Shown piece by piece: positions 1 through 64,000 of a stretch of DNA of 64,000 nt (its first letter is position 1; each line of letters begins with the position of its first letter). The notes below the pieces were generated by a model that had not been told where the DNA came from, did no database searches, and saw only the letters and a list, made by a program, of their open reading frames with translations. This DNA comes from Gemmatimonadota bacterium (lineage in GTDB: Bacteria > Gemmatimonadota > Gemmatimonadetes > Gemmatimonadales > GWC2-71-9), in contig PNAE01000007.1 of assembly GCA_003169895.1 (NCBI GenBank), forward strand, positions 1,326,160-1,390,159, in the 5' to 3' direction. Both the position numbers and the translations under genes were made by a program.

Positions 1-1835
1 GAGTGCTCCAGGAACCGGCCCAGGATCGAGACGACGCAGATCCGCTCGCTGACACCTTCGACGCCCGGTCGGAGGCAGCAGATCCCGCGCACGATCAGGT
101 CGATATCGACCCCGGCATTCGAGGCGCGGTACAGCGCCTCGATGATGTCCGGGTCAACCAGTGCGTTCATCTTGGCGAGGATCCGGCCGTTGCCGCCTTC
201 GCGCGCGACCCTGGCTTCGTTCTCGATCAGTTCCAGGAAGTGCTGCTTCATCCAGCGCGGGGCGACCAGAATCTTGTGGTAGCCCGGAGGCTCGCCGAAA
301 CCGGTGAGCACGTTGAACAGGTCACTCAGGTCCGCCCCGAGCGCGGGATCGGCGCTCAGCAGCCCGAAGTCAGTGTAGAATCTCGCCGTCTGCGGGTTGT
401 AGTTGCCGGTGCCGATGTGGACATACCGCCGGATCGTGTCGCCTTCGCGCCGGACGATCAGCATGACCTTGGCATGCGTCTTGAGCCCGGCCACCCCGTA
501 GCTGACGTGCACGCCCACATCCTCGAACCGCCGCGCCCAGCTGATGTTCTTCTCTTCGTCGAAACGCGCCTGCAACTCGATGAGCACCGCGACCTGCTTG
601 CCGCGCACCGCCGCCTGCGCCAGGAGCCGGGCGATTTCGCCGCCGGTCCGGTACAGCGTGATCTTGATCGCCAGCACGTCGGGGTCGTCGCAGGCTTGCG
701 CAATCAGCTGCTGCACCGACGTCTCGAACGAGTCGTAGGGATGGTGGAGCAGCAGGTCCCCGTCGCGGATCACCGCGAACATGTCGCGGTTCTCCAGCAG
801 GCGGCGTGGGGTCACCGGCGCGAATGGCGGGTCGTGCAGTGCCGGGATGTCGAGCGCGGCGATGGTCGCGAGGTCATTCGCGTCCAGCGGACCCGATACC
901 TCGAACACGTCTTCCTCGGTGAGTGCCAGTCCCTCGCCCGCGTCGGCGTCGTTGAACTCCTCGATCAGCCGGCGTCGCAGCTCCGCCGGCATCGACGCGT
1001 GCACTTCCAGCCGGACAACTTCACCGAACTTGCGGTTGCTGACCTCTTCCTGGATCAACTCGAGCAGGTCTTCCGCTTCATCCCCGCCACCGAGTTCGAG
1101 GTTCAGGTCGGTGTTGCGGGTGATCCGGAACAGGTGCCAGCCCGCAATGTTCACGCCCGGAAACAGCGCGCCGAGGTGTGCGCCGATCAGGTCTTCGAGC
1201 GCGACGAACTGGTTGACCTGGAGAAGCGGCACCCATCGCGGCAGCAGTTTCGGAACCTTGACCCGCGCAAACCGCGGCTGACCCGTGCGGTCCTCGAGCG
1301 TCACGGCGAGCGACAGCGACAAGTTGGAGATGTGCGGAAACGGATGCGCCGGGTCGATGGCGAGCGGCGTGATGACGGGGAACACGTGCGACTGGAAATA
1401 GCGGTGCAGGTTCTCGCGCTCCGCCGGTGGCAGGGCGGCGTAGTCCGTGTGGATCTGGATGCCGTGCGCGGCGAGCGCCGGGATGACCTCGTCCACAAGG
1501 CAGCGCGAATGCGCGTTCACCAGCGTGCGGACCGCTTCGCGGATCGCCGTCAATTGCGGGCCTGGCGCCAGCGGGTCCGGTGAATGCAGCAGCAGCCGTG
1601 CGGCCACCTGCTCGCGCACGCCGGCGACCCGGACCTGGAAGAACTCGTCGAGGTTGTTCGAGAAGATCGCCAGGAACTTCACCCGCTCGAGCAGCGGTGT
1701 CCGCGGATCGCAGGCTTCGTGCAGCACGCGACGGTTGAACTCCAGCCACGCAAGTTCGCGGTTCAGGTAGAGCGCAGGATCGCGCAGGTCGATTCGCGTT
1801 GGCGACTGGGTCTTCTGTGGATCCGTCACGGCCAT
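1..1835 (-). CDS. ppk: Polyphosphate kinase PPK1 (3' end outside window)
   Basis: This gene encodes the reversible ATP-dependent synthesis of inorganic polyphosphate at the inner membrane. Translation from ATG at 1835 gives an N-terminus with YLNRELAWLEFNRRVLHEA followed by FLAIFSNNLDEFFQVRVAG, both hallmarks of the PPK1 N-terminal domain. The catalytic-domain motif YVHIGTGNYNP, whose His is phosphorylated in the family, lies near residue 470 (about position 420). About 611 residues are visible of a usual ~690-720, so roughly the last 80-100 codons are missing because the window starts here. The start is 2 nt after the phoR stop codon, so phoB-phoR-ppk reads as one operon, and Pho control of polyphosphate storage is the natural inference. 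Identity is very likely. Confidence 0.95.
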   Translation of the reverse strand, partial: MAVTDPQKTQSPTRIDLRDPALYLNRELAWLEFNRRVLHEACDPRTPLLERVKFLAIFSNNLDEFFQVRVAGVREQVAARLLLHSPDPLAPGPQLTAIREAVRTLVNAHSRCLVDEVIPALAAHGIQIHTDYAALPPAERENLHRYFQSHVFPVITPLAIDPAHPFPHISNLSLSLAVTLEDRTGQPRFARVKVPKLLPRWVPLLQVNQFVALEDLIGAHLGALFPGVNIAGWHLFRITRNTDLNLELGGGDEAEDLLELIQEEVSNRKFGEVVRLEVHASMPAELRRRLIEEFNDADAGEGLALTEEDVFEVSGPLDANDLATIAALDIPALHDPPFAPVTPRRLLENRDMFAVIRDGDLLLHHPYDSFETSVQQLIAQACDDPDVLAIKITLYRTGGEIARLLAQAAVRGKQVAVLIELQARFDEEKNISWARRFEDVGVHVSYGVAGLKTHAKVMLIVRREGDTIRRYVHIGTGNYNPQTARFYTDFGLLSADPALGADLSDLFNVLTGFGEPPGYHKILVAPRWMKQHFLELIENEARVAREGGNGRILAKMNALVDPDIIEALYRASNAGVDIDLIVRGICCLRPGVEGVSERICVVSILGRFLEH

Positions 1836-1837
1836 CC

Positions 1838-3190
1838 TCAAGTCCGGGAGACGCCCTCGGGCAGCGCGGTTTCGCTCCTGGCGTCCGGAAACCAGCACCG
1901 AATCACCGTGCCCCGCTGCAACTCGCTTTCGGCGTCGACGTATCCGCCGTGTGCCTCGACCAGGTGCCGGACGATCGCCAGGCCAAGCCCGGTGCCGCCT
2001 TCATCGCGCGAACGCGCCGGATCCACCCGGTAGAACCGCTCGAAGATACGCGACAGGTGCTCGCCGGCGATGCCGCAGCCGTTGTCCTCGATGCTGACTG
2101 CGACACCATCGCCCACCCGCTCGCTCCGGCAGACGATGCGTCCACCCTCGGGTACGTACCGCTGCGCGTTCTCGAACAGGTTGCTGACGACCTGCCGGAA
2201 TGCCACCGGATCCACCGCGACTTGCGCGGCGTCTGGCGCGACCAGCATCTCAAGTTCCACGCCGCGCGCCCGCGCGCGGTCGCGGAAGGCGTCCCAGGCC
2301 TCACCGACCAGTACCGCGACCGCCACCACTTCGACCCGCGGCGTCCAGCGGCCCGACTCGATCCGCGACAGGTCGAGCAGGTCGTCCACCAGGCGTTGCA
2401 TGCGGCGGGCATTGTTCACGATCGTCGTGAGAAATCGCTGCCGGGTTTCCCCGTCGATGTTGCTGTCCATCAGCGTGTCCGCGTACCCGGCGATCGACGT
2501 GAGCGGCGTCTTGAGTTCGTGCGAAACATTCGCCACGAAGTCCCGGCGGACCGCCTCGAGCCGGCGCACGTCGGTCAGGTCGTGCAACACCAGGACGGCA
2601 CCGTTGCGCGGCAACGGGCGCGCGTTGAGCGATACCACGCGGCCATCGAGGTCCACTTCGCAGTCGTGAACCTCGTGCCCCGCGAGGACCAATGACACGG
2701 CGTCCCGCGCCGCCTTGGCCCGGAACAGGGTCCGCAGGTCCGGCATCGCGGCGTCGGCGGCATATCCCAGCAGGCGGCGCGCCGCGGGATTCGCCGTGAT
2801 GATGCGTCCGCGCTGGTCGGACGCGATCACCCCTTCCACCATCGTGTCGACGATCGCGTCGCCGCCGGCCCGCTCGTATTGGAGTTCCAGCGCCCGGGCG
2901 CCGAGATCGCCGTGCATTCGCCGCAGCGCTTCCACCAGCACGTCGACCTCCGGGATGCCCGAGCGCGGAAATCGCGGCGTTGCTCCCGTCGCGATGTCGC
3001 GGGCCGCCTTGGACACGGCGACCAGCGGGCGCGCCATCGACCGACCCGCCATCCACGCCAGCGCCAGCGCGACCGGGAGCGCGATCAGCACCCCGCCCGG
3101 CACCCCGTGCTGCCGTCCGCCGAGGACGAGCAGGACGATGAACGCAATGATGCCGAAGGTGCCGAGCACCAGGCGGCCGGCGAGCGTCAC
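1838..3190 (-). CDS. phoR: PhoR-type sensor histidine kinase
   Basis: Membrane-bound kinase that phosphorylates its partner PhoB in response to phosphate status. The 450-aa product has two N-terminal hydrophobic helices (about residues 5-25 and 32-49), a short linker, a PAS domain (about 105-205), and a HisKA domain with the phospho-acceptor in NVSHELKTPLTSIAGY (H224). The HATPase_c domain shows NLFENAQRYVP, DNGCGIAG and GGTGLGLAIVRHLVEAHGG. There is essentially no periplasmic loop between the helices, as in known PhoR proteins that sense through the Pst transporter and PhoU. The GTG start overlaps the phoB stop as GTGA (3187-3190), so the two are translationally coupled. Neither phoU nor pst genes are in the window. 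Confidence 0.93.
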   Translation of the reverse strand: MTLAGRLVLGTFGIIAFIVLLVLGGRQHGVPGGVLIALPVALALAWMAGRSMARPLVAVSKAARDIATGATPRFPRSGIPEVDVLVEALRRMHGDLGARALELQYERAGGDAIVDTMVEGVIASDQRGRIITANPAARRLLGYAADAAMPDLRTLFRAKAARDAVSLVLAGHEVHDCEVDLDGRVVSLNARPLPRNGAVLVLHDLTDVRRLEAVRRDFVANVSHELKTPLTSIAGYADTLMDSNIDGETRQRFLTTIVNNARRMQRLVDDLLDLSRIESGRWTPRVEVVAVAVLVGEAWDAFRDRARARGVELEMLVAPDAAQVAVDPVAFRQVVSNLFENAQRYVPEGGRIVCRSERVGDGVAVSIEDNGCGIAGEHLSRIFERFYRVDPARSRDEGGTGLGLAIVRHLVEAHGGYVDAESELQRGTVIRCWFPDARSETALPEGVSRT

Positions 3191-3897
3191 TTGGCCTTGC
3201 CGGCCCGGTCCGTCGCCGCGAAACGATAGCCGAACCCGCGCACCGTTTCGATTAGCTCGCCCAGGTCGCCCAGCTTGGTACGCAGGCGTTGCACATGCAT
3301 GTCGATCGTGCGGGTCTGGATGTCGGGCTGCGCTTCGAGCACGATTTCCAGCAACTGCGAGCGCGCCTGCACCCGCCCACGCCGCTCGACCAGCGTGTCG
3401 AGCAGCCGGTATTCCGTAGCAGTGAGGGTGATTTCGCGGCCGTCCACCGTGACGCGGTGCGCGGCGTGATCGATCGCGAGCCGTCCGACGACGACCACCG
3501 AGCCACTGGAAACGGCTGGCGCGGTGAGGCGGCGCAGGAGCGCCTGTACCCGCAACACCAGTTCCGCCGGCGAGAATGGCTTGGTGAGATAGTCGTCGGC
3601 GCCGAGGCTGAGGCCCTGGATGCGATCGGGTTCGTCGCGGCGCGCCGTGAGCAGGATCACGCCGACGTCACGCGTCTCGGGCCGCCGGCGCAACTCGCTG
3701 AGGACGTCGTACCCCCCCACCCCGGGAAGCATGACATCCAGCACGACCACATCGGGGCGTTCTTCGCTGGCAGCGTTGAGGGCGTCGCGGCCGTTCGCTG
3801 CCGTGGAAACCCGGTACCCTGCCTTGGCCAGGTGATACGCGACCAGTGCGGTGATATCGGGTTCGTCGTCGACGACCAAGACGCGTTGATTCAACAT
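3187..3897 (-). CDS. phoB: PhoB-type response regulator
   Basis: Two-domain OmpR/PhoB-family DNA-binding regulator of 236 aa. The receiver domain begins MLNQRVLVVDDEPDI, has its phospho-acceptor D54 in VVVLDVMLPG, and carries the conserved lysine in YLTKPFSPAELVLRV. The C-terminal winged helix includes LTATEYRLLDTLVERRGRV and a terminal RGFGYRF. The ATG at 3897 was chosen because the receiver beta-1 strand starts right after it; the longer open frame upstream has no domain content. A GCGGAG ribosome-binding site lies 3-8 nt upstream. It diverges from the ThiS-like gene across about 100 bp, which must hold both promoters. A candidate -10 (TATTCG on the minus strand) lies about 30 nt before the start. 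Confidence 0.94.
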   Translation of the reverse strand: MLNQRVLVVDDEPDITALVAYHLAKAGYRVSTAANGRDALNAASEERPDVVVLDVMLPGVGGYDVLSELRRRPETRDVGVILLTARRDEPDRIQGLSLGADDYLTKPFSPAELVLRVQALLRRLTAPAVSSGSVVVVGRLAIDHAAHRVTVDGREITLTATEYRLLDTLVERRGRVQARSQLLEIVLEAQPDIQTRTIDMHVQRLRTKLGDLGELIETVRGFGYRFAATDRAGKAK

Positions 3898-3960
3898 GGC
3901 TCCGCAGCAGATCCGGCCCAACGAATACCCCGTTGCACCGCGGTCGCAAGCCGCCCCACG

Positions 3961-3997
3961 TTGCTCGAACCATACTCGTGACCGGATATTGACCCGA
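3961..3997 (+). promoter_or_regulatory. Candidate sigma-70-type promoter of the ThiS-like/add operon
   Basis: TTGCTC (3961-3966) and GATATT (3985-3990) are separated by 18 nt, and the -10-like box ends 7 nt before the ATG at 3998. A start site at the usual +7 from the -10 would make the transcript begin at or next to the ATG, i.e. leaderless. No purine-rich ribosome-binding site precedes the ATG, which fits. This is inference from spacing. Confidence 0.45.
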
Positions 3998-4237
3998 ATG
4001 ATATCTGATCCCATCCCGGTATTCCTGAACGGGCGCCCCTGCCGGGTAGTGCCCGGCTCGACCCTGGGCCAGTTGCTGGCGCAGGATGATCCCGACCTGG
4101 CCCGGGCACTCGCGCTCGGTACCGCGAACGCCACCGACGGGCGCGGCATCGCGGTCGACGAGGGCACGCCACTCGTGGCCGGCGCGATCTTCCGGGTAGT
4201 CCGCTCGGCACGTGCCGCCGGTCCCGCCGATGCGTGA
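3998..4237 (+). CDS. Small ThiS/MoaD-like beta-grasp protein without a GG tail
   Basis: The 79-aa product reads VFLNGRPCRVVPGSTLGQLLA at the start and GIAVDEGTPLVAGAIFRVVR near the end. This matches the beta-grasp pattern of ThiS/MoaD sulfur carriers: a strand-turn-strand with NGxxxxVxxGxTLxxLL, and a C-terminal 'x-L-x-x-G-x-x-x-x-V' strand. Sulfur carriers end in Gly-Gly for adenylation, whereas this protein ends RSARAAGPADA, so it should not be a conjugatable carrier. ATG 3998 is preferred over an open frame start at 3896 because the domain begins there and a -10-like box precedes it. Its last 8 nt overlap the adenosine deaminase start, so it heads the purine-salvage operon. Its function is unknown. 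Confidence 0.6.
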   Translation: MISDPIPVFLNGRPCRVVPGSTLGQLLAQDDPDLARALALGTANATDGRGIAVDEGTPLVAGAIFRVVRSARAAGPADA

Positions 4238-5249
4238 GTTTCTCCGCCGGATGCCCAAGGCGGAGCTGCACGTTCACCTGGATGGATCGCTGCGGGCGGA
4301 GACGATGATCGACCTGGCGCGGCAAGCCGACGTCATGCTGCCGGTGCATGATCCGGAGGCGCTGCGTCAATGGATGCTGGTGAGCGACGCGCGTCATCTC
4401 GCCGACTATCTCGCGCGATTCGAATACACCATCGCACTGCTCCAGACGCCCGAGGCCATTGAACGTGTCGCCTACGAGATGGTCGCGGACGCCGCCGCCG
4501 ACGGGCTGCGCTACCTCGAAGTGCGGTACTGTCCGCAGCTGAGCACCCGGCACGGCCTGTCGATGGATGACGTGGTCGCCGCCGAATGGCGTGGGCTGCA
4601 GCGCGGCGAACGGGATTTTGGCGTGGTCGCGCGGATCATCAACTGCGCACTCCGCCAGCATGCCCCCGACGTGTCCCTCGCGATCGCCGAGCATTCGGTG
4701 CGGATGCGGGAGCATGGTGTGGTCGGATTCGATCTCGCGGGCCCGGAAGCCGGGCATCCGCCGGAGCTGCATGCCCGGGCCTGCGATCTTGCCGCGCGCG
4801 GAGGACTGGGCATCACCGTGCACGCCGGCGAAGGCGCCGGTCGGGACTCGATCTTCGAGGCGATTCATTCCTGCCGTGCGGTCCGCATCGGGCATGGCAC
4901 CCGGCTGCTCGAGAGTCCGGAACTGCTTCGGTACGTGCGCGATCGCCGGATCTGCATCGAGATCAACATCACCAGCAACGTGCAGACGCGGGTGGTTCGC
5001 ACCGCGGCCGAGCACCCGGTTCGGCGTTATTATCACGACGGGCTGGCCGTCACGTTGTGCACCGATTCCTGGCTGATGAGCGGCGTCGTGCTAAGCGACG
5101 AATACCTGACCGCGCACGATGCCCTCGGCTTTGCCCGCAGCGACCTCGAATCGATGGCGCTCGCCGCGTTCGAGTACGCGTTTCTTCCGTGGCCCGAACG
5201 CAGCGCACTGCTCGAGCTCGCGCGGGCCGACATCGCGAGTCTTCCCTGA
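4230..5249 (+). CDS. add: Adenosine deaminase family protein
   Basis: Zinc-dependent amidohydrolase that converts (deoxy)adenosine to (deoxy)inosine in the cytosol. The 339-aa product carries the family ligands in order: HVHLDGS (H14, H16), HAGEGAG (H198, with E201 as the likely proton shuttle), GHG (H222) and CTDSW (D279). In most characterised adenosine deaminases the last motif is TDDP or TDN; here the residue after the zinc aspartate is Ser280, which may alter substrate placement. ATG 4230 overlaps the previous stop by 8 nt; a GTG at 4212 would add six residues (MPPVPP) with no homology. It is followed by a nucleoside transporter and purine nucleoside phosphorylase, which supports a purine nucleoside substrate. 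An aminodeoxyfutalosine deaminase role cannot be excluded. Confidence 0.88.
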   Translation: MREFLRRMPKAELHVHLDGSLRAETMIDLARQADVMLPVHDPEALRQWMLVSDARHLADYLARFEYTIALLQTPEAIERVAYEMVADAAADGLRYLEVRYCPQLSTRHGLSMDDVVAAEWRGLQRGERDFGVVARIINCALRQHAPDVSLAIAEHSVRMREHGVVGFDLAGPEAGHPPELHARACDLAARGGLGITVHAGEGAGRDSIFEAIHSCRAVRIGHGTRLLESPELLRYVRDRRICIEINITSNVQTRVVRTAAEHPVRRYYHDGLAVTLCTDSWLMSGVVLSDEYLTAHDALGFARSDLESMALAAFEYAFLPWPERSALLELARADIASLP

Positions 5250-5280
5250 TCCGCGGCGCCGCCGCGGCGGAGCCGCCTCG

Positions 5281-6675
5281 ATGAAGCGTTCGTCGGCGCG
5301 TCAATTCGTCATCGCATTTCTCGGCACGACCGTCGCCGTCGCCGCGGCATGGTTCCTTCCGGGAGCTACTGGGCGCGGCTTCGCCAGTCTGCTCGCGCAG
5401 GCGGCGCCCGCTCCGGCCGTCCCGACGCCAATTCCGGTGGTCACCCATGTCCCGCTGCTTGCGCGATTCACCGGCGTGTTGGGCATCGGGTTGATCCTCG
5501 CGGTGGCATATGCGATGTCGCACAATCGCCGGCACATTCGCTGGAAAACGGTCGGCTGGGCCCTCGCGCTCCAGCTGGTGTTCGCGATCTTCGTGTTGCG
5601 GGTCCCCTTCGGCACCGAACTCTTCCGTCATCTCGGCGATGCGATCACGGCGGTGCTGCACTACTCGTACGCCGGGTCCGAATTCGTCTTCGGCGAACTC
5701 GGCAAGGCCAACTCCACGCTCGGGGTGATCTTCGCCTTCCAGATCCTCCCCGCAATCATCTTCATTTCCGCGCTGTTCGCGATGCTGTACTATCTCGGCG
5801 TGATGCAGGTCGTGGTGCGCGCCTGCGCCGTCGTGATGACCAAGCTCCTCGGCGCGAGCGGCGCCGAGAGCCTGAACGTCGGCGCGTCGATCTTCATGGG
5901 ACAGACGGAGGCGCCCCTCACCATTCGCCCGTTCCTGCCGCGCATGACGCAATCGGAATTGATGACCGTCATGACCGCCGGCATGGCGCACGTGTCCGGA
6001 TCGATCATGGCCGCCTATATCGCCTTCGGGATCGAGGCCCGCCACCTCCTCAGCGCGGTGATCATGACCGCACCCGGCACGATCATGATGGCCAAGATGT
6101 TCGAGCCGGAAACCGAGGTGCCCGAAACCTCCGGCAACCTCAAGATCGACATTCCCAAGACGGACGTGAACCTGGTCGACGCTGCGGCCCGCGGCACGGG
6201 CGAGGGCCTGCACCTCATGCTCAACGTCATCGCCATGCTGATTTCGTTCATCGCGCTGATCGCCCTGGTCAACGGCGGCATGGGATGGATTCACTCGGGC
6301 TTGGCGTGGTTTCCCGCCAACCTGCAGACGGTCCTGTCATGGCTTGGCCGCCCGGTGGCGTGGGTGCTCGGCGTGCCGTGGAAGGACAGCGGCGCGGTCG
6401 GCGGGCTGCTCGGCACGCGCGCGGTGCTCAACGAGTTCATCGCCTTCTCGCAGCTCGGACCGATGAAGGGCACCCTCGACCCGCGCTCGTTCACCATTGC
6501 GTCATTCGCGCTGGCTGGCTTCGCGAACTTCTCGTCGGTGGGCATCCAGATCGGCGGCATCGGCGCGCTGGCACCCAATCGCAAGAGCGACCTCGCCCGG
6601 CTCGGCTTTCGCGCCATGCTGGCGGGCACCCTGGCGAACTTCCTCTCTGCGGCCATCGCGGGGATTTTGCTGTGA
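5281..6675 (+). CDS. Concentrative nucleoside transporter (CNT/NupC family)
   Basis: Inner-membrane symporter importing nucleosides. The 464-aa product has an N-terminal hydrophobic helix and a Pro/Ala-rich segment, then the CNT core: repeated long membrane spans, GVIFAFQILPAIIFISALF, then GASGAESLNVGASIFMGQTEAPL, which is the CNT nucleoside-binding signature, and later NEFIAFSQL. The ATG at 5281 is chosen because it opens the first membrane helix; upstream codons overlap the deaminase. It lies 31 nt after add and overlaps the phosphorylase gene by 4 nt (GTGA), so uptake, deamination and phosphorolysis of purine nucleosides are encoded together. The family is secure; substrate specificity is inferred from context. 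Confidence 0.92.
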   Translation: MKRSSARQFVIAFLGTTVAVAAAWFLPGATGRGFASLLAQAAPAPAVPTPIPVVTHVPLLARFTGVLGIGLILAVAYAMSHNRRHIRWKTVGWALALQLVFAIFVLRVPFGTELFRHLGDAITAVLHYSYAGSEFVFGELGKANSTLGVIFAFQILPAIIFISALFAMLYYLGVMQVVVRACAVVMTKLLGASGAESLNVGASIFMGQTEAPLTIRPFLPRMTQSELMTVMTAGMAHVSGSIMAAYIAFGIEARHLLSAVIMTAPGTIMMAKMFEPETEVPETSGNLKIDIPKTDVNLVDAAARGTGEGLHLMLNVIAMLISFIALIALVNGGMGWIHSGLAWFPANLQTVLSWLGRPVAWVLGVPWKDSGAVGGLLGTRAVLNEFIAFSQLGPMKGTLDPRSFTIASFALAGFANFSSVGIQIGGIGALAPNRKSDLARLGFRAMLAGTLANFLSAAIAGILL

Positions 6676-7541
6676 GCGCGACCGCTGCGGGGGCGGTCAC
6701 TCTCGCCACCGAGGCCGTGCGCCAGGCGCTCGATGGCCATCGGCCCCGTGTTGCGGTCGTGCTGGGCTCAGGCCTCGGGCGGCTCGCCGATCGCGTGAAT
6801 GACCCGCGCCGGATTCCGTACGGCGACATCCCGGGATTTCACGTCCCCACAGTGCAGGGTCACAAGGGCGAACTCATTGCAGGAATGCTCGGGGGCGTGC
6901 CGGTGATCATGCAGAGTGGTCGCTTCCACATGTACGAGGGTCACCCCGCACACATATCGGTCCTGCCGACCCGCGTGTTCGCGTCGCTGGGCGCCGACAC
7001 GCTGATCGTGACCAATGCCGCTGGCGGTATCCGGCGCTCGTTCGGGCCGGGTACCCTGATGGTCATCCGCGACCATCTCAATCTCACCGGTCGCAATCCG
7101 CTCGAAGGCGAGGTCCTCCCCGGTGAAACCCGGTTTCCGGACATGACCGTGGCCTACGATGCCGACTTGCGGCGCCTGGCGCACCGCGTGGCGGTCGCGC
7201 AGGGAACGGAACTCGCCGAGGGCGTGTACGCCGCACTCCTCGGCCCGAGCTATGAAACGCCCGCCGAGATTCGCATGCTCGAGGGCCTCGGCGCCGACGC
7301 GGTGGGGATGAGCACGGCGCCGGAGACGATCGTCGCCCGAGCCCGCGGGATGCGTGTGCTCGGCATCTCCACCATCACCAACCTCGCCGCGGGGGTCAGC
7401 CACGATCTCATGAGTCACGCGGATGTGATGAACGTGGCGAACCAGGTGGCGGAGAGACTCGCGAAGTTGGTGGAGGAGATTGTGGAGCGGCTTGGAGAGG
7501 CGAGAGACGAGAGACGAGAGACGAGAGACGTGAAACGATAG
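6672..7541 (+). CDS. punA: Purine nucleoside phosphorylase (trimeric, inosine/guanosine type)
   Basis: Catalyses phosphorolysis of inosine and guanosine to the base and ribose-1-phosphate. The 289-aa product contains VVLGSGLGRLADRV, MQSGRFHMYEGH, the NAAGGI phosphate/base region, GPSYETPAEIRML and ADAVGMSTAPE, all signatures of the trimeric PNP family. The GTG start overlaps the transporter stop as GTGA. Odd feature: the last ~14 residues (EARDERRETRDVKR) are encoded by the left arm of a heptamer inverted repeat, and the TAG stop itself lies in the repeat, so the C-terminal tail appears to have been supplied by the repeat. The catalytic domain ends before this tail. Confidence 0.93.
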   Translation: MSATAAGAVTLATEAVRQALDGHRPRVAVVLGSGLGRLADRVNDPRRIPYGDIPGFHVPTVQGHKGELIAGMLGGVPVIMQSGRFHMYEGHPAHISVLPTRVFASLGADTLIVTNAAGGIRRSFGPGTLMVIRDHLNLTGRNPLEGEVLPGETRFPDMTVAYDADLRRLAHRVAVAQGTELAEGVYAALLGPSYETPAEIRMLEGLGADAVGMSTAPETIVARARGMRVLGISTITNLAAGVSHDLMSHADVMNVANQVAERLAKLVEEIVERLGEARDERRETRDVKR

Positions 7542-7672
7542 GCGAGAGACGAGAGATGAGAGACGTGAAACGATAGACGAGAGACGGGAGACGAGACAGC
7601 CCTAGGACCGTCAGTCCGATGACCGCGGCGATTACGTCTCTCCTCTCGCTTCTCTCGTCTCTCCTATTTCAC
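7496..7672. repeat. Heptamer inverted-repeat element between punA and thiD
   Basis: The left arm (7496-7597) is a run of 7-nt units, mostly GAGAGAC/AGAGACG. The right arm (7634-7672) is the complementary CTCTCGTCTCT type. The arms flank about 36 nt that lack the repeat. Both convergent genes stop inside it: punA TAG at 7539-7541 and thiD TAG (complement of 7664-7666). The left arm holds a 19-bp direct repeat (7523-7541 and 7558-7576) offset by 35 nt, i.e. five units. It could fold as a long hairpin in either transcript and act as a two-way terminator; that role is inferred. Confidence 0.8.
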
Positions 7673-8452
7673 CGGTACTCCATGCCATAGCGGGCCCGCG
7701 CCGCTTCCCAGGCCCGGCGCCGCCCGCATCGCTGCCTGCACGTATGCCAGCGCGACGGGCACCGCCTCCTCCAGCGTCGTCCCATCGGCGATCAGAGCGG
7801 TGATCGCCGCCGACAGCGTGCAGCCGGTGCCATGGGTTGCGCGCGTGGCGAAACGACTGCGACTGTAACGCTCCACGTTGCCCGGCATGACCAGTACGTC
7901 GACCAGGATGTCGCTGTCGAGATGGCCGCCTTTCACCAGCGCCGCATGCGCTCCCAGGTCGAGTAGCACGCGACCGGCGCGCACCATCGCTTCGGGGGTC
8001 CGCACCGCGAGCCCGGTGAGTCGTTCCGCCTCGTCGAGGTTCGGGGTGACGCATGCCGCCAGCGGCAGCAGTAGCGTGCGCACCGCCTCGATGCCGTCGT
8101 CGGTCAGGAGCGTATCACGCGAGCTGGACGTCATGACCGGGTCGAGGACGTACCGGCTCCACCGCTGTGTTGCGATGACCGATGCTACCTTCTCCACCGT
8201 CTCGCGGGTGGCCAGCATGCCGCTCTTGCACGCGTCGGGTGGCAGGTCGTCGGCGAGCGCCGCCAGCTGGGACGCGACGATCTCCGTCGGGACCGGGTGA
8301 ACGGCGCGCACGCCAAGGGTATTTTGCGCGGTAACTGCGGTCACGACGGACGTGCCGAAGCAGCCGAACGCGGCAAACGTCTTGAGGTCGGCCTGAATGC
8401 CGGCCCCGCCGCCGGAGTCCGACCCCGCGATCGTGAGCGCGATCCGGTGCAT
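7664..8452 (-). CDS. thiD: Hydroxymethylpyrimidine (phosphate) kinase
   Basis: Ribokinase-fold enzyme that phosphorylates HMP and HMP-phosphate in thiamine biosynthesis. The 262-aa product begins [26 protein letters not shown], the ThiD signature, and contains [33 protein letters not shown] and the anion-hole/catalytic motif [14 protein letters not shown] 8452 opens the conserved core; the longer frame upstream reads through the divergent methyltransferase gene. Only 27 nt separate its start from the start of that plus-strand gene. Its stop codon lies in the heptamer repeat. No other thi gene and no TPP riboswitch were found nearby. Confidence 0.94.
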
Positions 8453-8479
8453 TCCGTCCCCCACTTCGCCTCCGAGCCC

Positions 8480-9238
8480 ATGGCCCTGCTGAGCACGATT
8501 CGTGACCTGCACCGCCGCAAGGGGCGCGAACGCCGCGGCTTGGCCCTCGCCGAAGGAATCCGGCTGGTGGAAGAGATGCTCGCGGCCGGCGTGGCCTGCA
8601 AGGGCGCTGCTGTCGCGCCGGCGCTGGAGACGACGGCGCGCGGCATTCAGCTCAACCGGGCGCTGGTCGCACGCGGCATCCCGATCGAGGCGATTTCCGA
8701 TGCGGATCTCTCGGCAATTGCCGCGACGGAACATCCGCAAGGCATCGTTGCGGTCTACCAGGTCCGCGTGTGGTCACTCGATGAGATCGTCGCGGCGCCG
8801 GGCCATCCAATCGTGATCCTGGACGGCGTGCAGGATCCCGGCAACGTCGGCACCATCGGGCGCACCGCGCTCGCCTTTGGCGCCGCGGGATTGGTGGCGC
8901 TGCCGGGCACCGCCGATCTCACCAATCCCAAGACCGTGCGGGGCGCGATGGGCGCGCTGTTCCAGCTGCCGCATTGCCACGCCGATGATCCGGCGATTCT
9001 TGCGTTGCTGTCGCGGCACGGCGTCGCCCTCTGGGCGGCCACCATGGACGGCGTGGCGCTCGAAACCGCCGCACCGGCCGGCGCGATCGCGCTGGTGTTC
9101 GGTAACGAAGGCGCCGGCATCCGGCCCGAGTTGCTGGCGCGCGCCGCGCAACGGGTCACCATACCGATCCGGTCTGCCGCCGAATCGCTCAACGTCGCCG
9201 TCGCCGCGGGGATCGTGCTCTACCAGGTGACCCGGTGA
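8480..9238 (+). CDS. TrmH/SpoU-family RNA 2'-O-methyltransferase
   Basis: SPOUT-fold methyltransferase acting on rRNA or tRNA ribose. The 252-aa product has a short N-terminal substrate-binding region (STIRDLHRRKGRERRGLALAEG, typical of RlmB/TsnR-like enzymes), then the three SPOUT motifs: ILDGVQDPGNVGTIGRTA, ALVFGNEGAGI and IPIRSAAESLNVAVAAGI, which form the knotted SAM site. The ATG at 8480 is the first start giving this N-terminus. The next gene, a prepilin peptidase, overlaps by 4 nt. The RNA target cannot be read from the sequence. It diverges from thiD with almost no intergenic room. Confidence 0.9.
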   Translation: MALLSTIRDLHRRKGRERRGLALAEGIRLVEEMLAAGVACKGAAVAPALETTARGIQLNRALVARGIPIEAISDADLSAIAATEHPQGIVAVYQVRVWSLDEIVAAPGHPIVILDGVQDPGNVGTIGRTALAFGAAGLVALPGTADLTNPKTVRGAMGALFQLPHCHADDPAILALLSRHGVALWAATMDGVALETAAPAGAIALVFGNEGAGIRPELLARAAQRVTIPIRSAAESLNVAVAAGIVLYQVTR

Positions 9239-10032
9239 ATCCGGCAACGTTCCTGGTGCTCACGAGCGGCGCCGTCGGGTTGCTGATCGGCTCGTTCCTC
9301 AATGTCTGCATCGTCCGCTGGCCGGCGTTGCAATCGGTGGTGTCGCCGCGCTCGCGTTGTCCGCAGTGCGGCAAACTCATCGCCTGGTACGACAATGTTC
9401 CCGTGCTGTCCTGGCTGCTGCTTCGCGCCAGGTGCCGGGAGTGCCGGTTGCCGATCCCGTGGCGCTATCCGCTGGTCGAGCTCGCCACTGCCGGCATCTG
9501 GGTCGCCGCGGCGTGGGCGTATGGGTACGATGTCGAGACGCTTCGTGCCGCGCTGTTCGGCACCGTCCTGCTCGGCATCGCCGTCACCGATGCCCGGGAG
9601 TACATCATTCCCGACGAGTTCTCCATTGGCGGGACGGCGCTCGGCCTTCTGCTCGCATTTGCGGCGGGCTGGACCGGACACCCGGCCAGCATGCACGCGC
9701 TGCCCTGGCCCCAGGCACTGCTTGGCGCGGCGGTCGGATACGCCCTGCTCTGGCTGGTGGCGTTCTTCGGCTCGAAAATCCTGGGGCAGGACGCCATGGG
9801 CGGCGGTGACATCAAGATGATGGCGATGATCGGCGCCTTTGTCGGCTGGCAGGGAGTGCTCCTCACGCTGTTTCTTGGCGCGGCCCTCGGCACCGTGATT
9901 TTCCTGCCGTTCAAGCTTGCCGGCCGTGACAAGCTGGTGCCGTTCGGGATCTTTCTCGCGATCGGTGCGGCGGCATGCTGGATCGCCGGACCGGCCTTGA
10001 TCGACTGGTATCGGCACCTGGCGTTCAGGTGA
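9235..10032 (+). CDS. Prepilin peptidase / N-methyltransferase (PilD/GspO type)
   Basis: Inner-membrane aspartic protease that cleaves type IV pilin-like leaders and methylates the new N-terminus. The 265-aa product shows GSFLNVCIVRWP, the paired CPQCGK and CRECRLP cysteines of the cytoplasmic zinc/methylase domain, and the two catalytic aspartates in VTDAREYIIPDEF and GGGDIKMM, among about eight membrane spans. This is the full bifunctional form. The GTG start overlaps the methyltransferase stop as GTGA. No pilin or secretion genes are in the window, so its substrates are encoded elsewhere. Confidence 0.93.
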   Translation: MNPATFLVLTSGAVGLLIGSFLNVCIVRWPALQSVVSPRSRCPQCGKLIAWYDNVPVLSWLLLRARCRECRLPIPWRYPLVELATAGIWVAAAWAYGYDVETLRAALFGTVLLGIAVTDAREYIIPDEFSIGGTALGLLLAFAAGWTGHPASMHALPWPQALLGAAVGYALLWLVAFFGSKILGQDAMGGGDIKMMAMIGAFVGWQGVLLTLFLGAALGTVIFLPFKLAGRDKLVPFGIFLAIGAAACWIAGPALIDWYRHLAFR

Positions 10033-10050
10033 AAAGGGAACGACAGACAA

Positions 10051-10169
10051 TGAGAGACGAGAGACGAGAGACGAGAGACGAGGAAGCCGCGCCGACATCT
10101 CGGTTGCCGCGCTGGAGACCGGAGGTCGTTCTCATCTCTCGTCTCTCGTCTCTCGTCTCTCGTCTCTCC
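10051..10169. repeat. Heptamer inverted-repeat element downstream of the prepilin peptidase
   Basis: This is the cleanest copy. The left arm (10051-10083) holds four GAGAGAC units plus, and the right arm (10133-10169) holds the complementary CGTCTCT units. About 31 bp pair perfectly around a 49-nt loop. It sits between two genes on the same strand, 18 nt after the peptidase stop and 27 nt before the next start. In frame it would encode RDERRET-like and SRLSSLV-like repeats, which are not real protein. Confidence 0.85.
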
Positions 10170-10196
10170 TGTTGCAGTTCTGTCGCGAGACATCGG

Positions 10197-11402
10197 ATGA
10201 CATCCGCCGCACGCGTCGCCCTGATCTGCCTCGCCGTGATGGCGTGTCGTGGCACGTCGCCGTCGGCGCAGACCATCGGTCAGCGGCAGCTCGAATTGCT
10301 GGTCGATTCATTGCTGCCGAGCGTCTCCCGGGCCGCCGGACTCGAATTCAAGTCCGCGCCCAGGTCCGCAGTCCGCACCAGGGAACAGATCCGCACGTAT
10401 CTCGTCGCGAAGATGGCGCGTGAGTTGCCGCCGGCGCGATTGGAGGGCATCGGGGCCGCATACCGGCTGCTCAGCATGGTGCCGGACACGCTCGACCTGC
10501 GTCGGCTGTTTCTCGACCTGTACACCGAGCAGATCGCCGGATTCTACGACCCCGACTCCAGGACGCTGTTCGCGGTGCAGGGGGGCGACCCGGCGCAGTT
10601 GCGCCTCGTGCTGGCACACGAACTCGTCCACGCGCTCCAGCATCAATACCTGCCGCTGGATTCGATTCTTCACGATTCCACCGACTCCGATCGCCAGGCC
10701 GCTGCACAGGCCGTCCTCGAGGGACAGGCGACACTCGCATCACTGGTGGCGCTCGTTCCCGGGATGGACCTGCGCACCAACGACGCCTTCTGGACGACAT
10801 TTCGTGAACAGCTGCGGGCGCAGCAGATTGGCACCAGTGTCTACGCCAGGGCCCCGATGGCGATCCGCGAAGGCCTCACCTTCCCGTACGTGGACGGCGC
10901 CGAATTCCTGCGCTGGTTCGACAAGGCCCATCCCGGTGAAGTGCCCTTCGGGGCCAGGATGCCGGTGTCGACCGAACAGATTCTGCACCATGACCGCTAC
11001 ACCAGCGGCGACCTGCCGATCACGCTCCGCTTCAGAGGTGACACGGCAGGCATGACCCTCGATGACACGTTCGGCGAGTTCGACATCGAGCTGCTGCGCG
11101 CTCAGCTCGTCGGCGCTGCGAACGTTCGCACCGATCCTGCCATCGGCTGGGGTGGCGATCGGCTGCGCGTCTATCGCACGAATGTCGGCCCCGCCCTGGT
11201 GTGGGTCACGGTCTGGGATGAGCCCCGATACGCCGACCAGTTCCGGACCCAGATCGCGGGGCCGCTCTCCAGGACGGCCCGCGCCGGATATCGGATCGCG
11301 GTAGACTCGCAAGAGATCGGCGGGAAGGCGGCGATCCGGATCGTGGTCGCGCCAACGGGGTGGGACAAGTGGAAGTCATTGCCGGAAGTGGAGTTGCGCT
11401 AG
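10197..11402 (+). CDS. Putative zinc metalloprotease lipoprotein
   Basis: The 401-aa product starts with a lipoprotein signal (VALICLAVMAC, lipid Cys at about residue 17). It carries HELVHALQHQ (HExxH zinc site) at about residue 140, followed by AQAVLEGQATLASLVAL. The EGQA motif about 35 residues later fits the third-ligand Glu of gluzincin-like families with 'HELTHALQDQ...EGEA'. YTEQIAGFYDPDSRTLF just before it also fits that group. ATG 10197 is chosen because the signal peptide starts there; the upstream open frame is only the heptamer repeat. It is probably an envelope-facing protease or degenerate relative; the substrate is unknown. Confidence 0.75.
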   Translation: MTSAARVALICLAVMACRGTSPSAQTIGQRQLELLVDSLLPSVSRAAGLEFKSAPRSAVRTREQIRTYLVAKMARELPPARLEGIGAAYRLLSMVPDTLDLRRLFLDLYTEQIAGFYDPDSRTLFAVQGGDPAQLRLVLAHELVHALQHQYLPLDSILHDSTDSDRQAAAQAVLEGQATLASLVALVPGMDLRTNDAFWTTFREQLRAQQIGTSVYARAPMAIREGLTFPYVDGAEFLRWFDKAHPGEVPFGARMPVSTEQILHHDRYTSGDLPITLRFRGDTAGMTLDDTFGEFDIELLRAQLVGAANVRTDPAIGWGGDRLRVYRTNVGPALVWVTVWDEPRYADQFRTQIAGPLSRTARAGYRIAVDSQEIGGKAAIRIVVAPTGWDKWKSLPEVELR

Positions 11403-11416
11403 GGTAACCGGCGCAC

Positions 11417-11505
11417 AGCGCCATGCGCCTCCGACGGCCGGCTCGGCCAGAACCCACAGGATCCAGCGTCGAGCGTACCGTCAGGGGCTCATGGCGCATG
11501 GCGCT
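11417..11505. repeat. 13-bp inverted repeat upstream of ffh
   Basis: AGCGCCATGCGCC (11417-11429) and its exact complement GGCGCATGGCGCT (11493-11505) flank 63 nt. It starts 15 nt after the metalloprotease stop and ends 46 nt before ffh. The layout (perfect arms, long loop, gene border) resembles the heptamer elements but the unit differs. It may serve as a terminator; no T-run follows. Confidence 0.6.
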
Positions 11506-11550
11506 CTTCGAGTAGCCCCCAAGCCCAAGTCCAGCTTATCTTTGAAGGCT

Positions 11551-12888
11551 ATGTTCGACGAGCTGTCTTCCCGGCTGACAGACACGCTCCGGCGCATCAC
11601 CGGTCACGGCGTCCTCACCGAAGCGGCCGTCCGGGAAGGCCTGCGCGACATTCGCCGGGTGCTGCTCGAGGCCGATGTGTCGTTCGACCTGACGCGCGAG
11701 TTTCTCGAGCGCGTTCAGGCGAAGGCGGTCGGCGAGGAAGTCCTGAAGGCGGTCCGGCCCGGGCAGCAGCTCGTCAAGGTCGTCTACGACGAGCTGGTCG
11801 TCCTGCTCGGCGAGACGCAGGCGCCGCTCGCGTTCGCGTCGATCCCGCCCACGGTCATCCTGCTTGTCGGGTTGCAGGGCAGTGGCAAGACGACGACGGC
11901 GGGCAAGCTGGCGCGGCGGCTCAAGGCGGAGCAAAAGGCGCCGTTCCTGATCGCGGCGGACGTATATCGCCCGGCCGCGGTGGAGCAGCTCCAGACGCTC
12001 GGCCGGCAGGTCGATGTCGCCGTGTATGGCGAGCCTGGCGCGACGGATGTGGTCGGGATCGTGCGGCGGGGGATCGAAGCGGCGTCGAAGGCCCGCGCGC
12101 GATCCGTGCTGGTCGACACCGCCGGCCGCTTGCAGATCGACGCTGAGATGATGCAGGAGCTGGTGCGGCTCAAGCAGGCCGTCAGGCCGCACGAGATTCT
12201 CCTTGTCGCCGACGGCATGACCGGTCAGGACGCGGTGCGCATCGCCAAGGGCTTCCACGATGCGTTGGGAGTCACCGGCGTGATCCTGACCAAGATGGAC
12301 GGCGATGCACGCGGTGGCGCGGCGCTTTCCATCTACGGCGTGACCCATGCGCCGATCAAGTTCGTCGGTACGGGTGAGGGGCTCGATGGCCTGGAGCCGT
12401 TCTACCCGGACCGCATGGCGGGGCGCATACTCCAGCAGGGCGACATCCTGTCGCTGGTGGAGAAGGCGCAGCAGAACGTCGATGAAGAGGAATCGAAGCG
12501 GCTCGCCCGCAAGGCGACGTCCAAGCGGGGCATGGACCTCGAGGACTTCCTCACGGCGATGCGGCAGATGCAGAAGCTCGGACCGCTGAAGAACGTGCTC
12601 GGCATGCTGCCCGGCGTGAATTCGGCGATGCTCAAGGGCGCCAATCTCGACGAGAAGCGCCTCAAGCACGTCGAGGCCGTCGTGCTGTCGATGACAAAGC
12701 GGGAACGCACCGCACCGGACGTGATGAATGGTTCGCGTCGAGCCCGCGTGGCGCGCGGATCGGGACGCACCGTGCAGGAAGTCAACCAGTTGCTGGCGCA
12801 GTTCAAGCAGATGCAGAAGTTCATGAAGGTCGCGGGCAAGCCGGGGATGAAGCTTCCCTCCGGCGGACGACCGTTCCCCCCGCGCTGA
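11551..12888 (+). CDS. ffh: Signal recognition particle protein Ffh
   Basis: GTPase that binds 4.5S RNA and nascent signal sequences and docks with FtsY to deliver ribosomes to the membrane. The 445-aa product has an N domain, then the G domain with GLQGSGKTTTAGKLA, DVYRPAAVEQL, DTAGRLQIDAEMM, TKMDGDARGG and GTGEGLDGLEPF. The methionine-rich M domain follows (RGMDLEDFLTAMRQMQKLGP through QMQKFMK). ATG 11551 opens the N domain and is preceded by TATCTT at 11537-11542, eight nt upstream, suggesting a leaderless or near-leaderless transcript. It leads the operon with rpsP, rimM, trmD, rplS and rnhB, a widely conserved order. Confidence 0.97.
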   Translation: MFDELSSRLTDTLRRITGHGVLTEAAVREGLRDIRRVLLEADVSFDLTREFLERVQAKAVGEEVLKAVRPGQQLVKVVYDELVVLLGETQAPLAFASIPPTVILLVGLQGSGKTTTAGKLARRLKAEQKAPFLIAADVYRPAAVEQLQTLGRQVDVAVYGEPGATDVVGIVRRGIEAASKARARSVLVDTAGRLQIDAEMMQELVRLKQAVRPHEILLVADGMTGQDAVRIAKGFHDALGVTGVILTKMDGDARGGAALSIYGVTHAPIKFVGTGEGLDGLEPFYPDRMAGRILQQGDILSLVEKAQQNVDEEESKRLARKATSKRGMDLEDFLTAMRQMQKLGPLKNVLGMLPGVNSAMLKGANLDEKRLKHVEAVVLSMTKRERTAPDVMNGSRRARVARGSGRTVQEVNQLLAQFKQMQKFMKVAGKPGMKLPSGGRPFPPR

Positions 12889-12910
12889 ACCGCAGGTCGG
12901 AGAGTCAGTC

Positions 12911-13150
12911 ATGGCAGTTCGAATTCGGTTGCGTCGCGAAGGGCGCAAGAGCGTGCCGATGTATCGCATCGTCGTCGCCGACAAGGAAGCGCCGCGGGAC
13001 GGCCGCTTCATCGAGACGATCGGATCCTACCGTCCCAAGAACGACAAGGATCCGTTCACGGTGAACGTCGAGAAGGCGCGCGAGTGGATCGCGAAGGGCG
13101 CCACGCCAAGCGACACGGTCGCATCGTTGCTGAAGAAGGCGGGCGTCTAA
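12911..13150 (+). CDS. rpsP: 30S ribosomal protein S16
   Basis: The 79-aa product MAVRIRLRREGRKSVPMYRIVVAD is typical of bS16, including RDGRFIETIGSYRP and the C-terminal EKAREWIAKGATPSDTV. S16 binds 16S rRNA during 30S assembly. It lies 22 nt after ffh with a CGGAG ribosome-binding site upstream, and 5 nt before rimM. Length is normal for the family. Confidence 0.97.
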   Translation: MAVRIRLRREGRKSVPMYRIVVADKEAPRDGRFIETIGSYRPKNDKDPFTVNVEKAREWIAKGATPSDTVASLLKKAGV

Positions 13151-13155
13151 CTCCG

Positions 13156-13683
13156 ATGGCGGACGCGGCCGCGCCCCCGATCGTCGTCGGCCGGGTGCGC
13201 AAGCCGCACGGGCTGAAGGGCGAGCTGGCGATCTTCCCGCTCACCGACGATCCGGCAGCCGTCTTCGTCGTCGGGCGGGCGATCCAGCTGCGCGACCTGG
13301 GCGGTGATCTGGTTGGCGAAGTCGTGATCGAACAGGCGCGGATCTATCACCGCGAATGCCTGCTCAAGTTCAAGGGCCACGACCGGCGCGAGGCGGTCGA
13401 CGACTACCGGCAGCTGTTCCTCGCCGTGGCGCGGGATGTACTGGCGCCGCTCGAGGAGGGCGAGGTGTACCAGCAGGAACTGGTCGGCTGGGCAGTGCGC
13501 GACGAGGCGGACGAGCCGCTCGGGATCGTGAGCGAGGTCTATGACCTCCCGCAGGGACCGACGATCGAGGTGCAGGGCCCGACGCGCGAGTTCATGCTCC
13601 CGTTTCGTGCCGAGTACGTGAAGCAGGTGGACCGTGCCGCGCGACGGTTGGTAGTGACGGTGCCCAAGGGATTGCTCGAGTAG
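13156..13683 (+). CDS. rimM: Ribosome maturation factor RimM
   Basis: The 175-aa product begins with the RimM N-terminal barrel (VGRVRKPHGLKGELAIFPLTD), contains GHDRREAVDDYRQLFLAV, and has a C-terminal PRC-barrel region (EVYQQELVGWAV through MLPFRAEYVKQVD). RimM binds S19 and helps 16S 3'-domain maturation. The ATG at 13156 is 5 nt after the rpsP stop; the longer in-frame opening runs antiphase through rpsP. It sits in the usual rpsP-rimM-trmD-rplS order. Confidence 0.96.
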   Translation: MADAAAPPIVVGRVRKPHGLKGELAIFPLTDDPAAVFVVGRAIQLRDLGGDLVGEVVIEQARIYHRECLLKFKGHDRREAVDDYRQLFLAVARDVLAPLEEGEVYQQELVGWAVRDEADEPLGIVSEVYDLPQGPTIEVQGPTREFMLPFRAEYVKQVDRAARRLVVTVPKGLLE

Positions 13684-13687
13684 CTCG

Positions 13688-14398
13688 ATGCTCACCATCA
13701 ATGTGGTGACGCTGTTCCCGGACACGCTGGCTCCGTATTTGGCGGCGAGCATTCCCGGGCGCGCGGCGGTGGCGGGCAAGGTGAGGTACCGGCTGGTGCA
13801 ATTGCGCGATTTTGCGCACGACCGCCACCAGACCGTCGATGACTACGCGTTCGGTGGCGGCGCCGGCATGGTGCTCCGGTCCGAACCGTTCGTGGCGGCG
13901 GTGGAAAGTCTGGGACCCGCCGCGCCGGTGGTGGTGATGTCGGCGCGTGGCCGGCGCTTCACCCACGACGACGCGGTGCGGTGGTCGCTGGGGGAGCAGC
14001 TCACGCTGCTCTGCGGCCACTACAAGGACATCGACCAGCGCGTGGTCGATCTCCTGGGCGCCGAGGAAGTGTCGATCGGGGATTTTGTGCTGTCGGGCGG
14101 CGAGCCGGCGGCACTCTGCGTCATCGACGCGGTGGTGCGACTGCTGCCGGGCGCCATCGGCGATCACGAGTCGGCGAGTTCGGACTCGCACTACGACGGG
14201 CTGTTGAGCCCGCCGAGCTATACCCGGCCCGCGGAGGTTCGCGGCGTCCCAGTCCCCGAGGTCCTGCTCTCGGGCAACCACGCGGCCATCGCCGCATGGC
14301 GGCAGCAGCAGGGGGAGCACCTCACGCAGCAGCGCCGGCCGGACCTCTGGGCGGCGTACACGGCAACGGAGCACCACGACGGCGGTGCGAAGTCCTGA
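13688..14398 (+). CDS. trmD: tRNA (guanine-N1-)-methyltransferase TrmD
   Basis: This enzyme makes m1G37 in tRNAs reading CNN/Pro/Arg codons, preventing frameshifting. The 236-aa product shows INVVTLFPDTLAPYL at the N-terminus, DYAFGGGAGMVLRSEPF, LLCGHYKDIDQRV, and the knot motif EVSIGDFVLSGGEPAALCVIDAV with LLPGAIG. SYTRPAEVRG is replaced by PSYTRPAEVRG at the substrate-binding loop, as in the family. It starts 4 nt after rimM and precedes rplS by 33 nt. Confidence 0.97.
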   Translation: MLTINVVTLFPDTLAPYLAASIPGRAAVAGKVRYRLVQLRDFAHDRHQTVDDYAFGGGAGMVLRSEPFVAAVESLGPAAPVVVMSARGRRFTHDDAVRWSLGEQLTLLCGHYKDIDQRVVDLLGAEEVSIGDFVLSGGEPAALCVIDAVVRLLPGAIGDHESASSDSHYDGLLSPPSYTRPAEVRGVPVPEVLLSGNHAAIAAWRQQQGEHLTQQRRPDLWAAYTATEHHDGGAKS

Positions 14399-14431
14399 CG
14401 AACAACCGCGCGCGACGCGCAGGAGCATGAC

Positions 14432-14785
14432 ATGGGAATGGAACTGCTGGACACGGTCTCGCGCGAGCATCTTCGGACCGACGTGCCGAAGTTCGACGCC
14501 GGCGACACGGTCAAGGTGATGGTCCGCGTGCGTGAAGGTGACAAGGAACGGTTGCAGGCCTACGAGGGCGTCGTGATCGCCCGTCGCGGCGGTGGCATCA
14601 ACGAGACCTTCACCGTGCGCAAGATCTCGGCCGGCGTCGGGGTGGAACGGGTGTTCCCGCTCCACTCGCCGATGTACGCGTCGATCGACGTGGTGCGCCG
14701 CGGTCGCGTGCGCCGCGCCAAGCTCTACTACCTCCGCAAGCTGAGCGGCAAGAAGTCGCGCATTACCGAGGACCGCGAGAAGTAA
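14432..14785 (+). CDS. rplS: 50S ribosomal protein L19
   Basis: The 117-aa product contains [47 protein letters not shown], and [32 protein letters not shown], matching bL19 across its length. L19 sits at the subunit interface near helix 14 of 16S rRNA. An AGGAG ribosome-binding site lies upstream of ATG 14432. A minimal GAGACGTCTC palindrome follows at 14800-14809, a small relative of the heptamer elements. Confidence 0.97.
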
Positions 14786-14827
14786 GCAGAAAGGGACGAG
14801 AGACGTCTCACGTCTATCTTTGGGTTC

Positions 14828-15472
14828 ATGCCTCCTCTGCGCCATGAGCGTCTCGCCTGGTCCGCTGGGCACCTCCTGATCGGCATTGACGAAGTCGGCC
14901 GTGGCCCGCTGGCCGGTCCGGTGCTGGCGGCCGCCGTGTGCTTTGCGCGGGATCACCGGGGCATTCGCGGCGTGCGCGATTCCAAGCAGGTCGCCGACCG
15001 CGACGAGCGTGCCCGACTGGCTCGCCGGATTTGCGGCGAGGCGATTGCTTTCGGGCTCGGCGCGGCCAGCGTCCGCGAGATTGCGCGCGACAACATCCGG
15101 GTTGCCACAGCGATGGCGATGCGCCGGGCCCTGCGGCGATGCCGCGCGCGACTGGCGCCCGATGTGTCGGTGGTGATCCTCATCGATGGCCTGCGGATGC
15201 CCGAGCTCCACGAGGACCACGAGGCACTGGTACGGGGCGACTCGCACTGTCACGCCATCGCCGCGGCATCGCTCCTCGCCAAGGTTGCGCGCGACCGGCT
15301 GATGATCGCGCTCGCTGCCCGCCGTCCCGGATACGGCTGGCACACCAATGTCGGCTACGCCACGCCCGAACACGTCGCGGCCCTGCGCGTCCACGGCCTC
15401 ACGCCCCACCATCGCACACTGTTCTGCGACACGGCACTCGGCCAGCGCGAACTGTTCGGCGAGCTGTCCTAG
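14828..15472 (+). CDS. rnhB: Ribonuclease HII
   Basis: Removes ribonucleotides and RNA from RNA-DNA hybrids. The 214-aa product has the catalytic DEVGRGPLAGPV motif near residue 22, DSKQVADRDERARL, then a GDSHCHAIAAASLLAKVARDRLM stretch holding further active-site acidic residues, and GYGWHTNVGYATPEHVAAL. ATG 14828 is preceded by TATCTT (14815-14820) seven nt upstream, so it may have its own leaderless promoter even though it follows rplS by 42 nt. Family assignment is secure. Confidence 0.96.
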   Translation: MPPLRHERLAWSAGHLLIGIDEVGRGPLAGPVLAAAVCFARDHRGIRGVRDSKQVADRDERARLARRICGEAIAFGLGAASVREIARDNIRVATAMAMRRALRRCRARLAPDVSVVILIDGLRMPELHEDHEALVRGDSHCHAIAAASLLAKVARDRLMIALAARRPGYGWHTNVGYATPEHVAALRVHGLTPHHRTLFCDTALGQRELFGELS

Positions 15473-15556
15473 CGCGGCATACGGTTCATCGGATCGCCGG
15501 GGCCGCGCCGAGGGCGTTCCGCTCGCGGCCCGGGGCCGACCGCGCTATTGTCCGTC

Positions 15557-16453
15557 ATGCTCGCACTCCTGCTCGCCCTGACCAGGCCGATCCTCACCGA
15601 CACGACGCTCGTGGAGACGTGGGCGCCGCATCGCGTCTACGACGCCCATCACAAGCGATACAGCGACTTCGAGACGCTCGCCGCCCTGGCCGCCCGCTCC
15701 GACGTGGTCTTCCTCGGTGAGCATCACGATGATCCCGGCACTCACCGCATGGAGCTCGCCCTGCTGCAGGCCGTGGCGCGTCGGCGGGGCAACGTCGTGC
15801 TGGCGCTGGAGATGTTCGAACGCGACGTGCAGCCGATACTCAATCAGTATTTGGCGGGTACGGTGGACGAGGGAGCGTTTCTCAAGGGTTCCCGCCCCTG
15901 GCCCAACTACGCCGCGGACTACCGGCCGCTGATCGAGTTTGCCCGGCTGCACGGCTGGCGGGTGGTTGCGGCGAACGTGCCGCGCCGCACGGCGAGCGCG
16001 GTCGCGAGCCACGGACTCGACGCGGTGACGCAGCTGGCTGACTCGACCCGGGCATGGGCGGCGGCCGAGTTCCGCTGTCCGAAGGATGACTATTTCAAGC
16101 GCTTCGGCGTGGCGATGGCTCAGCACCCGACGGGGAGCGGACCGCCGCCGTCACCCGGGGAACTGACCGCCATGACCGAACGGTTCTATCTGGCACAGTG
16201 CGTCAAGGACGAGACGATGGCGGAATCGATCGCCCGGGCGCGCAGCGACGCAACGGCGCCACTGGTCATCCAGTACAATGGCGATTTCCATTCGGACTTC
16301 AGCGAGGGCACGGCGGCGCGCCTCAAGCGGCGGTTGCCCGATGCGAAGGTCCTGATCATCTCGGCGATTCCGATGGCGTCGCTGGACAGCATCGAGCCGA
16401 AGCCCATGCGCAAGCAGGCGGATTGGTTGTTGTTTACGATGAAGCAGCCTTGA
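15557..16453 (+). CDS. ChaN-like (DUF399) haem-uptake/Tiki-superfamily protein
   Basis: The 298-aa product has a short hydrophobic N-terminus (MLALLLALTRPIL, a possible signal peptide). It contains VVFLGEHHDDPGTHRMELALLQA and ALEMFERDVQPILNQYLAG, motifs of the ChaN/DUF399 family of envelope proteins proposed to bind haem or act as hydrolase-like folds. The conserved QYNGDFHSD follows near residue 240. ATG 15557 is preceded by TATTGT (15546-15551) five nt upstream, another leaderless-type start; a TTG at 15548 is the alternative. It stands alone, followed by a hairpin and tRNA-Lys. The biochemical role is unproven in this family. Confidence 0.82.
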   Translation: MLALLLALTRPILTDTTLVETWAPHRVYDAHHKRYSDFETLAALAARSDVVFLGEHHDDPGTHRMELALLQAVARRRGNVVLALEMFERDVQPILNQYLAGTVDEGAFLKGSRPWPNYAADYRPLIEFARLHGWRVVAANVPRRTASAVASHGLDAVTQLADSTRAWAAAEFRCPKDDYFKRFGVAMAQHPTGSGPPPSPGELTAMTERFYLAQCVKDETMAESIARARSDATAPLVIQYNGDFHSDFSEGTAARLKRRLPDAKVLIISAIPMASLDSIEPKPMRKQADWLLFTMKQP

Positions 16454-16456
16454 GCC

Positions 16457-16475
16457 CTGAGGCCTCACGCCTCAG
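16457..16475 (+). terminator. Hairpin after the ChaN-like gene
   Basis: CTGAGGC (16457-16463), loop CTCAC, then GCCTCAG (16469-16475): a perfect 7-bp stem starting 4 nt after the stop codon. No T-run follows, so a Rho-independent terminator in the strict sense is not shown. The AGGCCTC unit recurs in the inverted repeat of the GT4 glycosyltransferase gene. Confidence 0.5.
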
Positions 16476-16523
16476 CACTAGCTGGCTCCCAACGCCCTGC
16501 GCGGGTTAGAATCCTGTCGCACC

Positions 16524-16596
16524 GCGCCCATAGCTCAGCCGGTAGAGCAATCGCCTTTTAAGCGACAGGTCGCAGGTTCGAGCCCTGCTGGGCGCA
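16524..16596 (+). tRNA. tRNA-Lys (anticodon TTT)
   Basis: The 73-nt gene folds as a cloverleaf: acceptor GCGCCCA/TGGGCGC, D stem GCTC/GAGC, anticodon stem ATCGC/GCGAC (one A-C mismatch at the outer pair) with loop CTTTTAA giving anticodon TTT, T arm GCAGG-TTCGAGC-CCTGC, and discriminator A. The 3' CCA is not encoded. A lytic transglycosylase gene starts 42 nt downstream. Confidence 0.96.
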
Positions 16597-16638
16597 TGCT
16601 GTTCCCCCGATACGGTGGCGAAAGAGTGGAGGCAGTTG

Positions 16639-18252
16639 ATGCGGCGATCGCTGACCGGACTCCTGACGTGCCTCGCTGCGTGCGGCGGGCGGGTCGTCAT
16701 GACCGAACAACCGGCCGCGCGGGCACCGGAGCCGGTGGCGTCGGCGACCCAGCCCAGCGTGCCTGCAGCAATCGCACCGGTAACGGCCCGGCTCGCACTC
16801 GCCGTTGACACCGGGGCGCGCTCTGCCGACCAGGTGAACCCCGACTCGGCTGCCGACGCTGCCGCGCTTGACTCGCTCGCCAAGGCGCAGCCGTCCGCAT
16901 CGCTCCCCGAACTCCCCATCGAGTCGAAGGCCACCTGGGATCTCAACGTGGCCGACTTCGCCAACCAGCCTCGAGTGCAGTACTACCTCGACTATTTCGT
17001 CGGCCGGGGCCGCGACCGATTCCAGATCTGGCTCGAGCGCATGGGCCGCTACGAGAGCTACGCTCGCGCGCAGTTTGCTGCCCACAAGCTCCCGGGTGAT
17101 TTCGTCTACCTTGCGCTCATCGAGTCGGGCTTCTCGTCCGAAGCGGTATCCCGCACCCACGCGGTCGGCATCTGGCAGTTCATGGCGGAGACCGGCAAGC
17201 TCTACGGACTGCGGATTGATTCGTGGCTGGATGAGCGCCGCGATCCGATCAAGGCGACTGACGCCGCGGCGCGCCATCTGGAAGACCTCACCCAGCGGTT
17301 CGGTTCGCACTATCTCGCGGCGGCGGCCTACAACGCCGGCGCTGGCCGGGTGGGTCGCGGCCTCGTGCGGATGAGCTCGCACGGATCGTCAGAGCAGGAT
17401 TCGGTCGATGTCACCAGTGACGAGGCGTTCTTCTCGCTTGCCGACACGCGCACCATCCGCGACGAAACCAAGAACTACGTGCCGCAGCTCATCGCGGCGG
17501 CAATCATCGCCAAGGAGCCGGCGAAGTACGGCTTCGACGTGTCCCGGCACGTGCCGCCATTCTCCCGCGATTCGGTCGTCGTGGACGGCGGAACCGGGCT
17601 CGACCTGATCGCCCGGCTCGCCGACACTACGCTGGATGCACTGCGCGACCTCAATCCGCACCTGCTGCGCCTCGTCACGCCGCCGGACCAGCGCTACGCC
17701 GTACGAGTGCCCACCGGAACTGCCGAACGGGTTGCGTCGGCATACACTGCGACGCCGCCCGACGAGCGACACGCCATCGCGACGCACCAAGTGCAGCGCG
17801 GCGAGACCGTGGTCGCGCTTGCCCGGCGCTACGGCGCCTCGGCGGACCTGATCCGGGACGCCAACCGTGCCGCGCGCGGCAAGGCGCTCGCGCCCGGGAC
17901 GACACTCTACATCCCGGTATCCACGACGATCCCGGCTTCGTTCCTGCGGGAGCCTGAGCCGACGCGGATGACGCGCACGGTCACGCGGACGTACGTGGTA
18001 CGAGCCGGTGAAGGAATCACCGCCGTCGCCCGGCGCGCAGGCGTGTCGGTCGCGACGTTGCGGAGCGAGAATCACCTGGGTGTGAACGCGCGGCTTGGCG
18101 CCGGACGACGGTTGACGGTGCGTCACACTGTCAACGTGGTCGCCCGTCACCCGCACCGATCCCGGTCGGCACCGCCGCGGGCGCCAGTGCACGTCTCCGG
18201 CGCCACGGCGGTGCGAACGCAGGCGCCAGCCGGCGGAGGAACCGACCGATAG
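16639..18252 (+). CDS. mltD: Membrane-bound lytic murein transglycosylase D-like lipoprotein
   Basis: Cleaves the MurNAc-GlcNAc bond of peptidoglycan with 1,6-anhydro product. The 537-aa product has a lipoprotein signal (TGLLTCLAAC), an Ala/Pro-rich linker, and a GH23/SLT domain with LALIESGFSSEAVSRTHAVGIWQFM (catalytic Glu in IESGF) and AAAYNAGAGRVGRG. Two LysM-like repeats follow (THQVQRGETVVALARRYGAS... and TYVVRAGEGITAVARRAGVS...), which bind glycan. ATG 16639 follows a GGAGG ribosome-binding site. It converges with a second transglycosylase gene; both stops lie in one short palindrome. Confidence 0.92.
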   Translation: MRRSLTGLLTCLAACGGRVVMTEQPAARAPEPVASATQPSVPAAIAPVTARLALAVDTGARSADQVNPDSAADAAALDSLAKAQPSASLPELPIESKATWDLNVADFANQPRVQYYLDYFVGRGRDRFQIWLERMGRYESYARAQFAAHKLPGDFVYLALIESGFSSEAVSRTHAVGIWQFMAETGKLYGLRIDSWLDERRDPIKATDAAARHLEDLTQRFGSHYLAAAAYNAGAGRVGRGLVRMSSHGSSEQDSVDVTSDEAFFSLADTRTIRDETKNYVPQLIAAAIIAKEPAKYGFDVSRHVPPFSRDSVVVDGGTGLDLIARLADTTLDALRDLNPHLLRLVTPPDQRYAVRVPTGTAERVASAYTATPPDERHAIATHQVQRGETVVALARRYGASADLIRDANRAARGKALAPGTTLYIPVSTTIPASFLREPEPTRMTRTVTRTYVVRAGEGITAVARRAGVSVATLRSENHLGVNARLGAGRRLTVRHTVNVVARHPHRSRSAPPRAPVHVSGATAVRTQAPAGGGTDR

Positions 18253-18265
18253 GAGAAAGCTCCTA
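18250..18265. terminator. Palindrome holding both convergent stop codons
   Basis: TAGGAG-AAAG-CTCCTA: a 6-bp stem with a 4-nt loop. The left TAG (18250-18252) stops the plus-strand MltD-like gene. The complement of CTA (18263-18265) is the TAG stop of the minus-strand transglycosylase. The two coding regions are separated by 10 nt. Possible two-way terminator; no strong T-run on either side. Confidence 0.55.
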
Positions 18266-18874
18266 CCCCCGCTTGTGCACCCCGCGCATCACTGCCTTGG
18301 AGTAGCGCCCTTCGACGTCCCTCCCGAGTTCCTGCTCGGCGGAAACGAAGGTCGGACCCTTGTTGTACGCTTCAAGCGCCAGCGGCAGATCATGGTCGAA
18401 CCGCGCCAACAGGTCCTTCAGGTAGCGGAATCCGAGTCGCAGGTTGACATCCGCATTCATCAGGTCACTGGGATCGACGGTGGCGTCATACGCCCGTGCG
18501 GTCACCAGCCGCAGTTGCGTCAGGCCGATCGCCGCCGCGCTGCTTTGCGCGGTGTTCTGAAAGCCACTCTCCACCCTCACCAGTTGAAAGCCCACCGCCG
18601 CAGGGATGCCTTCCGCAATGGCGATGTCATAAATCTGCGTCGACAGGTCGGCTGGAATCGAATATCGGCTGGCGAACTCGAGGATCTGGTGCGCCCGCTC
18701 CAGCTCGTGCCGCGTATCGGCCAGTTCCGCCCGCACGCTGGCGAGCGTCGTGGAATCGGTCGTGATGGCAGCATCGGGACGCCGGTGGTCGAGCAACGTC
18801 GACACGCCACCGAGCCCGACCAGCGCGACCGCTCCGACACCGAGCACGATGAGTTGCGCGAACAATCGTCTCAT
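18263..18874 (-). CDS. Membrane-anchored lytic transglycosylase (SLT domain)
   Basis: The 203-aa product has an N-terminal membrane anchor (LIVLGVGAVALVGLGGVSTLL, about residues 7-27), a charged, probably coiled-coil stretch (SVRAELADTRHELERAHQILE), then an SLT-type domain. LVRVESGF gives the catalytic Glu, SAAAIGLTQLRL the substrate-cleft segment, and LALEAYNKGP the C-terminal motif. ATG 18874 overlaps the moaC stop as ATGA. It is shorter than MltD or Slt70 and resembles small MltC/EmtA-like domains. Its pairing with moaC and holB looks structural rather than functional. Confidence 0.85.
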   Translation of the reverse strand: MRRLFAQLIVLGVGAVALVGLGGVSTLLDHRRPDAAITTDSTTLASVRAELADTRHELERAHQILEFASRYSIPADLSTQIYDIAIAEGIPAAVGFQLVRVESGFQNTAQSSAAAIGLTQLRLVTARAYDATVDPSDLMNADVNLRLGFRYLKDLLARFDHDLPLALEAYNKGPTFVSAEQELGRDVEGRYSKAVMRGVHKRG

Positions 18875-19371
18875 GCTGTCTCCTCCGCTATCTGTGGATT
18901 CGGGGCTCGCCAATCGCCGCGCGCGCCCCCGCTCTTCTCCAGCAACCGGATCGCCGTGATGCGCATGTTGCGATCCACTGCCTTCACCATGTCGTACACC
19001 GTCAGGCACGCCACGCCAACGGCGGTGAGCGCTTCCATTTCAACGCCGGTCCGGGCGGTCGCCGCCACCGTCGCAGTCACCCGCACGCCCGGCCAGTCGT
19101 CCACGAGTTCCAGTTCCACCTGGACCTGATCCAGCGCGAGCGGATGGCAGAGCGGTATCAGCTCCCCGGCCCGCTTGGCCGCCATCACGCCGGCAATCTC
19201 GGCGGCCGCGAGAACATCACCCTTGACCACGGCCGATGCCCGCACCTGATCGAACGCATCGGCGGACATCAACACGCGCCCCTCCGCCACCGCCCGCCGC
19301 GCGGTGACCGGCTTGTCGCCCACGTCCACCATCCGCGCCCGGCCGGCGCTGTCGACGTGGCTTAGACTCAC
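18871..19371 (-). CDS. moaC: Cyclic pyranopterin monophosphate synthase MoaC
   Basis: Second step of molybdenum cofactor synthesis, forming cPMP from the MoaA product. The 166-aa product contains DVGDKPVTARRAVAEGRV, KGDVLAAAEIAGVMAAKRAGELIPLCHPL, and GVEMEALTAVGVACLTVYDMVKAVDRNM, the full set of MoaC motifs including the catalytic Lys/His/Asp regions. The GTG start (19371) overlaps the holB stop as GTGA. No other moa gene is present in the window. Confidence 0.96.
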   Translation of the reverse strand: MSLSHVDSAGRARMVDVGDKPVTARRAVAEGRVLMSADAFDQVRASAVVKGDVLAAAEIAGVMAAKRAGELIPLCHPLALDQVQVELELVDDWPGVRVTATVAATARTGVEMEALTAVGVACLTVYDMVKAVDRNMRITAIRLLEKSGGARGDWRAPNPQIAEETA

Positions 19372-20435
19372 CCCGCCTCCAGCGCCGACAGTTCGTCTGC
19401 TAGAACGGCCAGCAGGAGCTGCGGGTTCACGTTGCCCTGCGCCCGCTCCCGGGCCTGAAGCACCCGGTCCACCCCGGACAGTATCCCTGCCACGTTCACC
19501 GAGGAGACGCGGCCTCCGGGCCCGAGCGCACGTTGGGCGCGCATCGCCAGCCGTTCAGCTACCGCGTCGAGCAGGGTGGTGAACTCGCCCCGGGCTTGCC
19601 AGGGCGCCTGCCGGAGTACCCGTTCCATCGCCCGAACCGGCCCTTCGCTCACCGCATCGAGGAAGGTGTCAGCGGCGGCATCGGCCTTGGCCCGGAGTTC
19701 GGCGGCAGAGCCCAGCACGGCGCCGATCGATCCATTGGCCTGTGCGACGACCCGGTCGGTGGCGAGTTCCGGCTTGGCGACCGCGAGGAACTCCAGCACC
19801 TCCCGGGCCTGCAGGCGACCTAACCGCACCGGTGTCGCCCGGGACCGGATGGTCGGCAGGACCAGCCCGGGCTCGGCCGTGGTCAGCACGAAGAGTGACC
19901 GGCGAGGCGGTTCCTCGAGCAGCTTGAGCAGCGCATTGGCCGCCTCGGGACTCGACTCCTGAGCCACCAGCCGTTCGGCGTGGCCGATGATGAACACCCG
20001 CCAGCCGCCTTCGACGGGTGTCAGGCTGGCCTGCCGCTGCAGCAGGCGTGCCGAGCTGACGCCGTGCGCCAGCATTCCGTCGGGAGCGCTCCACAGCGGC
20101 GTTTGCCTGCGTTCAGCCATCACCGCTTCGAGCAATTCGGCGACTTCGTCGACCTGCTTGTCTGCATCGCCAGGTTTCGGCCGGGGCACCGGAACGAACC
20201 AGTGGAGATCAGGATGGGTGAGGCCGAGCACCCGGGCGCAACCCTTACAGGCGCCGCACGGCCTGGGTTCCGGACCGGTGCAGAGCAGCACTTGGGCGAG
20301 CCAGAGTCCCAGTCGTTGCTTGCCGACCCCGCGCGGTCCCGTCACCAGCAGCACCTGCGGCAGCCGGTCGGCGCCAATGGCAGCGGACAGCTGCTGGCGA
20401 ACCATGTGGTGGCCGACGAATGGGTACATACTCAT
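19368..20435 (-). CDS. holB: DNA polymerase III delta' subunit-type clamp-loader protein
   Basis: AAA+ subunit of the clamp loader. The 355-aa product has FVGHHMVRQQLSAAI, LLVTGPRGVGKQRLG (P-loop-like), a zinc-binding four-cysteine insert (CTGPEPRPCGACKGCARV), IIGHAERL, EAANALLKLLEEPP (SRC-adjacent sensor region) and TIRSRATPVRL. These are the HolB/DnaX-family landmarks. ATG 20435 is preceded on the minus strand by TATCTT (20447-20442), six nt upstream, suggesting a leaderless start. It heads a three-gene coupled operon holB-moaC-transglycosylase. Confidence 0.93.
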   Translation of the reverse strand: MSMYPFVGHHMVRQQLSAAIGADRLPQVLLVTGPRGVGKQRLGLWLAQVLLCTGPEPRPCGACKGCARVLGLTHPDLHWFVPVPRPKPGDADKQVDEVAELLEAVMAERRQTPLWSAPDGMLAHGVSSARLLQRQASLTPVEGGWRVFIIGHAERLVAQESSPEAANALLKLLEEPPRRSLFVLTTAEPGLVLPTIRSRATPVRLGRLQAREVLEFLAVAKPELATDRVVAQANGSIGAVLGSAAELRAKADAAADTFLDAVSEGPVRAMERVLRQAPWQARGEFTTLLDAVAERLAMRAQRALGPGGRVSSVNVAGILSGVDRVLQARERAQGNVNPQLLLAVLADELSALEAG

Positions 20436-20554
20436 GCAATAAAGATAGTTGACCAGGACCGGAATGAGTAGTCAACGAAAGCCTGTAACCCTTTTTTCCA
20501 CAATGATTTACGTCAATCCAGATGGCGATCATGCGCCACAATGGCTGACCTGAA

Positions 20555-20611
20555 TGCTCAAGTGGAAGAGTGTTTGCTCACGTCTGTATTCAAAATGTGA
20601 GCATGTGCTCA
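20555..20611. promoter_or_regulatory. Cluster of TGCTCA boxes
   Basis: TGCTCA occurs at 20555-20560, 20575-20580 and 20606-20611, with the inverted form TGAGCA at 20598-20603. Start-to-start spacings of the direct copies are 20 and 31 bp, close to whole helical turns. The last two copies form TGAGCA-TG-TGCTCA flanked by AAAA and TTTT. This looks like an operator array or a hairpin-rich leader; the regulator is unknown. Confidence 0.4.
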
Positions 20612-20769
20612 TTTTGGTGCTTTTCGTGCGTTTTTCGTTGGGTTTTGCCGCTATGGTTGGAGCCGGTGACCGGCGGTCCCGGGCTGGACAGCAATGCTTG
20701 CAGCGAGGCAGGCATGGGCGGTCCGGCGTTGGACGTCATTCTTGCCCCTACCGAGTCAGGATAACTACT

Positions 20770-20799
20770 TTGACGCGCCGCGCGCGCTTGGCGTAGCAA
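20770..20799 (+). promoter_or_regulatory. Candidate promoter of tRNA-Asn
   Basis: TTGACG (20770-20775) and TAGCAA (20794-20799) with an 18-nt spacer that is very GC-rich. The tRNA starts 5 nt after the -10-like box, a normal distance for a stable RNA whose 5' end is trimmed little. Confidence 0.5.
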
Positions 20800-20804
20800 T
20801 GCAT

Positions 20805-20877
20805 TCCCGAGTAGCTCAGTCGGTAGAGCAGCTGACTGTTAATCAGCGGGTCGGGGGTTCGAGTCCCTCCTCGGGAG
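20805..20877 (+). tRNA. tRNA-Asn (anticodon GTT)
   Basis: 73 nt: acceptor TCCCGAG/CTCGGGA with discriminator G, D stem GCTC/GAGC, anticodon stem GCTGA/TCAGC with loop CTGTTAA (anticodon GTT), T arm GGGGG-TTCGAGT-CCCTC. CCA is not encoded. Its 3' 23 nt (20855-20877) are repeated exactly at 22989-23011, marking it as a likely integration target. Confidence 0.97.
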
Positions 20878-21029
20878 CTGCAGTACCGCAATAGCGTTGT
20901 GGTGGGTAGCTGCCTTCGCCGGTCATCACCAACCGCACCGTCTCCCGCTCATACTCTCGACTGACCCGCCGTCGCGAACGCACATCGACCTGCGGTCTGC
21001 CGAGGCACATGCGCTCGCCCCCCCCGGCG

Positions 21030-22814
21030 TCATCGAGGTCGTGATCCCGCCGACGGTTGTTGCGACAGAATCCTGAGCAGATACACCGGTTGCAGCGCCT
21101 TGGAACGCGTGCTTGCATTGAGGAATGTCCCCGTGAGCAGGGCGACCTCGAAATGCTGAAATGCGCCGGTCTCCGTGTACGCCACGCCAGCGCTGTCGAG
21201 CCGGGCTCGGCCGGGAACATCGGTATAAAGCCAGTAGTCACCACTGGCCACCGCTCGCTGGCGAACCGCTGCGGCGGTCGGGATGACGGGAACCACCTGC
21301 CCGGCGTAGAAATCCATGGCGTCGCCTTCACGATTGTAGCTGGCGAGCCGGTTGGACGCGATATGGGCGGTGCGCGCGAAGCGCGGCACCACTGCGGTGC
21401 TCTGATAGGGCAGCAGATTGGGGTAGAAATGAAAGTTCAGCACGAACGCCGTACCCACGGCAGCGAGCACGCTGCGCTGCACCAGGCGTTCGGTGGCTGG
21501 CGGAAATGGTTGGTGCCAGCAGATCACCAGGAGCGAGCCGAAGATGGCGAGCACGACGGCCCAGAGGAGAACATTGCCGGTCGGAAACACGCCGCGCAGC
21601 AGCCAGAGGAGGACCAGGCTCAGACCGACAAACACCACGTACTGCCCCCGCCACCACGCCCGTCCAAGTGCGGCCGGCGTGGCGAGCCAGCGTGCCGTGA
21701 GGATGGCGGCCCAGGGCAGCGTCAGGAAGATGTAGTGCGGCAGCTTGTAGCGCGACAATGACAGCGCGATGAAGGTCAATACGAAGCCACCCAGCGAGTA
21801 TGCCTCGTCGCCCCTGGGCAGGCGGAACCGCTGGCGAACGACAGCACTGATGCGTTGCCACAGTGCGCCGATCAAGAGCAGCGACCACGGCAGAAATGCC
21901 CATAGATACACGTGCAGGAAGTAGAACGGCGATGCGCCGTTTCGGAACGGACTCGCTCCGGTGATGCGGCCGAAACTCTGGTCCCAGAAAAAGAACTTCA
22001 GCCCGGACACGCCGGTCTGGCCATTGATCAGGGTGTTCGGCTGCAGATCGAACTGCTGATACAGTCCCCAGCACATCGGCAGCAGCACAACTGCCACGAC
22101 GGCGCCGCCGAGCAGCCACTGCCACTGAAACAGCCGTCGCCAATCGCGGTGCAACGCCAGGTGGACCCCGACGGCGAACCCTGGCGCGACCAATCCGATC
22201 GGGCCTTTGGCGACCATGGCGAGGCCAATGAAGACCGCGGCAAGCACCAGATGCCCGGTTCTGGCCCTCCCACCGGCACGATCATTCGCGGTCGCGCCGG
22301 GATCGCCATCGGCGTGACGCGCCGGCTGGAGATACGCCGCCAGCTGCCACATCGCACCCGTCGTCATCCCCAGCAGCAGGGTGTCGGTGCGCACGTCATT
22401 GCAGATCAGGATCAGGCCAATACAGGAGGCCAGGATGAACGCGGCGTTACGTGCGGTGGCGCGGGCGTAGAAGAGGAGGGAGAATCGATACACTGCGTAC
22501 ACCGCGGCGATGGCGGCTAACAGCGATGGGAGTTTGTAGCTCCAGTTGTGCAGGCCGAACACGGCAAACGACAGCGCCGAGGTCCAGAACAGGAGCGGCG
22601 GCTTGTCGAGATAATCAGCGGAGTGATGCTGCAACTGGAGCCAGTGCCCGTGCTGCAGCATTTCCATCGAGATGGAGGCGTACTGGGACGCATCCACGTC
22701 CATGACGTCGATGCAGAGTCCACGGACATAGATGATGACGAGACCGAGGGCGAGCCATGCCCACGGACGGCGAACCCACCTGGGAAGTTGAGCCGGTGCC
22801 ATCGGTTGATTCAT
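21030..22814 (-). CDS. ArnT-like membrane glycosyltransferase (GT-C fold)
   Basis: Polytopic inner-membrane enzyme expected to transfer a sugar from a polyprenyl-phosphate donor to an envelope acceptor. The ~594-aa product has about 12 hydrophobic spans. A first periplasmic loop carries DVMDVDASQYASISMEML with the acidic GT-C motif, followed by HSADYLDKPPLLFWTSALSF, the ArnT/PMT-family 'DKPP' signature. A soluble C-terminal domain holds DFYAGQVVPVIP and DYWLYTDVPG. ATG 22814 is preferred; a TTG at 22826 would add MGDQ. The gene lies inside the att-bounded segment, looks somewhat lower in G+C than its neighbours, and its motif wording recalls Bacteroidota homologues, so lateral transfer is inferred. 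The acceptor is unknown. Confidence 0.85.
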   Translation of the reverse strand: MNQPMAPAQLPRWVRRPWAWLALGLVIIYVRGLCIDVMDVDASQYASISMEMLQHGHWLQLQHHSADYLDKPPLLFWTSALSFAVFGLHNWSYKLPSLLAAIAAVYAVYRFSLLFYARATARNAAFILASCIGLILICNDVRTDTLLLGMTTGAMWQLAAYLQPARHADGDPGATANDRAGGRARTGHLVLAAVFIGLAMVAKGPIGLVAPGFAVGVHLALHRDWRRLFQWQWLLGGAVVAVVLLPMCWGLYQQFDLQPNTLINGQTGVSGLKFFFWDQSFGRITGASPFRNGASPFYFLHVYLWAFLPWSLLLIGALWQRISAVVRQRFRLPRGDEAYSLGGFVLTFIALSLSRYKLPHYIFLTLPWAAILTARWLATPAALGRAWWRGQYVVFVGLSLVLLWLLRGVFPTGNVLLWAVVLAIFGSLLVICWHQPFPPATERLVQRSVLAAVGTAFVLNFHFYPNLLPYQSTAVVPRFARTAHIASNRLASYNREGDAMDFYAGQVVPVIPTAAAVRQRAVASGDYWLYTDVPGRARLDSAGVAYTETGAFQHFEVALLTGTFLNASTRSKALQPVYLLRILSQQPSAGSRPR

Positions 22815-22988
22815 TTGGTCGCCCAAAGATGCTCGCCGTGTCGCCGGAGCGGCAGGACGTACTGCGGCCCCGCGCCTTCGCGGGCGCCTCTGCCGCTCGC
22901 TACTGCCGGCCGTTCGGGCTCCTGGCTACCGGCCAGCGGCGGGTCGAAGCACATGGCGGGCGTTCCGGGCCATCCAGGCTCCGCTGGC

Positions 22989-23011
22989 GGGTTCGAGTCC
23001 CTCCTCGGGAG
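22989..23011 (+). repeat. att-like copy of the tRNA-Asn 3' end
   Basis: 23 bp identical to 20855-20877, covering the 3' half of the T arm and the acceptor strand of tRNA-Asn plus the discriminator base. No other part of a tRNA accompanies it, so this is not a decayed whole tRNA gene. Confidence 0.85.
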
Positions 23012-23077
23012 TTGCCACGGTATGCCCCGCCAGGCGCAGGTGCTCGCACCGAAGGCGCGTTCCGATACTATTCAACA

Positions 23078-24601
23078 ATGTCCATGCCTGGGTACCTGCC
23101 GCGCTGCGGCTCGCTCTTCCCGCTCCTGTTGGCGGTCGCGGCTTGCCGCGCTCCGTTCGAATCCGATTTCGTCACGCCGCCGCCCCCGCCGCCCGCCGGT
23201 CCGTTGCTGCCATTGCGCATCGGGTCGGTCGGACCGGATTTCGCCCGCGCGGTCGCGACCGACGCCGCCGGCAACGGTTACGTCGTGAGCTATTTCGCCG
23301 GGACCGTCGATTTCGATGCCGGCGCCGGCGCCGTCGCGCGCACTGCGGTCGGACCATACGACATCGCGCTCACCAAATACGCGGCGGACGGATCATTCCT
23401 CTGGGTTTTCGTCATCGGCGGAACGGACACGGACGTTCCGTTCAACGTGAAGCTGGCTCCGGACGGCGGTATCTACGTCACCGGTTTTGTCACGGCCGGC
23501 GCGCTCTGCAGCGGCCATGTGCTCCCGAACGCTGGCGGGCACGACATCCTGCTGATGCGCATCAGCGCCGTCGGAACCTGCGACTGGGCGATTGGCGTCG
23601 GCGGGACCGGTACCGATGAAGGTCACGATCTCGCGATCGATACCAACGGCGACGTGCTGGTCACCGGCTCGTTCTCGGAGACGGTGGATTTCGACCCGGG
23701 TCCCGGTACCGCACTGCTGGTGTCGCGCGGCGGCACCGACGGCTTCGTGGCACGTTATGGCTCCGACGGCACCTTCATCAGCGTAACGCAGTTCGGCGGC
23801 GTCGGTGACGACGCCGGCAACGCGATCGCGCTTCGGACCGACGACGACGTGGTGGTCGCCGGGACATTCAGCGTCACGGCGACATTCGGATCGACGCTCG
23901 CGCCACAATTGCTGCTGAGCGCGGGTGGAACCGACTACTTCCTGGCCCGCCTGGCGCCCACGCTGGGCCTCGAATGGGCGATTCGCGGTGGCGGCGCCGG
24001 CGACGACGCCATCAACACCGGCGGCATCGTCGTCGACGCGGGCGGCGTCACGTATGCTGCCGGCACGTTCACCGGCACCGCCAGCGTCGGGCCAGGCGCG
24101 GGAGGGCAACTCCTCGTGAGCCACGGCGACGCGGATGTCTTCATCGTGAATTACGACGGCACCGGCGGTTGGGGCACCTTCGCCCGGACGTTTGGCGGGA
24201 TTGGCACCGAGGGTGTTTCCACGTTTACGCGCGACGTCGCCGGCAATTTCTACCTGGGCGGCTCGTTCCAGGGATCGGTCGACTTCGATCCCGGCACTGG
24301 CACGCACGTCGTCAACGCGCTGGCCTCCGCCGGCGCCGCCGATGCCTACGTGCTGTCGCTCACCCCGACGGGCGACCTGCGCTGGGTCGATCCCCTCGAC
24401 GCCGTCATCGCCGGCGATGCCAACGTCGCCATTACGGGCGGGCTCTCACTGGCTGGCGACGGAACCATCTGGGCGGTGGGCCGGTTCTTCGGTCTCGTGG
24501 ATTTCGATCCGGGAACAAGCGCCGTCCAGCGCCAGAGCCTGGGCGATGCCGACCAGTTTGTGGTGCGGTATGACCAGGTGACCGGAGCGATCCGTCGGTA
24601 G
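23078..24601 (+). CDS. SBBP-type beta-propeller repeat lipoprotein
   Basis: The 507-aa product has a lipoprotein signal (PLLLAVAACRAP), a Pro-rich stretch (TPPPPPPAGP), then about seven repeats of 40-70 residues. These repeats share ATDAAGNGYVVSYFAGTVDFD, AIDTNGDVLVTGSFSETVDFDPG and VDAGGVTYAAGTFTG patterns, typical of SBBP/NHL-like propeller blades on surface or periplasmic proteins. ATG 23078 is preceded by TACTAT (23066-23071) six nt upstream, again a leaderless-type arrangement. It lies just outside the att-like repeat. No enzymatic motif is seen; adhesion or ligand binding is only a guess. Confidence 0.82.
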   Translation: MSMPGYLPRCGSLFPLLLAVAACRAPFESDFVTPPPPPPAGPLLPLRIGSVGPDFARAVATDAAGNGYVVSYFAGTVDFDAGAGAVARTAVGPYDIALTKYAADGSFLWVFVIGGTDTDVPFNVKLAPDGGIYVTGFVTAGALCSGHVLPNAGGHDILLMRISAVGTCDWAIGVGGTGTDEGHDLAIDTNGDVLVTGSFSETVDFDPGPGTALLVSRGGTDGFVARYGSDGTFISVTQFGGVGDDAGNAIALRTDDDVVVAGTFSVTATFGSTLAPQLLLSAGGTDYFLARLAPTLGLEWAIRGGGAGDDAINTGGIVVDAGGVTYAAGTFTGTASVGPGAGGQLLVSHGDADVFIVNYDGTGGWGTFARTFGGIGTEGVSTFTRDVAGNFYLGGSFQGSVDFDPGTGTHVVNALASAGAADAYVLSLTPTGDLRWVDPLDAVIAGDANVAITGGLSLAGDGTIWAVGRFFGLVDFDPGTSAVQRQSLGDADQFVVRYDQVTGAIRR

Positions 24602-24642
24602 GGGCTGGCTCTTGGCTGTTGGCCAATTCCCACTGCGCGGAC

Positions 24643-25005
24643 TCAGTCGCAGCGCCCGCCACCGCAGTAGAGTGCGGTTAGGAGCATTCCGAACCCGAGC
24701 ACGGTCACAATAGGTATCACGATATTCCAGGCTCCGGCACCGGGATTTCCTGTGCGGGGCTGCGAAACATCCGCGAGCGCGAAGCGCACCCGGCACGTGT
24801 CGCAACTCAAATGGTCGAGCCAAGGAATACCGCTCAGGGAATCGCGGTCGAATTTCACTCCGTGGAGTCGGACGAGCTGATCCTTGGCATGAAATTCGAG
24901 AATAGTGCCCTCGTCAAGAGTGCGCGGCTCCGCAACGCTGACCGGCTGCCAGTTGGGTCCGCACCCGTTCAAGGCGAAGGCCGAGAGGAGCAGGGCACTG
25001 GTCAA
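24643..25005 (-). CDS. Small lipoprotein of unknown function with C-terminal hydrophobic helix
   Basis: The ~120-aa product starts from TTG 25005 (weak start; no ATG or GTG fits). It has a lipoprotein signal ending SAFALNGCGP, a soluble middle (VSVAEPRTLDEGTILEFHAKDQLVRLHGVKFDRDSLSGIPW), CDTCRVRFALADV, and a C-terminal hydrophobic helix (IVIPIVTVLGFGMLLTAL) ending CGGGRCD. The middle reads like the short 'x-GTxLxFxxKDQLVRLHGVKFDxDSLSGIPW' proteins seen beside envelope genes in related genomes, but I cannot name the family. It converges with the SBBP gene and diverges from rpsN. Confidence 0.6.
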   Translation of the reverse strand: MTSALLLSAFALNGCGPNWQPVSVAEPRTLDEGTILEFHAKDQLVRLHGVKFDRDSLSGIPWLDHLSCDTCRVRFALADVSQPRTGNPGAGAWNIVIPIVTVLGFGMLLTALYCGGGRCD

Positions 25006-25179
25006 TCGAGCGCGGCGGCTGGGCAGCGGTGTCTCCCGGGCGGGTTCCCAAAGTACGGCTGCACCCCCAGTACGCGCCGATCCACGCGCAAGACGCCAAC
25101 CGCCCCTACCCAAATCCCGCCTCCACCCCCATTTTGCAAGGCTGTATTCTCCTGACCCCCTAGCATGGAATTTTCGTCG

Positions 25180-25485
25180 ATGGCCAAGACCAGCTCGATC
25201 CAGCGCAACCTCAAGCGCATCAAGCTCACCGCGAAGTACGCCGACCAGCGCAAGAAGCTCAAGGCGATCATTCGCAGCGAGTCCGTCACCGCCGCGCAAA
25301 AGGACAACGCCACCCGCAAGTTGCAGGCGATGCCCCGCAACTCGTCGCCGGTACGCGTCCGCAATCGCTGCCAGCTGACCGGCCGTTCGCGCGGGTACGT
25401 GCGGCGCTTCGGACTGTCTCGCATCGCGTTCCGCGAAATGGCCCTCCAGGGCAACATACCTGGCGTGCGCAAGGCTTCCTGGTAA
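25180..25485 (+). CDS. rpsN: 30S ribosomal protein S14, zinc-free long form
   Basis: The 101-aa product [16 protein letters not shown] ends [26 protein letters not shown] and lacks the CxxC...CxxC zinc ribbon of short S14; the motif reads [16 protein letters not shown]. This is the E. coli-like C-minus form of about 100 residues. ATG 25180 gives the canonical N-terminus; an in-frame ATG at 25165 would add MEFSS. It is followed 18 nt later by an equally zinc-free L33 and lies outside any large ribosomal protein cluster. Confidence 0.96.
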
Positions 25486-25503
25486 CCGCGGAGATTCTCG
25501 ATC

Positions 25504-25662
25504 ATGGCCAAGAAGGGACGCGTACAGGTCAAGCTCCGCAGCAGCGAGAGCGCCTACGTCTACGTGACGACCAAGAACCCGAAGACGCACCCTGAGCGCA
25601 TGGAGATCCGCAAGTACGATCCCACGCTCAAGCGGCACACGGGGTTCAAGGAAGAGAAGTAG
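25504..25662 (+). CDS. rpmG: 50S ribosomal protein L33, zinc-free form
   Basis: A 52-aa product, MAKKGRVQVKLRSSES with YVYVTTKNPKTHPERMEIRKYDP and terminal KEEK, matches bL33 of the C-minus type: no cysteines, where zinc-binding L33 has two CxxC pairs. It starts 18 nt after rpsN with GGAGATTC upstream. Its TAG stop (25660-25662) is in the same frame as, and directly abuts, the conserved N-terminus of the next gene. Confidence 0.94.
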   Translation: MAKKGRVQVKLRSSESAYVYVTTKNPKTHPERMEIRKYDPTLKRHTGFKEEK

Positions 25663-25773
25663 ACGAACCCCGAAGAGTTCCGCCGCTACGGTCACCAGAT
25701 CATCGACTGGCTGGCCGATTACTACCGCGACATCGAATCGCGCCGCGTCGTCCCTGCCGTCGAGCCCGGCAGT
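25663..25773 (+). other. In-frame conserved N-terminus of the decarboxylase without a canonical start
   Basis: These 37 codons read TNPEEFRRYGHQIIDWLADYY and continue to VPAVEPGS, in frame with the downstream PLP decarboxylase. They match the usual family N-terminus (x-PEEFRRxGHxxxDWxADYL). The stretch begins directly after the rpmG TAG, in the same frame, with codon ACG; no ATG, GTG, TTG or CTG start precedes it. A purine-rich AAGGAAGAG lies about 10 nt upstream. Confidence 0.65.
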
Positions 25774-27057
25774 GTGCGGGCGCGTCTTCCCGCTGTGGCA
25801 CCCGACGCGCCCGAGTCGTTCGACACCATCCTGCGTGACTTCCGCGAGCAGATCGCCCCTGCAATGACGCACTGGGGTCATCCGGGCTGGTTCGCCTATT
25901 TCCCTTCGAACAGCTCGCCACCCTCGGTCCTCGGTGAATTGCTCTCGGCCGGGCTTGGCGCGCAGTGCATGAGCTGGGAGACATCGCCTGCCGCGACGGA
26001 GCTGGAGCAGACCGTGATGTCGTGGTATCGCCAGCTCCTGTCGCTCCCCGAGCAGTTCACCGGCGTGATCCAGGACTCCGCGTCGTCGGCCACCCTGGTC
26101 GCCTTTCTGACCGCCAGGGACCGGGTTGGCGTCGATCACGAACGGCTGGTGGCCTACTGGTCGAGTGAGGCGCATTCCTCGGTCGCCAAGGCGGCGCGGC
26201 TGGCGGATATTCCGGTCGAGCGCCAACGCGTGGTGCCGGTCGATGGCGAATTCGCGATGCAGCCCGGCGCGCTCGCCACGATGCTGGCCGACGACGCGCG
26301 GCAGGGCCTGGTGCCCGGCATCATCGTCGCGACCATGGGCACCACGTCTTCGACCGCCTGCGACCCGCTGCGCGCGATCGGCCAGATTGCGCGCGATCAT
26401 AAGGTGTGGTTTCACGTCGATGCGGCCTTCGGCGGCTCGGCCGCCATCGTGCCCGAGCTTCGCCCGCTCCTTGACGGCGTCGAACTCTCCGATTCGATGG
26501 TCACCAATCCGCACAAGTGGCTGTTGACCAACTTCGATTGCTCGGCCTATTTCGTCCGCGACGTCGACGCGCTGCTGCATACGTTCAGCATCGCACCGGA
26601 ATACCTGCGCACGCGCCATGACCACGACACCACCGTCGTCAACTTCCGTGACTGGGGCGTCCCAATGGGCCGCCGCTTTCGCGCACTCAAGCTCTGGTTC
26701 GTGCTGCGCAGCTACGGCGCTGCCGCGATCCGGTCGATGATTCGTACGCACGTGGCGCTCGGACACGAGCTGGCTGCCTGGGTCGACGCGGAACCCGGCT
26801 TCGAACGGCTGGCGCCGGCCCCCCTGGCACTGGTTTGCCTCCGTCACGTACCGCCCGCACTGCAGGGCGATGAGACCGCACTCGCCAGGCACAACGCCGC
26901 GCTGATGGCCCGGGTGAACGCAACCGGCACCGTGCACCTCACCCACACGACGCTCGGAGGCAAGTACGCGATCCGGGTCGCAATCGGGAGCTTCCGCACC
27001 GAGCGGCGACATGTTGCCGAGGTATGGCGACTGTTGCGGGAGGAGAGCCAGACGTGA
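25774..27057 (+). CDS. Pyridoxal-phosphate-dependent aromatic-L-amino-acid decarboxylase family protein
   Basis: Group II PLP decarboxylase family member. From the first canonical start (GTG 25774) the product is 427 aa. It contains HPGWFAYFPSNSSPPSVLGELLSAGLG and SPAATELEQTVMSW, characteristic of AADC/tyrosine decarboxylases. The PLP pocket is DSASSATLVAFL, VDAAFGGSAAI, and NPHKWLLTNFDCSA (Schiff-base K248 in this numbering). The conserved N-terminus extends to 25663 without a normal start codon, so the true start may be non-canonical or the gene may be translated after rpmG by coupling. The TGA stop lies in a perfect palindrome shared with uvrA. The amine product cannot be told from sequence. 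Confidence 0.88.
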   Translation: MRARLPAVAPDAPESFDTILRDFREQIAPAMTHWGHPGWFAYFPSNSSPPSVLGELLSAGLGAQCMSWETSPAATELEQTVMSWYRQLLSLPEQFTGVIQDSASSATLVAFLTARDRVGVDHERLVAYWSSEAHSSVAKAARLADIPVERQRVVPVDGEFAMQPGALATMLADDARQGLVPGIIVATMGTTSSTACDPLRAIGQIARDHKVWFHVDAAFGGSAAIVPELRPLLDGVELSDSMVTNPHKWLLTNFDCSAYFVRDVDALLHTFSIAPEYLRTRHDHDTTVVNFRDWGVPMGRRFRALKLWFVLRSYGAAAIRSMIRTHVALGHELAAWVDAEPGFERLAPAPLALVCLRHVPPALQGDETALARHNAALMARVNATGTVHLTHTTLGGKYAIRVAIGSFRTERRHVAEVWRLLREESQT

Positions 27058-27078
27058 GACGTCGCACGTCTCACGTCT
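27050..27078. terminator. Perfect 13-bp palindrome holding both stop codons of decarboxylase and uvrA
   Basis: AGACGTGAGACGT (27050-27062), loop CGC, then ACGTCTCACGTCT (27066-27078). The TGA of the decarboxylase is at 27055-27057, and the complement of TCA (27071-27073) is the TGA of uvrA. Both genes end ...ACG TGA, so the palindrome gives both proteins a final Thr codon and stop. The GAGACG unit links it to the heptamer elements. Confidence 0.7.
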
Positions 27079-29863
27079 CGGCCAACGCAGCGCGCAGGTA
27101 GCGCGCGGTATGCGACCGCTCGACCCTTGCCACATCCTCCGGCCTCCCCATGGCGACGATCTCCCCGCCGTTCGGTCCGGCCTCCGGCCCCATGTCGATC
27201 ACCCAGTCGGCGCGCTTCACTACGTCCATGTGGTGTTCGATCACCACCACGGTGTGTCCGGCGTCGACCAGCTTGTCGAGCACGCCGATCAGGACGCGGA
27301 CGTCGTCGATGTGGAGCCCGGTCGTGGGCTCGTCGAGGAGGTACAGTTTGTGGCCGCCACGCCGCTGCGCGGCGAGCAGCTCGCGGGCGATCTTGAGGCG
27401 CTGGGCCTCGCCGCCGGAGAGTGTCGTCGCCGGCTGTCCCAGGCGCAGATAGCCGAGGCCGACCTGCTGCAGTTGCCACAGCGCTGATCCCAGCTTTGCC
27501 TGGTGGCGGAACCGCCGGATCGCCTCGTCCACGCTCCATTGCAGCACGGCGTGGATACTGAAGCCCTGAATCCGCACGTCGAGCACTTCGCGCTTGAAGC
27601 GCGTTCCCCCGCAGACCTCGCACGGTACGAACACGTCGGCGAGGAACACCATCTCCACTTTCACCTGGCCGGCGCCCTCACAGGCGTCGCAGCGCCCGCC
27701 GGCCACGTTGAAGGAGAACGTCGCCGGCGTGTACTTGCGCTGGCGCGAAAGCGGGTGCCTGGCGAACAGCTCGCGAATGTCGTCGTACGCCTTGATGTAC
27801 GTCACCGGGTTGGAGCGTGGCGTGCGGCCGATCGGTGTCTGGTCCACCAGCACCACGTCGCTCAGTGTCTGCCACCCTTCCAGTGACGCGACGTCGCCGA
27901 TGCTCTCGCCCAGATGCGTCTTGGCCGAGTGCTCGCCCTGGAGGCGGCGCTCGAGTTGTCGATAGAGGATGTCGTAGACCAGCGTACTCTTGCCCGATCC
28001 CGACACGCCGGTGACCACCGTCAGCGCGCCCAGCGGAATGTCGATGTCGACGCCGGCGAGGTTATGGAGCCGGCCGCCGCGGATCGACAGGTGCGGCCCG
28101 CTCACCGGCCGGCGCAGCGATGGAATGCCGATGCGCTTGTTGCCGGCGAGGTAATCCGCCGTGAGCGTGCCGTGCGCCGCGGCGACCTCGCCGGCATAGA
28201 CCAGCCGGCCGCCATGCTCGCCGGCCCCGGGGCCCAGCTCGATCATCCAGTCGGCGCCGCGGATGGCGCTCAGGTCGTGCTCCACGACCACCAGCGTGTT
28301 GCCAAGGTCTCGCAGCCGCCGCAGCAAGGTGAGGAGCCGGTCGGTGTCGCGCGGATGCAGCCCGATCGACGGTTCGTCGAGCACGTACAGCGCATCCATC
28401 AGCCGCGAGCCCAGCGCGTTCGCCAGTGCGATGCGCTGTGCTTCGCCGCCCGACAACGTGCGGGTCTGGCGGTTCAGTGTGAGGTAGCCGAGCCCCACGT
28501 CGCGCAGGTAGTCGACCCGCGCACCGGTTTCGTTGAGGATGAGGTCGGCCAGCTGACGCGCCGACCCGCTCAACTGCAGGCCTGCCAGCCATTCGGCCAG
28601 CCCGTCGATGGTATACGACGCGACATCGGCGATCGACTGGCCCGCGATGCGAATCGCCAACGCCGCCGGTTGCAGGCGGGCGCCATGGCACGCACGGCAC
28701 TCATGCGCCAGCTGGTACTGTCGCAGGAACACGCGGATGTACTGCTTGTATCGTTTCCGCTCCAGGTCCGCGAGAAACGGGAAGATGCCGGTGTAGCGTC
28801 CGGTGCTTCCGCGCAGGAGCACCTCCCGCACAGTATCCGGCAGTGTCCGCCACGGGGCGTCCGGATCGGCGCCGAGCCGGCGCGCAGTGGCGGCGAGCAG
28901 GCGGCGCCGGGCCTCATAGCGCGGCTTGGTCCACGGATCGATCGCCCCGTCGCTCATCGATCGATCCGGATCCGGGACGATCAATGACAGGTCGTACTCC
29001 AGGGTTGCGCCGAAACCGTTGCACACCGGGCACGCCCCGCGCGGGTTGTTGAACGAGAACAGCGCCGGCGTCACTGCGGCCCCCGGCGTGTCACATACGC
29101 TGCACGCCGGAAACTCGGTGAACCGCACGCGGGCGTCGTCGCGGAGCGCGAGCGCGATGCCCTCGCCCTCGTCGAACGCGGTGGCGATCGCTTCCGCGAG
29201 CCGGCCAGCCTGGTCGGCGTCGGCGGTGAGACGGTCGACGATCACCAGCACCTCGCTCGCAGCAACGAGGTCGACGGCAGCCGGCAGTTCGTCGAGATGA
29301 TACGGGATGCCGTCGACCTGCAGGCGCACGAATCCCAGCGCGCGAAGATTGTCCACCGTGCTCACATGCGTGACGCGGGCGGTCGCGGGGAGTGGGAAGG
29401 CGATCTGCACGCGGCCCGCGCTGCCGGCGGTGACGGTGTCGGCGGACGATTGCGGCGTGTCGCGGTGGACCGGTCCGCCGCAATTGATGCAGAACGGCTC
29501 ACCGATCCTGGCCCACAGCAGGCGCAGGTGGTCGTAGATCTCGGTTGCCGTCCCCACGGTCGAGCGCGACGACATCACCGGCGGTTGCTGCTCGATGGCG
29601 ACCGCGGGCGCGATGCCCTCGAGGCGGTCGACTAGCGGTTTCGGCATCCGCTCGAGAAACTGCTTGGCATACGTCGACAACGATTCGATGTAGCGCCGCT
29701 GTCCCTCGGCGTACAGCGTGTCGAACGCCAGCGAACTCTTGCCACTCCCCGACGGTCCGGTGACCACCGTGATCGCGCGGCGCGGGATTTCCACGGTGAT
29801 GCCGGCGAGGTTGTTCTGGCGGGCATTGACGACGCGAATGACGGAGCGGAGATCTGGCTTCAC
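27071..29863 (-). CDS. uvrA: Excinuclease ABC subunit A
   Basis: DNA damage sensor of nucleotide excision repair. The 930-aa product has two ABC modules: GPSGSGKSS (residues 36-44) and a second GVSGSGKST, and two LSGGEAQR signatures with VLDEPSIGLHPRD and LLDEPTTGLHIDD. The zinc modules are FSFNNPRGACPVCNGFG with its CxxC partner CSVC, and CDACEGAGQVKVEMVF...CEVCGG. An additional CINC pair lies in the UvrB-binding region. The GTG start (29863) has TACGTT six nt upstream on the minus strand. Length is normal. No uvrB or uvrC in the window. Confidence 0.97.
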   Translation of the reverse strand: MKPDLRSVIRVVNARQNNLAGITVEIPRRAITVVTGPSGSGKSSLAFDTLYAEGQRRYIESLSTYAKQFLERMPKPLVDRLEGIAPAVAIEQQPPVMSSRSTVGTATEIYDHLRLLWARIGEPFCINCGGPVHRDTPQSSADTVTAGSAGRVQIAFPLPATARVTHVSTVDNLRALGFVRLQVDGIPYHLDELPAAVDLVAASEVLVIVDRLTADADQAGRLAEAIATAFDEGEGIALALRDDARVRFTEFPACSVCDTPGAAVTPALFSFNNPRGACPVCNGFGATLEYDLSLIVPDPDRSMSDGAIDPWTKPRYEARRRLLAATARRLGADPDAPWRTLPDTVREVLLRGSTGRYTGIFPFLADLERKRYKQYIRVFLRQYQLAHECRACHGARLQPAALAIRIAGQSIADVASYTIDGLAEWLAGLQLSGSARQLADLILNETGARVDYLRDVGLGYLTLNRQTRTLSGGEAQRIALANALGSRLMDALYVLDEPSIGLHPRDTDRLLTLLRRLRDLGNTLVVVEHDLSAIRGADWMIELGPGAGEHGGRLVYAGEVAAAHGTLTADYLAGNKRIGIPSLRRPVSGPHLSIRGGRLHNLAGVDIDIPLGALTVVTGVSGSGKSTLVYDILYRQLERRLQGEHSAKTHLGESIGDVASLEGWQTLSDVVLVDQTPIGRTPRSNPVTYIKAYDDIRELFARHPLSRQRKYTPATFSFNVAGGRCDACEGAGQVKVEMVFLADVFVPCEVCGGTRFKREVLDVRIQGFSIHAVLQWSVDEAIRRFRHQAKLGSALWQLQQVGLGYLRLGQPATTLSGGEAQRLKIARELLAAQRRGGHKLYLLDEPTTGLHIDDVRVLIGVLDKLVDAGHTVVVIEHHMDVVKRADWVIDMGPEAGPNGGEIVAMGRPEDVARVERSHTARYLRAALAET

Positions 29864-29878
29864 GCGTGAAACGTAAAA

Positions 29879-29934
29879 GGGAGAGACGAGCGAAGAGAGA
29901 AATCTCTCGTCTCTCTTCTCTCGTCTCTCGTTTT
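29879..29934. repeat. Heptamer inverted repeat between divergent uvrA and the flippase-like gene
   Basis: Left arm GGGAGAGACGAGCGAAGAGA (from 29879), right arm beginning TCTCTCGTCTCTC and running to 29934, with a loop of only a few nt. Unlike the convergent copies, this sits between two divergent starts, so a terminator-only role does not fit; in either direction it would be upstream of the -10-like hexamers. Confidence 0.75.
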
Positions 29935-29952
29935 GCTGTACGTTTGGCGCCG

Positions 29953-31014
29953 ATGCCCGGCTTGCTCACGCCTGCGCGGCTGCGCCAAGGCTTCGCGCTC
30001 TTCGTCCTGATTTCGCTGGTCGCCTACGCGGCTGTGCTGCTCTACGGGCACGACACGCATGGCTTCATCGCGTCGCTGTCGCGCTTGCGATGGCGCTGGG
30101 TGGTGGTTGGCGTGGGCCTGGCGTCGCTGGACTGGTTTGGTGGCGGCCTCCGCCTCTGGGTGCTGGCGCGGGAAGTTCATCCGCGGCCACCGCTCAGGGG
30201 CATGATCATCGCCGGCGGGATGGGCGCCTGGGGCTCCTACGTGACGCCCGGCCAGGCCGGCGCGTCACCGATCATGGTGTACGCGATGAAGCGCGTCGGC
30301 CTGCCCGTCCCGAAGGCGATGACGACGACGCTGATGTCATTCATCGCCACGGTCGCGTTCTTCGCCATTGCCGGCCGGGTCGCGCTCTTCCTTGGCGCCG
30401 GCGAGTCGCTTGCCAAGTACGGCGACCTGCTCGGCCTCAATCTCCTTGACCTGTTCAAGTGGAGCAATCTGGCGTTCGCCGTGCTCGGCGGCCTGCTCCT
30501 GTTGGTGATGCTCGCGCCGAAGCTGGTGTCTGCGGCCGTGCACTGGCTCGCCACGGCGCTCGGCCGGCGAAGCCGGCGCGTCGCCGCGCGCCTCGACGCG
30601 CTGCGAGCCGGTATCGACCAGGCCCACGACAGCATGAGGGTATTCAACTCACCCCGCGGCTGGCTGGCATTGTTCTGGGCGGTGCTCCTCTCGGGGCCGA
30701 GTCACGCCAACAAGTTGTTTGCCGGCTACGTCGCCCTGCGCGCCATCGGCATCCACGCGCAGTTCTTCGACATCCTGCTGCTGCAGACCTTCATCACGTC
30801 GGCGCTCTACTTTGCACCAACGCCAGGCGGATCGGGGTTCGCCGAGGCGCTGTCGCTTGCGGTGATGGCACCGTACCTGCCGCGCGAACTCACGCCGATC
30901 TACATCCTCGTGTGGCGGTGCATGCTCACCTGGTTCACCATCGGTGCCGGGTTCGTCGTGTTCTCGGTCTGGGTGCGGCGCGGGCTGAAGGCGATCGAGG
31001 TGCCTGACCTGTGA
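29953..31014 (+). CDS. Flippase-like / LPG synthetase TM-family (UPF0104) membrane protein
   Basis: The 353-aa product has about eight membrane spans and the family landmarks RWRWVVVGVGLASLDWFGGGLRLWVL near the N-terminus, GSYVTPGQAGASPIMVYAMKRVG (the conserved 'TPGxxG' loop) and a C-terminal YFAPTPGGSGFAEAL with a second TPGGxG. Members are implicated in lipid flipping or lack the MprF transferase domain, as here. ATG 29953 follows TACGTT by eight nt. The stop overlaps the ABC exporter start as GTGA, so the two are coupled and may act on the same lipid or polymer. Confidence 0.82.
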   Translation: MPGLLTPARLRQGFALFVLISLVAYAAVLLYGHDTHGFIASLSRLRWRWVVVGVGLASLDWFGGGLRLWVLAREVHPRPPLRGMIIAGGMGAWGSYVTPGQAGASPIMVYAMKRVGLPVPKAMTTTLMSFIATVAFFAIAGRVALFLGAGESLAKYGDLLGLNLLDLFKWSNLAFAVLGGLLLLVMLAPKLVSAAVHWLATALGRRSRRVAARLDALRAGIDQAHDSMRVFNSPRGWLALFWAVLLSGPSHANKLFAGYVALRAIGIHAQFFDILLLQTFITSALYFAPTPGGSGFAEALSLAVMAPYLPRELTPIYILVWRCMLTWFTIGAGFVVFSVWVRRGLKAIEVPDL

Positions 31015-32801
31015 CGGGCGGGATTGCCGCGGACGATGGGGTGTCCGGGCGCGACCCGGAACTGGGCTGGCGCCTGTTGCGATACGCGCGCCCGTACGCC
31101 GGCGCCCTCTCGGTCGCGGTGATCCTGCTGCTGATCGAGGCCGGATTGGCGCTTGTGGGGCCGACCCTGACGCGACGGGCGCTGGATATCGCCCTTCCGG
31201 CGCGCGACATCGCCATGCTCACGACCCTCGGCGCGGTCTACGCCGGCACGCTGTTGCTCAGTTTCTTTGGCGAATATGCGCAGACCGTGCTGACGACCTG
31301 GGTCGGCCAGCGAGTCATGTCCGATCTTCGCCGGCAGTTGTTCGCGCACCTGCAGCGCCTCAGCGTTCCGTACTTCGACCGCCAGCCGGTCGGCCGGCTG
31401 GTCACCCGGCTCACCTCCGACGTCGAGACGCTGAACGAGCTGTTCTCGTCCGGCGTCGTGACGGTGATCGGCGACATCGCGACGCTCATCGCGATCAGCA
31501 CCATGATGCTGGTCATCAACTGGCGCCTCGCCCTCGTCGGATTTGCGGTGCTGCCGTTCATGGCGGGCGTGGTGGCGTTCTTCCGGCGGTCGATGCGCGA
31601 CGCGTTTCGCGATATCCGCACCGCGGTCGCGCGGCTGAACTCGTACCTGCAGGAGCAACTGTCCGGCGTTCGCGTCGTCCAGCTGTTCAACCGGCAGGCG
31701 GCGAGTACCGCTGCGTTCGGTGCCGTGAACCGGCAGTATCTCGGCGCGAACCTGCGGTCGATCACGCTGTACGCGCTCTTCTTCCCGGTGGTCGAGTTCC
31801 TCACTTCGGCATCGATCGCGTTGATTCTCTGGTATGCCGGGTTTCGCGCGGCGGGATTCGGACTCACGGTCGGCGTCCTCGCGGCGTTCATCCAGCTCGT
31901 GCGGCGCTTTTTCCAGCCGCTGCAGGACCTGTCGGAGAAGTTCAACCTGCTGCAGAGTGCCATGGCGAGTGGTGAACGGATCTTCCGCCTGCTCGATACA
32001 CCGGTGGAGATCGCCGAGCCGACGGCACCGCGGCCGTTGCCCACACCGGTCACTGGCGCCGTAGAGTTCGACGACGTCTGGTTCCGCTATGCCGACGACG
32101 CCCCGTGGGCGCTGCGGGGTGTCTCGTTCCGCGTTCGCCCCGGCGAAACGGTGGCGCTCGTCGGCCACACCGGTGCGGGGAAGAGCACCGTGCTGGCGCT
32201 CCTGCTGCGATTCTACGCCCCGACGCGCGGCCGCATCCTGGTCGACGGTGTCGACCTGAGTGAAGTGAGCACCGCATCGTTGCGTCGCGCCATCGGCTTT
32301 GTGCCGCAGGACCTGTTTCTCTTTCGCGATTCGCTCGCCCGCAACCTGCGGCTCGACCGCGAGCTGGACGACGGCGCGCTCGAACATGCGCTGGGTGCGG
32401 TGGGTGCTGCGGCGTTGGTCCACCGGCTTCCCGGTGGCCTGGCCCACAGCGTGGCCGAGCGGGGTCGGTCGCTCTCCGTGGGCGAGCGCCAGTTGCTGTC
32501 GTTCGCGCGCGCCCTTGCCGGCAACCCTCCCATCCTCCTGCTCGACGAAGCCACCAGCGCCGTCGACCCCGAAACCGAGGGCCGCATTCAATCGGCGCTG
32601 GCGCAGCTGCGCGGCGGACGCACGGCCCTGATCGTGGCCCACCGCCTCGGCACCGTGCTGGATGCCGACCGCATCATGGTGTTCCACCACGGCGAGTTGC
32701 GGGAGAGCGGGTCCCACCGGCAACTGATGGCGGCCGGGGGTCTGTATCAGCGGCTGGTGCTGCTACAGCGTGGCGATCAGCGCCACGCCGAATCCGCGTG
32801 A
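31011..32801 (+). CDS. MsbA-like ABC exporter (fused TMD-NBD)
   Basis: A 596-aa half-transporter: six membrane helices (about residues 25-310) with the intracellular DRQPVGRLVTRLTSDVETLNELF coupling region, then an NBD. The NBD has VALVGHTGAGKSTVL (Walker A), IGFVPQDLFLFRDSLARNL (Q-loop), LSVGERQLLSFARAL (signature variant LSVGE, as in MdlB-like exporters), ILLLDEATSAVDPETE (Walker B) and IVAHRLGTVLDADRI (H-loop). It presumably homodimerises to export a lipid or drug. It is translationally coupled to the flippase-like gene. Confidence 0.93.
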   Translation: MTGGIAADDGVSGRDPELGWRLLRYARPYAGALSVAVILLLIEAGLALVGPTLTRRALDIALPARDIAMLTTLGAVYAGTLLLSFFGEYAQTVLTTWVGQRVMSDLRRQLFAHLQRLSVPYFDRQPVGRLVTRLTSDVETLNELFSSGVVTVIGDIATLIAISTMMLVINWRLALVGFAVLPFMAGVVAFFRRSMRDAFRDIRTAVARLNSYLQEQLSGVRVVQLFNRQAASTAAFGAVNRQYLGANLRSITLYALFFPVVEFLTSASIALILWYAGFRAAGFGLTVGVLAAFIQLVRRFFQPLQDLSEKFNLLQSAMASGERIFRLLDTPVEIAEPTAPRPLPTPVTGAVEFDDVWFRYADDAPWALRGVSFRVRPGETVALVGHTGAGKSTVLALLLRFYAPTRGRILVDGVDLSEVSTASLRRAIGFVPQDLFLFRDSLARNLRLDRELDDGALEHALGAVGAAALVHRLPGGLAHSVAERGRSLSVGERQLLSFARALAGNPPILLLDEATSAVDPETEGRIQSALAQLRGGRTALIVAHRLGTVLDADRIMVFHHGELRESGSHRQLMAAGGLYQRLVLLQRGDQRHAESA

Positions 32802-32806
32802 TTCTT

Positions 32807-32822
32807 GCCCGTTGCGGCGGGC
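32807..32822 (+). terminator. Short hairpin after the ABC exporter
   Basis: GCCCG (32807-32811), loop TTGCGG, CGGGC (32818-32822), five nt after the exporter stop. Only a 5-bp stem, and no T-run, so this is weak evidence for termination. Confidence 0.3.
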
Positions 32823-32865
32823 GACGGATAGGTTTCGCGGCCCGGGTCCCCCACCCGGCTTGACC

Positions 32866-33387
32866 ATGGAGCTGCTTCTGGAGCGCTGGCCGCCACATAG
32901 CCCTGGAGCCGGGATGGACTCGGGTGCCGCATCCGGGTCCGCCTTGGCCACTCTCCGCGTGCGATCCGGTGTGCCGACTGCGACCCTGCCGGTTCGCCAG
33001 ACCGTCGCCGCCATCGGCGCTGCCGCCGGCAACGACGTCGTGATCGCGGGCCCTGGCGTGGCGCCCCAGCATGCGCGGCTGCGACTCAGTGGCGGGGTCT
33101 GGACGTTCACCGACTTGGGATCACCCGCCGGCTCGTCGGTAGATGGCGAGGTCGTGCACGGCGAAGCGCTGCTTGCGCCAGGGTCCGCGGTGCGGATCGG
33201 CGATGTGTCATTCGTGTTCGATCCCGAGGATCAGTGGCAGGATTCCAAGCCCGAACGACTGCTCGGCGAGCGCTCGCCACTGCTGCTGATTCCCGGGGAG
33301 ATCGGGCCGTTGTGGCCAACGGCACTGTTCGTGCTCGTCGTCTTCGGTATCATCGTCGCCCTGTTCTTCCTGTTCCGGAAGGCCTGA
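32866..33387 (+). CDS. FHA-domain protein with C-terminal membrane anchor
   Basis: The 173-aa product has an FHA-like domain (about residues 25-110): TATLPVRQTVAAIGAAAGNDVVIAGPGVAPQHARLRLSGG then TDLGSPAGSSVDGEVVHG. FHA folds bind phosphothreonine peptides; the usual S/T-x-x-H and NG(T/V) positions read APQHA and SSVDG here, so the binding loop is modified. A single C-terminal transmembrane helix (ALFVLVVFGIIVALFFLF) ends the protein, placing the domain in the cytosol. The next gene, a PP2C phosphatase, starts immediately after its TGA. Confidence 0.75.
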   Translation: MELLLERWPPHSPGAGMDSGAASGSALATLRVRSGVPTATLPVRQTVAAIGAAAGNDVVIAGPGVAPQHARLRLSGGVWTFTDLGSPAGSSVDGEVVHGEALLAPGSAVRIGDVSFVFDPEDQWQDSKPERLLGERSPLLLIPGEIGPLWPTALFVLVVFGIIVALFFLFRKA

Positions 33388-34155
33388 ATGCGGTTTTCGT
33401 GCGCTGCGCGTACCGACGTCGGCGTGGTTCGGTCCGGCAATGAGGACTCGTACCTGATGTCGAGTGAGCGCGGCCTGTTCGTCGTCGCCGACGGCATGGG
33501 TGGTCACGCGGCCGGCGAAGTCGCCAGCGAGATGGCCGCGCGGATCATCGCCGAGGAGTTCCGGCCGGCGCGGGGGATGAGCGACGAGGAGCTGATGTCG
33601 CAGCTCGTGGCCGCCATCCGGGCGGCGAACGAATCGATCTTCCACCGGACGTTGTCCGAACACGACAAGCGCGGCATGGGCACGACTGCCACCGTGCTCA
33701 ACCTGCTGCCCCGGCGCTACCTGATCGGCCAGGTGGGCGATTCGCGGGCGTACCTGCTGCGTGGCGGCGTGCTGACCCAGTTGACCAAGGACCACAGCTA
33801 CGTCCAGGAACAGGTCGATGCGGGACGGCTGACGCCCGAGGAAGCCCGCGTCCATCCGTACGCCAACGTGATCACGCGCTGCGTCGGTTCCAGCAGCGAT
33901 GTCGTGCCCGACATCTACGTCGGAACGCTCGACGTCGGTGACCTGCTCCTGCTCGCCTCCGACGGGCTCACCGGCATGCTCGACGACGAAGACGTGCGTG
34001 AGATCATGACGTCCGGGTTGAACCTGGAGGACATGGTCGACGCGCTGATCGTCGCTGCGAACCATCGCGGCGGCCTGGACAACGTGACCACCATCCTGGT
34101 GCGCATCGAGGAGGTTGCCCCGCCGACGGGAGAGATGCCGGTGATGCGGGGATAA
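33388..34155 (+). CDS. PP2C-family serine/threonine phosphatase (Stp-like)
   Basis: A 255-aa metal-dependent phosphatase with all PP2C motifs in order: VRSGNEDSYL, VVADGMGGHAAGE (metal Asp pair), GMGTTATVLNLL, GQVGDSRAYLLRGG, LTKDHSYVQEQ, LLASDGLTGMLDDEDV and GGLDNVTTILVRI. Such stand-alone PP2Cs dephosphorylate targets of Hanks-type kinases. It is directly downstream of the FHA gene, which could recruit the same phosphoproteins, but no kinase is in the window. Its stop lies a few nt before a heptamer element. Confidence 0.94.
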   Translation: MRFSCAARTDVGVVRSGNEDSYLMSSERGLFVVADGMGGHAAGEVASEMAARIIAEEFRPARGMSDEELMSQLVAAIRAANESIFHRTLSEHDKRGMGTTATVLNLLPRRYLIGQVGDSRAYLLRGGVLTQLTKDHSYVQEQVDAGRLTPEEARVHPYANVITRCVGSSSDVVPDIYVGTLDVGDLLLLASDGLTGMLDDEDVREIMTSGLNLEDMVDALIVAANHRGGLDNVTTILVRIEEVAPPTGEMPVMRG

Positions 34156-34297
34156 CGAGGAGCGACGAGAGACGAGAGACGAGACGAGAGGTTGTCATCC
34201 CGAAGCAGCGTAGCGACTGAGGGATCGGCCCGTCACTGCGCGATCCCTCGCTCCGCTCGGGATGATGTTCGTTTGCGTCTCTCGTCTCTCGTTTCTA
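34156..34297. repeat. Heptamer inverted repeat with a nested inner palindrome
   Basis: Outer arms: GA-rich 7-nt units at 34156-34190 and the CTCGTCTCTC arm at 34275-34294. Inside lies a second inverted repeat: TCATCCCGAAGCAGCGTAGC... (34195-34224) against ...GATCCCTCGCTCCGCTCGGGATGA (34241-34264). The HD gene TAG (complement of 34295-34297) abuts the right arm. An inner sequence of the same TGTCATCCC type occurs in the element at 41197-41296. Confidence 0.8.
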
Positions 34298-35524
34298 CCC
34301 CCACAGCATCGCAGGAATCGCGTTCAGTTGCCGCGGTTCTACCGTAAAGATCCGCAGTCGCCGGGCGCTCTGATACAGCTCGTTCGCCACGCGCGGCAGG
34401 CCGAGTTCCCCGGTGCGGCCGACGTCGGTCAGCCGCTCGGTCCTGCCATCTCGCGTGCGGAGGGGCAGATCGACCTGCAGCATCGACGTGCGTTCCGGAT
34501 AGTCGATCAGCACTCCGCCGGGCGCCACCCCGAGGTGCGCCGCGAGCGCATCCTCGACGCGCTCCAGTCGATCGGCGTCCGTCCACAACCCGGCGGGCAG
34601 GTCGTCGGGCACGTCGCTCGCCGGCAGGTCGAGCGCCCGCTTGTACAGGCGTCGCTCGCGCAGCGCTCGTGCCAGCCCGCTGGGATCGCGCTGAATGAGC
34701 AATGCATCCATCGTCCCATCGGTCGCGTCTTCAATCTCCGCGAGCTCGAGCGTCCCGGCGGCTACGGTGGCCCGGACGGCGCGCTTGAACATGCAGGTGG
34801 CTGCGCGCACCGCGTGGTGCCAATACACGTTGCGGTACATCTGGTACTTGGCGAACAAGAGCGATTCGAGCGCGCTGACGCCTTTCTCATGCACGCCGAC
34901 CTCGCGTCGCCCGTCCGGAAACTCGACCAGCGTGAGTGACGCCAGCAGCCGGTCGACATCCACCGTGCCATACGGCACGCCGCACATCCGGGCGTCGCGG
35001 CTGAGATAGTCGATCTTGTCGAGGTCGAGCGAACCCGACACGAGTCCGGCCAGCGGTGACGTGCTGTTCCCCTGAATCAGGTCCGCGATTGCGTGGATCA
35101 ACTGGTCCCCGCCGAGCGACCGCAGTAACTCGCCGAGGGCGCCCTCGTGGAGGCGCCGCGCGCCCAGCGCCTCGTGGTTCGGCAGGCCGGCCTCTTCGAG
35201 GGCGTGCGAAAACGGATAGTGACCGATGTCGTGCAACAACGCCGCGAGCCGGACGGCAAGGCACGCGGTCTCGGCCACGCCGTCGAGGTCACCGCGCTCC
35301 TGCAGTCTCGCCAGTGCGAGGCGTGCGAGATGATACGCGCCGAGCCCGTGCTCGAAACGCGTATGCGTCGCACCGGGGTAAACGAGGAAGGCGTGCCCGA
35401 GCTGGCGCACGTAGCGCAGCCGCTGAAACGCCGCGGTGTCCATCGCGGCGGCTGCGGCGGGTTCGAGCCGGATGTTGTCCCACAGCGGGTCGCGAACGAT
35501 TTCGCCGGCGGGCAAGCGGCTCAT
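34295..35524 (-). CDS. HD-domain phosphohydrolase (dGTPase/SAMHD1-like)
   Basis: The 409-aa product carries the HD metal site in order: TRFEHGLGAYHL, ALLHDIGHYPFSHALEE (HD pair) and DLDKIDYLSRD, the arrangement of the SAMHD1/dNTP triphosphohydrolase-like HD family. The N-terminus VRDPLWDNIRLEP is typical of these proteins. It is shorter than SAMHD1 and lacks a SAM domain; nucleotide specificity is not evident. It lies 66 nt after pckG on the same strand... in transcriptional order it precedes nothing else, and ends in the heptamer element. Confidence 0.85.
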   Translation of the reverse strand: MSRLPAGEIVRDPLWDNIRLEPAAAAAMDTAAFQRLRYVRQLGHAFLVYPGATHTRFEHGLGAYHLARLALARLQERGDLDGVAETACLAVRLAALLHDIGHYPFSHALEEAGLPNHEALGARRLHEGALGELLRSLGGDQLIHAIADLIQGNSTSPLAGLVSGSLDLDKIDYLSRDARMCGVPYGTVDVDRLLASLTLVEFPDGRREVGVHEKGVSALESLLFAKYQMYRNVYWHHAVRAATCMFKRAVRATVAAGTLELAEIEDATDGTMDALLIQRDPSGLARALRERRLYKRALDLPASDVPDDLPAGLWTDADRLERVEDALAAHLGVAPGGVLIDYPERTSMLQVDLPLRTRDGRTERLTDVGRTGELGLPRVANELYQSARRLRIFTVEPRQLNAIPAMLWG

Positions 35525-35590
35525 GGATCGGAGCTCCGCCGGAGAACGTGCATCACGGCTGCCGCGATGTGCTCATGCGGGTCGACGGCG

Positions 35591-37450
35591 TCACGCTGTT
35601 TCCGGCTCCAGCCGCCAGTGCTCGTCGCTGCGCCAGAGCGCCGACAGAATCAGCTCCCGCATCCACATGAATTCCTGGGGCAGGCGGTCGTACAGCTTCT
35701 CGAACAGCTCGCGGTGCCCGAGCAACTCGCCCTTCCACTGCTCGCGATCGACGGCCATCAGACGGAGGAAGGTTTCCTTCGGGAAGTCGATCCCCTCCCA
35801 CCGGAGGTCTTCGTAGCGCGGCATCCAGCCAATCGGACTTTCGATTCCGGACGCCCGTCCGCGCACGCGCCCCACGATCCATTCGAGCACCCGCATGTTA
35901 TCGCCGAATCCGGGCCAGATGAACTTCCCCTGCTCGTCCTTGCGGAACCAGTTGACGCAGAAGATGCGCGGTGGGTCGCTGAGCCCGCGGCCCATCTGCA
36001 GCCAATGATTGAAATAGTCGCCCATGTGATAGCCACAGAACGGCAGCATCGCGAACGGGTCACGCCGCACGTTCCCCACGGCGCCGGTGGCGGCAGCGGT
36101 CGTCTCGGAACCGATCGTGGCGCCGAGATAGACGCCATAATTCCAGTTGAAGGCCTGATACACGAGCGGCACCGTCGTGGCACGCCTGCCGCCATAGACG
36201 AACGCCGAGATCGGCACGCCGGCCGGATCCTCCCATGCCGCGTCGATCGACGGGCATTGTGACGCCGGTGCGGTAAAGCGGGCATTCGGATGCGCGGCCG
36301 GGGCCTTGCTCTCGGGTGTCCACGGGTTGCCGCGCCAGTCCGTCAGCCTCGCCGGCGGCTCCTTGGTGAGGCCTTCCCACCAGACGTCGCCGTCTTCGGT
36401 GAGCGCTACGTTGGTGAAGATGGTGTTCTTCGCCATCGTGTCCATCGCGTTGGGATTCGTGGCATACGATGTACCGGGTGCCACGCCGAAGTAGCCCGCC
36501 TCGGGATTGATGGCCTGCAGCCGGCCGTCGGGTCCCGGGCGGATCCACGCGATGTCGTCGCCCACGGTGGTCACCTTCCAGCCGTCATATCCCTTGGGCG
36601 GGATCAGCATCGCGAGGTTGGTCTTGCCGCATGCGCTGGGGAACCCCGCGGCGATGTAGGTCTTCTCGCCGGCGGGATTCTGCACGCCGAGGATGAGCGT
36701 GTGTTCTGCCATCCAGCCTTCATCCCGCCCCATGACCGATGCGATGCGCAGCGCGAAGCACTTCTTCCCCAGCAGCGCGTTGCCGCCGTAGCCGGAGCCG
36801 AACGACCAGATTGCGCGGTCCTCGGGAAAGTGCACAATGTATTTCTGCTCGCTGTTGCACGGCCACTTGCTGTCCTCGGCGCCCGCTGCGAGCGGCTGGC
36901 CGACGGAGTGCATGCACGGGACGAAGTCGGCGTCGCCAAGCGCGTCGACCACCGCGCGCCCCATGCGCGTCATGATCTGCATGTTCACCACGACATAGGG
37001 TGAATCGGTCAGTTCCACGCCGATGTACGACAGCGCCGAACCGATCGGCCCCATCGAAAACGGGATGACGTACATGGTGCGACCGCGCATGCAAGCGTCG
37101 AACAGCCCGTGCAGCGTTTCGCGCATCTCGCGGGGCTCGACCCAGTTGTTGGTCGGGCCGGCGTCCTGCTTGCGGTGGCTGCAGATGAAGGTCCGGTCCT
37201 CGACTCTCGCGACGTCGTTCGGGTCCGAGCACGCCAGGAAGGAATTCGGGCGCTTGGCGGGATCGAGCCGGACCAGCATCCCGGTCGCGACCATTTCGTC
37301 GCAGAGCCGGTCGTATTCCTGCCGCGAGCCGTCGCACCAGTGGATCCGGTCCGGACGGGTCAGGCGGGCCATCTTCTCGACCCAGCCGACCAGCCGACGG
37401 TTCCGCACCCATGCCGGCGCGGCGACGTGCGGTGACGATTTCGCAGGCAT
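35591..37450 (-). CDS. pckG: Phosphoenolpyruvate carboxykinase (GTP)
   Basis: Converts oxaloacetate and GTP to phosphoenolpyruvate, the entry step of gluconeogenesis. The 619-aa product contains the GTP-form signature [16 protein letters not shown] (kinase-1a P-loop), [31 protein letters not shown] and [22 protein letters not shown]. Length matches GTP-type PEPCK (about 600-620). The ATG at 37450 has CGGAG upstream. The upstream gene is on the same strand but separated by 112 nt. Confidence 0.96.
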
Positions 37451-37562
37451 CGCATCTCCGTTGTATTGCAGGCAGCCGCGACGGCGTACTGCCGATCATT
37501 GAAACGGGTTGGGAGCGCAGGGTGTCGCATAGTTCGCCGGCCCGTGCGCGCCTGCCGAGTCT

Positions 37563-38207
37563 TCAGCGCCGGCCGGTCACCGTCACCGTCGACGGCCGGT
37601 GGTACAGCGTAATGGCGGTCTGCCGGTCACGGTCGCTGATGCCGTCGAATTCGGGATTGGCGAACATCACGTCGTCGCTGTGCGGCGAGTGCGCCAGGAT
37701 GCCGATCACGTGGCCCACCTCGTGGGTCATCGTGATGCTGTAACACGCCGGGATCCCCGGGACGGCGTCGCTCACCACCGCGTACATGAACAGGTGCATC
37801 GGCAACTGCACCGTCTTGCTGGACGGATCGAGGGACGGATCGGTCTCCCCGTTGCACTGGGGCGCACGCGCCAGGATCGGGCGCCGCAGCAGCACGCCGC
37901 CTACGTCGGACGGCGTGTTCCGCACGATCACGTCGGCGGTGCTCGAGTCGGCCACCAGGGTCGCGCGAAACTCGCCGTAGAGAAAGGCGTCCTGCCAGCG
38001 GGAGATCGCGGTGACCACATACGGCCTGATCGGGCTGTCCGCCGCAACCCAGATTCGCACCGGGAGCAGTTCGCGCGGCCAGTGAAACGCGAGCGTGTCG
38101 CCGAACTCGAAAGCCCGATACTCATAGATGTCGTTCACTGCCGGCGACGCGATATTCGAGCACGCGGCGACCAGCACTCCGACGGCGGGAAGCAGACGGC
38201 GCATCAT
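37563..38207 (-). CDS. Matrixin-like zinc metalloprotease lipoprotein
   Basis: The 214-aa product begins with a lipoprotein signal (LLPAVGVLVAAC). Its catalytic region TMTHEVGHVIGILAHS fits HExxHxxGxxH of metzincins, with a following Met-turn DDVMF. Upstream VADSSTADVIVRNT and PILARAPQCNGETDP correspond to the structural strands before the active site. Members of this type hydrolyse proteins outside the inner membrane. ATG 38207 overlaps the stop of the upstream beta-barrel gene as ATGA. Substrate unknown. Confidence 0.8.
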   Translation of the reverse strand: MMRRLLPAVGVLVAACSNIASPAVNDIYEYRAFEFGDTLAFHWPRELLPVRIWVAADSPIRPYVVTAISRWQDAFLYGEFRATLVADSSTADVIVRNTPSDVGGVLLRRPILARAPQCNGETDPSLDPSSKTVQLPMHLFMYAVVSDAVPGIPACYSITMTHEVGHVIGILAHSPHSDDVMFANPEFDGISDRDRQTAITLYHRPSTVTVTGRR

Positions 38208-38800
38208 AGTCGCCGGTTCACGCCGACGAGTAACCCGAACCGCTGCACCGATTGCGCTTCGCCGTAGCCGCGGGCCTGTAGCACGTCGGTCGTGAAGTTG
38301 TGCGCGTCGACCCGCGCCGTGACCAGCAGGTCCATCGCCGCCGTCAGGGCACGCGTCCAGGTCAGGCCCCCCGCGATCACCCAACGATGGGCGGCGCCGT
38401 CCTGGAACACGCCTTGCCGCTCGGTCGGGCGATAGAACACGGCGCCGCCACCGGCCTGCCATCGCAACGCGCCGCGCACGGGTCCTTCGGCCAATACCAG
38501 CGTCGTGATCGTCGCGACGGCCGCGAGTTGGTCGTGGCCGGAGTTGTCGCTGGTGATCACGTCGAGCGGCGACCGGGCGTACGTCACGTCGGCTAGCACC
38601 CGGTAGGGGCCCTTCCCGGTCGGGTAGGATACCCCGAGTGCCATCGTCGGAGCGATCGCGGGTCGCAGCTTGGTGCTGAGCACGCCATCGTCGATCAACG
38701 CCGAGCTGTACGTCGCACCAGCGCTCAACCGTACCGCCGCCTGGGCCCCAAGCGGGGCCGCCCAAGGCAGAGCAGCGAGCAGGAAGATTGGCAGGCGCAT
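38204..38800 (-). CDS. Putative outer-membrane beta-barrel / secreted protein
   Basis: The 198-aa product has a signal peptide (MRLPIFLLAALPWAAPLGAQA) and a body of alternating hydrophobic strands and turns (VRLSAGATYSSALIDDG, GPYRVLADVTYARSPLDV, LRWQAGGGAVFYRP, HRWVIAGGLTWTRAL, AAMDLLVTARVDAHNF), ending QRFGLLVGVNRRL. This pattern suggests an 8-stranded outer-membrane barrel, although the last residue is Leu rather than the usual Phe. No named family is recognised. The ATG at 38800 opens the signal peptide; the frame upstream has no content. Coupled to the metalloprotease gene. Confidence 0.65.
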   Translation of the reverse strand: MRLPIFLLAALPWAAPLGAQAAVRLSAGATYSSALIDDGVLSTKLRPAIAPTMALGVSYPTGKGPYRVLADVTYARSPLDVITSDNSGHDQLAAVATITTLVLAEGPVRGALRWQAGGGAVFYRPTERQGVFQDGAAHRWVIAGGLTWTRALTAAMDLLVTARVDAHNFTTDVLQARGYGEAQSVQRFGLLVGVNRRL

Positions 38801-38837
38801 CCCGCCAAGATGCCCCGGATTGACCGGCCGCGTCAAA

Positions 38838-39749
38838 TTACGACACCAGGCCGCGAAGTAACGACAACATCCGGCGGTCATTGGTGACTTCGTCGTCGCC
38901 CTTGGGTGTTTCCAGAATCTTGGGGATGGCGGCGAAGCGCCGGTCGTTCATCAGCCGGCGGAACGGGTCGAGCCCGAGCGAGCCCTCACCGACGAGCTCG
39001 TGACGGTCACGCCGCGAGGCAAACGGCGTCTTGGAGTCGTTGAGGTGGAGACATCCGAGCAGCTCCAGGCCAATAACGCTTTCCCAATTTGCCCAAACAC
39101 GGTCAAAGTCCTGCACCAGATCGTACCCGGCGCTATACAGGTGGCAGGTGTCGGCGCAAAACGCCACCCTCGGCCGGACGTCCTCGCCCACCAGGTCGCG
39201 CAGGGTCCGGAGCTCCTCGAAACTCCGGCCCAAGGCGGTCCCGCTCCCGGCGGTGATCTCCAAGTACACCTTCACCTTGCCGGGGACTTCCCGCAACGCT
39301 TGGGTGACCGCTCCAGCGTTGCGTTCCAGCCCCGCGTCCCGGTCATCGATGTAGTTCCCGGGGTGCGAGACGACGGCGTCCAGGCCGAGCGCTTCGGACC
39401 GGCGGAGCTCGCCGGCAAAGGCGTCCAGGGACCGGGCCCGCAAGGCTGGGTCGGGCGACGCGAGGTTGATCAGGTATGAATCATGCGACACGACGGCTTG
39501 GACGGGATGGGCATCGCGGGCGCGCAGGAAGGCGGTCGCGACCTCCGGGGTCACTACCGGCTCCCGCCACATATTCGGGGTCTTGGTAAAGATCTGGATT
39601 ACGGTCGCTCCAATGGCCGCACCGCGGGCCGGCGCCGTGGCTGGACCGCCCGCGGTGGACACATGGGCCCCGAGTTGATCCGGGCTGGCCGCCCCCTTGG
39701 CGGATGTCTTTCGCTGGCGAGGTCGCGTGGCAGAGGGCGTGCGCTCCAC
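38838..39749 (-). CDS. nfo: Endonuclease IV (AP endonuclease)
   Basis: Cleaves DNA 5' to abasic sites in base excision repair. The product shows QLGAHVSTAGGPATAPARGA, IQIFTKTPNMW, VSHDSYLINLASPD, LDAVVSHPGNY, EITAGSGTALGRSFEEL, CADTCHLYSAGYDL, LHLNDSKTPFASRRDRHELVGEGSLG and ILETPKGDD, a complete trinuclear zinc site. The start is uncertain: TTG 39785 or GTG 39749; GTG is chosen. Either leaves a basic, low-complexity extension (RPRQRKTSAKGAA) before the barrel. It diverges from the diguanylate cyclase gene. Confidence 0.93.
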   Translation of the reverse strand: MERTPSATRPRQRKTSAKGAASPDQLGAHVSTAGGPATAPARGAAIGATVIQIFTKTPNMWREPVVTPEVATAFLRARDAHPVQAVVSHDSYLINLASPDPALRARSLDAFAGELRRSEALGLDAVVSHPGNYIDDRDAGLERNAGAVTQALREVPGKVKVYLEITAGSGTALGRSFEELRTLRDLVGEDVRPRVAFCADTCHLYSAGYDLVQDFDRVWANWESVIGLELLGCLHLNDSKTPFASRRDRHELVGEGSLGLDPFRRLMNDRRFAAIPKILETPKGDDEVTNDRRMLSLLRGLVS

Positions 39750-39807
39750 TGATTCCTCATCGTTGTTGACCCGACCCGGTTCCAAGAGCCGCGGAACGCG
39801 CCCCTTG

Positions 39808-41190
39808 ATGGTGCTCTTTGGCGATCACGCGGCCCGGCCGGCAGGCCTCGAGCGGGACCTGCTCCGGGCCGGGTTTCAGGTGGCGGAGGCCGACGATATC
39901 GAGCACCTGCCCGGCCGGCCGGCGCTGGTCGTGGCAACTTGCACCAGTCTCGCCGGAAATCTGCTCCAGCTGAATGAAGCCTTCACGTCCGCCCGGGCGA
40001 CAGGGGCCCAGGTGGTCGTGCTCATTGCCGAGGGTGAGCCGGAGGACCTGATCCGGGCTGCCGAGGCGGGCGCCGACGAAGCGATCCTGCTGCCGATCGA
40101 AGCGCCGCTGTTGATCACCCGCCTGCGGGCTCGCCTGGTGGCGCCGCGGATGACGCTGCACGGACCGGGCGGCAGCGACCTCAAGCTGTTCGAGGTGCTG
40201 CAGGAGGTCGCGACCGAGTTGCACCGTGACGAGATGCTGCACGCGCTGGTGCGGGGCTTGGCGAATGCGCTCGACCTGCGCTCGGTGAGCTGCGTGCTGC
40301 ACTCGGCGGCCAGCGACACCGGCCGGCTGGTGGCCGCCACGGACGCGCCCAAGGTTCGCGACATCGACATCGAACTCGAGAAGTGGCCGGACGCCGTCGC
40401 GTCGCTCGCCGCCGCCGAAACCGTCTTCGTCCGCGACGCGGCGCTGGCGGCGCTGTTCGAGACGGCGTCGGGTCTCACCGTGGTCGCGCAGCCCCTCGAA
40501 CTTGAGACGTCCGCCGCGATCCCGCTGTCACCGCTCGGCCGGCCCATCGGTACGGTGGTGCTGCGGACGCGTCGTGGCGAGATGCCGCTGACGCCCGGGG
40601 CCGTCTCGTTCGCCGAACTCGCCGTCGCCGCGACCGCGCGGCTGCTCGAAACCGACGATCGACGCGCGGCCATCGCGCGGCGTCAGGCGATGGCGGCGCA
40701 CGTTGATCCGCTCACCGGCTGCGCCACACTCGACGCGCTCGACCGGCGCATTCGCGACGAATTCGAGCGCGCCCGGCGCTACGATGTCACCTTCGCGCTG
40801 GTGCTCCTCGACGTCGATGGCATGCGCCTGATCAACGAGCGGCTCGGCCGCGACGGCGGCCATCGCGTCCTCGCCGATCTCGGCCGGCTGCTGCAGCGCG
40901 AACTGCGGGCGCCGGATTTCGTGGCGCGTTATGGCGGCGAGGAGTTTCTCCTGCTGCTCCCCGAAACCGACGCCGACGGCGCCCGCCGCACGGTCAACCG
41001 CATCCGCGACAAGCTGGGCCCCGCCGGCCTCGGCGAATTGCATCTCGGCGTGCGCTGCCGCCTGACCGCCGGCATCGCCACCTATCCGCACCCGGCTGCC
41101 CACAAGCCGGAGGACGTGTTTGCGATGGTGGAACAGGCGCTGATGATCGGGAAGGCGCAGGACGTGGAGCGGATCGGCAGCGCGGCTTAA
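39808..41190 (+). CDS. Diguanylate cyclase with pseudo-receiver and GAF-like regions
   Basis: The 460-aa product has three parts. Residues 1-115 look like a response-regulator receiver, but the phospho-acceptor site reads ALVVATCTS with no Asp and the conserved Lys is replaced in ILLPIEAPLL. Residues ~135-300 form a GAF-like sensor. The C-terminal GGDEF domain is intact: DPLTGCATLDALDRRI, LLDVDGMRLINERLG, and RYGGEEFLLLLPE, with the inhibitory I-site RAPD five residues before GGEEF. It should therefore make cyclic di-GMP with product feedback. ATG 39808 is chosen at the receiver start. Convergent with envC across a heptamer element. Confidence 0.88.
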   Translation: MVLFGDHAARPAGLERDLLRAGFQVAEADDIEHLPGRPALVVATCTSLAGNLLQLNEAFTSARATGAQVVVLIAEGEPEDLIRAAEAGADEAILLPIEAPLLITRLRARLVAPRMTLHGPGGSDLKLFEVLQEVATELHRDEMLHALVRGLANALDLRSVSCVLHSAASDTGRLVAATDAPKVRDIDIELEKWPDAVASLAAAETVFVRDAALAALFETASGLTVVAQPLELETSAAIPLSPLGRPIGTVVLRTRRGEMPLTPGAVSFAELAVAATARLLETDDRRAAIARRQAMAAHVDPLTGCATLDALDRRIRDEFERARRYDVTFALVLLDVDGMRLINERLGRDGGHRVLADLGRLLQRELRAPDFVARYGGEEFLLLLPETDADGARRTVNRIRDKLGPAGLGELHLGVRCRLTAGIATYPHPAAHKPEDVFAMVEQALMIGKAQDVERIGSAA

Positions 41191-41196
41191 CCGCGG

Positions 41197-41296
41197 CGAG
41201 ACGAGAGACGAGGGACGAGAGACGAGACCGACGGGTTGTCATCCCTCGCTTCCTTCGAGATGACAGCCGCACCGACGTCTCTCGTCTCTCGTCTAT
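41197..41296. repeat. Heptamer inverted repeat with nested inner palindrome, GGDEF/envC border
   Basis: Outer arms GCGAGACGAGAGACGAGGGA... (41197-41227) and CGTCTCTCGTCTCTCGTCTA (41275-41294). Inner arms GGTTGTCATCCCTCG (41234-41248) and CGAGATGACAGCC (41256-41268). The envC TAG (complement of 41293-41295) is in the right arm; the cyclase TAA is 7 nt before the left arm. Same outer and inner design as 34156-34297. Confidence 0.82.
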
Positions 41297-42558
41297 CTCC
41301 TGCTTTTCAGCCACGCAATCGGGTCCAGCGCAATCTGGTTGTCGCCGCGAATCTCGAAGTACAGATGCGGCCCCCTCGCGGTGTTTTGGCCGCCGACCGT
41401 GCCGACCGTCGCGCCGCGCGCGATTTGCTCGCCTTCCCGGACCGCGGTGTTCTGCAGCTGCCAATAGAGCGAGTAGTAGCCGTTGCCGTGCTGCACCACC
41501 ACGCCGAGCCCGTAGGTGGAGAGGCGCTGCACCCGCACCACCTTGCCGGCCGCGACCGCTTTCACCGGCGTCCCCACCGGTGCCTTGATGCCGATGCCGG
41601 TCCACCGGATCACGCCACCGCCCTCAGCCTGGGGCAGGGTATCGGGTCCGAAGTTGATCACGATGTCGCCTTCGACCGGCCAATCCAGCTTGCCGATATC
41701 GGAGGTGGACAGCGTGCCAACGGCGGGGGAGTTGACGGTTTCCGGCCGCGCCGCGCGGTTGGCAGCGGCCGCCCGCTCGTTCTTGTTGAGCGTCACGAGC
41801 AGGTTCGTGATCGCCGCCTCGTCCTTCTCCGCGTCGGTGAGCTTCTGCCGGGTGAGCTGGGCGTTGCGCTGCAACTGCACGAGCTGGGCCTGCCGGTCGT
41901 CGGCGAGCTTGTTGTAATGGTCGATTTCCGCCTGCCGCTCTTCCTTGCGCTGATCCAGCTCGGTCCGAAAGCCGAGCAGCTTGTCGCGTTCGTGCTGGAC
42001 GTTGTTGGTCAACTTCGTCACGTCGTCTACCAGCGTGCGGTCCTGGCGTGAGGTGAGGAACAGGTACTTGTATCGGGTCAACAGGTCGCCGAACGATTCG
42101 GCGGCGAGCAGCACCTGGAACGTGTACAACGGGCCGCGCCGGTAGATATCGGCGAGACGGCGCTGCAGCACGGCCTTGCGGTCCGCCAGGTTGTCCTGCG
42201 ACAGCGTGAGCTCCGCGGCCGAATGATCGAGCTGGGAGCCCAGGCCGCTGATCTGTCCCTCGATCACATTGACCAGCTGGTTGGTCGCGTCCCGCTGCTT
42301 CTCGAGATTGCGCAGCGCCGCGCCCACGTCGCTCACCTGGCCCTGCAGGCGTAACTGCTGGCGCTCGAGCTGGAGCCGCTCCTGGCGGATTTCGTCGAGG
42401 CGGCGCTTCGATTGTTCGAGGTCGGGCTGCTGCGCGGAGAGGCGTGATACGTGAGCGGAAAGGCGTGAAACGTGAAACGTGAGAGGTGAAACGGAAGCAG
42501 CGAGCAACAGGGCCGTCACTGCGCGCCGGACCCCGCGCTGGTCGGTCTTCCCTCTCAC
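41293..42558 (-). CDS. envC: EnvC-like murein hydrolase activator (degenerate LytM domain)
   Basis: The 421-aa product has an N-terminal signal region, a long coiled coil (about residues 45-290, e.g. SKRRLDEIRQERLQLERQQ), and a C-terminal LytM/M23 fold (about 300-421). In active M23 peptidases zinc is bound by HxxxD and HxH. Here the equivalents read RWTGIGIKAP and GPHLYFEIRGD, and the other His site reads YSLYWQL, so all zinc ligands but one are lost. That matches EnvC, which activates amidases instead of cutting itself. It lies directly after ftsE-ftsX, its known partners. The start region is built from a repeat arm; GTG 42558 is chosen, GTG 42519 is possible. Confidence 0.88.
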   Translation of the reverse strand: MRGKTDQRGVRRAVTALLLAASVSPLTFHVSRLSAHVSRLSAQQPDLEQSKRRLDEIRQERLQLERQQLRLQGQVSDVGAALRNLEKQRDATNQLVNVIEGQISGLGSQLDHSAAELTLSQDNLADRKAVLQRRLADIYRRGPLYTFQVLLAAESFGDLLTRYKYLFLTSRQDRTLVDDVTKLTNNVQHERDKLLGFRTELDQRKEERQAEIDHYNKLADDRQAQLVQLQRNAQLTRQKLTDAEKDEAAITNLLVTLNKNERAAAANRAARPETVNSPAVGTLSTSDIGKLDWPVEGDIVINFGPDTLPQAEGGGVIRWTGIGIKAPVGTPVKAVAAGKVVRVQRLSTYGLGVVVQHGNGYYSLYWQLQNTAVREGEQIARGATVGTVGGQNTARGPHLYFEIRGDNQIALDPIAWLKSRR

Positions 42559-42573
42559 CTCTCACCTCTCACG
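42436..42573. repeat. Variant heptamer inverted repeat spanning the envC start
   Basis: Left arm 42436-42494 made of GTGAAAC/GTGAGAG/AGGCGTG-type 7-nt units, right arm 42549-42573 with repeated CCTCTCA units, loop about 54 nt. The right arm contains the envC GTG start at 42558 and ends 4 nt before the ftsX stop. The left arm encodes HVSRLSAHVSRLSA of the envC signal-peptide region. Confidence 0.72.
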
Positions 42574-42577
42574 CTCT

Positions 42578-43450
42578 TCACACGTGCCTCAGGTGCCGGC
42601 TGACGCTCACCAGGGACCCGCCAAAGCCGAGCAGCACGCCGAACAGCAGCAGCAGGAACGCCTCGCCCGGCGAAAAGAACCTGAGTCCCACGCCCAGGCC
42701 GATGCGTTGCGCGCGAAAGGCGGCGAACACGCTGGCGCAGAGCAGCAGCGCGACAGTGCCGCCCAGGAAACCCTTGATGGCCCCTTCGACCAGGAACGGT
42801 CCGCGCACGAACCAGTCCGTCGCGCCAACCAGCCGCATGATGTGGATTTCGCGCTCGCGCTGCAGCACGGTGATCCGGATGGTGACGCCGATGATCACGA
42901 TGGAGACCAGCGCGAATGCCAGCCCGATAGCGAGGCCCACCAGCCCGGCGATATCGCGGAGCGAATCGAGGCGCTGCACCCAGTCCTGACCGAACTTCAC
43001 CTCATCGACGAACTCGAAGCCATGCAGCCGGTCGGCCACCGCTGCGGCATGTCTTGCATCCCGGAATTCGGGCTTGAGGCTCAGTTCGATGGACGGCGGG
43101 AGCGGGTTGACCTCGAGGTCCTTGTACACGTCCTGGAACTCGGTCAACTCGCGCTGTGCCCGTTCGAGCGCTTGCGTTTCGGAGACATACTGTACGCTGA
43201 GCACCTCGGGGAACACGGCAATATCCGACATCGCCGCCGTGATCTGCTGGCTTGGCGTCTCGCGCTTGATGAACGCGATCACCTGCACCCGTTCGGCAAC
43301 TTGCCGGAGCGCGCCGCGGAGGTTGAGTGCCACGAGGCCAAAGAGGCCCGTGACGAACAGCGCAAACGCGATCGTCGTCACCGACAGCGCCGATAGGGTG
43401 CGCGTCCGGCGGAACGAGAGCAGCGCCTCGCGGGTGATCAGGTTCACCAC
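42578..43450 (-). CDS. ftsX: Cell division protein FtsX
   Basis: Membrane partner of FtsE that transmits ATPase cycles to EnvC in the periplasm. The 290-aa product has a first helix (LSALSVTTIAFALFVTGLFGLVAL), a ~100-residue periplasmic domain (AFIKRETPSQQITAAMSDIAVFPEV... KFGQDWVQRLDSL), and three C-terminal helices with VTIRITVLQREREIHIMRLVGATDWFVRGPFLVEGAIKGFLGG, the FtsX/MacB-type signature. The start is GTG 43450 (or GTG 43447, which overlaps the ftsE TGA). Order ftsE-ftsX-envC is intact. Confidence 0.94.
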   Translation of the reverse strand: MVNLITREALLSFRRTRTLSALSVTTIAFALFVTGLFGLVALNLRGALRQVAERVQVIAFIKRETPSQQITAAMSDIAVFPEVLSVQYVSETQALERAQRELTEFQDVYKDLEVNPLPPSIELSLKPEFRDARHAAAVADRLHGFEFVDEVKFGQDWVQRLDSLRDIAGLVGLAIGLAFALVSIVIIGVTIRITVLQREREIHIMRLVGATDWFVRGPFLVEGAIKGFLGGTVALLLCASVFAAFRAQRIGLGVGLRFFSPGEAFLLLLFGVLLGFGGSLVSVSRHLRHV

Positions 43451-44130
43451 GACTCCGTCGCGTCGGAGGCCGAGTCGAAGACAACGCGGCCGTCGCGCAT
43501 TTCGAGCGTGCGCTTGTTCGCGTGGCGCACCAGGTCGAGATCGTGGGTCGCCATCACGACGACCGTGCCGGCGGTGTTGATGTCGCAGAGCAGCTGGAAA
43601 ACGCCGCGGGTGGCCCGTTCGTCGAGATTGCCCGTGGGTTCATCGGCCAGCAACACCGGCGGATCGTTGACCAACGCGCGGGCAATGGCGACCCGCTGCT
43701 GCTCGCCGCCGGACAGTTCGCGCGGCAACGCCTCGGCCTTCATCGCCAGCCCGACCTGGTCGAGCACCCGCGCCACCCGGGCGGGAATCCCGTCGGCACG
43801 GGCGCCGGTCACTTCGAGGGCGAACGCCACGTTCTCCGCCGCCGTGCGCGCTTCGAGCAGGCGAAAATCCTGGAACACGATGCCGAGGCGGCGGCGCAGG
43901 CGGGGCACTTCTTCGCGCCTGAGCCCGCCAATGCCGAAGCCGGACACGCGCACCTCACCGCTGGTGGGCCGTTCTTCGGCGAACATGAGCTTGAGAATCG
44001 TGGTCTTGCCGGCGCCGGAATGGCCGGTGAGGAAGACGAACTCGCCGCGGCCGATATGGAAGGAGACTTCGTCGACCGCGGCATCAGTTCCGGTGGGGTA
44101 ACGTTTGCTGACCTTCGAGAACCGGATCAC
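43444..44130 (-). CDS. ftsE: Cell division ATP-binding protein FtsE
   Basis: The 228-aa ABC ATPase has VIRFSKVSKRYPTGTDAAVDEVSF, TGHSGAGKTTILKLMF (Walker A), LGIVFQDFRLLEARTAAENVAFAL (Q-loop, FtsE-typical), LSGGEQQRVAIARALV, LLADEPTGNLDERAT and ATHDLDLVR. GTG 44130 gives the canonical N-terminus and overlaps the preceding stop as GTGA; a longer upstream opening lacks support. With FtsX it forms the division-site ATPase that regulates amidases through EnvC. Confidence 0.95.
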   Translation of the reverse strand: MIRFSKVSKRYPTGTDAAVDEVSFHIGRGEFVFLTGHSGAGKTTILKLMFAEERPTSGEVRVSGFGIGGLRREEVPRLRRRLGIVFQDFRLLEARTAAENVAFALEVTGARADGIPARVARVLDQVGLAMKAEALPRELSGGEQQRVAIARALVNDPPVLLADEPTGNLDERATRGVFQLLCDINTAGTVVVMATHDLDLVRHANKRTLEMRDGRVVFDSASDATESW

Positions 44131-45275
44131 TGCAGCGCGCCCGCCAAGTCGTTGATGAGGTCCTCGGCATCCTCGCATCCGCACGACAATCGCAGGAACC
44201 CGTCGGGCACGCCCTGGCCCGCCCGCTGCTCCGCCGTCAGTGGCTTGTGCGACGTCAGTCGCGGCTCGGAGATGAGCGACTCGACCCCGGCGAGCGATGG
44301 AGCGTGGGTGATCACCTTGAGGTGCTGGACGAACTTCTGCGCCGCCGGCGCGCCGCCCTCGAGTATCAGGCCCACGAGTCCGCCGTAGCCGTCGAGCAAC
44401 CGGGCCGCCAGCGCGTGATCAGGATGGCTACGGAGCCCGGGGTAGTGCACCGCGAGAAACTCGGGCCGGGTGCTCGCCCATTTGGCCACCGCCATCGCAT
44501 TGGTGTTGGCGCGCTCCACGCGGAGCGCCAGGGTCTTCATCCCGCGCTCGGTGAGCCACGCCGCGTGCGGGTCGATCGACGGACCCCAGACGCGCATCAG
44601 GCGAGTGACTTCCTCGATCACGGCGCCGCTGCCCGCCACCGCTCCGGCGATGACGTCACTGTGACCATTGAGGTACTTGGTCGCGCTGGTGATGACGATG
44701 TCCGCGCCATGCTCGAGCGGGCGAAAGTTGATGGGCGAAGCGAATGTCGAGTCGACCAGCAGCGCGATGCCGTGCTCCTGCGCCAGCTTGGCCAGCAGCG
44801 GCACGTTGACCACGCGCATGACCGGGTTGGTGAGCGCCTCGACGAAAATGGCGCGGGTGTTCTTGCGCACCGCCTTGCGCCAGTCCCGCGGCCGGTCGGG
44901 ATCGACGTAGGTGATCTCGATGCCATGGCGAATGAATTCGCCGTCGAACAGCACCCGCGTACCCCCGTAAATCCACAGCGACGAGATCAGGTGGTCGCCC
45001 GGCCGCAACACCGCGAGGTGCGCGAGTGCGGTCGCCGCCATCCCGCTGGCGACAAAGATGGCGCGTTCGGCACCTTCGAGCAGGGCGTACTTCCGGGCCA
45101 ACTCGACCTGGTTGGGATTGTTGCCGTAACGGGTGTAGAGCACTTCCTCGTCGCTGCCCATCGGGTTGCGAAAGGTCGAGCTCTGGTAGATCGGCGTGAC
45201 GGCGGGGGTCCAGTCGGCGCCGCGGCGCGGGCGACCATGAATCGCGGTGGTGGACAGGCCGTGGCGGCGCGTCAC
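44127..45275 (-). CDS. Cys/Met-metabolism PLP enzyme (cystathionine gamma-synthase/lyase family)
   Basis: The 382-aa product has TPAVTPIYQSSTFRNP, YTRYGNNPNQVELARKYALLEGAE, ASGMAATALAHLA, LTNPVMRVVNVP, VDSTFASPINFRPLEHGADIVITSATKYLNGHSDVIAG (PLP Lys at K200), and GPSIDPHAAWLTERGMKTLALRVERA. This fits trans-sulfuration enzymes: cystathionine gamma-synthase, gamma-lyase, or a methionine gamma-lyase relative. The reaction cannot be fixed from sequence. GTG 45275 overlaps the preceding stop as GTGA and its own stop overlaps ftsE. No obvious link to division. Confidence 0.88.
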   Translation of the reverse strand: MTRRHGLSTTAIHGRPRRGADWTPAVTPIYQSSTFRNPMGSDEEVLYTRYGNNPNQVELARKYALLEGAERAIFVASGMAATALAHLAVLRPGDHLISSLWIYGGTRVLFDGEFIRHGIEITYVDPDRPRDWRKAVRKNTRAIFVEALTNPVMRVVNVPLLAKLAQEHGIALLVDSTFASPINFRPLEHGADIVITSATKYLNGHSDVIAGAVAGSGAVIEEVTRLMRVWGPSIDPHAAWLTERGMKTLALRVERANTNAMAVAKWASTRPEFLAVHYPGLRSHPDHALAARLLDGYGGLVGLILEGGAPAAQKFVQHLKVITHAPSLAGVESLISEPRLTSHKPLTAEQRAGQGVPDGFLRLSCGCEDAEDLINDLAGALQ

Positions 45276-45817
45276 GCCGCCGCTCCCGGCTCGAACGTGG
45301 CGTCCGGGTGCTCAACCACGCAGCGGTGGTTCGCCAGGCCGTGCAACGCGTCGACCGTCCGGTCGACGGGCCACGCGAGCACCTCGGCGACCGGCAGCGC
45401 CGGAGCGCGACCCAGTCGCGTCAGCGCCCGAAACGCCGTGCGCCAGTCTTCGGGCGCGGAACCGAGCAACATCGGCTCCGGCGACGCGGCCAGCACGGCC
45501 ACGATCACCAGGTCGTAGCGGGCCAGTGCAAATTGGATTGCCTCGGCGTGGTGATCGCGCACGCCCCGCAGCCGCAACCGCGGGATCCGCAAGCCGATCG
45601 TTTCGACCAGCAGCTTCGCCACCACCTCGTCGGCGCACGAAAAATCCATCAAGCCGACCTCGGAGAAGTCGAGTTCGGCGTTGTCGTCGGGCAGGCCGCG
45701 CAGTACGGTGATGACCCGGTGGCGAACCGCTGCCCCCGTTGGCCGCGTGACGAGGTCGCAATAGGCCGTCGCGACCGTCTCGTGGAGCACGATGTCGAGC
45801 CGGATGATGGCGCTCAC
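45272..45817 (-). CDS. STAS-like (DUF4325-type) protein
   Basis: The 181-aa product starts from GTG 45817, coupled to the preceding ATPase gene (GTGA). Its centre reads RVITVLRGLPDDNAELDFSEVGLMDFSCADEVVAKLLVETIG, where 'LDFSxVxxMDFSCADEVVAKLL' resembles STAS/DUF4325 folds: a beta strand, a Ser/Asp turn and an amphipathic helix. The C-terminal half (AIQFALARYDLVIVAVLA, VAEVLAWPVDRTVDALHGLA) is Ala-rich and not recognised. Coupled expression with a GHKL ATPase suggests a switch partner, by analogy with SpoIIAA/SpoIIAB. The phosphorylatable Ser would be the one in MDFS, which is inference. Confidence 0.65.
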   Translation of the reverse strand: MSAIIRLDIVLHETVATAYCDLVTRPTGAAVRHRVITVLRGLPDDNAELDFSEVGLMDFSCADEVVAKLLVETIGLRIPRLRLRGVRDHHAEAIQFALARYDLVIVAVLAASPEPMLLGSAPEDWRTAFRALTRLGRAPALPVAEVLAWPVDRTVDALHGLANHRCVVEHPDATFEPGAAA

Positions 45818-46716
45818 GTGGAACGCTCCTCCCCCGGTATTACGATGGTGACCTGCGACCCGGGAAACCAGGGCAACCCTTCCATGCGGGGCGGTTCGTC
45901 GTCCCACGCGGGCACGATGGCGACCCGTGCCGTTCCGCTGCGGATCGAAATCTTCCCCTCCCACCGCGCCAAGTAGCGCTTGATGCCCGTGAGTCCCTGG
46001 CCGCGCCCCGGATCCCGGAAGCGCGAGATGCCATGGATCAGCGCCGTTTCGATCGCCTGCGCATCGCCCCAGCGGTCGCCGAACCGCTTGCCTTGCGTCG
46101 CATCCAGCGAGCGGCGAAACCCGATGCCGCAGTCGCTCACCGCGATCACCGCGACCTTCCGGCCGCTCAATCGCTTGCGATAGACATAGACATGCACAGC
46201 TACCCAACCGGCAGTCCCCGCGTGCTCGACGATGTTCTGGCACGCCTCCGACAACGACTGGCCGAAGCCGACCACGACGCTCGACTCGAGCCCGAGCTCG
46301 TGCTTGAGAATCTGCGTCGCCTGTTCCGTGAGGCGGCCGACGATTTCCATGACATCCGCCGCATTGCGAATGATCGTCAGGGGGAGCAGGATGTCGCTAG
46401 TCTCATCCACTCGGCGCCGGGGAACCTTGCCGTGCAACTGGAACAACTGTTCCGCATGGCGGAGCACGCCGGCCTTTGCCCAGTACGACGCCACGCCCTC
46501 GGTGACCGGCAGCGTCAGTTCCGGTGTCGGCGCTCCCAGCTCGGCCAGCGCCTGGCCGAGGGTGAGCAGCGCGACGAATCCCGCGGGGGACGACCATTCT
46601 GTTGCATGAGCATCGACCAGCAGCCGGCTGTCAGGAGGCCATGGTCCGAGGCCGGCGGCGAGTTGGTCGAGGGACAGATGGTCGAGGTGCTGAGGCACCG
46701 GCACGATGCGCGTCAT
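45814..46716 (-). CDS. GHKL ATPase with N-terminal STAS-like region
   Basis: The 300-aa product has an N-terminal ~95 residues that resemble a STAS-like fold (LLVDAHATEWSSPAGFVALLTLGQALAELG, then VASYWAKAGVLRHAEQLF). A HATPase_c domain follows with FGQSLSEACQNIVEHAG (N-box), VSDCGIGFRRSL (G1) and DPGRGQGLTGIKRYL (G2). It lacks a HisKA dimerisation/phospho-acceptor domain, so it is closer to anti-sigma-type serine kinases than to sensor kinases. It is coupled on both sides by ATGA/GTGA overlaps. No sigma factor is nearby. Confidence 0.75.
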   Translation of the reverse strand: MTRIVPVPQHLDHLSLDQLAAGLGPWPPDSRLLVDAHATEWSSPAGFVALLTLGQALAELGAPTPELTLPVTEGVASYWAKAGVLRHAEQLFQLHGKVPRRRVDETSDILLPLTIIRNAADVMEIVGRLTEQATQILKHELGLESSVVVGFGQSLSEACQNIVEHAGTAGWVAVHVYVYRKRLSGRKVAVIAVSDCGIGFRRSLDATQGKRFGDRWGDAQAIETALIHGISRFRDPGRGQGLTGIKRYLARWEGKISIRSGTARVAIVPAWDDEPPRMEGLPWFPGSQVTIVIPGEERST

Positions 46717-47744
46717 GCGGGCACCAGTCCGCCGCGGAGATGGCGCACCAGCCCGCTCGCGCCACGAAACGTGGCGTTCCGCGCCGCCGCCTGGTTCGCC
46801 GCTTCGAGTGCGGTGGCGACGGTGTCGCCGGCGAGCAGGCGCGCGAAACAGGTGGCGCCAAACACGTCGCCGCAGCCGGTCGGATCGTTGACGTCGACCG
46901 CGGGTGGCGCGAGGCGTTCGGTGTGCAACAGCATCCCGGACGGTCGATCATCGCGCGGCGGCGCCGATCGAGGCGCAGCATCTTGCGCCTCGATGGTACC
47001 GTCAAGCGCTCCGGCCGCACCGACCACGCCGCTCCGGTCCGTCAGCCGCGCAAACCCGGGCCGCGCCACATACACCACGCCGCGCGCGCCGACCGTGATG
47101 TTGAGCAGTGACACCCCGCTCCCGATCGCTTCGGCTGCGACGGTCAAGGGATCGTCACCCAGTTGCCCCATCTCCTCCTCGTTCAGCTGAACGATATCGA
47201 AGAACGAGAACCAGGTTGGTGCGTTCGGCAGCGGCCGGAGCGCGCGCATGCCGTCGGCGCCCATGCCCAGAAACAGCGAATGGAGATCGGCGTAGAGCGG
47301 CCCGCCGAACCCGTGCCGCAACGCTTCGGCCGTGCCGAGGGACAGCTCGAAGCCGGAAATGAAGTTGACGTACACGGCATCGAGGTCGGCGACCATCGGG
47401 CCCAGCTCGGGCCACGTCCAGCCGGGAACCCCGCCAGACATCCGCTCACACCGGCGCGCGTGCGATTGATAGCGCAGCGTCACCCGATTGTTGGCGACCG
47501 GCACTTCGATACCGCGCGCGCCGGGCGCGAGGCGGTCGAGTGAGCGCAGGAACTCCGCCGCCCGCGCGGCGAGGTCCCGGCCCACCTTCACCAGGGGCAC
47601 GATTTCCCAGTCGGGCGGCAAGGCTGCATCCATCGCCGAGAGCGCGTACGCGATGCCACCCCACTCCTCCGCAGGTGGGGCCAGCGGATCGCGGCCGTGG
47701 ATCTCATCCCATACCAACGAGCCGAGGACCCCGACGCGTGGCAT
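46713..47744 (-). CDS. PfkB-family carbohydrate/nucleoside kinase
   Basis: The 343-aa product starts MPRVGVLGSLVWDEIHGRDP and has WGGIAYALSAMDAAL, SFFDIVQLNEEEMGQLGDDP, LNITVGARGVVYVAR and the catalytic DPTGCGDVFGATCFARLLAG (anion hole and base in TGCGD). Between VVYVAR and the catalytic motif there is an extra Ala/Pro/Asp-rich stretch of about 50 residues (AGALDGTIEAQDAAPRSAPP...), longer than usual. Substrate may be a ribose- or fructose-type sugar or nucleoside. Overlaps: 1 nt with the ROK stop (TGATG), 4 nt with the GHKL start. Confidence 0.85.
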   Translation of the reverse strand: MPRVGVLGSLVWDEIHGRDPLAPPAEEWGGIAYALSAMDAALPPDWEIVPLVKVGRDLAARAAEFLRSLDRLAPGARGIEVPVANNRVTLRYQSHARRCERMSGGVPGWTWPELGPMVADLDAVYVNFISGFELSLGTAEALRHGFGGPLYADLHSLFLGMGADGMRALRPLPNAPTWFSFFDIVQLNEEEMGQLGDDPLTVAAEAIGSGVSLLNITVGARGVVYVARPGFARLTDRSGVVGAAGALDGTIEAQDAAPRSAPPRDDRPSGMLLHTERLAPPAVDVNDPTGCGDVFGATCFARLLAGDTVATALEAANQAAARNATFRGASGLVRHLRGGLVPA

Positions 47745-48724
47745 CAGACCAGTCCCGCTCGGCGCTGATCGAGGAACGCCTTGGCGGCCCCATAGACTCC
47801 GGCGAGGTCGCGTAGCGCTCCCGGCACGATGCTGCAGGCGTCGACCGCGGGCCGGAACGCGCGGCGCGCGACTTCGCGGCGCAGCGGCTCGACCAACTGT
47901 TCACCAGCTCGGGCCACACCACCAAGAATCACCACGACGTCCGGATTGAAGAGGTTGAGCAGGTTGGCCACGCCAATCCCAAGATACCGTGCCGTGTCTT
48001 CGGCGACCTGCTGCGCGAGCGGATCGCCGGTTGCGGCGACCTGATAGACGAGTTCCGCCGTGACCCGGCTGGCGTCGCCGGCGACCAGGTCGCGCAGCGC
48101 GCTCGGTGTGCCGGCTGCCAGCAGTTCCCGGGCCCGGCGGGCGATGTTCACTCCCGAGGCGAAGGCTTCGAGGCAGCCACGATTGCCGCAGGCGCAGACC
48201 GGTCCGTTCATGTCGATCACCATGTGGCCGAACTCGCCGGCCGCGTCGGATGCGCCGTGATAGAGCTGCTGGTCGATCACGATCCCGCCGCCAATCCCGG
48301 TGCCGACCGTCAATCCGATGACCTTGCGGCCCCGCTGCGCCGCGCCGACCCAGCACTCGGCCTGGACGGCGCAGTTGGCGTCGTTCTCGAGCGCGGCGGC
48401 GACGCCGAGCCCGGCGGCGAGCCGCGCCCTGAGCGGCAGGTTGGTCCAGCCGAGGTTCGGCGTGAGCAGCACGACGCCGGCGGTGATGTCGAGCGGTCCC
48501 GGCGCACCGACGCCCACACCGATGATCTCCGCCGTTGGATCGGCCGCGCGCACGTGGTCCGTGACGCGGCGTGCCATCGTCACCAGGTCGGCAATGACGG
48601 CGTCGGCGCCGCGCGCCGGGAGGGTTGGCTGCGAGTGGTCGCCGACCACGCGCGATCCGTCCGTGGCCACCGCGCCCACGACGCAATTGGTCCCGCCGAC
48701 ATCGATTCCGATAACCCACTGCAT
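47744..48724 (-). CDS. ROK-family sugar kinase (glucokinase-like)
   Basis: The 326-aa product has WVIGIDVGGTNCVVGAV (phosphate-binding P-loop-like motif), GVGVGAPGPLD, LENDANCAVQAECWVGAA, TVGTGIGGGIVIDQQLYHG, GEFGHMVIDMNGPVCACGNRGCLEAFAS (ROK zinc-binding CxCGNRGCLE) and VVILGGVARAGEQLV. This set fits glucokinases of the ROK family rather than ROK repressors, as there is no winged helix. ATG 48724 overlaps the stop of the glycosyltransferase (TGATG). Confidence 0.92.
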   Translation of the reverse strand: MQWVIGIDVGGTNCVVGAVATDGSRVVGDHSQPTLPARGADAVIADLVTMARRVTDHVRAADPTAEIIGVGVGAPGPLDITAGVVLLTPNLGWTNLPLRARLAAGLGVAAALENDANCAVQAECWVGAAQRGRKVIGLTVGTGIGGGIVIDQQLYHGASDAAGEFGHMVIDMNGPVCACGNRGCLEAFASGVNIARRARELLAAGTPSALRDLVAGDASRVTAELVYQVAATGDPLAQQVAEDTARYLGIGVANLLNLFNPDVVVILGGVARAGEQLVEPLRREVARRAFRPAVDACSIVPGALRDLAGVYGAAKAFLDQRRAGLV

Positions 48725-50040
48725 CAGGAGCTGCGGTCCACGTCGGCCTCGGGAGCGGAGGTTGAACGGTGAGATCGCAAAATAAGAGGGGAGCGGGTGG
48801 ACTCAGTCACTCTGTCGCCGCCAAGCACCGCCTCGTACACCGCCATGAGCCGCCCCGCCACGACGTCGCCGTCAAAACGCCGGGCATAGGTGGCACCGGT
48901 TTGACGCATCCGGCTGGCGAGAGGGCCATCGCCGAGGATCTCGCTGATCGCAGCGACCCACGCAGCCGGGTCGTCGGCCGGGACGTAGCGCGTGTCCGGG
49001 CCGCCGGCCTGGGTGAGGTGCCCACCGCCTGCGGCGATCACCGGCACGCCGGCGCTGAGCGCTTCGACAATCGGCATGCCGAAGCCCTCGATCTGGGACG
49101 GATAGAGGAAGAGCGCGGCGCTCGCCATCACCGCCGGGAGATCGCTGGCCGATACGTCCGGGAGGATGTATACGCGACGTCCAAGCCGCAGTGCTGCGAC
49201 CTGCGCGCGGAGCGCGGCGAGGGTACCGCCGTTGCGGCCGACCAGCACCAGCGGCACGGCGTCCGATCCGGTCAGCTGCTCAGCAGCGGCGACCAGTACC
49301 CGATGGTTCTTGCGGGGCTCCAGCGTGCCGACGCTGAGCATGAACTCGCTGGGCAAGCCGTACTTCGCACGGATGCTGGCTCGGGCGGCATCGCTGAATG
49401 ACGCCGCGAACGCCGCGTCGCGCGGTGGTGGTACCACAACGATCCGGGCCGGATCGAGGCGGTAGCACTCGACGAGGTCGTCACGGGTCCGGGCGCTCAC
49501 CGCGACGATCATGGTCGCGTGGTCCGCGCTCCAGCGATAACGCCAGCGGTAGCTCCAGCGATCGAACAGCGGGAAACGGCGCGGCTCGCGCTCGTAGATC
49601 AGGTCGTGAAACGTGGCGACCGACGGAATGCCGGTGCGGGGGAGGTCGCGCGGAATCTCGTGGCTCAGTCCGTGGTAGAGCTGGATGCCGTCGCGGGCGG
49701 CGTGGCGGCCCAGGCGGAAGGTGCGCCAGATGGACCGACGCAGGCCTGAGGCCTGCGGCCCGAGGCCTGGCGCCGCGCTGGTACCGTCGCCGGTTGGCAG
49801 ATGCAGCTCGGCGTCGATCTCCCGCGGAAAGTCAGCGAATTCCGGGCGGGGCGGCGCCGGCGAATACAGGTGCAGCTCGAGCGATCGGGCGTATTGATGC
49901 AGCGCGCGCAGCACGCCGCGGGCGTAATTGCCGAGGCCGGTGGTGTTGCGCAGCGCCCGAATGGCGTCGAACCCGATCCGGAGCGGGTGGCCGTTTGTGC
50001 GCCAGGCCTCAGGCCTCAGGCCGCCGGCCTCCGGTTGCAA
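48724..50040 (-). CDS. GT4-family glycosyltransferase
   Basis: The 438-aa product has LRIGFDAIRALRNTTGLGNYARGVL at the N-terminus, TFHDLIYEREPRRFPLFDR, IVAVSARTRDDLVECYRLDPARIVVVPPP, LSVGTLEPRKNHRVLVAAA and LFLYPSQIEGFGMPIVEALSAGVPVIAAGGG (E-x7-E signature). This is a retaining GT-B enzyme that uses a nucleotide sugar, similar to mannosyl/glycosyl transferases of envelope polysaccharides. The TTG start at 50040 lies three nt after the lepA stop. The N-terminal extension (QPEAGGLRPEAWRTNG) and an internal insert (APGLGPQASGLR) are encoded by AGGCCT-type repeats. Confidence 0.9.
   Translation of the reverse strand: MQPEAGGLRPEAWRTNGHPLRIGFDAIRALRNTTGLGNYARGVLRALHQYARSLELHLYSPAPPRPEFADFPREIDAELHLPTGDGTSAAPGLGPQASGLRRSIWRTFRLGRHAARDGIQLYHGLSHEIPRDLPRTGIPSVATFHDLIYEREPRRFPLFDRWSYRWRYRWSADHATMIVAVSARTRDDLVECYRLDPARIVVVPPPRDAAFAASFSDAARASIRAKYGLPSEFMLSVGTLEPRKNHRVLVAAAEQLTGSDAVPLVLVGRNGGTLAALRAQVAALRLGRRVYILPDVSASDLPAVMASAALFLYPSQIEGFGMPIVEALSAGVPVIAAGGGHLTQAGGPDTRYVPADDPAAWVAAISEILGDGPLASRMRQTGATYARRFDGDVVAGRLMAVYEAVLGGDRVTESTRSPLILRSHRSTSAPEADVDRSS
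49742..50036. repeat. AGGCCTG-type inverted repeats inside the glycosyltransferase gene
   Basis: Copies of a 7-nt unit (AGGCCTG/AGGCCTC) at 49742-49775 and, inverted, at 50003-50036. The two arms align with few mismatches (for example GAGGCCTGGCGC in both). They are in frame inside the glycosyltransferase: the far arm encodes its first ~13 residues and the near arm a linker. A related AGGCCTC hairpin follows the ChaN-like gene at 16457. Confidence 0.55.
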
Positions 50041-50043
50041 CGC

Positions 50044-51843
50044 CTATTCCACCTGCAGGACGGCGAGGAAGGCCTCCTGCGGGATTTCGACGCTGCCGAC
50101 CTGCTTCATCCGCTTCTTTCCCTCCTTCTGCTTCTCCAGGAGCTTGCGCTTGCGCGTGATGTCGCCGCCATAACACTTGGCGAGCACGTCCTTGCGGAGC
50201 GCCGAGATCGATTCGCGGGCGATCACCTTGTTGCCGATTGCCGCCTGGATCGCGACGGCGAACAGCTGGCGCGGAATGAGTTCCTTGAGCTTTTCGGCAA
50301 TCTTGCGACCCCATTCATACGCCTTGTCACGGTGGATGATCACGCTGAAGGCGTCGATCGGGTCGCCGTTGATCAGCATGTCGAGCCGGACCAGCGGCGA
50401 CTCGCGAAATCCGGCCAGCTCGTAGTCGAGCGAGGCGTAACCGCGCGAGATCGACTTGAGCTTGTCATGGAAATCCAGCACGATTTCGCCGAGCGGGAAG
50501 TCGAAGGTGAATTCGACGCGGGCGGCGTCGAGGTAGGTCATGCCATGATATTCGCCGCGCCGCTCCTGGCCGAGGTTCATGATGCCGCCGATGTATTCCA
50601 CCGGCGCCATGATCCGGGCGCGCACGTACGGTTCTTCGATCCGCGTGATGTTGGCGGGGTCGGGGAGGGAACTCGGGTTCTCCACCAGCAGCATCTCGCC
50701 ATCGGTGCGGTAGACGTGGTACTCCACCGTGGGCACGGTCGTGATCAGCGACAGCGCGAACTCCCGTTCCAGCCGCTCCTGGACGATCTCGAGGTGCAGC
50801 AGGCCGAGAAAGCCGCAGCGGAACCCGAAGCCGAGTGCGGTCGACGACTCGGGCTCGTACTGCAGCGAGGCGTCGTTGAGCCGGAGCTTCTCCAGCGCAT
50901 CGCGCAAGTCTTCGTACTGGGCCGCGTCCGTCGGATAAACGCCGGCAAACACCATCGACTTGACCTCGCGGTAGCCCGGCAGCAGTTCGGCGGCCGGGTG
51001 CGCCGCATCGAGCACGGTGTCGCCGACGCGTGCGTCCCGCACGTCGCGCAGGTTGGCGATGAAATAGCCGACCTCGCCGGCCTCGAGCACCTCGGTCCGC
51101 CGCTGACCGAGCGCGAGAACGCCCACCTCGTCGACGTCATAGACATCGGCCGGGTGCGCGCCGAAGGCGACCTGCATCCCGGGGCGCAGCTGGCCATCGA
51201 CGACGCGGATGCTGGGGATCACGCCGCGGTACCGGTCGTAGTACGAATCGAAGATCAGCGCGCGCAACGGCGCATCCAGGACGCCCCGGGGCGCGGGAAT
51301 CCGGGCGACGACCGCCTCCAGGAGTTCGGGCACACCGGTGCCGTCCTTGGCCGAAACGGCGAGGATCTCGTCTCGCTGCGCACCGAGGAGGTTCATGATC
51401 TCCTCGGCGCGCCGTTCCGGCTCGGCCCCGGGCAGGTCGATCTTGTTGAGCACCGGGATGACCTCGAGCCCGGCGTCGAGCGCCAGGAAGAGATTCGACA
51501 GGGTTTGCGCCTGGACGCCCTGGGACGCATCGACCACGAGGATGGCGCCCTCGCACGCCGCCAGTGAGCGCGACACTTCATAGGTGAAGTCCACATGTCC
51601 CGGCGTGTCGATCAGATTCAACTCGTACGCTTCACCGTCGCGCGCCGTGTAGTTCATGCGCACGGCATTGAGCTTGATCGTGATCCCCCGTTCGCGCTCC
51701 AGGTCCATGGTGTCGAGCAATTGCTCGCGCATGTCGCGCTTGGCCACGGTGCCCGTGAGCTCGATGAGGCGGTCGGCGAGCGTGGACTTGCCATGGTCGA
51801 TGTGCGCGACGATGCAGAAATTTCGGACGCGGGACTGACGCAT
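50044..51843 (-). CDS. lepA: Elongation factor 4 (LepA)
   Basis: Translational GTPase that binds ribosomes and affects initiation/back-translocation. The 599-aa product has [20 protein letters not shown] (G1), [12 protein letters not shown] (G2), [16 protein letters not shown] (G3), NKIDLPGA (G4), the [14 protein letters not shown]5, and the LepA C-terminal domain ending [15 protein letters not shown]-like ([17 protein letters not shown]) and [13 protein letters not shown] 51843 is chosen: it gives the canonical N-terminus, and TATATT lies six nt upstream. A longer opening (51909) runs through the repeat arm. It heads the ten-gene series down to envC. Confidence 0.96.
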
Positions 51844-51966
51844 GGCGGGAATATAGAGGTGAGTGGTAAGAGGTAAGAGGTGAGACGTGAGAGGGAAGGT
51901 CACCACCACCGGCTTTCCCCTCCTACGTCTTACCTCTCACCTCTTACGGGCCGATATATTCCCGCC
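51844..51966. repeat. Mirror-image divergent promoter region with heptamer-like arms
   Basis: Outermost is a perfect 12-bp inverted repeat: GGCGGGAATATA (51844-51855) and TATATTCCCGCC (51955-51966). Inside are purine/pyrimidine 7-nt arms of a variant type (GGTAAGA/GTGAGAC at ~51857-51893; CGTCTTACCTCTCACCTCTTAC at 51926-51947) around a ~30-nt centre. Each TATATT sits 6 or 9 nt before the ATG of lepA or the EamA gene, so the same -10-like box and leader serve both directions. Confidence 0.75.
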
Positions 51967-51969
51967 ACC

Positions 51970-52872
51970 ATGTCGTCGTCCCGGTCCCACGTCCACTCCC
52001 CCCACGCCGGCATGTTGCTGGTAGTCCTCTTCTGGGCCGGCAACTTCACCGCGGCCAAGATCGCGTTCAACGGCCACTTCGACCCGCTGGCGTTCACGGC
52101 GATCCGATTTGCGCTGGGCTCGGCGGTGCTCTGGCTGGTGGTGCGTTGGGCAGAACGCCCGGCACCGCTGCCGCACGGTGCGTTCTGGCGGCTGGTCTGG
52201 CTGGGGTTTATTGGCAACACTGTCTACCAGCTCTGCTTCATCGAAGGGCTCGACCGCACGTCCGCCACCAAGAGTTCGCTGATCCTCGCCGGGATGCCGG
52301 TGGTGGTGACGCTGGCCGCGTGGGCAATGCGGATCGAGCGCGTGACGATGGCGCAACGGATCGCCGTGCTCGTCGCAACCGTGGGTGTGATCATCGTGGT
52401 GCTGGGGCGGGGTGGGTCGATCGACGGAGGGTTTGGCGCCGGCGAAGTTCTGCTCTTCGGCGCCGTGCTCACGTGGGCGGTGTACACGCTGCTGCTGCGC
52501 CGGTGGACGCTGCCCATGAGTTCGCTCAACCTCACGGCGTGGACGATGTATACCGGTACGCCGGGTCTGGTCATCGCCGGCATTCCCGCGGTGCTGCACA
52601 CCCACTGGCAGCAGATCTCGGTCGCGGCATGGGCCGGCTTGCTCTACTCGGCGCTGCTATCGCTGGTCGCCGCATACGTGCTGTGGAACCGCGGCGTCGC
52701 GCTCCTCGGCGCCGCACGCACTGTAGTATATAATACCATAGTGCCGCTGGTCGCGACGATCATCGCCATGCTCGCCCTGCACGAACGGCCGGGCGTCATC
52801 CATGTCGTCGGCGGCGTGCTGATCCTGCTTGGCGTGCTGCTGACGGGAAAGGGCGCGGCGCCGGAGGGCTGA
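51970..52872 (+). CDS. EamA-family membrane transporter (DMT superfamily)
   Basis: The 300-aa product has about ten membrane helices in two EamA repeats: LLVVLFWAGNFTAAKIAFNG... IRFALGSAVLWLVVRWAE in the first, and GEVLLFGAVLTWAVYTLLLRR... YVLWNRGVALLGAARTVVYNTIVPLVATIIAMLALHE in the second. Members export amino acids, nucleotides or metabolites. ATG 51970 follows TATATT by nine nt. It converges with an M28 peptidase across a heptamer element. Substrate unknown. Confidence 0.9.
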   Translation: MSSSRSHVHSPHAGMLLVVLFWAGNFTAAKIAFNGHFDPLAFTAIRFALGSAVLWLVVRWAERPAPLPHGAFWRLVWLGFIGNTVYQLCFIEGLDRTSATKSSLILAGMPVVVTLAAWAMRIERVTMAQRIAVLVATVGVIIVVLGRGGSIDGGFGAGEVLLFGAVLTWAVYTLLLRRWTLPMSSLNLTAWTMYTGTPGLVIAGIPAVLHTHWQQISVAAWAGLLYSALLSLVAAYVLWNRGVALLGAARTVVYNTIVPLVATIIAMLALHERPGVIHVVGGVLILLGVLLTGKGAAPEG

Positions 52873-52881
52873 AGAGCAGAA

Positions 52882-52981
52882 AAACGAGAGACGAGAGACG
52901 AGAGAAGAGAACCCCGCCGGGCAAGACCATCCTCACGTGACGGGGTTTCTCGTCTCTCGTCTCTTGTCTCTCGTCTATCGT
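52882..52981. repeat. Heptamer inverted repeat between EamA and M28 peptidase genes
   Basis: Left arm AAACGAGAGACGAGAGACGA... ending AACCCCG (52882-52915), right arm CGGGGTTTCTCGTCTCTCGT... (52940-52981). The inner AACCCCG/CGGGGTT extends the stem beyond the heptamer units. The peptidase TAG (complement of 52975-52977) is in the right arm, where the minus strand reads GTGAAACGATAGACGAGAG as in punA. Confidence 0.83.
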
Positions 52982-54564
52982 TTCACTGCCGCCGGCACTT
53001 TCTGCTCCACGACGATCGTCTGATAACTCAGCGGGTTCCACTTCGGACGCTGTTCCGTTTCGGCAATCTGGATGCCGAGGAAGAAACCGAGCTGGGCCAC
53101 GCGGGCGAGCTTGCTGGTGTCGATCAGGCGCACTTCGTCATCGGCCTGGTGGTACTGCGGGTGCGTGCCGTTGAAGAAGAACAGGATCGGCACACCCTTC
53201 CTGGCGAAGTTGAAGTGGTCCGAGCGCGAGTAGAAGCTCTCCTGCGGCCAGATGTCGTCGGCCGCACGGAGATGCAGCTCCGGGTGCAACGCCTCCACCT
53301 GGGCCAGGGTTGCGCCCAGGTCGGAATGTTCCTTGCCGATTACGACGATTGAGTCGGAATCATTACGGCCGATCATGTCCATGTTGATGTCGGCCACGAC
53401 GTTTGCAAGTGGGACGCTGGGGTGCGCCGCGAAGTAGGCCGAGCCGAGCAGCCCCTTCTCCTCACCCGACACGTTGAGGATGATAATGGAGCGTCCGGTG
53501 CGGCCCTTGAGTTTCGCGACTGCTTCCGCGATGGACAGGATGCCGGTAGTGCCCGACCCGTCGTCATCGGCGCCGTTGCAGATCGAGTCAGCCCGTTTTG
53601 CCGTGCAACCGCCGACACCGTCACCCGCCGTACCGATATGGTCCATGTGGGCCGAGAAGATCACGTACTCGTTCTTGAGGACGGAATCGTTGCCGGGCAT
53701 CATCGCCACCACGTTCGGGGCGGACGAGGTCGACACCGTCTCCTCGGTGGCGACGATGGTCACGTGCACCTGGGCCGGCACATCCATCACGACGGCGCCT
53801 GGCGCGTGGCGCATCGCGGGGATATCCGGACCGTTCGTCATCCCGGCGAACAGGCTGTCGTGCGCCGTAATGATTAGCGCGCCGGTCATCGGCATGCCTC
53901 GCACGATCGGCCGCGGGTTGCCTAGGCGCTGTGTGGTTGCGACGCGAGTTGCGAACGCCACCGGATCGCTCGCCTGAAGGATGAGCAGTGCCGCCGGCGC
54001 CTTCATTGCCACCGCCCGCACGGCCTGCTGGTTCTGGGCGGCGTTGGCAGGATTCGGTGCGAACACCACGATCGTGCCGGTGAGCGTCAAGGGTTCGATG
54101 TCGGCCGCGGTCACCGTTCCCGAGATGATCTTGACGGGGCCCGTGATCGGCTGGCCGGTCATCGGCCCGGACTCCGTCGCCCATTTGTCGAGCATGAAGC
54201 GTTGCGGTCCCGTTCCGTCGTCCACTTCGATGTAGGAGCTGCTCGCCTTGGCCCGCGTGCGCGCGAGCGTGTAACGCTGGAACCAGGTGCCGCTGTCTCC
54301 CATCGGGACGAGGCCCCAGGTCCGGTAGTTGTCGGCGAGATACTGCGCGGTCTTCTCCAGTCCCGGGCTCGGCGTGTTGCGACCGCCCATTGAGTCATCG
54401 GCGATCACGCTGATCCGCTGCAGCACCTTGTCTGGCGTGATCACCGTCGCCGCGTCGCGAACGTCAGTGTCCGTCGCGAGGCGCGGGACCGGCGTCGGCT
54501 GGGTGGCGGGATGGCCGCCGCACGCGGTCAGGATGATTACGGTGAACAACGCGTAACGAGACAT
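52975..54564 (-). CDS. M28-family zinc aminopeptidase lipoprotein
   Basis: The 529-aa product has a lipoprotein signal (FTVIILTACGG) and a PA-domain-like insert (about residues 140-260). The M28 metal site follows: SAHMDHIG (H, first zinc), GADDDGSGTTG (bridging Asp), NVSGEEKGLLGS (Glu pair), DINMDMIGRND (Asp) and QYHQADDEV (His), all present. It should release N-terminal amino acids or dipeptides in the periplasm or outside. Its last residues VKR and the TAG stop come from the repeat arm. A TATCTT box lies about 30 nt before the ATG, with CGGAGCG as ribosome-binding site. Confidence 0.92.
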   Translation of the reverse strand: MSRYALFTVIILTACGGHPATQPTPVPRLATDTDVRDAATVITPDKVLQRISVIADDSMGGRNTPSPGLEKTAQYLADNYRTWGLVPMGDSGTWFQRYTLARTRAKASSSYIEVDDGTGPQRFMLDKWATESGPMTGQPITGPVKIISGTVTAADIEPLTLTGTIVVFAPNPANAAQNQQAVRAVAMKAPAALLILQASDPVAFATRVATTQRLGNPRPIVRGMPMTGALIITAHDSLFAGMTNGPDIPAMRHAPGAVVMDVPAQVHVTIVATEETVSTSSAPNVVAMMPGNDSVLKNEYVIFSAHMDHIGTAGDGVGGCTAKRADSICNGADDDGSGTTGILSIAEAVAKLKGRTGRSIIILNVSGEEKGLLGSAYFAAHPSVPLANVVADINMDMIGRNDSDSIVVIGKEHSDLGATLAQVEALHPELHLRAADDIWPQESFYSRSDHFNFARKGVPILFFFNGTHPQYHQADDEVRLIDTSKLARVAQLGFFLGIQIAETEQRPKWNPLSYQTIVVEQKVPAAVKR

Positions 54565-54604
54565 GAATCGCTCCGGGCGAGACCGAATGTGGAAAAAAGA
54601 TAGT

Positions 54605-54703
54605 AGGAGAGACGAGAGACGAGAGACGAGGCAAGCGGGGACCGGATACGGCCTCGCTCCACACCGTTCACCGCGTCTCTCGTCTCTCGTCTCTCGTCTC
54701 TTG
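54605..54703. repeat. Heptamer inverted repeat between divergent M28 and DUF58 genes
   Basis: Left arm AGGAGAGACGAGAGACGAGA... (54605-54632), right arm GCGTCTCTCGTCTCTCGTCT... (54673-54703), loop about 40 nt. It lies 40 nt from the peptidase start and 50 nt before the DUF58 start, so it is upstream of both, as at the uvrA and lepA borders. Confidence 0.83.
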
Positions 54704-54752
54704 TGCCGCTTTCTGGCCTTCCGGCGCCACCCTCCGCTAGCTTCCGCCTCGC

Positions 54753-55652
54753 ATGACTCGTGCGTTGCTCGCCGCCCGCCCCGATCTGCTGCAGCCCGAT
54801 GAGGTCGCGCGCCTCGGTGGCCTCGAAGTGATCACGGACGGCATTGTCGAGGGCTTTCTTGCCGGTCTCCACCGATCCCCGCGCCGCGGGTTTTCGGTGG
54901 AGTTTGCGGAGCATCGCCAATACCAGCCCGGTGACGAGCCGCGCTATGTCGACTGGAAGCTGCTTGGCCGCACCGACCGGCTGTACGTCAAGCAGTTTGA
55001 AGAGGAAACCAACCTCCGCGCCATGCTGGTCATCGATGCCAGCGCGTCGATGGCGTGGACCGGCTCGCCCGAACGCCTCACCAAGCTCGATTACGGCACC
55101 CGCCTCGCCGCGGCGCTGGCGCTGGTGCTGCTCCGCCAACGGGACGCCGCCGGCTTGATCACGTTCGACGATGTCGTCCGCACCATTACGCCGGCGCGGT
55201 CGCGTACCCGGCACTGGGCCACCCTGGCGCGCGTCCTCGCCCAGACCGGCCCCGGCGCCGGCACCGCGGCGGAACCGGCGCTGCGCCAGGTGATTGCCGC
55301 GTTGCGCACGCGCGGCATGGTGATCTTCATCTCCGACCTCCTGCTCGATCGCCCTCTCACGCTCAAGGCGCTCAAGTTCTTGCGGCATCGCGGCCATCAG
55401 GTGCTGGTGTTGCACCTGGCCGACCCCGCGGAACTCGAGCTCGCCCGCGGCGATGAAACCCGGTTCCGCGATCCGGAATCGGAAGCCAGCGTGACGCTCG
55501 CCCCCACGGAATGGGCCGCTGCCTACCGGCAAACGGTGCAGGGTGTGGTGCGCGCCTGGGGCGAGGCGTGTCGTGCGGCCGGCATGCGCTATGCCCTGGT
55601 GCCCACTGACGTCCCGTTCGGTACCGCGCTCAGCCGCGCCCTGAGCGCGTGA
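54753..55652 (+). CDS. DUF58 / VWA-like protein
   Basis: The 299-aa product contains RRGFSVEFAEHRQYQPGDEPRYVDWKLLGRTDRLYVKQFEEETNLR, the DUF58 signature, then a VWA-like fold with LVIDASASMAW (MIDAS DxSxS) and a later GMVIFISDLLL. DUF58 proteins usually act with MoxR ATPases and BatA/BatB-type membrane proteins in envelope maturation or stress tolerance. No MoxR gene is in the window. The next gene overlaps by 4 nt. ATG 54753 is preceded by TAGCTT nine nt upstream. Confidence 0.88.
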   Translation: MTRALLAARPDLLQPDEVARLGGLEVITDGIVEGFLAGLHRSPRRGFSVEFAEHRQYQPGDEPRYVDWKLLGRTDRLYVKQFEEETNLRAMLVIDASASMAWTGSPERLTKLDYGTRLAAALALVLLRQRDAAGLITFDDVVRTITPARSRTRHWATLARVLAQTGPGAGTAAEPALRQVIAALRTRGMVIFISDLLLDRPLTLKALKFLRHRGHQVLVLHLADPAELELARGDETRFRDPESEASVTLAPTEWAAAYRQTVQGVVRAWGEACRAAGMRYALVPTDVPFGTALSRALSA

Positions 55653-57433
55653 TCAGCTTCACGCTGCCGTGGGCGTTGCTGGGCCTCGCTGCGGCGGCAT
55701 TGCCGCTGCTGTTGCATCTGGTCCGGCGCCACGAGGTCCCGGAAGTCCTGTTCCCCGCGGTTCGCTACCTCGAAGACGCCCGGCGCGAACAAAGCCGGCG
55801 TCTCCGGTTTCGCGAATGGCTGTTGCTCCTCGTGAGAACCCTGCTGATCGTGGCACTGGTGCTCGCCGCGGCCGGCGCCACCGTGCGCCGCGGCACCTTC
55901 GGTCCCCACGCCCCGAGCGCGCTCGTGCTCGTGGTCGACAACGACGCCGGCAGTGGCATCGTGATCGATGGCGAGCCGGTGCTGGCGCTGCTGGTGCGCG
56001 CCGCTGTACAGGTGCTCGGCCGCGCCACGCTCAGCGACCGCGTGTGGCTGATCGCTGCCGACGGCGTGGCACGCGCGGGCACCGCGGTCGAATTGCGGCG
56101 GCACCTGGCCGAACTGCGCCCGGAGCCGTTGCGGCTCGACCTCGGCCACGCGATCGCTGCGGGTCGCGATCTGGTGCACGGAACGAGGCGCTCCGGTGAA
56201 GTCGTCGTCGTCAGCATGCTCCAGCGATCGGCGCTGAGCGCCGCACGCGGCGAGGGCGACGTGCTGGTGGTGCGACCGACCGGCACGCCGCCCGCCAATC
56301 GCGGCGTGGCGACGCTCAACGCGGGGCTGCAGCCGTGGAGCCCCGCCGGTGGCCGGGTCGCCATCACTATAGTATCCAGTGATACAGTACCCGTGCCGGT
56401 GACCCTGTCGGTCGGCGGCCGCACCCTGCGCGACGTGCTGGTGACGCCCGGCACGCCCTCGGTGCAGCGCATTGGCCCGCAATCGCCGGGCTGGATCGTC
56501 ATCACCGCGACGTTGCCGCCCGACGAGTTCCGCCTCGACGACGCGCGCAGCGTGGCGGTGCGGGTGGCACCGCCCGCTTTGGTGCAATGGGACTCGACCG
56601 ACCACTACATCGACGCCGCGGCGCGGGTGCTCGCCGCCGACGGCCGGATTCGCGGCGGGAGTGGCGTCCGCCTCGGCACGCTCGGGTCGGGGGCCAGTGT
56701 CGTGCTGCCGCCCGATGATCCGGCCCGTGTCGGTGCGCTCAATCGCAGCCTGGCGGCGCGCGGGATCGGCTGGCGCTTCGGGGAGGCGATGACCGCGCCC
56801 GAGCAGATCGATAGCGGTGCGGTCCTGCCGACCAGGGAAGCCGTGAGCAAGCGATACCGGTTGGAGCACACCGACGGCGGTGGCGAGGTGCTCGCGACCG
56901 TGGGCGGCGCGCCGTGGCTGGTGCAGAGCGGCGCCGTCCTGTTGCTGGGATCGCGGCTCGACCCCGCGTGGACCGCCCTCCCGCTCTCGGCGTCGTTCGT
57001 GCCGTTTCTCGACGCGACCCTCACCCGTATCGCGCACGGCGACCTGATCGCTCCGGATCTCGTGGTCGGCGAGTCGCTCCGGTTGCCGGACCGGGCCAGC
57101 GCCGTGATCCATGACGGGCTGCGGACGGCGGTCGCCGGTGGCAGCAGGTGGACCGCCCCGGCGGCCGGCGTGTTCCATTTGGTCGCCGGGACGGATACCT
57201 TGGGCGCCATCTCGGTCCGACTCGACCCACGGGAATCGGATCTCTCGCGGGCAACGGATCGTGACGTGCGCGCCCTCTGGCCGGGCGCCACCGTCGCGGG
57301 ACTGCGGGATGGTCCTGCGTTCACATTCGCAGCCGGGGGTCGCGGCGATCTGCGCGGCGCCCTGCTCTTGCTGGCGCTTTGCTGCGCACTGACTGAAACC
57401 GTCCTGACGGGACGCGTGCGCAAACGGAATTGA
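55649..57433 (+). CDS. BatA-domain membrane protein
   Basis: The 594-aa product begins ISFTLPWALLGLAAAALPLLLHLVRRHEVPEVLFPAVRYLEDARREQSRRLRFREWLLLLVRTLLIVALVLAAAGA, the BatA/aerotolerance N-terminal domain with two helices. A large extracytoplasmic region follows (about residues 95-565), and a last helix (GALLLLALCCALTETVL). The region after the helices (ALVLVVDNDAGSGIVIDGEPVL) resembles a VWA start but lacks a clear MIDAS DxSxS. Coupled to the DUF58 gene (GTGA), with which it probably forms a Bat-like complex; mfd follows immediately. Confidence 0.85.
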   Translation: MISFTLPWALLGLAAAALPLLLHLVRRHEVPEVLFPAVRYLEDARREQSRRLRFREWLLLLVRTLLIVALVLAAAGATVRRGTFGPHAPSALVLVVDNDAGSGIVIDGEPVLALLVRAAVQVLGRATLSDRVWLIAADGVARAGTAVELRRHLAELRPEPLRLDLGHAIAAGRDLVHGTRRSGEVVVVSMLQRSALSAARGEGDVLVVRPTGTPPANRGVATLNAGLQPWSPAGGRVAITIVSSDTVPVPVTLSVGGRTLRDVLVTPGTPSVQRIGPQSPGWIVITATLPPDEFRLDDARSVAVRVAPPALVQWDSTDHYIDAAARVLAADGRIRGGSGVRLGTLGSGASVVLPPDDPARVGALNRSLAARGIGWRFGEAMTAPEQIDSGAVLPTREAVSKRYRLEHTDGGGEVLATVGGAPWLVQSGAVLLLGSRLDPAWTALPLSASFVPFLDATLTRIAHGDLIAPDLVVGESLRLPDRASAVIHDGLRTAVAGGSRWTAPAAGVFHLVAGTDTLGAISVRLDPRESDLSRATDRDVRALWPGATVAGLRDGPAFTFAAGGRGDLRGALLLLALCCALTETVLTGRVRKRN

Positions 57434-60400
57434 ATGACGCTGCGTCCCATACTTGATGCCTTTGACCGCTGTGCCACGGTACGTGCGCTGGCGGAACGGA
57501 TTCCTGCGCGCGGCGCCACCCTGCGACTCGGCGGCGTTCCCGGTTCGAGCGGTGCGGTGCTCGCCACCTGGCTCACCAGTCATCTCGGTGCCAGCCGCCT
57601 CGTCACCATCATCACCGCGACACCCGCCGACGCCGAACGGTGGCTCACCGACCTGCAGCACCTCGCCGGCGCGGGCGTCGCGCTCTACCCGCAGCGGGAA
57701 GCGTTGGGCGAAGACGAGCCACATTTCGAGATCGCCGGCGAGCGCGTCGAGACGCTCGCGGCGCTGCTGCGTGGCGAACTGCGACTCCTGGTCACGACCG
57801 CGCGCGCCAGCGCCGAACGCACCGCCGTGCCGGCGGCGCTCGAGTCGCTGCGGCTCCAGCTCGCGGTCGGCGACGATCGCCCGCTCGGTGAGGTTGTCGG
57901 TGCGCTCGAGCGGATGGGCTATTCGCGCGTCGCGACCGTGGCGGAAGTCGCGGAGTGCTCGGTCCGCGGTGGCATCGTCGACGTGTACGGGTTTGGCATG
58001 GCGTCGCCCGCACGCCTCGAGTGGTGGGGCGACGCCATCAGTTCCATTCGCGCGTTCGACCTCACCAGCCAGCGGTCCGGTGCGGAACTTCCCGATGTCA
58101 CCATCCTGCCCATCCGCAGTGCGGCGATCGATGAAGCGACCGAGCCCGGCGGCGCCGTCGAACGCCGGTCTTTGCTCGAGTTGCTTCCCAGCGACACGCT
58201 GATCATCGAAGAGCGCACCCATCCCGATGAGGAAGAAGTTGATCGCGCCTGGCGCGAGGCCGAACACCACCTCGACATCGCGCGCCGGCTGGGCGAGCAC
58301 ACGGCACCGCGCGAGGACCTTTTCCTCGACCCGGCACAATGGCGCGGCCGCCTCGCGGCCTTTGCCCGCCTGGTCCTCCGCGACGAGCCGGCCGAAATCC
58401 AGCTCGGCTTCTTTCCGCCGGAGCGCGTCGACCGCGACCTCAACCGGTTGCGCGGCATGCTCGGTCACGGTGCACCGACACTGATCCTCTGTGACAACGA
58501 CGGCCAGCGGGAGCGACTCGACGAGTTGCTCGAGGGCAACGGATTCCGGCCGGCGGGCACGACCCTCGTGGTGGGCGCACTCGACGGCGGGTTCGTGCTG
58601 CCCACGCTGCGAGTGCTCACCGATCACGAAATCTTCCGGCGCGCCCGCCGGCTGCGGCGCGCGCGGCGGTATCGCCAGGCGGCGCCGTCGGCCGTCACCG
58701 GGGCGCTGTCGCTCGGCGACTACGTGGTGCATCTAGATCATGGCATCGGCATCTACCGCGGCATCGCGACGATCATCGTCCAGGGCGGCGTGATCGAAGT
58801 TGCGGTGCTCGAGTACGAGGGCGGTGACCGCCTCAACGTGCCGCTGTACCGCCTCGACCAGATCGAGCGGTATCGTGCCGCGGACGGCGACGCCGACGGC
58901 GATCATCCGCCACCCAAGCTGCACCGCATTGGCGGCAACCACTGGAAGAAGGTGCGCGAGAAGACGCGCCAGGCGATCCAGGCGATGGCGGCCGAGCTGC
59001 TCGACCTGTACGCCCGGCGCAAGTCGGTGGCCGGCTACGGGTTCCCGCCCGATACCCGCTGGCAGCGCGAACTGGAGTCGTCGTTCCTGTATGAGGACAC
59101 GCCCGACCAGCGCACCGCGACCGAAGACATCAAGCGCGACATGGAACGGCCCATGCCAATGGACCGCCTGCTCGTGGGCGACGTCGGCTACGGCAAGACC
59201 GAGGTCGCGGTGCGCGCCGCGTTCAAGGCGGTGCAGGGCGGCAAGCAGGTCGCGGTGCTCGTGCCCACCACCATTCTTGCCGAACAGCACTCCCGCACAT
59301 TTGCCGACCGCCTGGCCGACTATCCGGTCACCATCGAAGTGCTGTCGCGGTTTCGCACGCCCAAGGAGCAGAAGGAGACGGTGCGCAAGCTCGCCGCCGG
59401 CGAACTCGACATCGTCATCGGCACCCATCGCATCCTGTCGAACGACGTGCTCTTCAAGGATCTCGGCCTGCTGATCGTCGACGAGGAACATCGCTTCGGC
59501 GTCAAGCACAAGGAACGCCTCAAGCAGCTGCGGCTGGCGGTCGACGTCCTCACGCTCACCGCGACGCCGATCCCGCGGACGCTGCACATGTCGCTCGCGG
59601 GATTGCGCGACATGACGGTGATCGAGACACCGCCGCGCGACCGCTCGCCGATCCTCACCTTCGTCGAACCATGGGACGACGGGCTGCTCGACGAAGCGAT
59701 CGCCCGGGAGCTGGATCGCGGCGGTCAGGTGTTCTTCGTCCACAACCGGATCGAGACCATCGCCACCATCGTCGCCCGGGCGAGGACACTGGCGCCGCGC
59801 GCGCGGGTTGCGCTCGGGCACGGCCAGATGCCTGCCGACGAACTCGAAGACGTGATGCAACGGTTCGTCACCGGCGAGGTCGACATCCTGGTGTCAACCA
59901 TGATCGTGGAGTCGGGGCTGGACGTTCCCAATGCGAACACAATGATCGTGCATGACGCCCACCGCTTCGGGCTGGCGCAGCTCTACCAGCTGCGCGGCCG
60001 GGTCGGTCGGTCGCACCGCCGCGCCTACTGCTACCTGATCGTTCCCGATCTCATCGATCCGGCGGCCGAGGAACGGCTCAAGGTCCTCGAGCATCATACC
60101 GATCTGGGAGCGGGCTATCGGATCGCGCTCAAGGACCTCGAATTGCGCGGGGCGGGCAACCTCCTTGGCGCCGAGCAGTCCGGCCACGCGCACGCGGTGG
60201 GATTCGACCTGTACCTCCGGTGGCTGGAGGAGACGGTCACCGCGCTCAAGGGCCGGGTCGGCGGGGAGGCGCCCCAGCCGCCGGACGTGGTCTTCGACAC
60301 GCCCGCCCACCTGCCCGACAGTTACGTGCCCGACGACGGCATCAAGCTCGACCTCTATCGGCGACTGGCGCGGGCGTCGGCACCCGGCGACATTGATGAG

Positions 60401-60712
60401 TTGCGGACCGAACTGCGCGAGCGCTTCGGACCGCTTCCGGCCGAGACCGAAGCCCTGCTCGACATGGGCCGGCTGCGAACCATGGGTGCCCTGCTGGGCT
60501 TGCAACACGTGCTGGTCCGCGGTGACGAGGCGCGGCTGACGTTTCGTCAGGGCGCGGCACCCCGGATGGCCGGCCTGACCCAGGCGCTGGACGATGTCCA
60601 ACTCGCCGCCGAAGTGCGGCGAACCGTCCCGCTGTCGCTGCGTTTGTTGCGGCTGGGCGGCGAGGCGCTGGTGCCATCGCTCGTCCGGGCACTGCGGCAG
60701 GTCGCCGCATGA
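57434..60712 (+). CDS. mfd: Transcription-repair coupling factor Mfd
   Basis: Translocase that removes stalled RNA polymerase and recruits UvrA. The 1092-aa product has a UvrB-like N-terminal part (EALGEDEPHFEIAGERVETLAALLRGE, YSRVATVAEVAECSVRGGIVDVYGFG), the RNA-polymerase-interaction domain (LGDYVVHLDHGIGIYRGI), and helicase motifs: LLVGDVGYGKTEVAVRAAFKAV, LLIVDEEHRFGVKHKERLK, TLTATPIPRTLHMSLAGLRDMTVIETPP (TRG motif), VSTMIVESGLDVPNANTMI, QLYQLRGRVGRS. The TRCF C-terminal domain follows. ATG 57434 comes directly after the preceding TGA. Length matches the family. Confidence 0.97.
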   Translation: MTLRPILDAFDRCATVRALAERIPARGATLRLGGVPGSSGAVLATWLTSHLGASRLVTIITATPADAERWLTDLQHLAGAGVALYPQREALGEDEPHFEIAGERVETLAALLRGELRLLVTTARASAERTAVPAALESLRLQLAVGDDRPLGEVVGALERMGYSRVATVAEVAECSVRGGIVDVYGFGMASPARLEWWGDAISSIRAFDLTSQRSGAELPDVTILPIRSAAIDEATEPGGAVERRSLLELLPSDTLIIEERTHPDEEEVDRAWREAEHHLDIARRLGEHTAPREDLFLDPAQWRGRLAAFARLVLRDEPAEIQLGFFPPERVDRDLNRLRGMLGHGAPTLILCDNDGQRERLDELLEGNGFRPAGTTLVVGALDGGFVLPTLRVLTDHEIFRRARRLRRARRYRQAAPSAVTGALSLGDYVVHLDHGIGIYRGIATIIVQGGVIEVAVLEYEGGDRLNVPLYRLDQIERYRAADGDADGDHPPPKLHRIGGNHWKKVREKTRQAIQAMAAELLDLYARRKSVAGYGFPPDTRWQRELESSFLYEDTPDQRTATEDIKRDMERPMPMDRLLVGDVGYGKTEVAVRAAFKAVQGGKQVAVLVPTTILAEQHSRTFADRLADYPVTIEVLSRFRTPKEQKETVRKLAAGELDIVIGTHRILSNDVLFKDLGLLIVDEEHRFGVKHKERLKQLRLAVDVLTLTATPIPRTLHMSLAGLRDMTVIETPPRDRSPILTFVEPWDDGLLDEAIARELDRGGQVFFVHNRIETIATIVARARTLAPRARVALGHGQMPADELEDVMQRFVTGEVDILVSTMIVESGLDVPNANTMIVHDAHRFGLAQLYQLRGRVGRSHRRAYCYLIVPDLIDPAAEERLKVLEHHTDLGAGYRIALKDLELRGAGNLLGAEQSGHAHAVGFDLYLRWLEETVTALKGRVGGEAPQPPDVVFDTPAHLPDSYVPDDGIKLDLYRRLARASAPGDIDELRTELRERFGPLPAETEALLDMGRLRTMGALLGLQHVLVRGDEARLTFRQGAAPRMAGLTQALDDVQLAAEVRRTVPLSLRLLRLGGEALVPSLVRALRQVAA

Positions 60713-60748
60713 TGCCGGCACGTCATTCACAAATCATTGGGGAGTCCG

Positions 60749-62248
60749 ATGCGTCGTAACGTGATGGTGGTGGTGGGACTGGCCGCGTTGGTCGGTGGCT
60801 GTGGGATGTTTTCGGCGCATTCGGACGCGATCGAGGAAGCGGCGGGCCAGACATTTACCGCGCAGCGACTCGCCGACATCATGACGTCGATCAAGGGACC
60901 GATGCAGTTTGACGTGAAGACCGGCGCGGTCATCACGCGGCTCTGGACCGACATGACGCTGTTCGCGCAGGCCGCCGCGGCCAACAAGCTGACCGCCGAC
61001 TCGTCCCTGGTGGCCGACGCGATGTGGCCCACGATCATCCAGGCCACTGCGGCCCGCTGGATGGACAGTGTCGTGGTGCACAAGTCGAAGGTCACCGACG
61101 CGATGATCGATAGCGCCTACAAGGCCGATCAGGTGCGCGCGGTGGAGCACGTCCTCGTGGCGGTCGACTCCACCGCGCCCAAGGAAGACAAGGACAAGGC
61201 GCGCAAGAAGGCCGAGCGCTTCCTGGCGCAGCTCAAGGCCGGCGCGAGCTTCGCCCAGCTGGCGCACGACAGCACCGACGACCCGGGCTCCAAGGCCGAC
61301 AGCGGGTGGTATGGCCTCAAGCCGAAGGCCACCTGGGATCCGCCGTTCGGCAACGCCCTGTGGGCGCTCAAGCCGGGTGAAATCTCCGGAGTAGTTGCGG
61401 GCCGCTTCGGGTTCCACATTGTCCGGCGTCCGTCGGACGCCGAGTCGGCCAGGTTCTGGCGCGATTCGCTCACCCGCGCGACCGCGGGACCAATTCAGAG
61501 CGCCTACCTCAATGAGCTGAACACGACGTACAACGTGAAACTCGATGCCGCCGCCCTGCCGCACATGCGCGCATCGCTCGATGACCTCGAGGGCCACGAG
61601 AACGATCACACGGCGCTGTCGACGTTCAACGGCGGCAGCTTCACGACGGGTGACTTTATCCACTGGGCGCGAGCCGCCACGTCCGATCCCATCCGCGGCA
61701 CCGATCAGCTCGCCGCGTTCAAGGCCGGGCCGGACAGCAACTTTGTCGGGCTCCTCAAGTACTTCACCCAGGTCGCGCTGCTGATCAAGGAAGCCGACAA
61801 GAACCATGTCGGGCTGACGCCGGATGAGTGGAAGCAGATGGAGACCGCGTTCGCCGCGGCCGTCGATACGATCAAGATGAACATGGGCCTCACCCCGGCG
61901 GTCCTCGATCCCAAGGCGAGCGCGCACGATCGTTCACGCGCCGCAGCGGAAAGGGTCGATGGGTTCTTCAACGACCTGCTCGCGCAGAAAGCCCAGCCCC
62001 GGCCGTTGCCAGGCATGCTGTCGGCGACGCTGCGTTCCCGGGAAAAGACCAGGTTCAACGCGGTCGCGCTGCAGCACGGGATCGACCTCGCCAAGGCCAA
62101 GCACTCGGCGGATAGCCTCAAGGCGAGTGGCCCCGGTGGCGCAGTAGCGCCGCCGCCCGCGGCACCGAGCGGCATGAAGCCGGCGCCGGGTGGGCCGCCC
62201 ATCGGTGGTGCCGCCCCGCCGCCGCCGGCCCCGCCCAAGAAGCCGTGA
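60749..62248 (+). CDS. PpiC-type peptidyl-prolyl isomerase lipoprotein
   Basis: The 499-aa product has a lipoprotein signal (VVVGLAALVGGC), a helical N-terminal chaperone-like part, and one parvulin (PpiC) domain at about residues 125-225 (VEHVLVAVD... AQLKAGASFAQLAHDSTDDPGSKADSGWYGLKPKATWDPPFGNALWALKPGEISGVVAGRFGFHIVRR). A helical C-terminal half and a Pro-rich tail (PPPAAPSGMKPAPGGPP) end it. It is the outer- or inner-membrane-anchored relative of SurA. ATG 60749 follows GGGGAG; a TTG at 60737 is the alternative. It is coupled to surA by a GTGA overlap. Confidence 0.88.
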   Translation: MRRNVMVVVGLAALVGGCGMFSAHSDAIEEAAGQTFTAQRLADIMTSIKGPMQFDVKTGAVITRLWTDMTLFAQAAAANKLTADSSLVADAMWPTIIQATAARWMDSVVVHKSKVTDAMIDSAYKADQVRAVEHVLVAVDSTAPKEDKDKARKKAERFLAQLKAGASFAQLAHDSTDDPGSKADSGWYGLKPKATWDPPFGNALWALKPGEISGVVAGRFGFHIVRRPSDAESARFWRDSLTRATAGPIQSAYLNELNTTYNVKLDAAALPHMRASLDDLEGHENDHTALSTFNGGSFTTGDFIHWARAATSDPIRGTDQLAAFKAGPDSNFVGLLKYFTQVALLIKEADKNHVGLTPDEWKQMETAFAAAVDTIKMNMGLTPAVLDPKASAHDRSRAAAERVDGFFNDLLAQKAQPRPLPGMLSATLRSREKTRFNAVALQHGIDLAKAKHSADSLKASGPGGAVAPPPAAPSGMKPAPGGPPIGGAAPPPPAPPKKP

Positions 62249-63606
62249 CACGCCTGATCGCCGCCGGTTGGTTCGCCACGATCCTCTCGGGGAGCGTGGC
62301 GGGCCGGCTGTCGGCCCAGGCGGCCATCACCGACACCGCCACGGTGGACCGCATCGTTGCCGTGGTCGGGACCAGGGCGATTCTCGCGAGCCAGGTGCAG
62401 GAAGAATTGTTCGCCCGTGTCGGCAACGGGCAGGAGCGGCTCCCCGATCCGAACAAGGACCAGGCGGGGTACACCAAGGCGCTCGCCGCGGTGATGCGCC
62501 GGTACGTTGACACGCTGGTGGCGTTTGAACTCATCCACACCGAGGCAATCGCCGACACGACGATCAAGGTCACCGATCAGGAAATCCAGGACACCGCCGA
62601 TCAGGTGATCCAGAACGCCCGCAAGCAGTTCAAGTCGGAAACGGAGTTCAAGGACGAACTGAAGTCGATCGGGTTCGCGACCTCGGAGGAGTGGCGGACG
62701 TCGCTGCTCGAGAAGGAGCGGCGCTCGATTGCGGTGTCTCGCTTTCGCGCGCAGCTGATGGACCAGGGCAAGCTCAAGCCACTGACCCCGTCCGAGAAGG
62801 AGATGCGCGCCTTTTACGACGCGCATGTCGCCGAGCTCGGGTCATTTCCGGCGTCGGTGTCCATGCGACAGATCGTGGTCGCCCCCAAACCCACCGACGC
62901 CGCCAAGGCGAAGGCGCGTGCGCTGGCGGACTCGCTCGTGATCGAGTTGCGCAAGGGTGCCGACTTCGCCACGCTGGCGCGCCGTTTCTCGATGGACGAG
63001 GGGAGTCGCGCCGCGGGAGGTGACCTCAAGTGGTTCCGCCGCGGCGATATGGTGCGCGAATTCGAGGACGCCGCGTTCTCGCTCAATGTCGGCCAGGTGT
63101 CCGACCCGGTCGAGAGTCCGTTTGGCTACCACATCATCCAGGTGCAGCGCGTCAACCCGGGCGAGCGGCAGGCCCGCCACATCCTGATCATCCCCGACAT
63201 CGATTCGGCCGGCGCCCGGGCCGCGCACGACAAGGCCGTCGAGATCGCGGCGGCGCTGCACCAGGGCGCGTCATTCGATTCCCTGCAGCACATGTACCAC
63301 GACCGCTCCGAAGAGCTGGAATTGAACAGCTACCCGGTGGACTCACTCGCGAAGACACCATACGCAGCGCCAATCGTCGGTCTCGACAGCGCCAAGGTGA
63401 GCCAGGCGTTCGAGCTGCCCGTCGTGGGACATCCGCTGCGGAGCAAATGGGCGGTGGTCGAGGTGATCCGGCGCACGCCGGCCGGACCGCACTCGTACGA
63501 CGACCTCAAGGAACAGATCCGCAAGCTGGTTGGCATCCAGCTCGGCGAGCTCGATTACATCACTCAGCTGCGCAATCGGACGTACGTCGACATCCGAGCG
63601 CCGTGA
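62245..63606 (+). CDS. surA: SurA-like periplasmic chaperone / peptidyl-prolyl isomerase
   Basis: Periplasmic chaperone for outer-membrane proteins. The 453-aa product has a signal peptide (LIAAGWFATILSGSVAGRLSAQA) and the SurA N-terminal domain (DRIVAVVGTRAILASQVQEELFAR). A first parvulin domain runs SMRQIVVAPK to FGYHIIQVQRV, including RFSMDEGSRAAGGDLKWFRRGDM. A second, more divergent one runs RHILIIPDIDSAGARAAHDKAVEI to WAVVEVIRR. The GTG start overlaps the previous stop and its own stop overlaps pdxA, as in the conserved surA-pdxA pair of proteobacteria. Confidence 0.92.
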   Translation: MTRLIAAGWFATILSGSVAGRLSAQAAITDTATVDRIVAVVGTRAILASQVQEELFARVGNGQERLPDPNKDQAGYTKALAAVMRRYVDTLVAFELIHTEAIADTTIKVTDQEIQDTADQVIQNARKQFKSETEFKDELKSIGFATSEEWRTSLLEKERRSIAVSRFRAQLMDQGKLKPLTPSEKEMRAFYDAHVAELGSFPASVSMRQIVVAPKPTDAAKAKARALADSLVIELRKGADFATLARRFSMDEGSRAAGGDLKWFRRGDMVREFEDAAFSLNVGQVSDPVESPFGYHIIQVQRVNPGERQARHILIIPDIDSAGARAAHDKAVEIAAALHQGASFDSLQHMYHDRSEELELNSYPVDSLAKTPYAAPIVGLDSAKVSQAFELPVVGHPLRSKWAVVEVIRRTPAGPHSYDDLKEQIRKLVGIQLGELDYITQLRNRTYVDIRAP

Positions 63607-64000
63607 CGCCGCGCGTCCGGCTCGCGATCACGCTCGGTGATCCACGGGGCATCGGACCGGAAATCACCGCCGCCGTGCTCGCGGCGGGTATTGATGCCGA
63701 GATCACCGCGATCGGGGCGAAGGAACAGATCGCCGACTTGCGCGTCGATCACCGCATCGGCACCGGCAGCTGGCGAACCGCGGACGGGCTGGTGCGCGCG
63801 TCCGCGGTCGAAGCCGGGCTGATCGCCGGACGCGCCATCGAGCAGGCCGCCCGGCTCGCCCTGAGCGGCGAAGTGGACGCCATCGTCACCGCACCGGTGG
63901 AGAAGCATGCCCTGCATCTCGCCGGTTTTCCGTTTCCCGGACACACCGAATGGCTGGCGCACCTCGCCGGCGGCTGCGACGTCGCGATGATGCTGGCCAG
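63603..64000 (+). CDS. pdxA: 4-hydroxythreonine-4-phosphate dehydrogenase (3' end outside window)
   Basis: Pyridoxal-5'-phosphate biosynthesis enzyme. About 132 residues are visible of a usual ~330: RLAITLGDPRGIGPEITAAVL at the N-terminus (the PdxA GDPxGIGPE signature) and AIVTAPVEKHALHLAGFPFPGHTEWLAHLAGG, which holds the zinc/substrate His (GHTEW). GTG 63603 overlaps the surA stop as GTGA. The gene is cut by the window end. Confidence 0.95.
   Translation, partial: MTPRVRLAITLGDPRGIGPEITAAVLAAGIDAEITAIGAKEQIADLRVDHRIGTGSWRTADGLVRASAVEAGLIAGRAIEQAARLALSGEVDAIVTAPVEKHALHLAGFPFPGHTEWLAHLAGGCDVAMMLA

Follow-up and report, generated by a model that had tools for sequence, protein, structure and literature searches.

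An integrase-less, single-gene unit at the tRNA-Asn gene of a Gemmatimonadota genome, probably the remnant of a genomic island

Immediately after an intact tRNA-Asn(GTT) gene, the genome of a Gemmatimonadota bacterium carries a 2.1-kb unit that contains one membrane glycosyltransferase gene and is closed by a second copy of the tRNA 3' end, and we consider this unit to be probably (a chance of roughly 0.6) a deletion remnant of a tRNA-Asn genomic island. Comparison with relatives supports site-specific integration at tRNA-Asn, a hotspot that has received several independent insertions, this unit among them. The window, by which we mean the whole stretch of 64,000 nucleotides that was analysed, corresponds to C8:1326160-1390159 of a 13-contig, 3.42-Mb assembly (our genome G000).

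Anatomy of the tRNA-Asn unit

The features of the unit and its surroundings, in window coordinates, are as follows.

19368..20435, minus strand: chromosomal neighbour on the other side of the tRNA, DNA polymerase III delta'-like (name by inspection)
20805..20878, plus strand: intact tRNA-Asn(GTT), the attB-bearing gene (ARAGORN)
20855..20877, plus strand: first 23-bp copy, attL core inside the tRNA gene (repeat search)
20878..21029, no strand: tRNA-proximal inner end, without a terminator within 130 nt of the tRNA (terminator scan)
21030..22826, minus strand: predicted GT-C / PMT_2 membrane glycosyltransferase with an ArnT fold, 598 aa (594 aa from the ATG at 22814)
22827..22988, no strand: distal inner end of the unit, with no similarity to the other units examined
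22989..23011, plus strand: second 23-bp copy, attR core, displaced tRNA 3' fragment (repeat search)
23012..23077, no strand: outer flank, homologous to the sequence beyond the tRNA fragment in congener G007 (29/37 bases, ungapped)
23078..24601, plus strand: chromosomal neighbour, lipoprotein-like with beta-propeller repeats (SBBP-like, below the Pfam cut-off), 507 aa

The first-pass annotation had described an exact 23-bp duplicate of the tRNA-Asn 3' end bounding 2.13 kb, and this description is confirmed: GGGTTCGAGTCCCTCCTCGGGAG occurs at 20855-20877 and at 22989-23011 in the same orientation, with a start-to-start spacing of 2,134 bp, and when the repeat is extended to 27 bp the copies differ by one mismatch (26/27 bases identical). 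The second copy spans the tRNA from position 51, in the T-arm, to one base before the 3' end called by ARAGORN. At up to two mismatches the 23-mer is found in only two places in the 3.42-Mb genome, both at this locus, and a reversed control gave none; since base composition predicts 6e-7 exact occurrences per genome and 2e-10 per 2,134 bp, the duplicate is not a product of chance. The unit is present once in its own genome. The same annotation held that the tRNA is left intact and that the unit carries a single glycosyltransferase gene and no integrase, and both points stand, as ARAGORN calls a full tRNA-Asn at 20805-20878, the insert (20878-22988) has one long ORF with a family match, itself intact, and PF00589 is absent from the unit. 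We note that a frame at 20882-21004 on the minus strand presumably resembles the start of an IS3-type OrfA; it was rejected as a transposase remnant after two versions of it matched no Pfam families and tblastn on plasmids gave no match.

The tRNA-Asn locus in related genomes

The loci of relatives were located through the upstream neighbour together with tRNA-Asn, and 20 stretches were read. Seven of the nine congeners are readable downstream of tRNA-Asn (G002 and G008 in part); in G001 the contig (L042, G001:C60:1-143) ends 1 nt past the tRNA, and in G009 the locus was not found. The DNA polymerase III delta'-like gene is kept upstream of tRNA-Asn in relatives, and the lipoprotein-like gene lies downstream of it in five congeners read (G003-G007, on the second contig in G007). 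The end of the G001 contig resembles an assembly fork between strains with and without an island.

The first-pass annotation had proposed looking for an empty site in relatives, and G003 provides one: about 150 bp separate its tRNA-Asn from the ATG of the lipoprotein-like gene, a direct junction with a single tRNA copy. In G004, G005 and G006 other DNA lies between the same two genes (including an alpha-L-fucosidase gene in G004), with no repeat of at least 13 nt detected by scan at these three loci, and other DNA likewise occupies the 0.5 kb available after tRNA-Asn in G002. A split tRNA-Asn 3' fragment is located 1.3 kb downstream of the tRNA in G008. The G007 locus (L049, L050) is occupied by a prophage-like element divided over two contigs, the first with an integrase-like ORF of 466 aa adjoining tRNA-Asn, the second with a terminase (PF20454/PF05876; phrog_15, E 1.1e-139) and other genes followed by a tRNA fragment of 47 nt (tRNA nucleotides 28-74) and then the lipoprotein-like gene. 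The assignment of the 466-aa ORF as an integrase is moderately supported, with a weak match to the phrog_1 integrase family of PHROG (8.4e-7) and no Pfam match at 0.05. Taken together, the empty site of G003, the other DNA of G004-G006, the prophage of G007 and the split fragment of G008 identify tRNA-Asn as an insertion hotspot. The glycosyltransferase gene lies at the tRNA-Asn locus in none of the seven readable congeners, the reverse of the distribution (gene and repeat at this locus in all deep relatives, with a vertical phylogeny) that the first-pass annotation had named as incompatible with an island.

Starting as it does in the T-arm, the second copy in the window is a short T-arm fragment, unlike the larger tRNA 3' half in the G007 island. 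Because the copies begin at tRNA position 51 in the window and at position 28, on the anticodon side, in G007, the two elements probably used different recombinase specificities; distinct tRNA sub-sites of integration are also described in the available part of the Islander study (PMC4383910).

Flanking sequences and the missing terminator

The 66-bp stretch that leads from the second copy to the ATG of the lipoprotein-like gene contains a 37-base ungapped alignment with the G007 interval in which 29 bases are identical, the aligned stretch being nearly equidistant from the copy in the window and in G007 (21 and 20 nt), and none of 2,000 shuffles scores as high. This match outside the second copy is as predicted by insertion between the tRNA and its flank. 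The flank of the first copy shows no homology to G007 (283 of 1,000 shuffles score as high), and comparisons of the outer flank of the second copy with G004 and G003 are not significant (189 and 840 of 1,000 shuffles, respectively).

A terminator, consisting of a stem-loop and a T-run, occurs within 130 nt after tRNA-Asn in all seven readable congeners (G002-G008) and in three of eight genomes of other genera, but after neither tRNA-Asn copy in the window, where 15 of 300 random segments contain one by way of background. The terminator of G007 belongs to the element itself and lies ahead of the integrase-like ORF, and in G008 similar terminators follow both tRNA-Asn and its split fragment.

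The glycosyltransferase and its origin

The protein scores 42.9 bits against PF13231 (PMT_2; cut-off 26.1 bits) and matches the ArnT of Cupriavidus metallidurans in the PDB (E 4.5e-17). An AlphaFold2 model built from 19 aligned relatives (L087, L094 and L095 were left out of this 19-row alignment) has a pLDDT of 87.6 and a pTM of 0.89, and its best PDB matches by Foldseek are the ArnT structures 5f15 and 5ezm (E 2.7e-18 and 3.7e-18; TMq 0.70 and 0.67), followed by other GT-C enzymes. The Asp of the first loop, which we take to be catalytic in ArnT, aligns with that of 5ezm and is invariant in the 19 rows (D41), as are D70, K71 and P72. Family score and model thus place the protein among the GT-C / PMT_2 membrane glycosyltransferases and give it an ArnT fold, and its family suggests a polyprenyl-phosphate-sugar dependent transferase at the outer face of the inner membrane, which would take a sugar from the polyprenyl-phosphate carrier and attach it to a lipid or envelope acceptor in the periplasm. 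The first-pass annotation had suggested that the enzyme could change envelope glycan or lipid charge. ArnT, the lipid A aminoarabinose transferase, and the window protein are alike in fold, length, PMT family, first-loop Asp and KPP motif, but share only 18-19% identity in the structural match, and the score against the ArnT equivalog NF009784 of NCBIfam (78.2 bits) is far below the cut-off of 567 bits. A PAP2 phosphatase gene precedes the homologue in two scanned loci, of Sediminibacterium and Maribacter (L086, L089), a weak hint to lipid or carrier metabolism; the scanned Saprospiraceae loci have other neighbours beside the homologue. Identities between the window gene and its G001 homologue by codon position (0.757/0.818/0.493) point to purifying selection.

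Homologues at 1e-3 are present in 16 of 61 genomes (60 relatives and the window's own), but a close one (67-68% identity) only in G001, that is, in one of nine congeners, and across the phylum four of 395 genomes, the window's own included, match at E<=1e-30. A scan of contigs returned 19 loci with homologues, one of them G001 and the other 18 from Bacteroidota, judging by their titles; beyond the G001 gene, the nearest homologues are thus those of Bacteroidota. Phylogenetic reconstruction was carried out with 31 rows and again without the long-branch rows L011, L087, L094 and L095 (L013 and L018-L021 are in neither tree). The window and G001 genes group together (100/99) and join three Bacteroidota rows of Saprospiraceae type in a five-row set with support of 97/99, or 99/98 without the long branches. 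An AU test does not reject a Saprospiraceae/Chitinophagales clade that excludes the two Gemmatimonadota rows (p 0.235), so that neither nesting inside Bacteroidota nor the direction of transfer is proven. The gene likely came from, or was exchanged with, Bacteroidota, in either direction, in keeping with the lateral acquisition that the first-pass annotation had suspected and had put to a phylogenetic check. No relative of the gene was found in viral contigs, and its plasmid matches are all below 60% identity with none covering 80%.

Nucleotide composition offers little support for a recent transfer, as the GC3 of the gene (0.780) is only slightly lower than that of seven neighbours read in frame (0.80-0.88); any transfer was probably old. 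Tetranucleotide distance was discarded as a sign of foreignness: four of 124 window steps are at least as far out as the unit, all starting at 19501-21001, and as these overlap either the unit region or the AT-richer stretch before the tRNA the signal is not specific.

The G001 homologue occupies an unrelated, non-tRNA locus, flanked by a gene of 175 codons and by one that on inspection is AstE-like, and thus the gene has moved without tRNA-Asn at least once. When the G001 neighbourhood was sought in six stretches, only a bactofilin-like gene was found, plus one further gene in G009.

Integrases and other tRNA-bounded units

Searching the genome with PF00589 (Pfam) yielded 11 integrase-type matches, none of them inside the unit or at either tRNA-Asn copy. 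Six have another tRNA in the fetched surroundings (Ile, Gly, Pro, Pro, Gln and Arg), two lie directly after displaced copies of tRNA-Gly and tRNA-Ile, and three are without a nearby tRNA. The search for a tRNA-Asn-specific integrase that the first-pass annotation had recommended thus found none in this genome, the integrase-like ORF at tRNA-Asn being that of G007; the G007-type integrase itself has no match here, an empty answer that alone shows little.

A more unusual arrangement than the tRNA-Asn unit is found elsewhere in the same genome, at a tRNA-Gly(CCC) gene (L128, G000:C1:33000-52990), where four exact copies of a 42-bp repeat, including the tRNA's own, form an array containing integrase-less cassettes.

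C1:33462, 47673, 49590 and 52609 (L128: 463, 14674, 16591 and 19610): tRNA-Gly 42-bp copies

The first interval (14.2 kb) contains an integrase, another integrase follows the fourth copy, and the opening 2.8 kb of these two islands are 88% identical. Between them lie two units of 1,917 and 3,019 bp without an integrase match; they share a left end of about 110 bp (84%) and a right end of about 190 bp (91%, both percentages including the copy) and differ in their middles, and contig C10 (L155) has another copy with both kinds of tRNA-Gly cassette end. Beyond the tRNA core, the tRNA-Asn unit has no ends in common with these cassettes or with other tRNA-Asn copies.

Among 102 genomes of the family, 14 have two matches to the tRNA-Asn 3' pattern, namely the window's own, G007, G026 and 11 others. 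In G026 (L053 6850-8963) a 2-kb integrase-less unit with a YbjQ-domain gene lies between tRNA-Asn and a 48-nt 3' copy. Of the 11 others, four (G066, G080, G082, G084) have as their second match a 3' fragment that is not called as a tRNA, six have two full tRNA calls, and in one (G106) a contig end cuts the second match. Before each of the four fragments, which belong to two other genera (L106, L108, L111, L112), lies a conserved 155-245 bp, 77-87% identical where aligned, that looks like a common element end.

Several further observations concern tRNA loci in these genomes. A displaced tRNA-Pro fragment (L131, at about 6.2 kb, reverse strand, G000:C2) and the tRNA-Asn fragment of G008 (L051, about 5764-5860) are interrupted at the same point of the T-loop, and both inserts begin with a near-identical hairpin whose stem differs by paired changes. 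A motif like TTTCTCAGGAAAC..CGGCATTTCA recurs at the distal ends of the islands at tRNA-Gly, tRNA-Pro and tRNA-Arg (L128, L131 and L133, all G000), as if one element family used several tRNAs. The hexamer CTCGCT is found near many tRNA copies and was not counted as evidence. Outside the window but on the same contig (G000:C8), two tRNA calls of 86 nt with the label Ala(CGC) lie 5.5 kb apart (L127 14370-14455 and 19898-19983); they resemble tRNAs with a long variable arm, and the label is doubtful.

How the unit may have arisen

An incoming element with a T-arm attP would have been joined to the 3' end of tRNA-Asn by a tyrosine recombinase, and the anatomy of the locus, together with the arrangement in relatives, shows that tRNA-Asn was restored and the displaced fragment of 23-27 bp pushed to the far side. 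The tRNA-proximal side, where G007 has its integrase and terminator, would later have been lost, leaving one cargo gene between two att cores. As no integrase remnant is recognisable in the unit, we infer this deletion from the absence of integrase and terminator. Should a matching integrase enter, excision of the unit in trans may yet be possible.

Mobilisation in trans is also central to a different account, in which the unit would be a complete minimal cassette, integrase-less from the outset and moved by the integrases of other islands, in the manner of a CIME or satellite. The integrase-less tRNA-Gly units of 1.9 and 3.0 kb with their shared ends, the additional ends on C10 and the YbjQ-gene unit of G026 speak for such cassettes, but the tRNA-Asn unit shares no ends with the tRNA-Gly cassettes, is present once, has no matching integrase in its own genome, and lacks the terminator that follows tRNA-Asn in congeners. 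Of the two origins that the first-pass annotation had left open, this last absence favours a deletion remnant over an intact trans-mobilised cassette, and while it tilts the choice without settling it, we regard the cassette account of this unit as unlikely. Slightly more doubtful still is the broader idea that the tRNAs of this lineage carry short integrase-less cassettes, flanked by tRNA 3' ends and moved in trans by integrases of islands that neighbour them or come in from outside, that are gained and lost like integron cassettes, with tRNA-Gly as the clearest example and tRNA-Asn as a lone case.

Two accounts would separate the gene or the repeat from island integration. The glycosyltransferase might have arrived between old att copies by a local or ectopic event, such as transposition, recombination or relocation of a gene inherited in the genus; the unrelated, non-tRNA position of the 67-68% identical G001 homologue would be consistent with this, but no transposase was recognised in the unit, the fragment at 20882-21004 being without a match, and such an origin seems quite improbable. 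A recombinase-free origin of the second copy, by simple duplication of the tRNA 3' end, would fit the similar terminators after the tRNA and the split fragment in G008, also expected from local duplication; we consider it highly improbable for the window, where similarity ends after 27 bp and covers only the tRNA core, and where the outer flank of the second copy is the chromosomal flank seen in G007.

Comparison with known tRNA-associated islands

Considered together with the empty site of G003 and the unrelated element of G007, the unit marks tRNA-Asn as a place where elements have landed repeatedly in a lineage that has been little studied. Among the literature matches listed no title concerned tRNA islands of Gemmatimonadota. 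The unit also indicates that a single gene without an integrase, set beside a tRNA, can be a genuine unit. The Islander criteria, as given in the available part of PMC4383910, comprise an intact tDNA with a displaced 3' fragment, an integrase within the island and a length of 2-200 kb. The window has an intact tDNA and a displaced 3' fragment downstream in the same orientation, and its 2,134 bp are just above the 2-kb limit, but with no PF00589 match in the unit it is not an Islander island, only island-like. According to the same part of that study, candidates without an integrase or shorter than 2 kb are discarded, and small integrase-less units are therefore likely to be under-counted. The tyrosine recombinase of its own by which a tycheposon is recognised is likewise absent from the unit. 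If the tRNA-Gly cassettes are mobile in trans, they would provide a testable system for gene capture without integrons.

The unit is an integrase-less tRNA island of a known and ordinary kind, CIME-like, in another lineage, and its main oddity is its small size with one gene. CIMEs (cis-mobilizable elements) are described in the available text of PMC5704250 as elements without integration or transfer genes that keep att-like sites at both ends. The window unit similarly keeps two 23-bp att cores and is without integration or transfer genes, which were presumably lost, but it is only 2.1 kb long with one gene, and no related ICE or IME from which it might descend was found at tRNA-Asn. The additive flexible genomic islands of Methylophilaceae, in the available part of PMC10872708, are built on repeated copies of a tRNA's final 20 nt, range from 330 bp to 42 kb with 1-63 CDS, and vary in content; their repeats vary in number, whereas tRNA-Asn in the window has a single unit, and the tRNA-Gly locus of the same genome is closer to them. 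The asn-tDNA of Klebsiella pneumoniae, as far as it is treated in the available part of PMC4891358, is a hotspot for unrelated islands with direct repeats of the tRNA 3' end, of which groups VIII, IX and XII have no integrase and for which cross-talk of integrases has been proposed. These islands and the window unit are alike in the tRNA-Asn hotspot, the 3' repeats and, in some groups, the absence of an integrase; the window unit differs in belonging to another phylum, in being far smaller and in carrying a single cargo gene.
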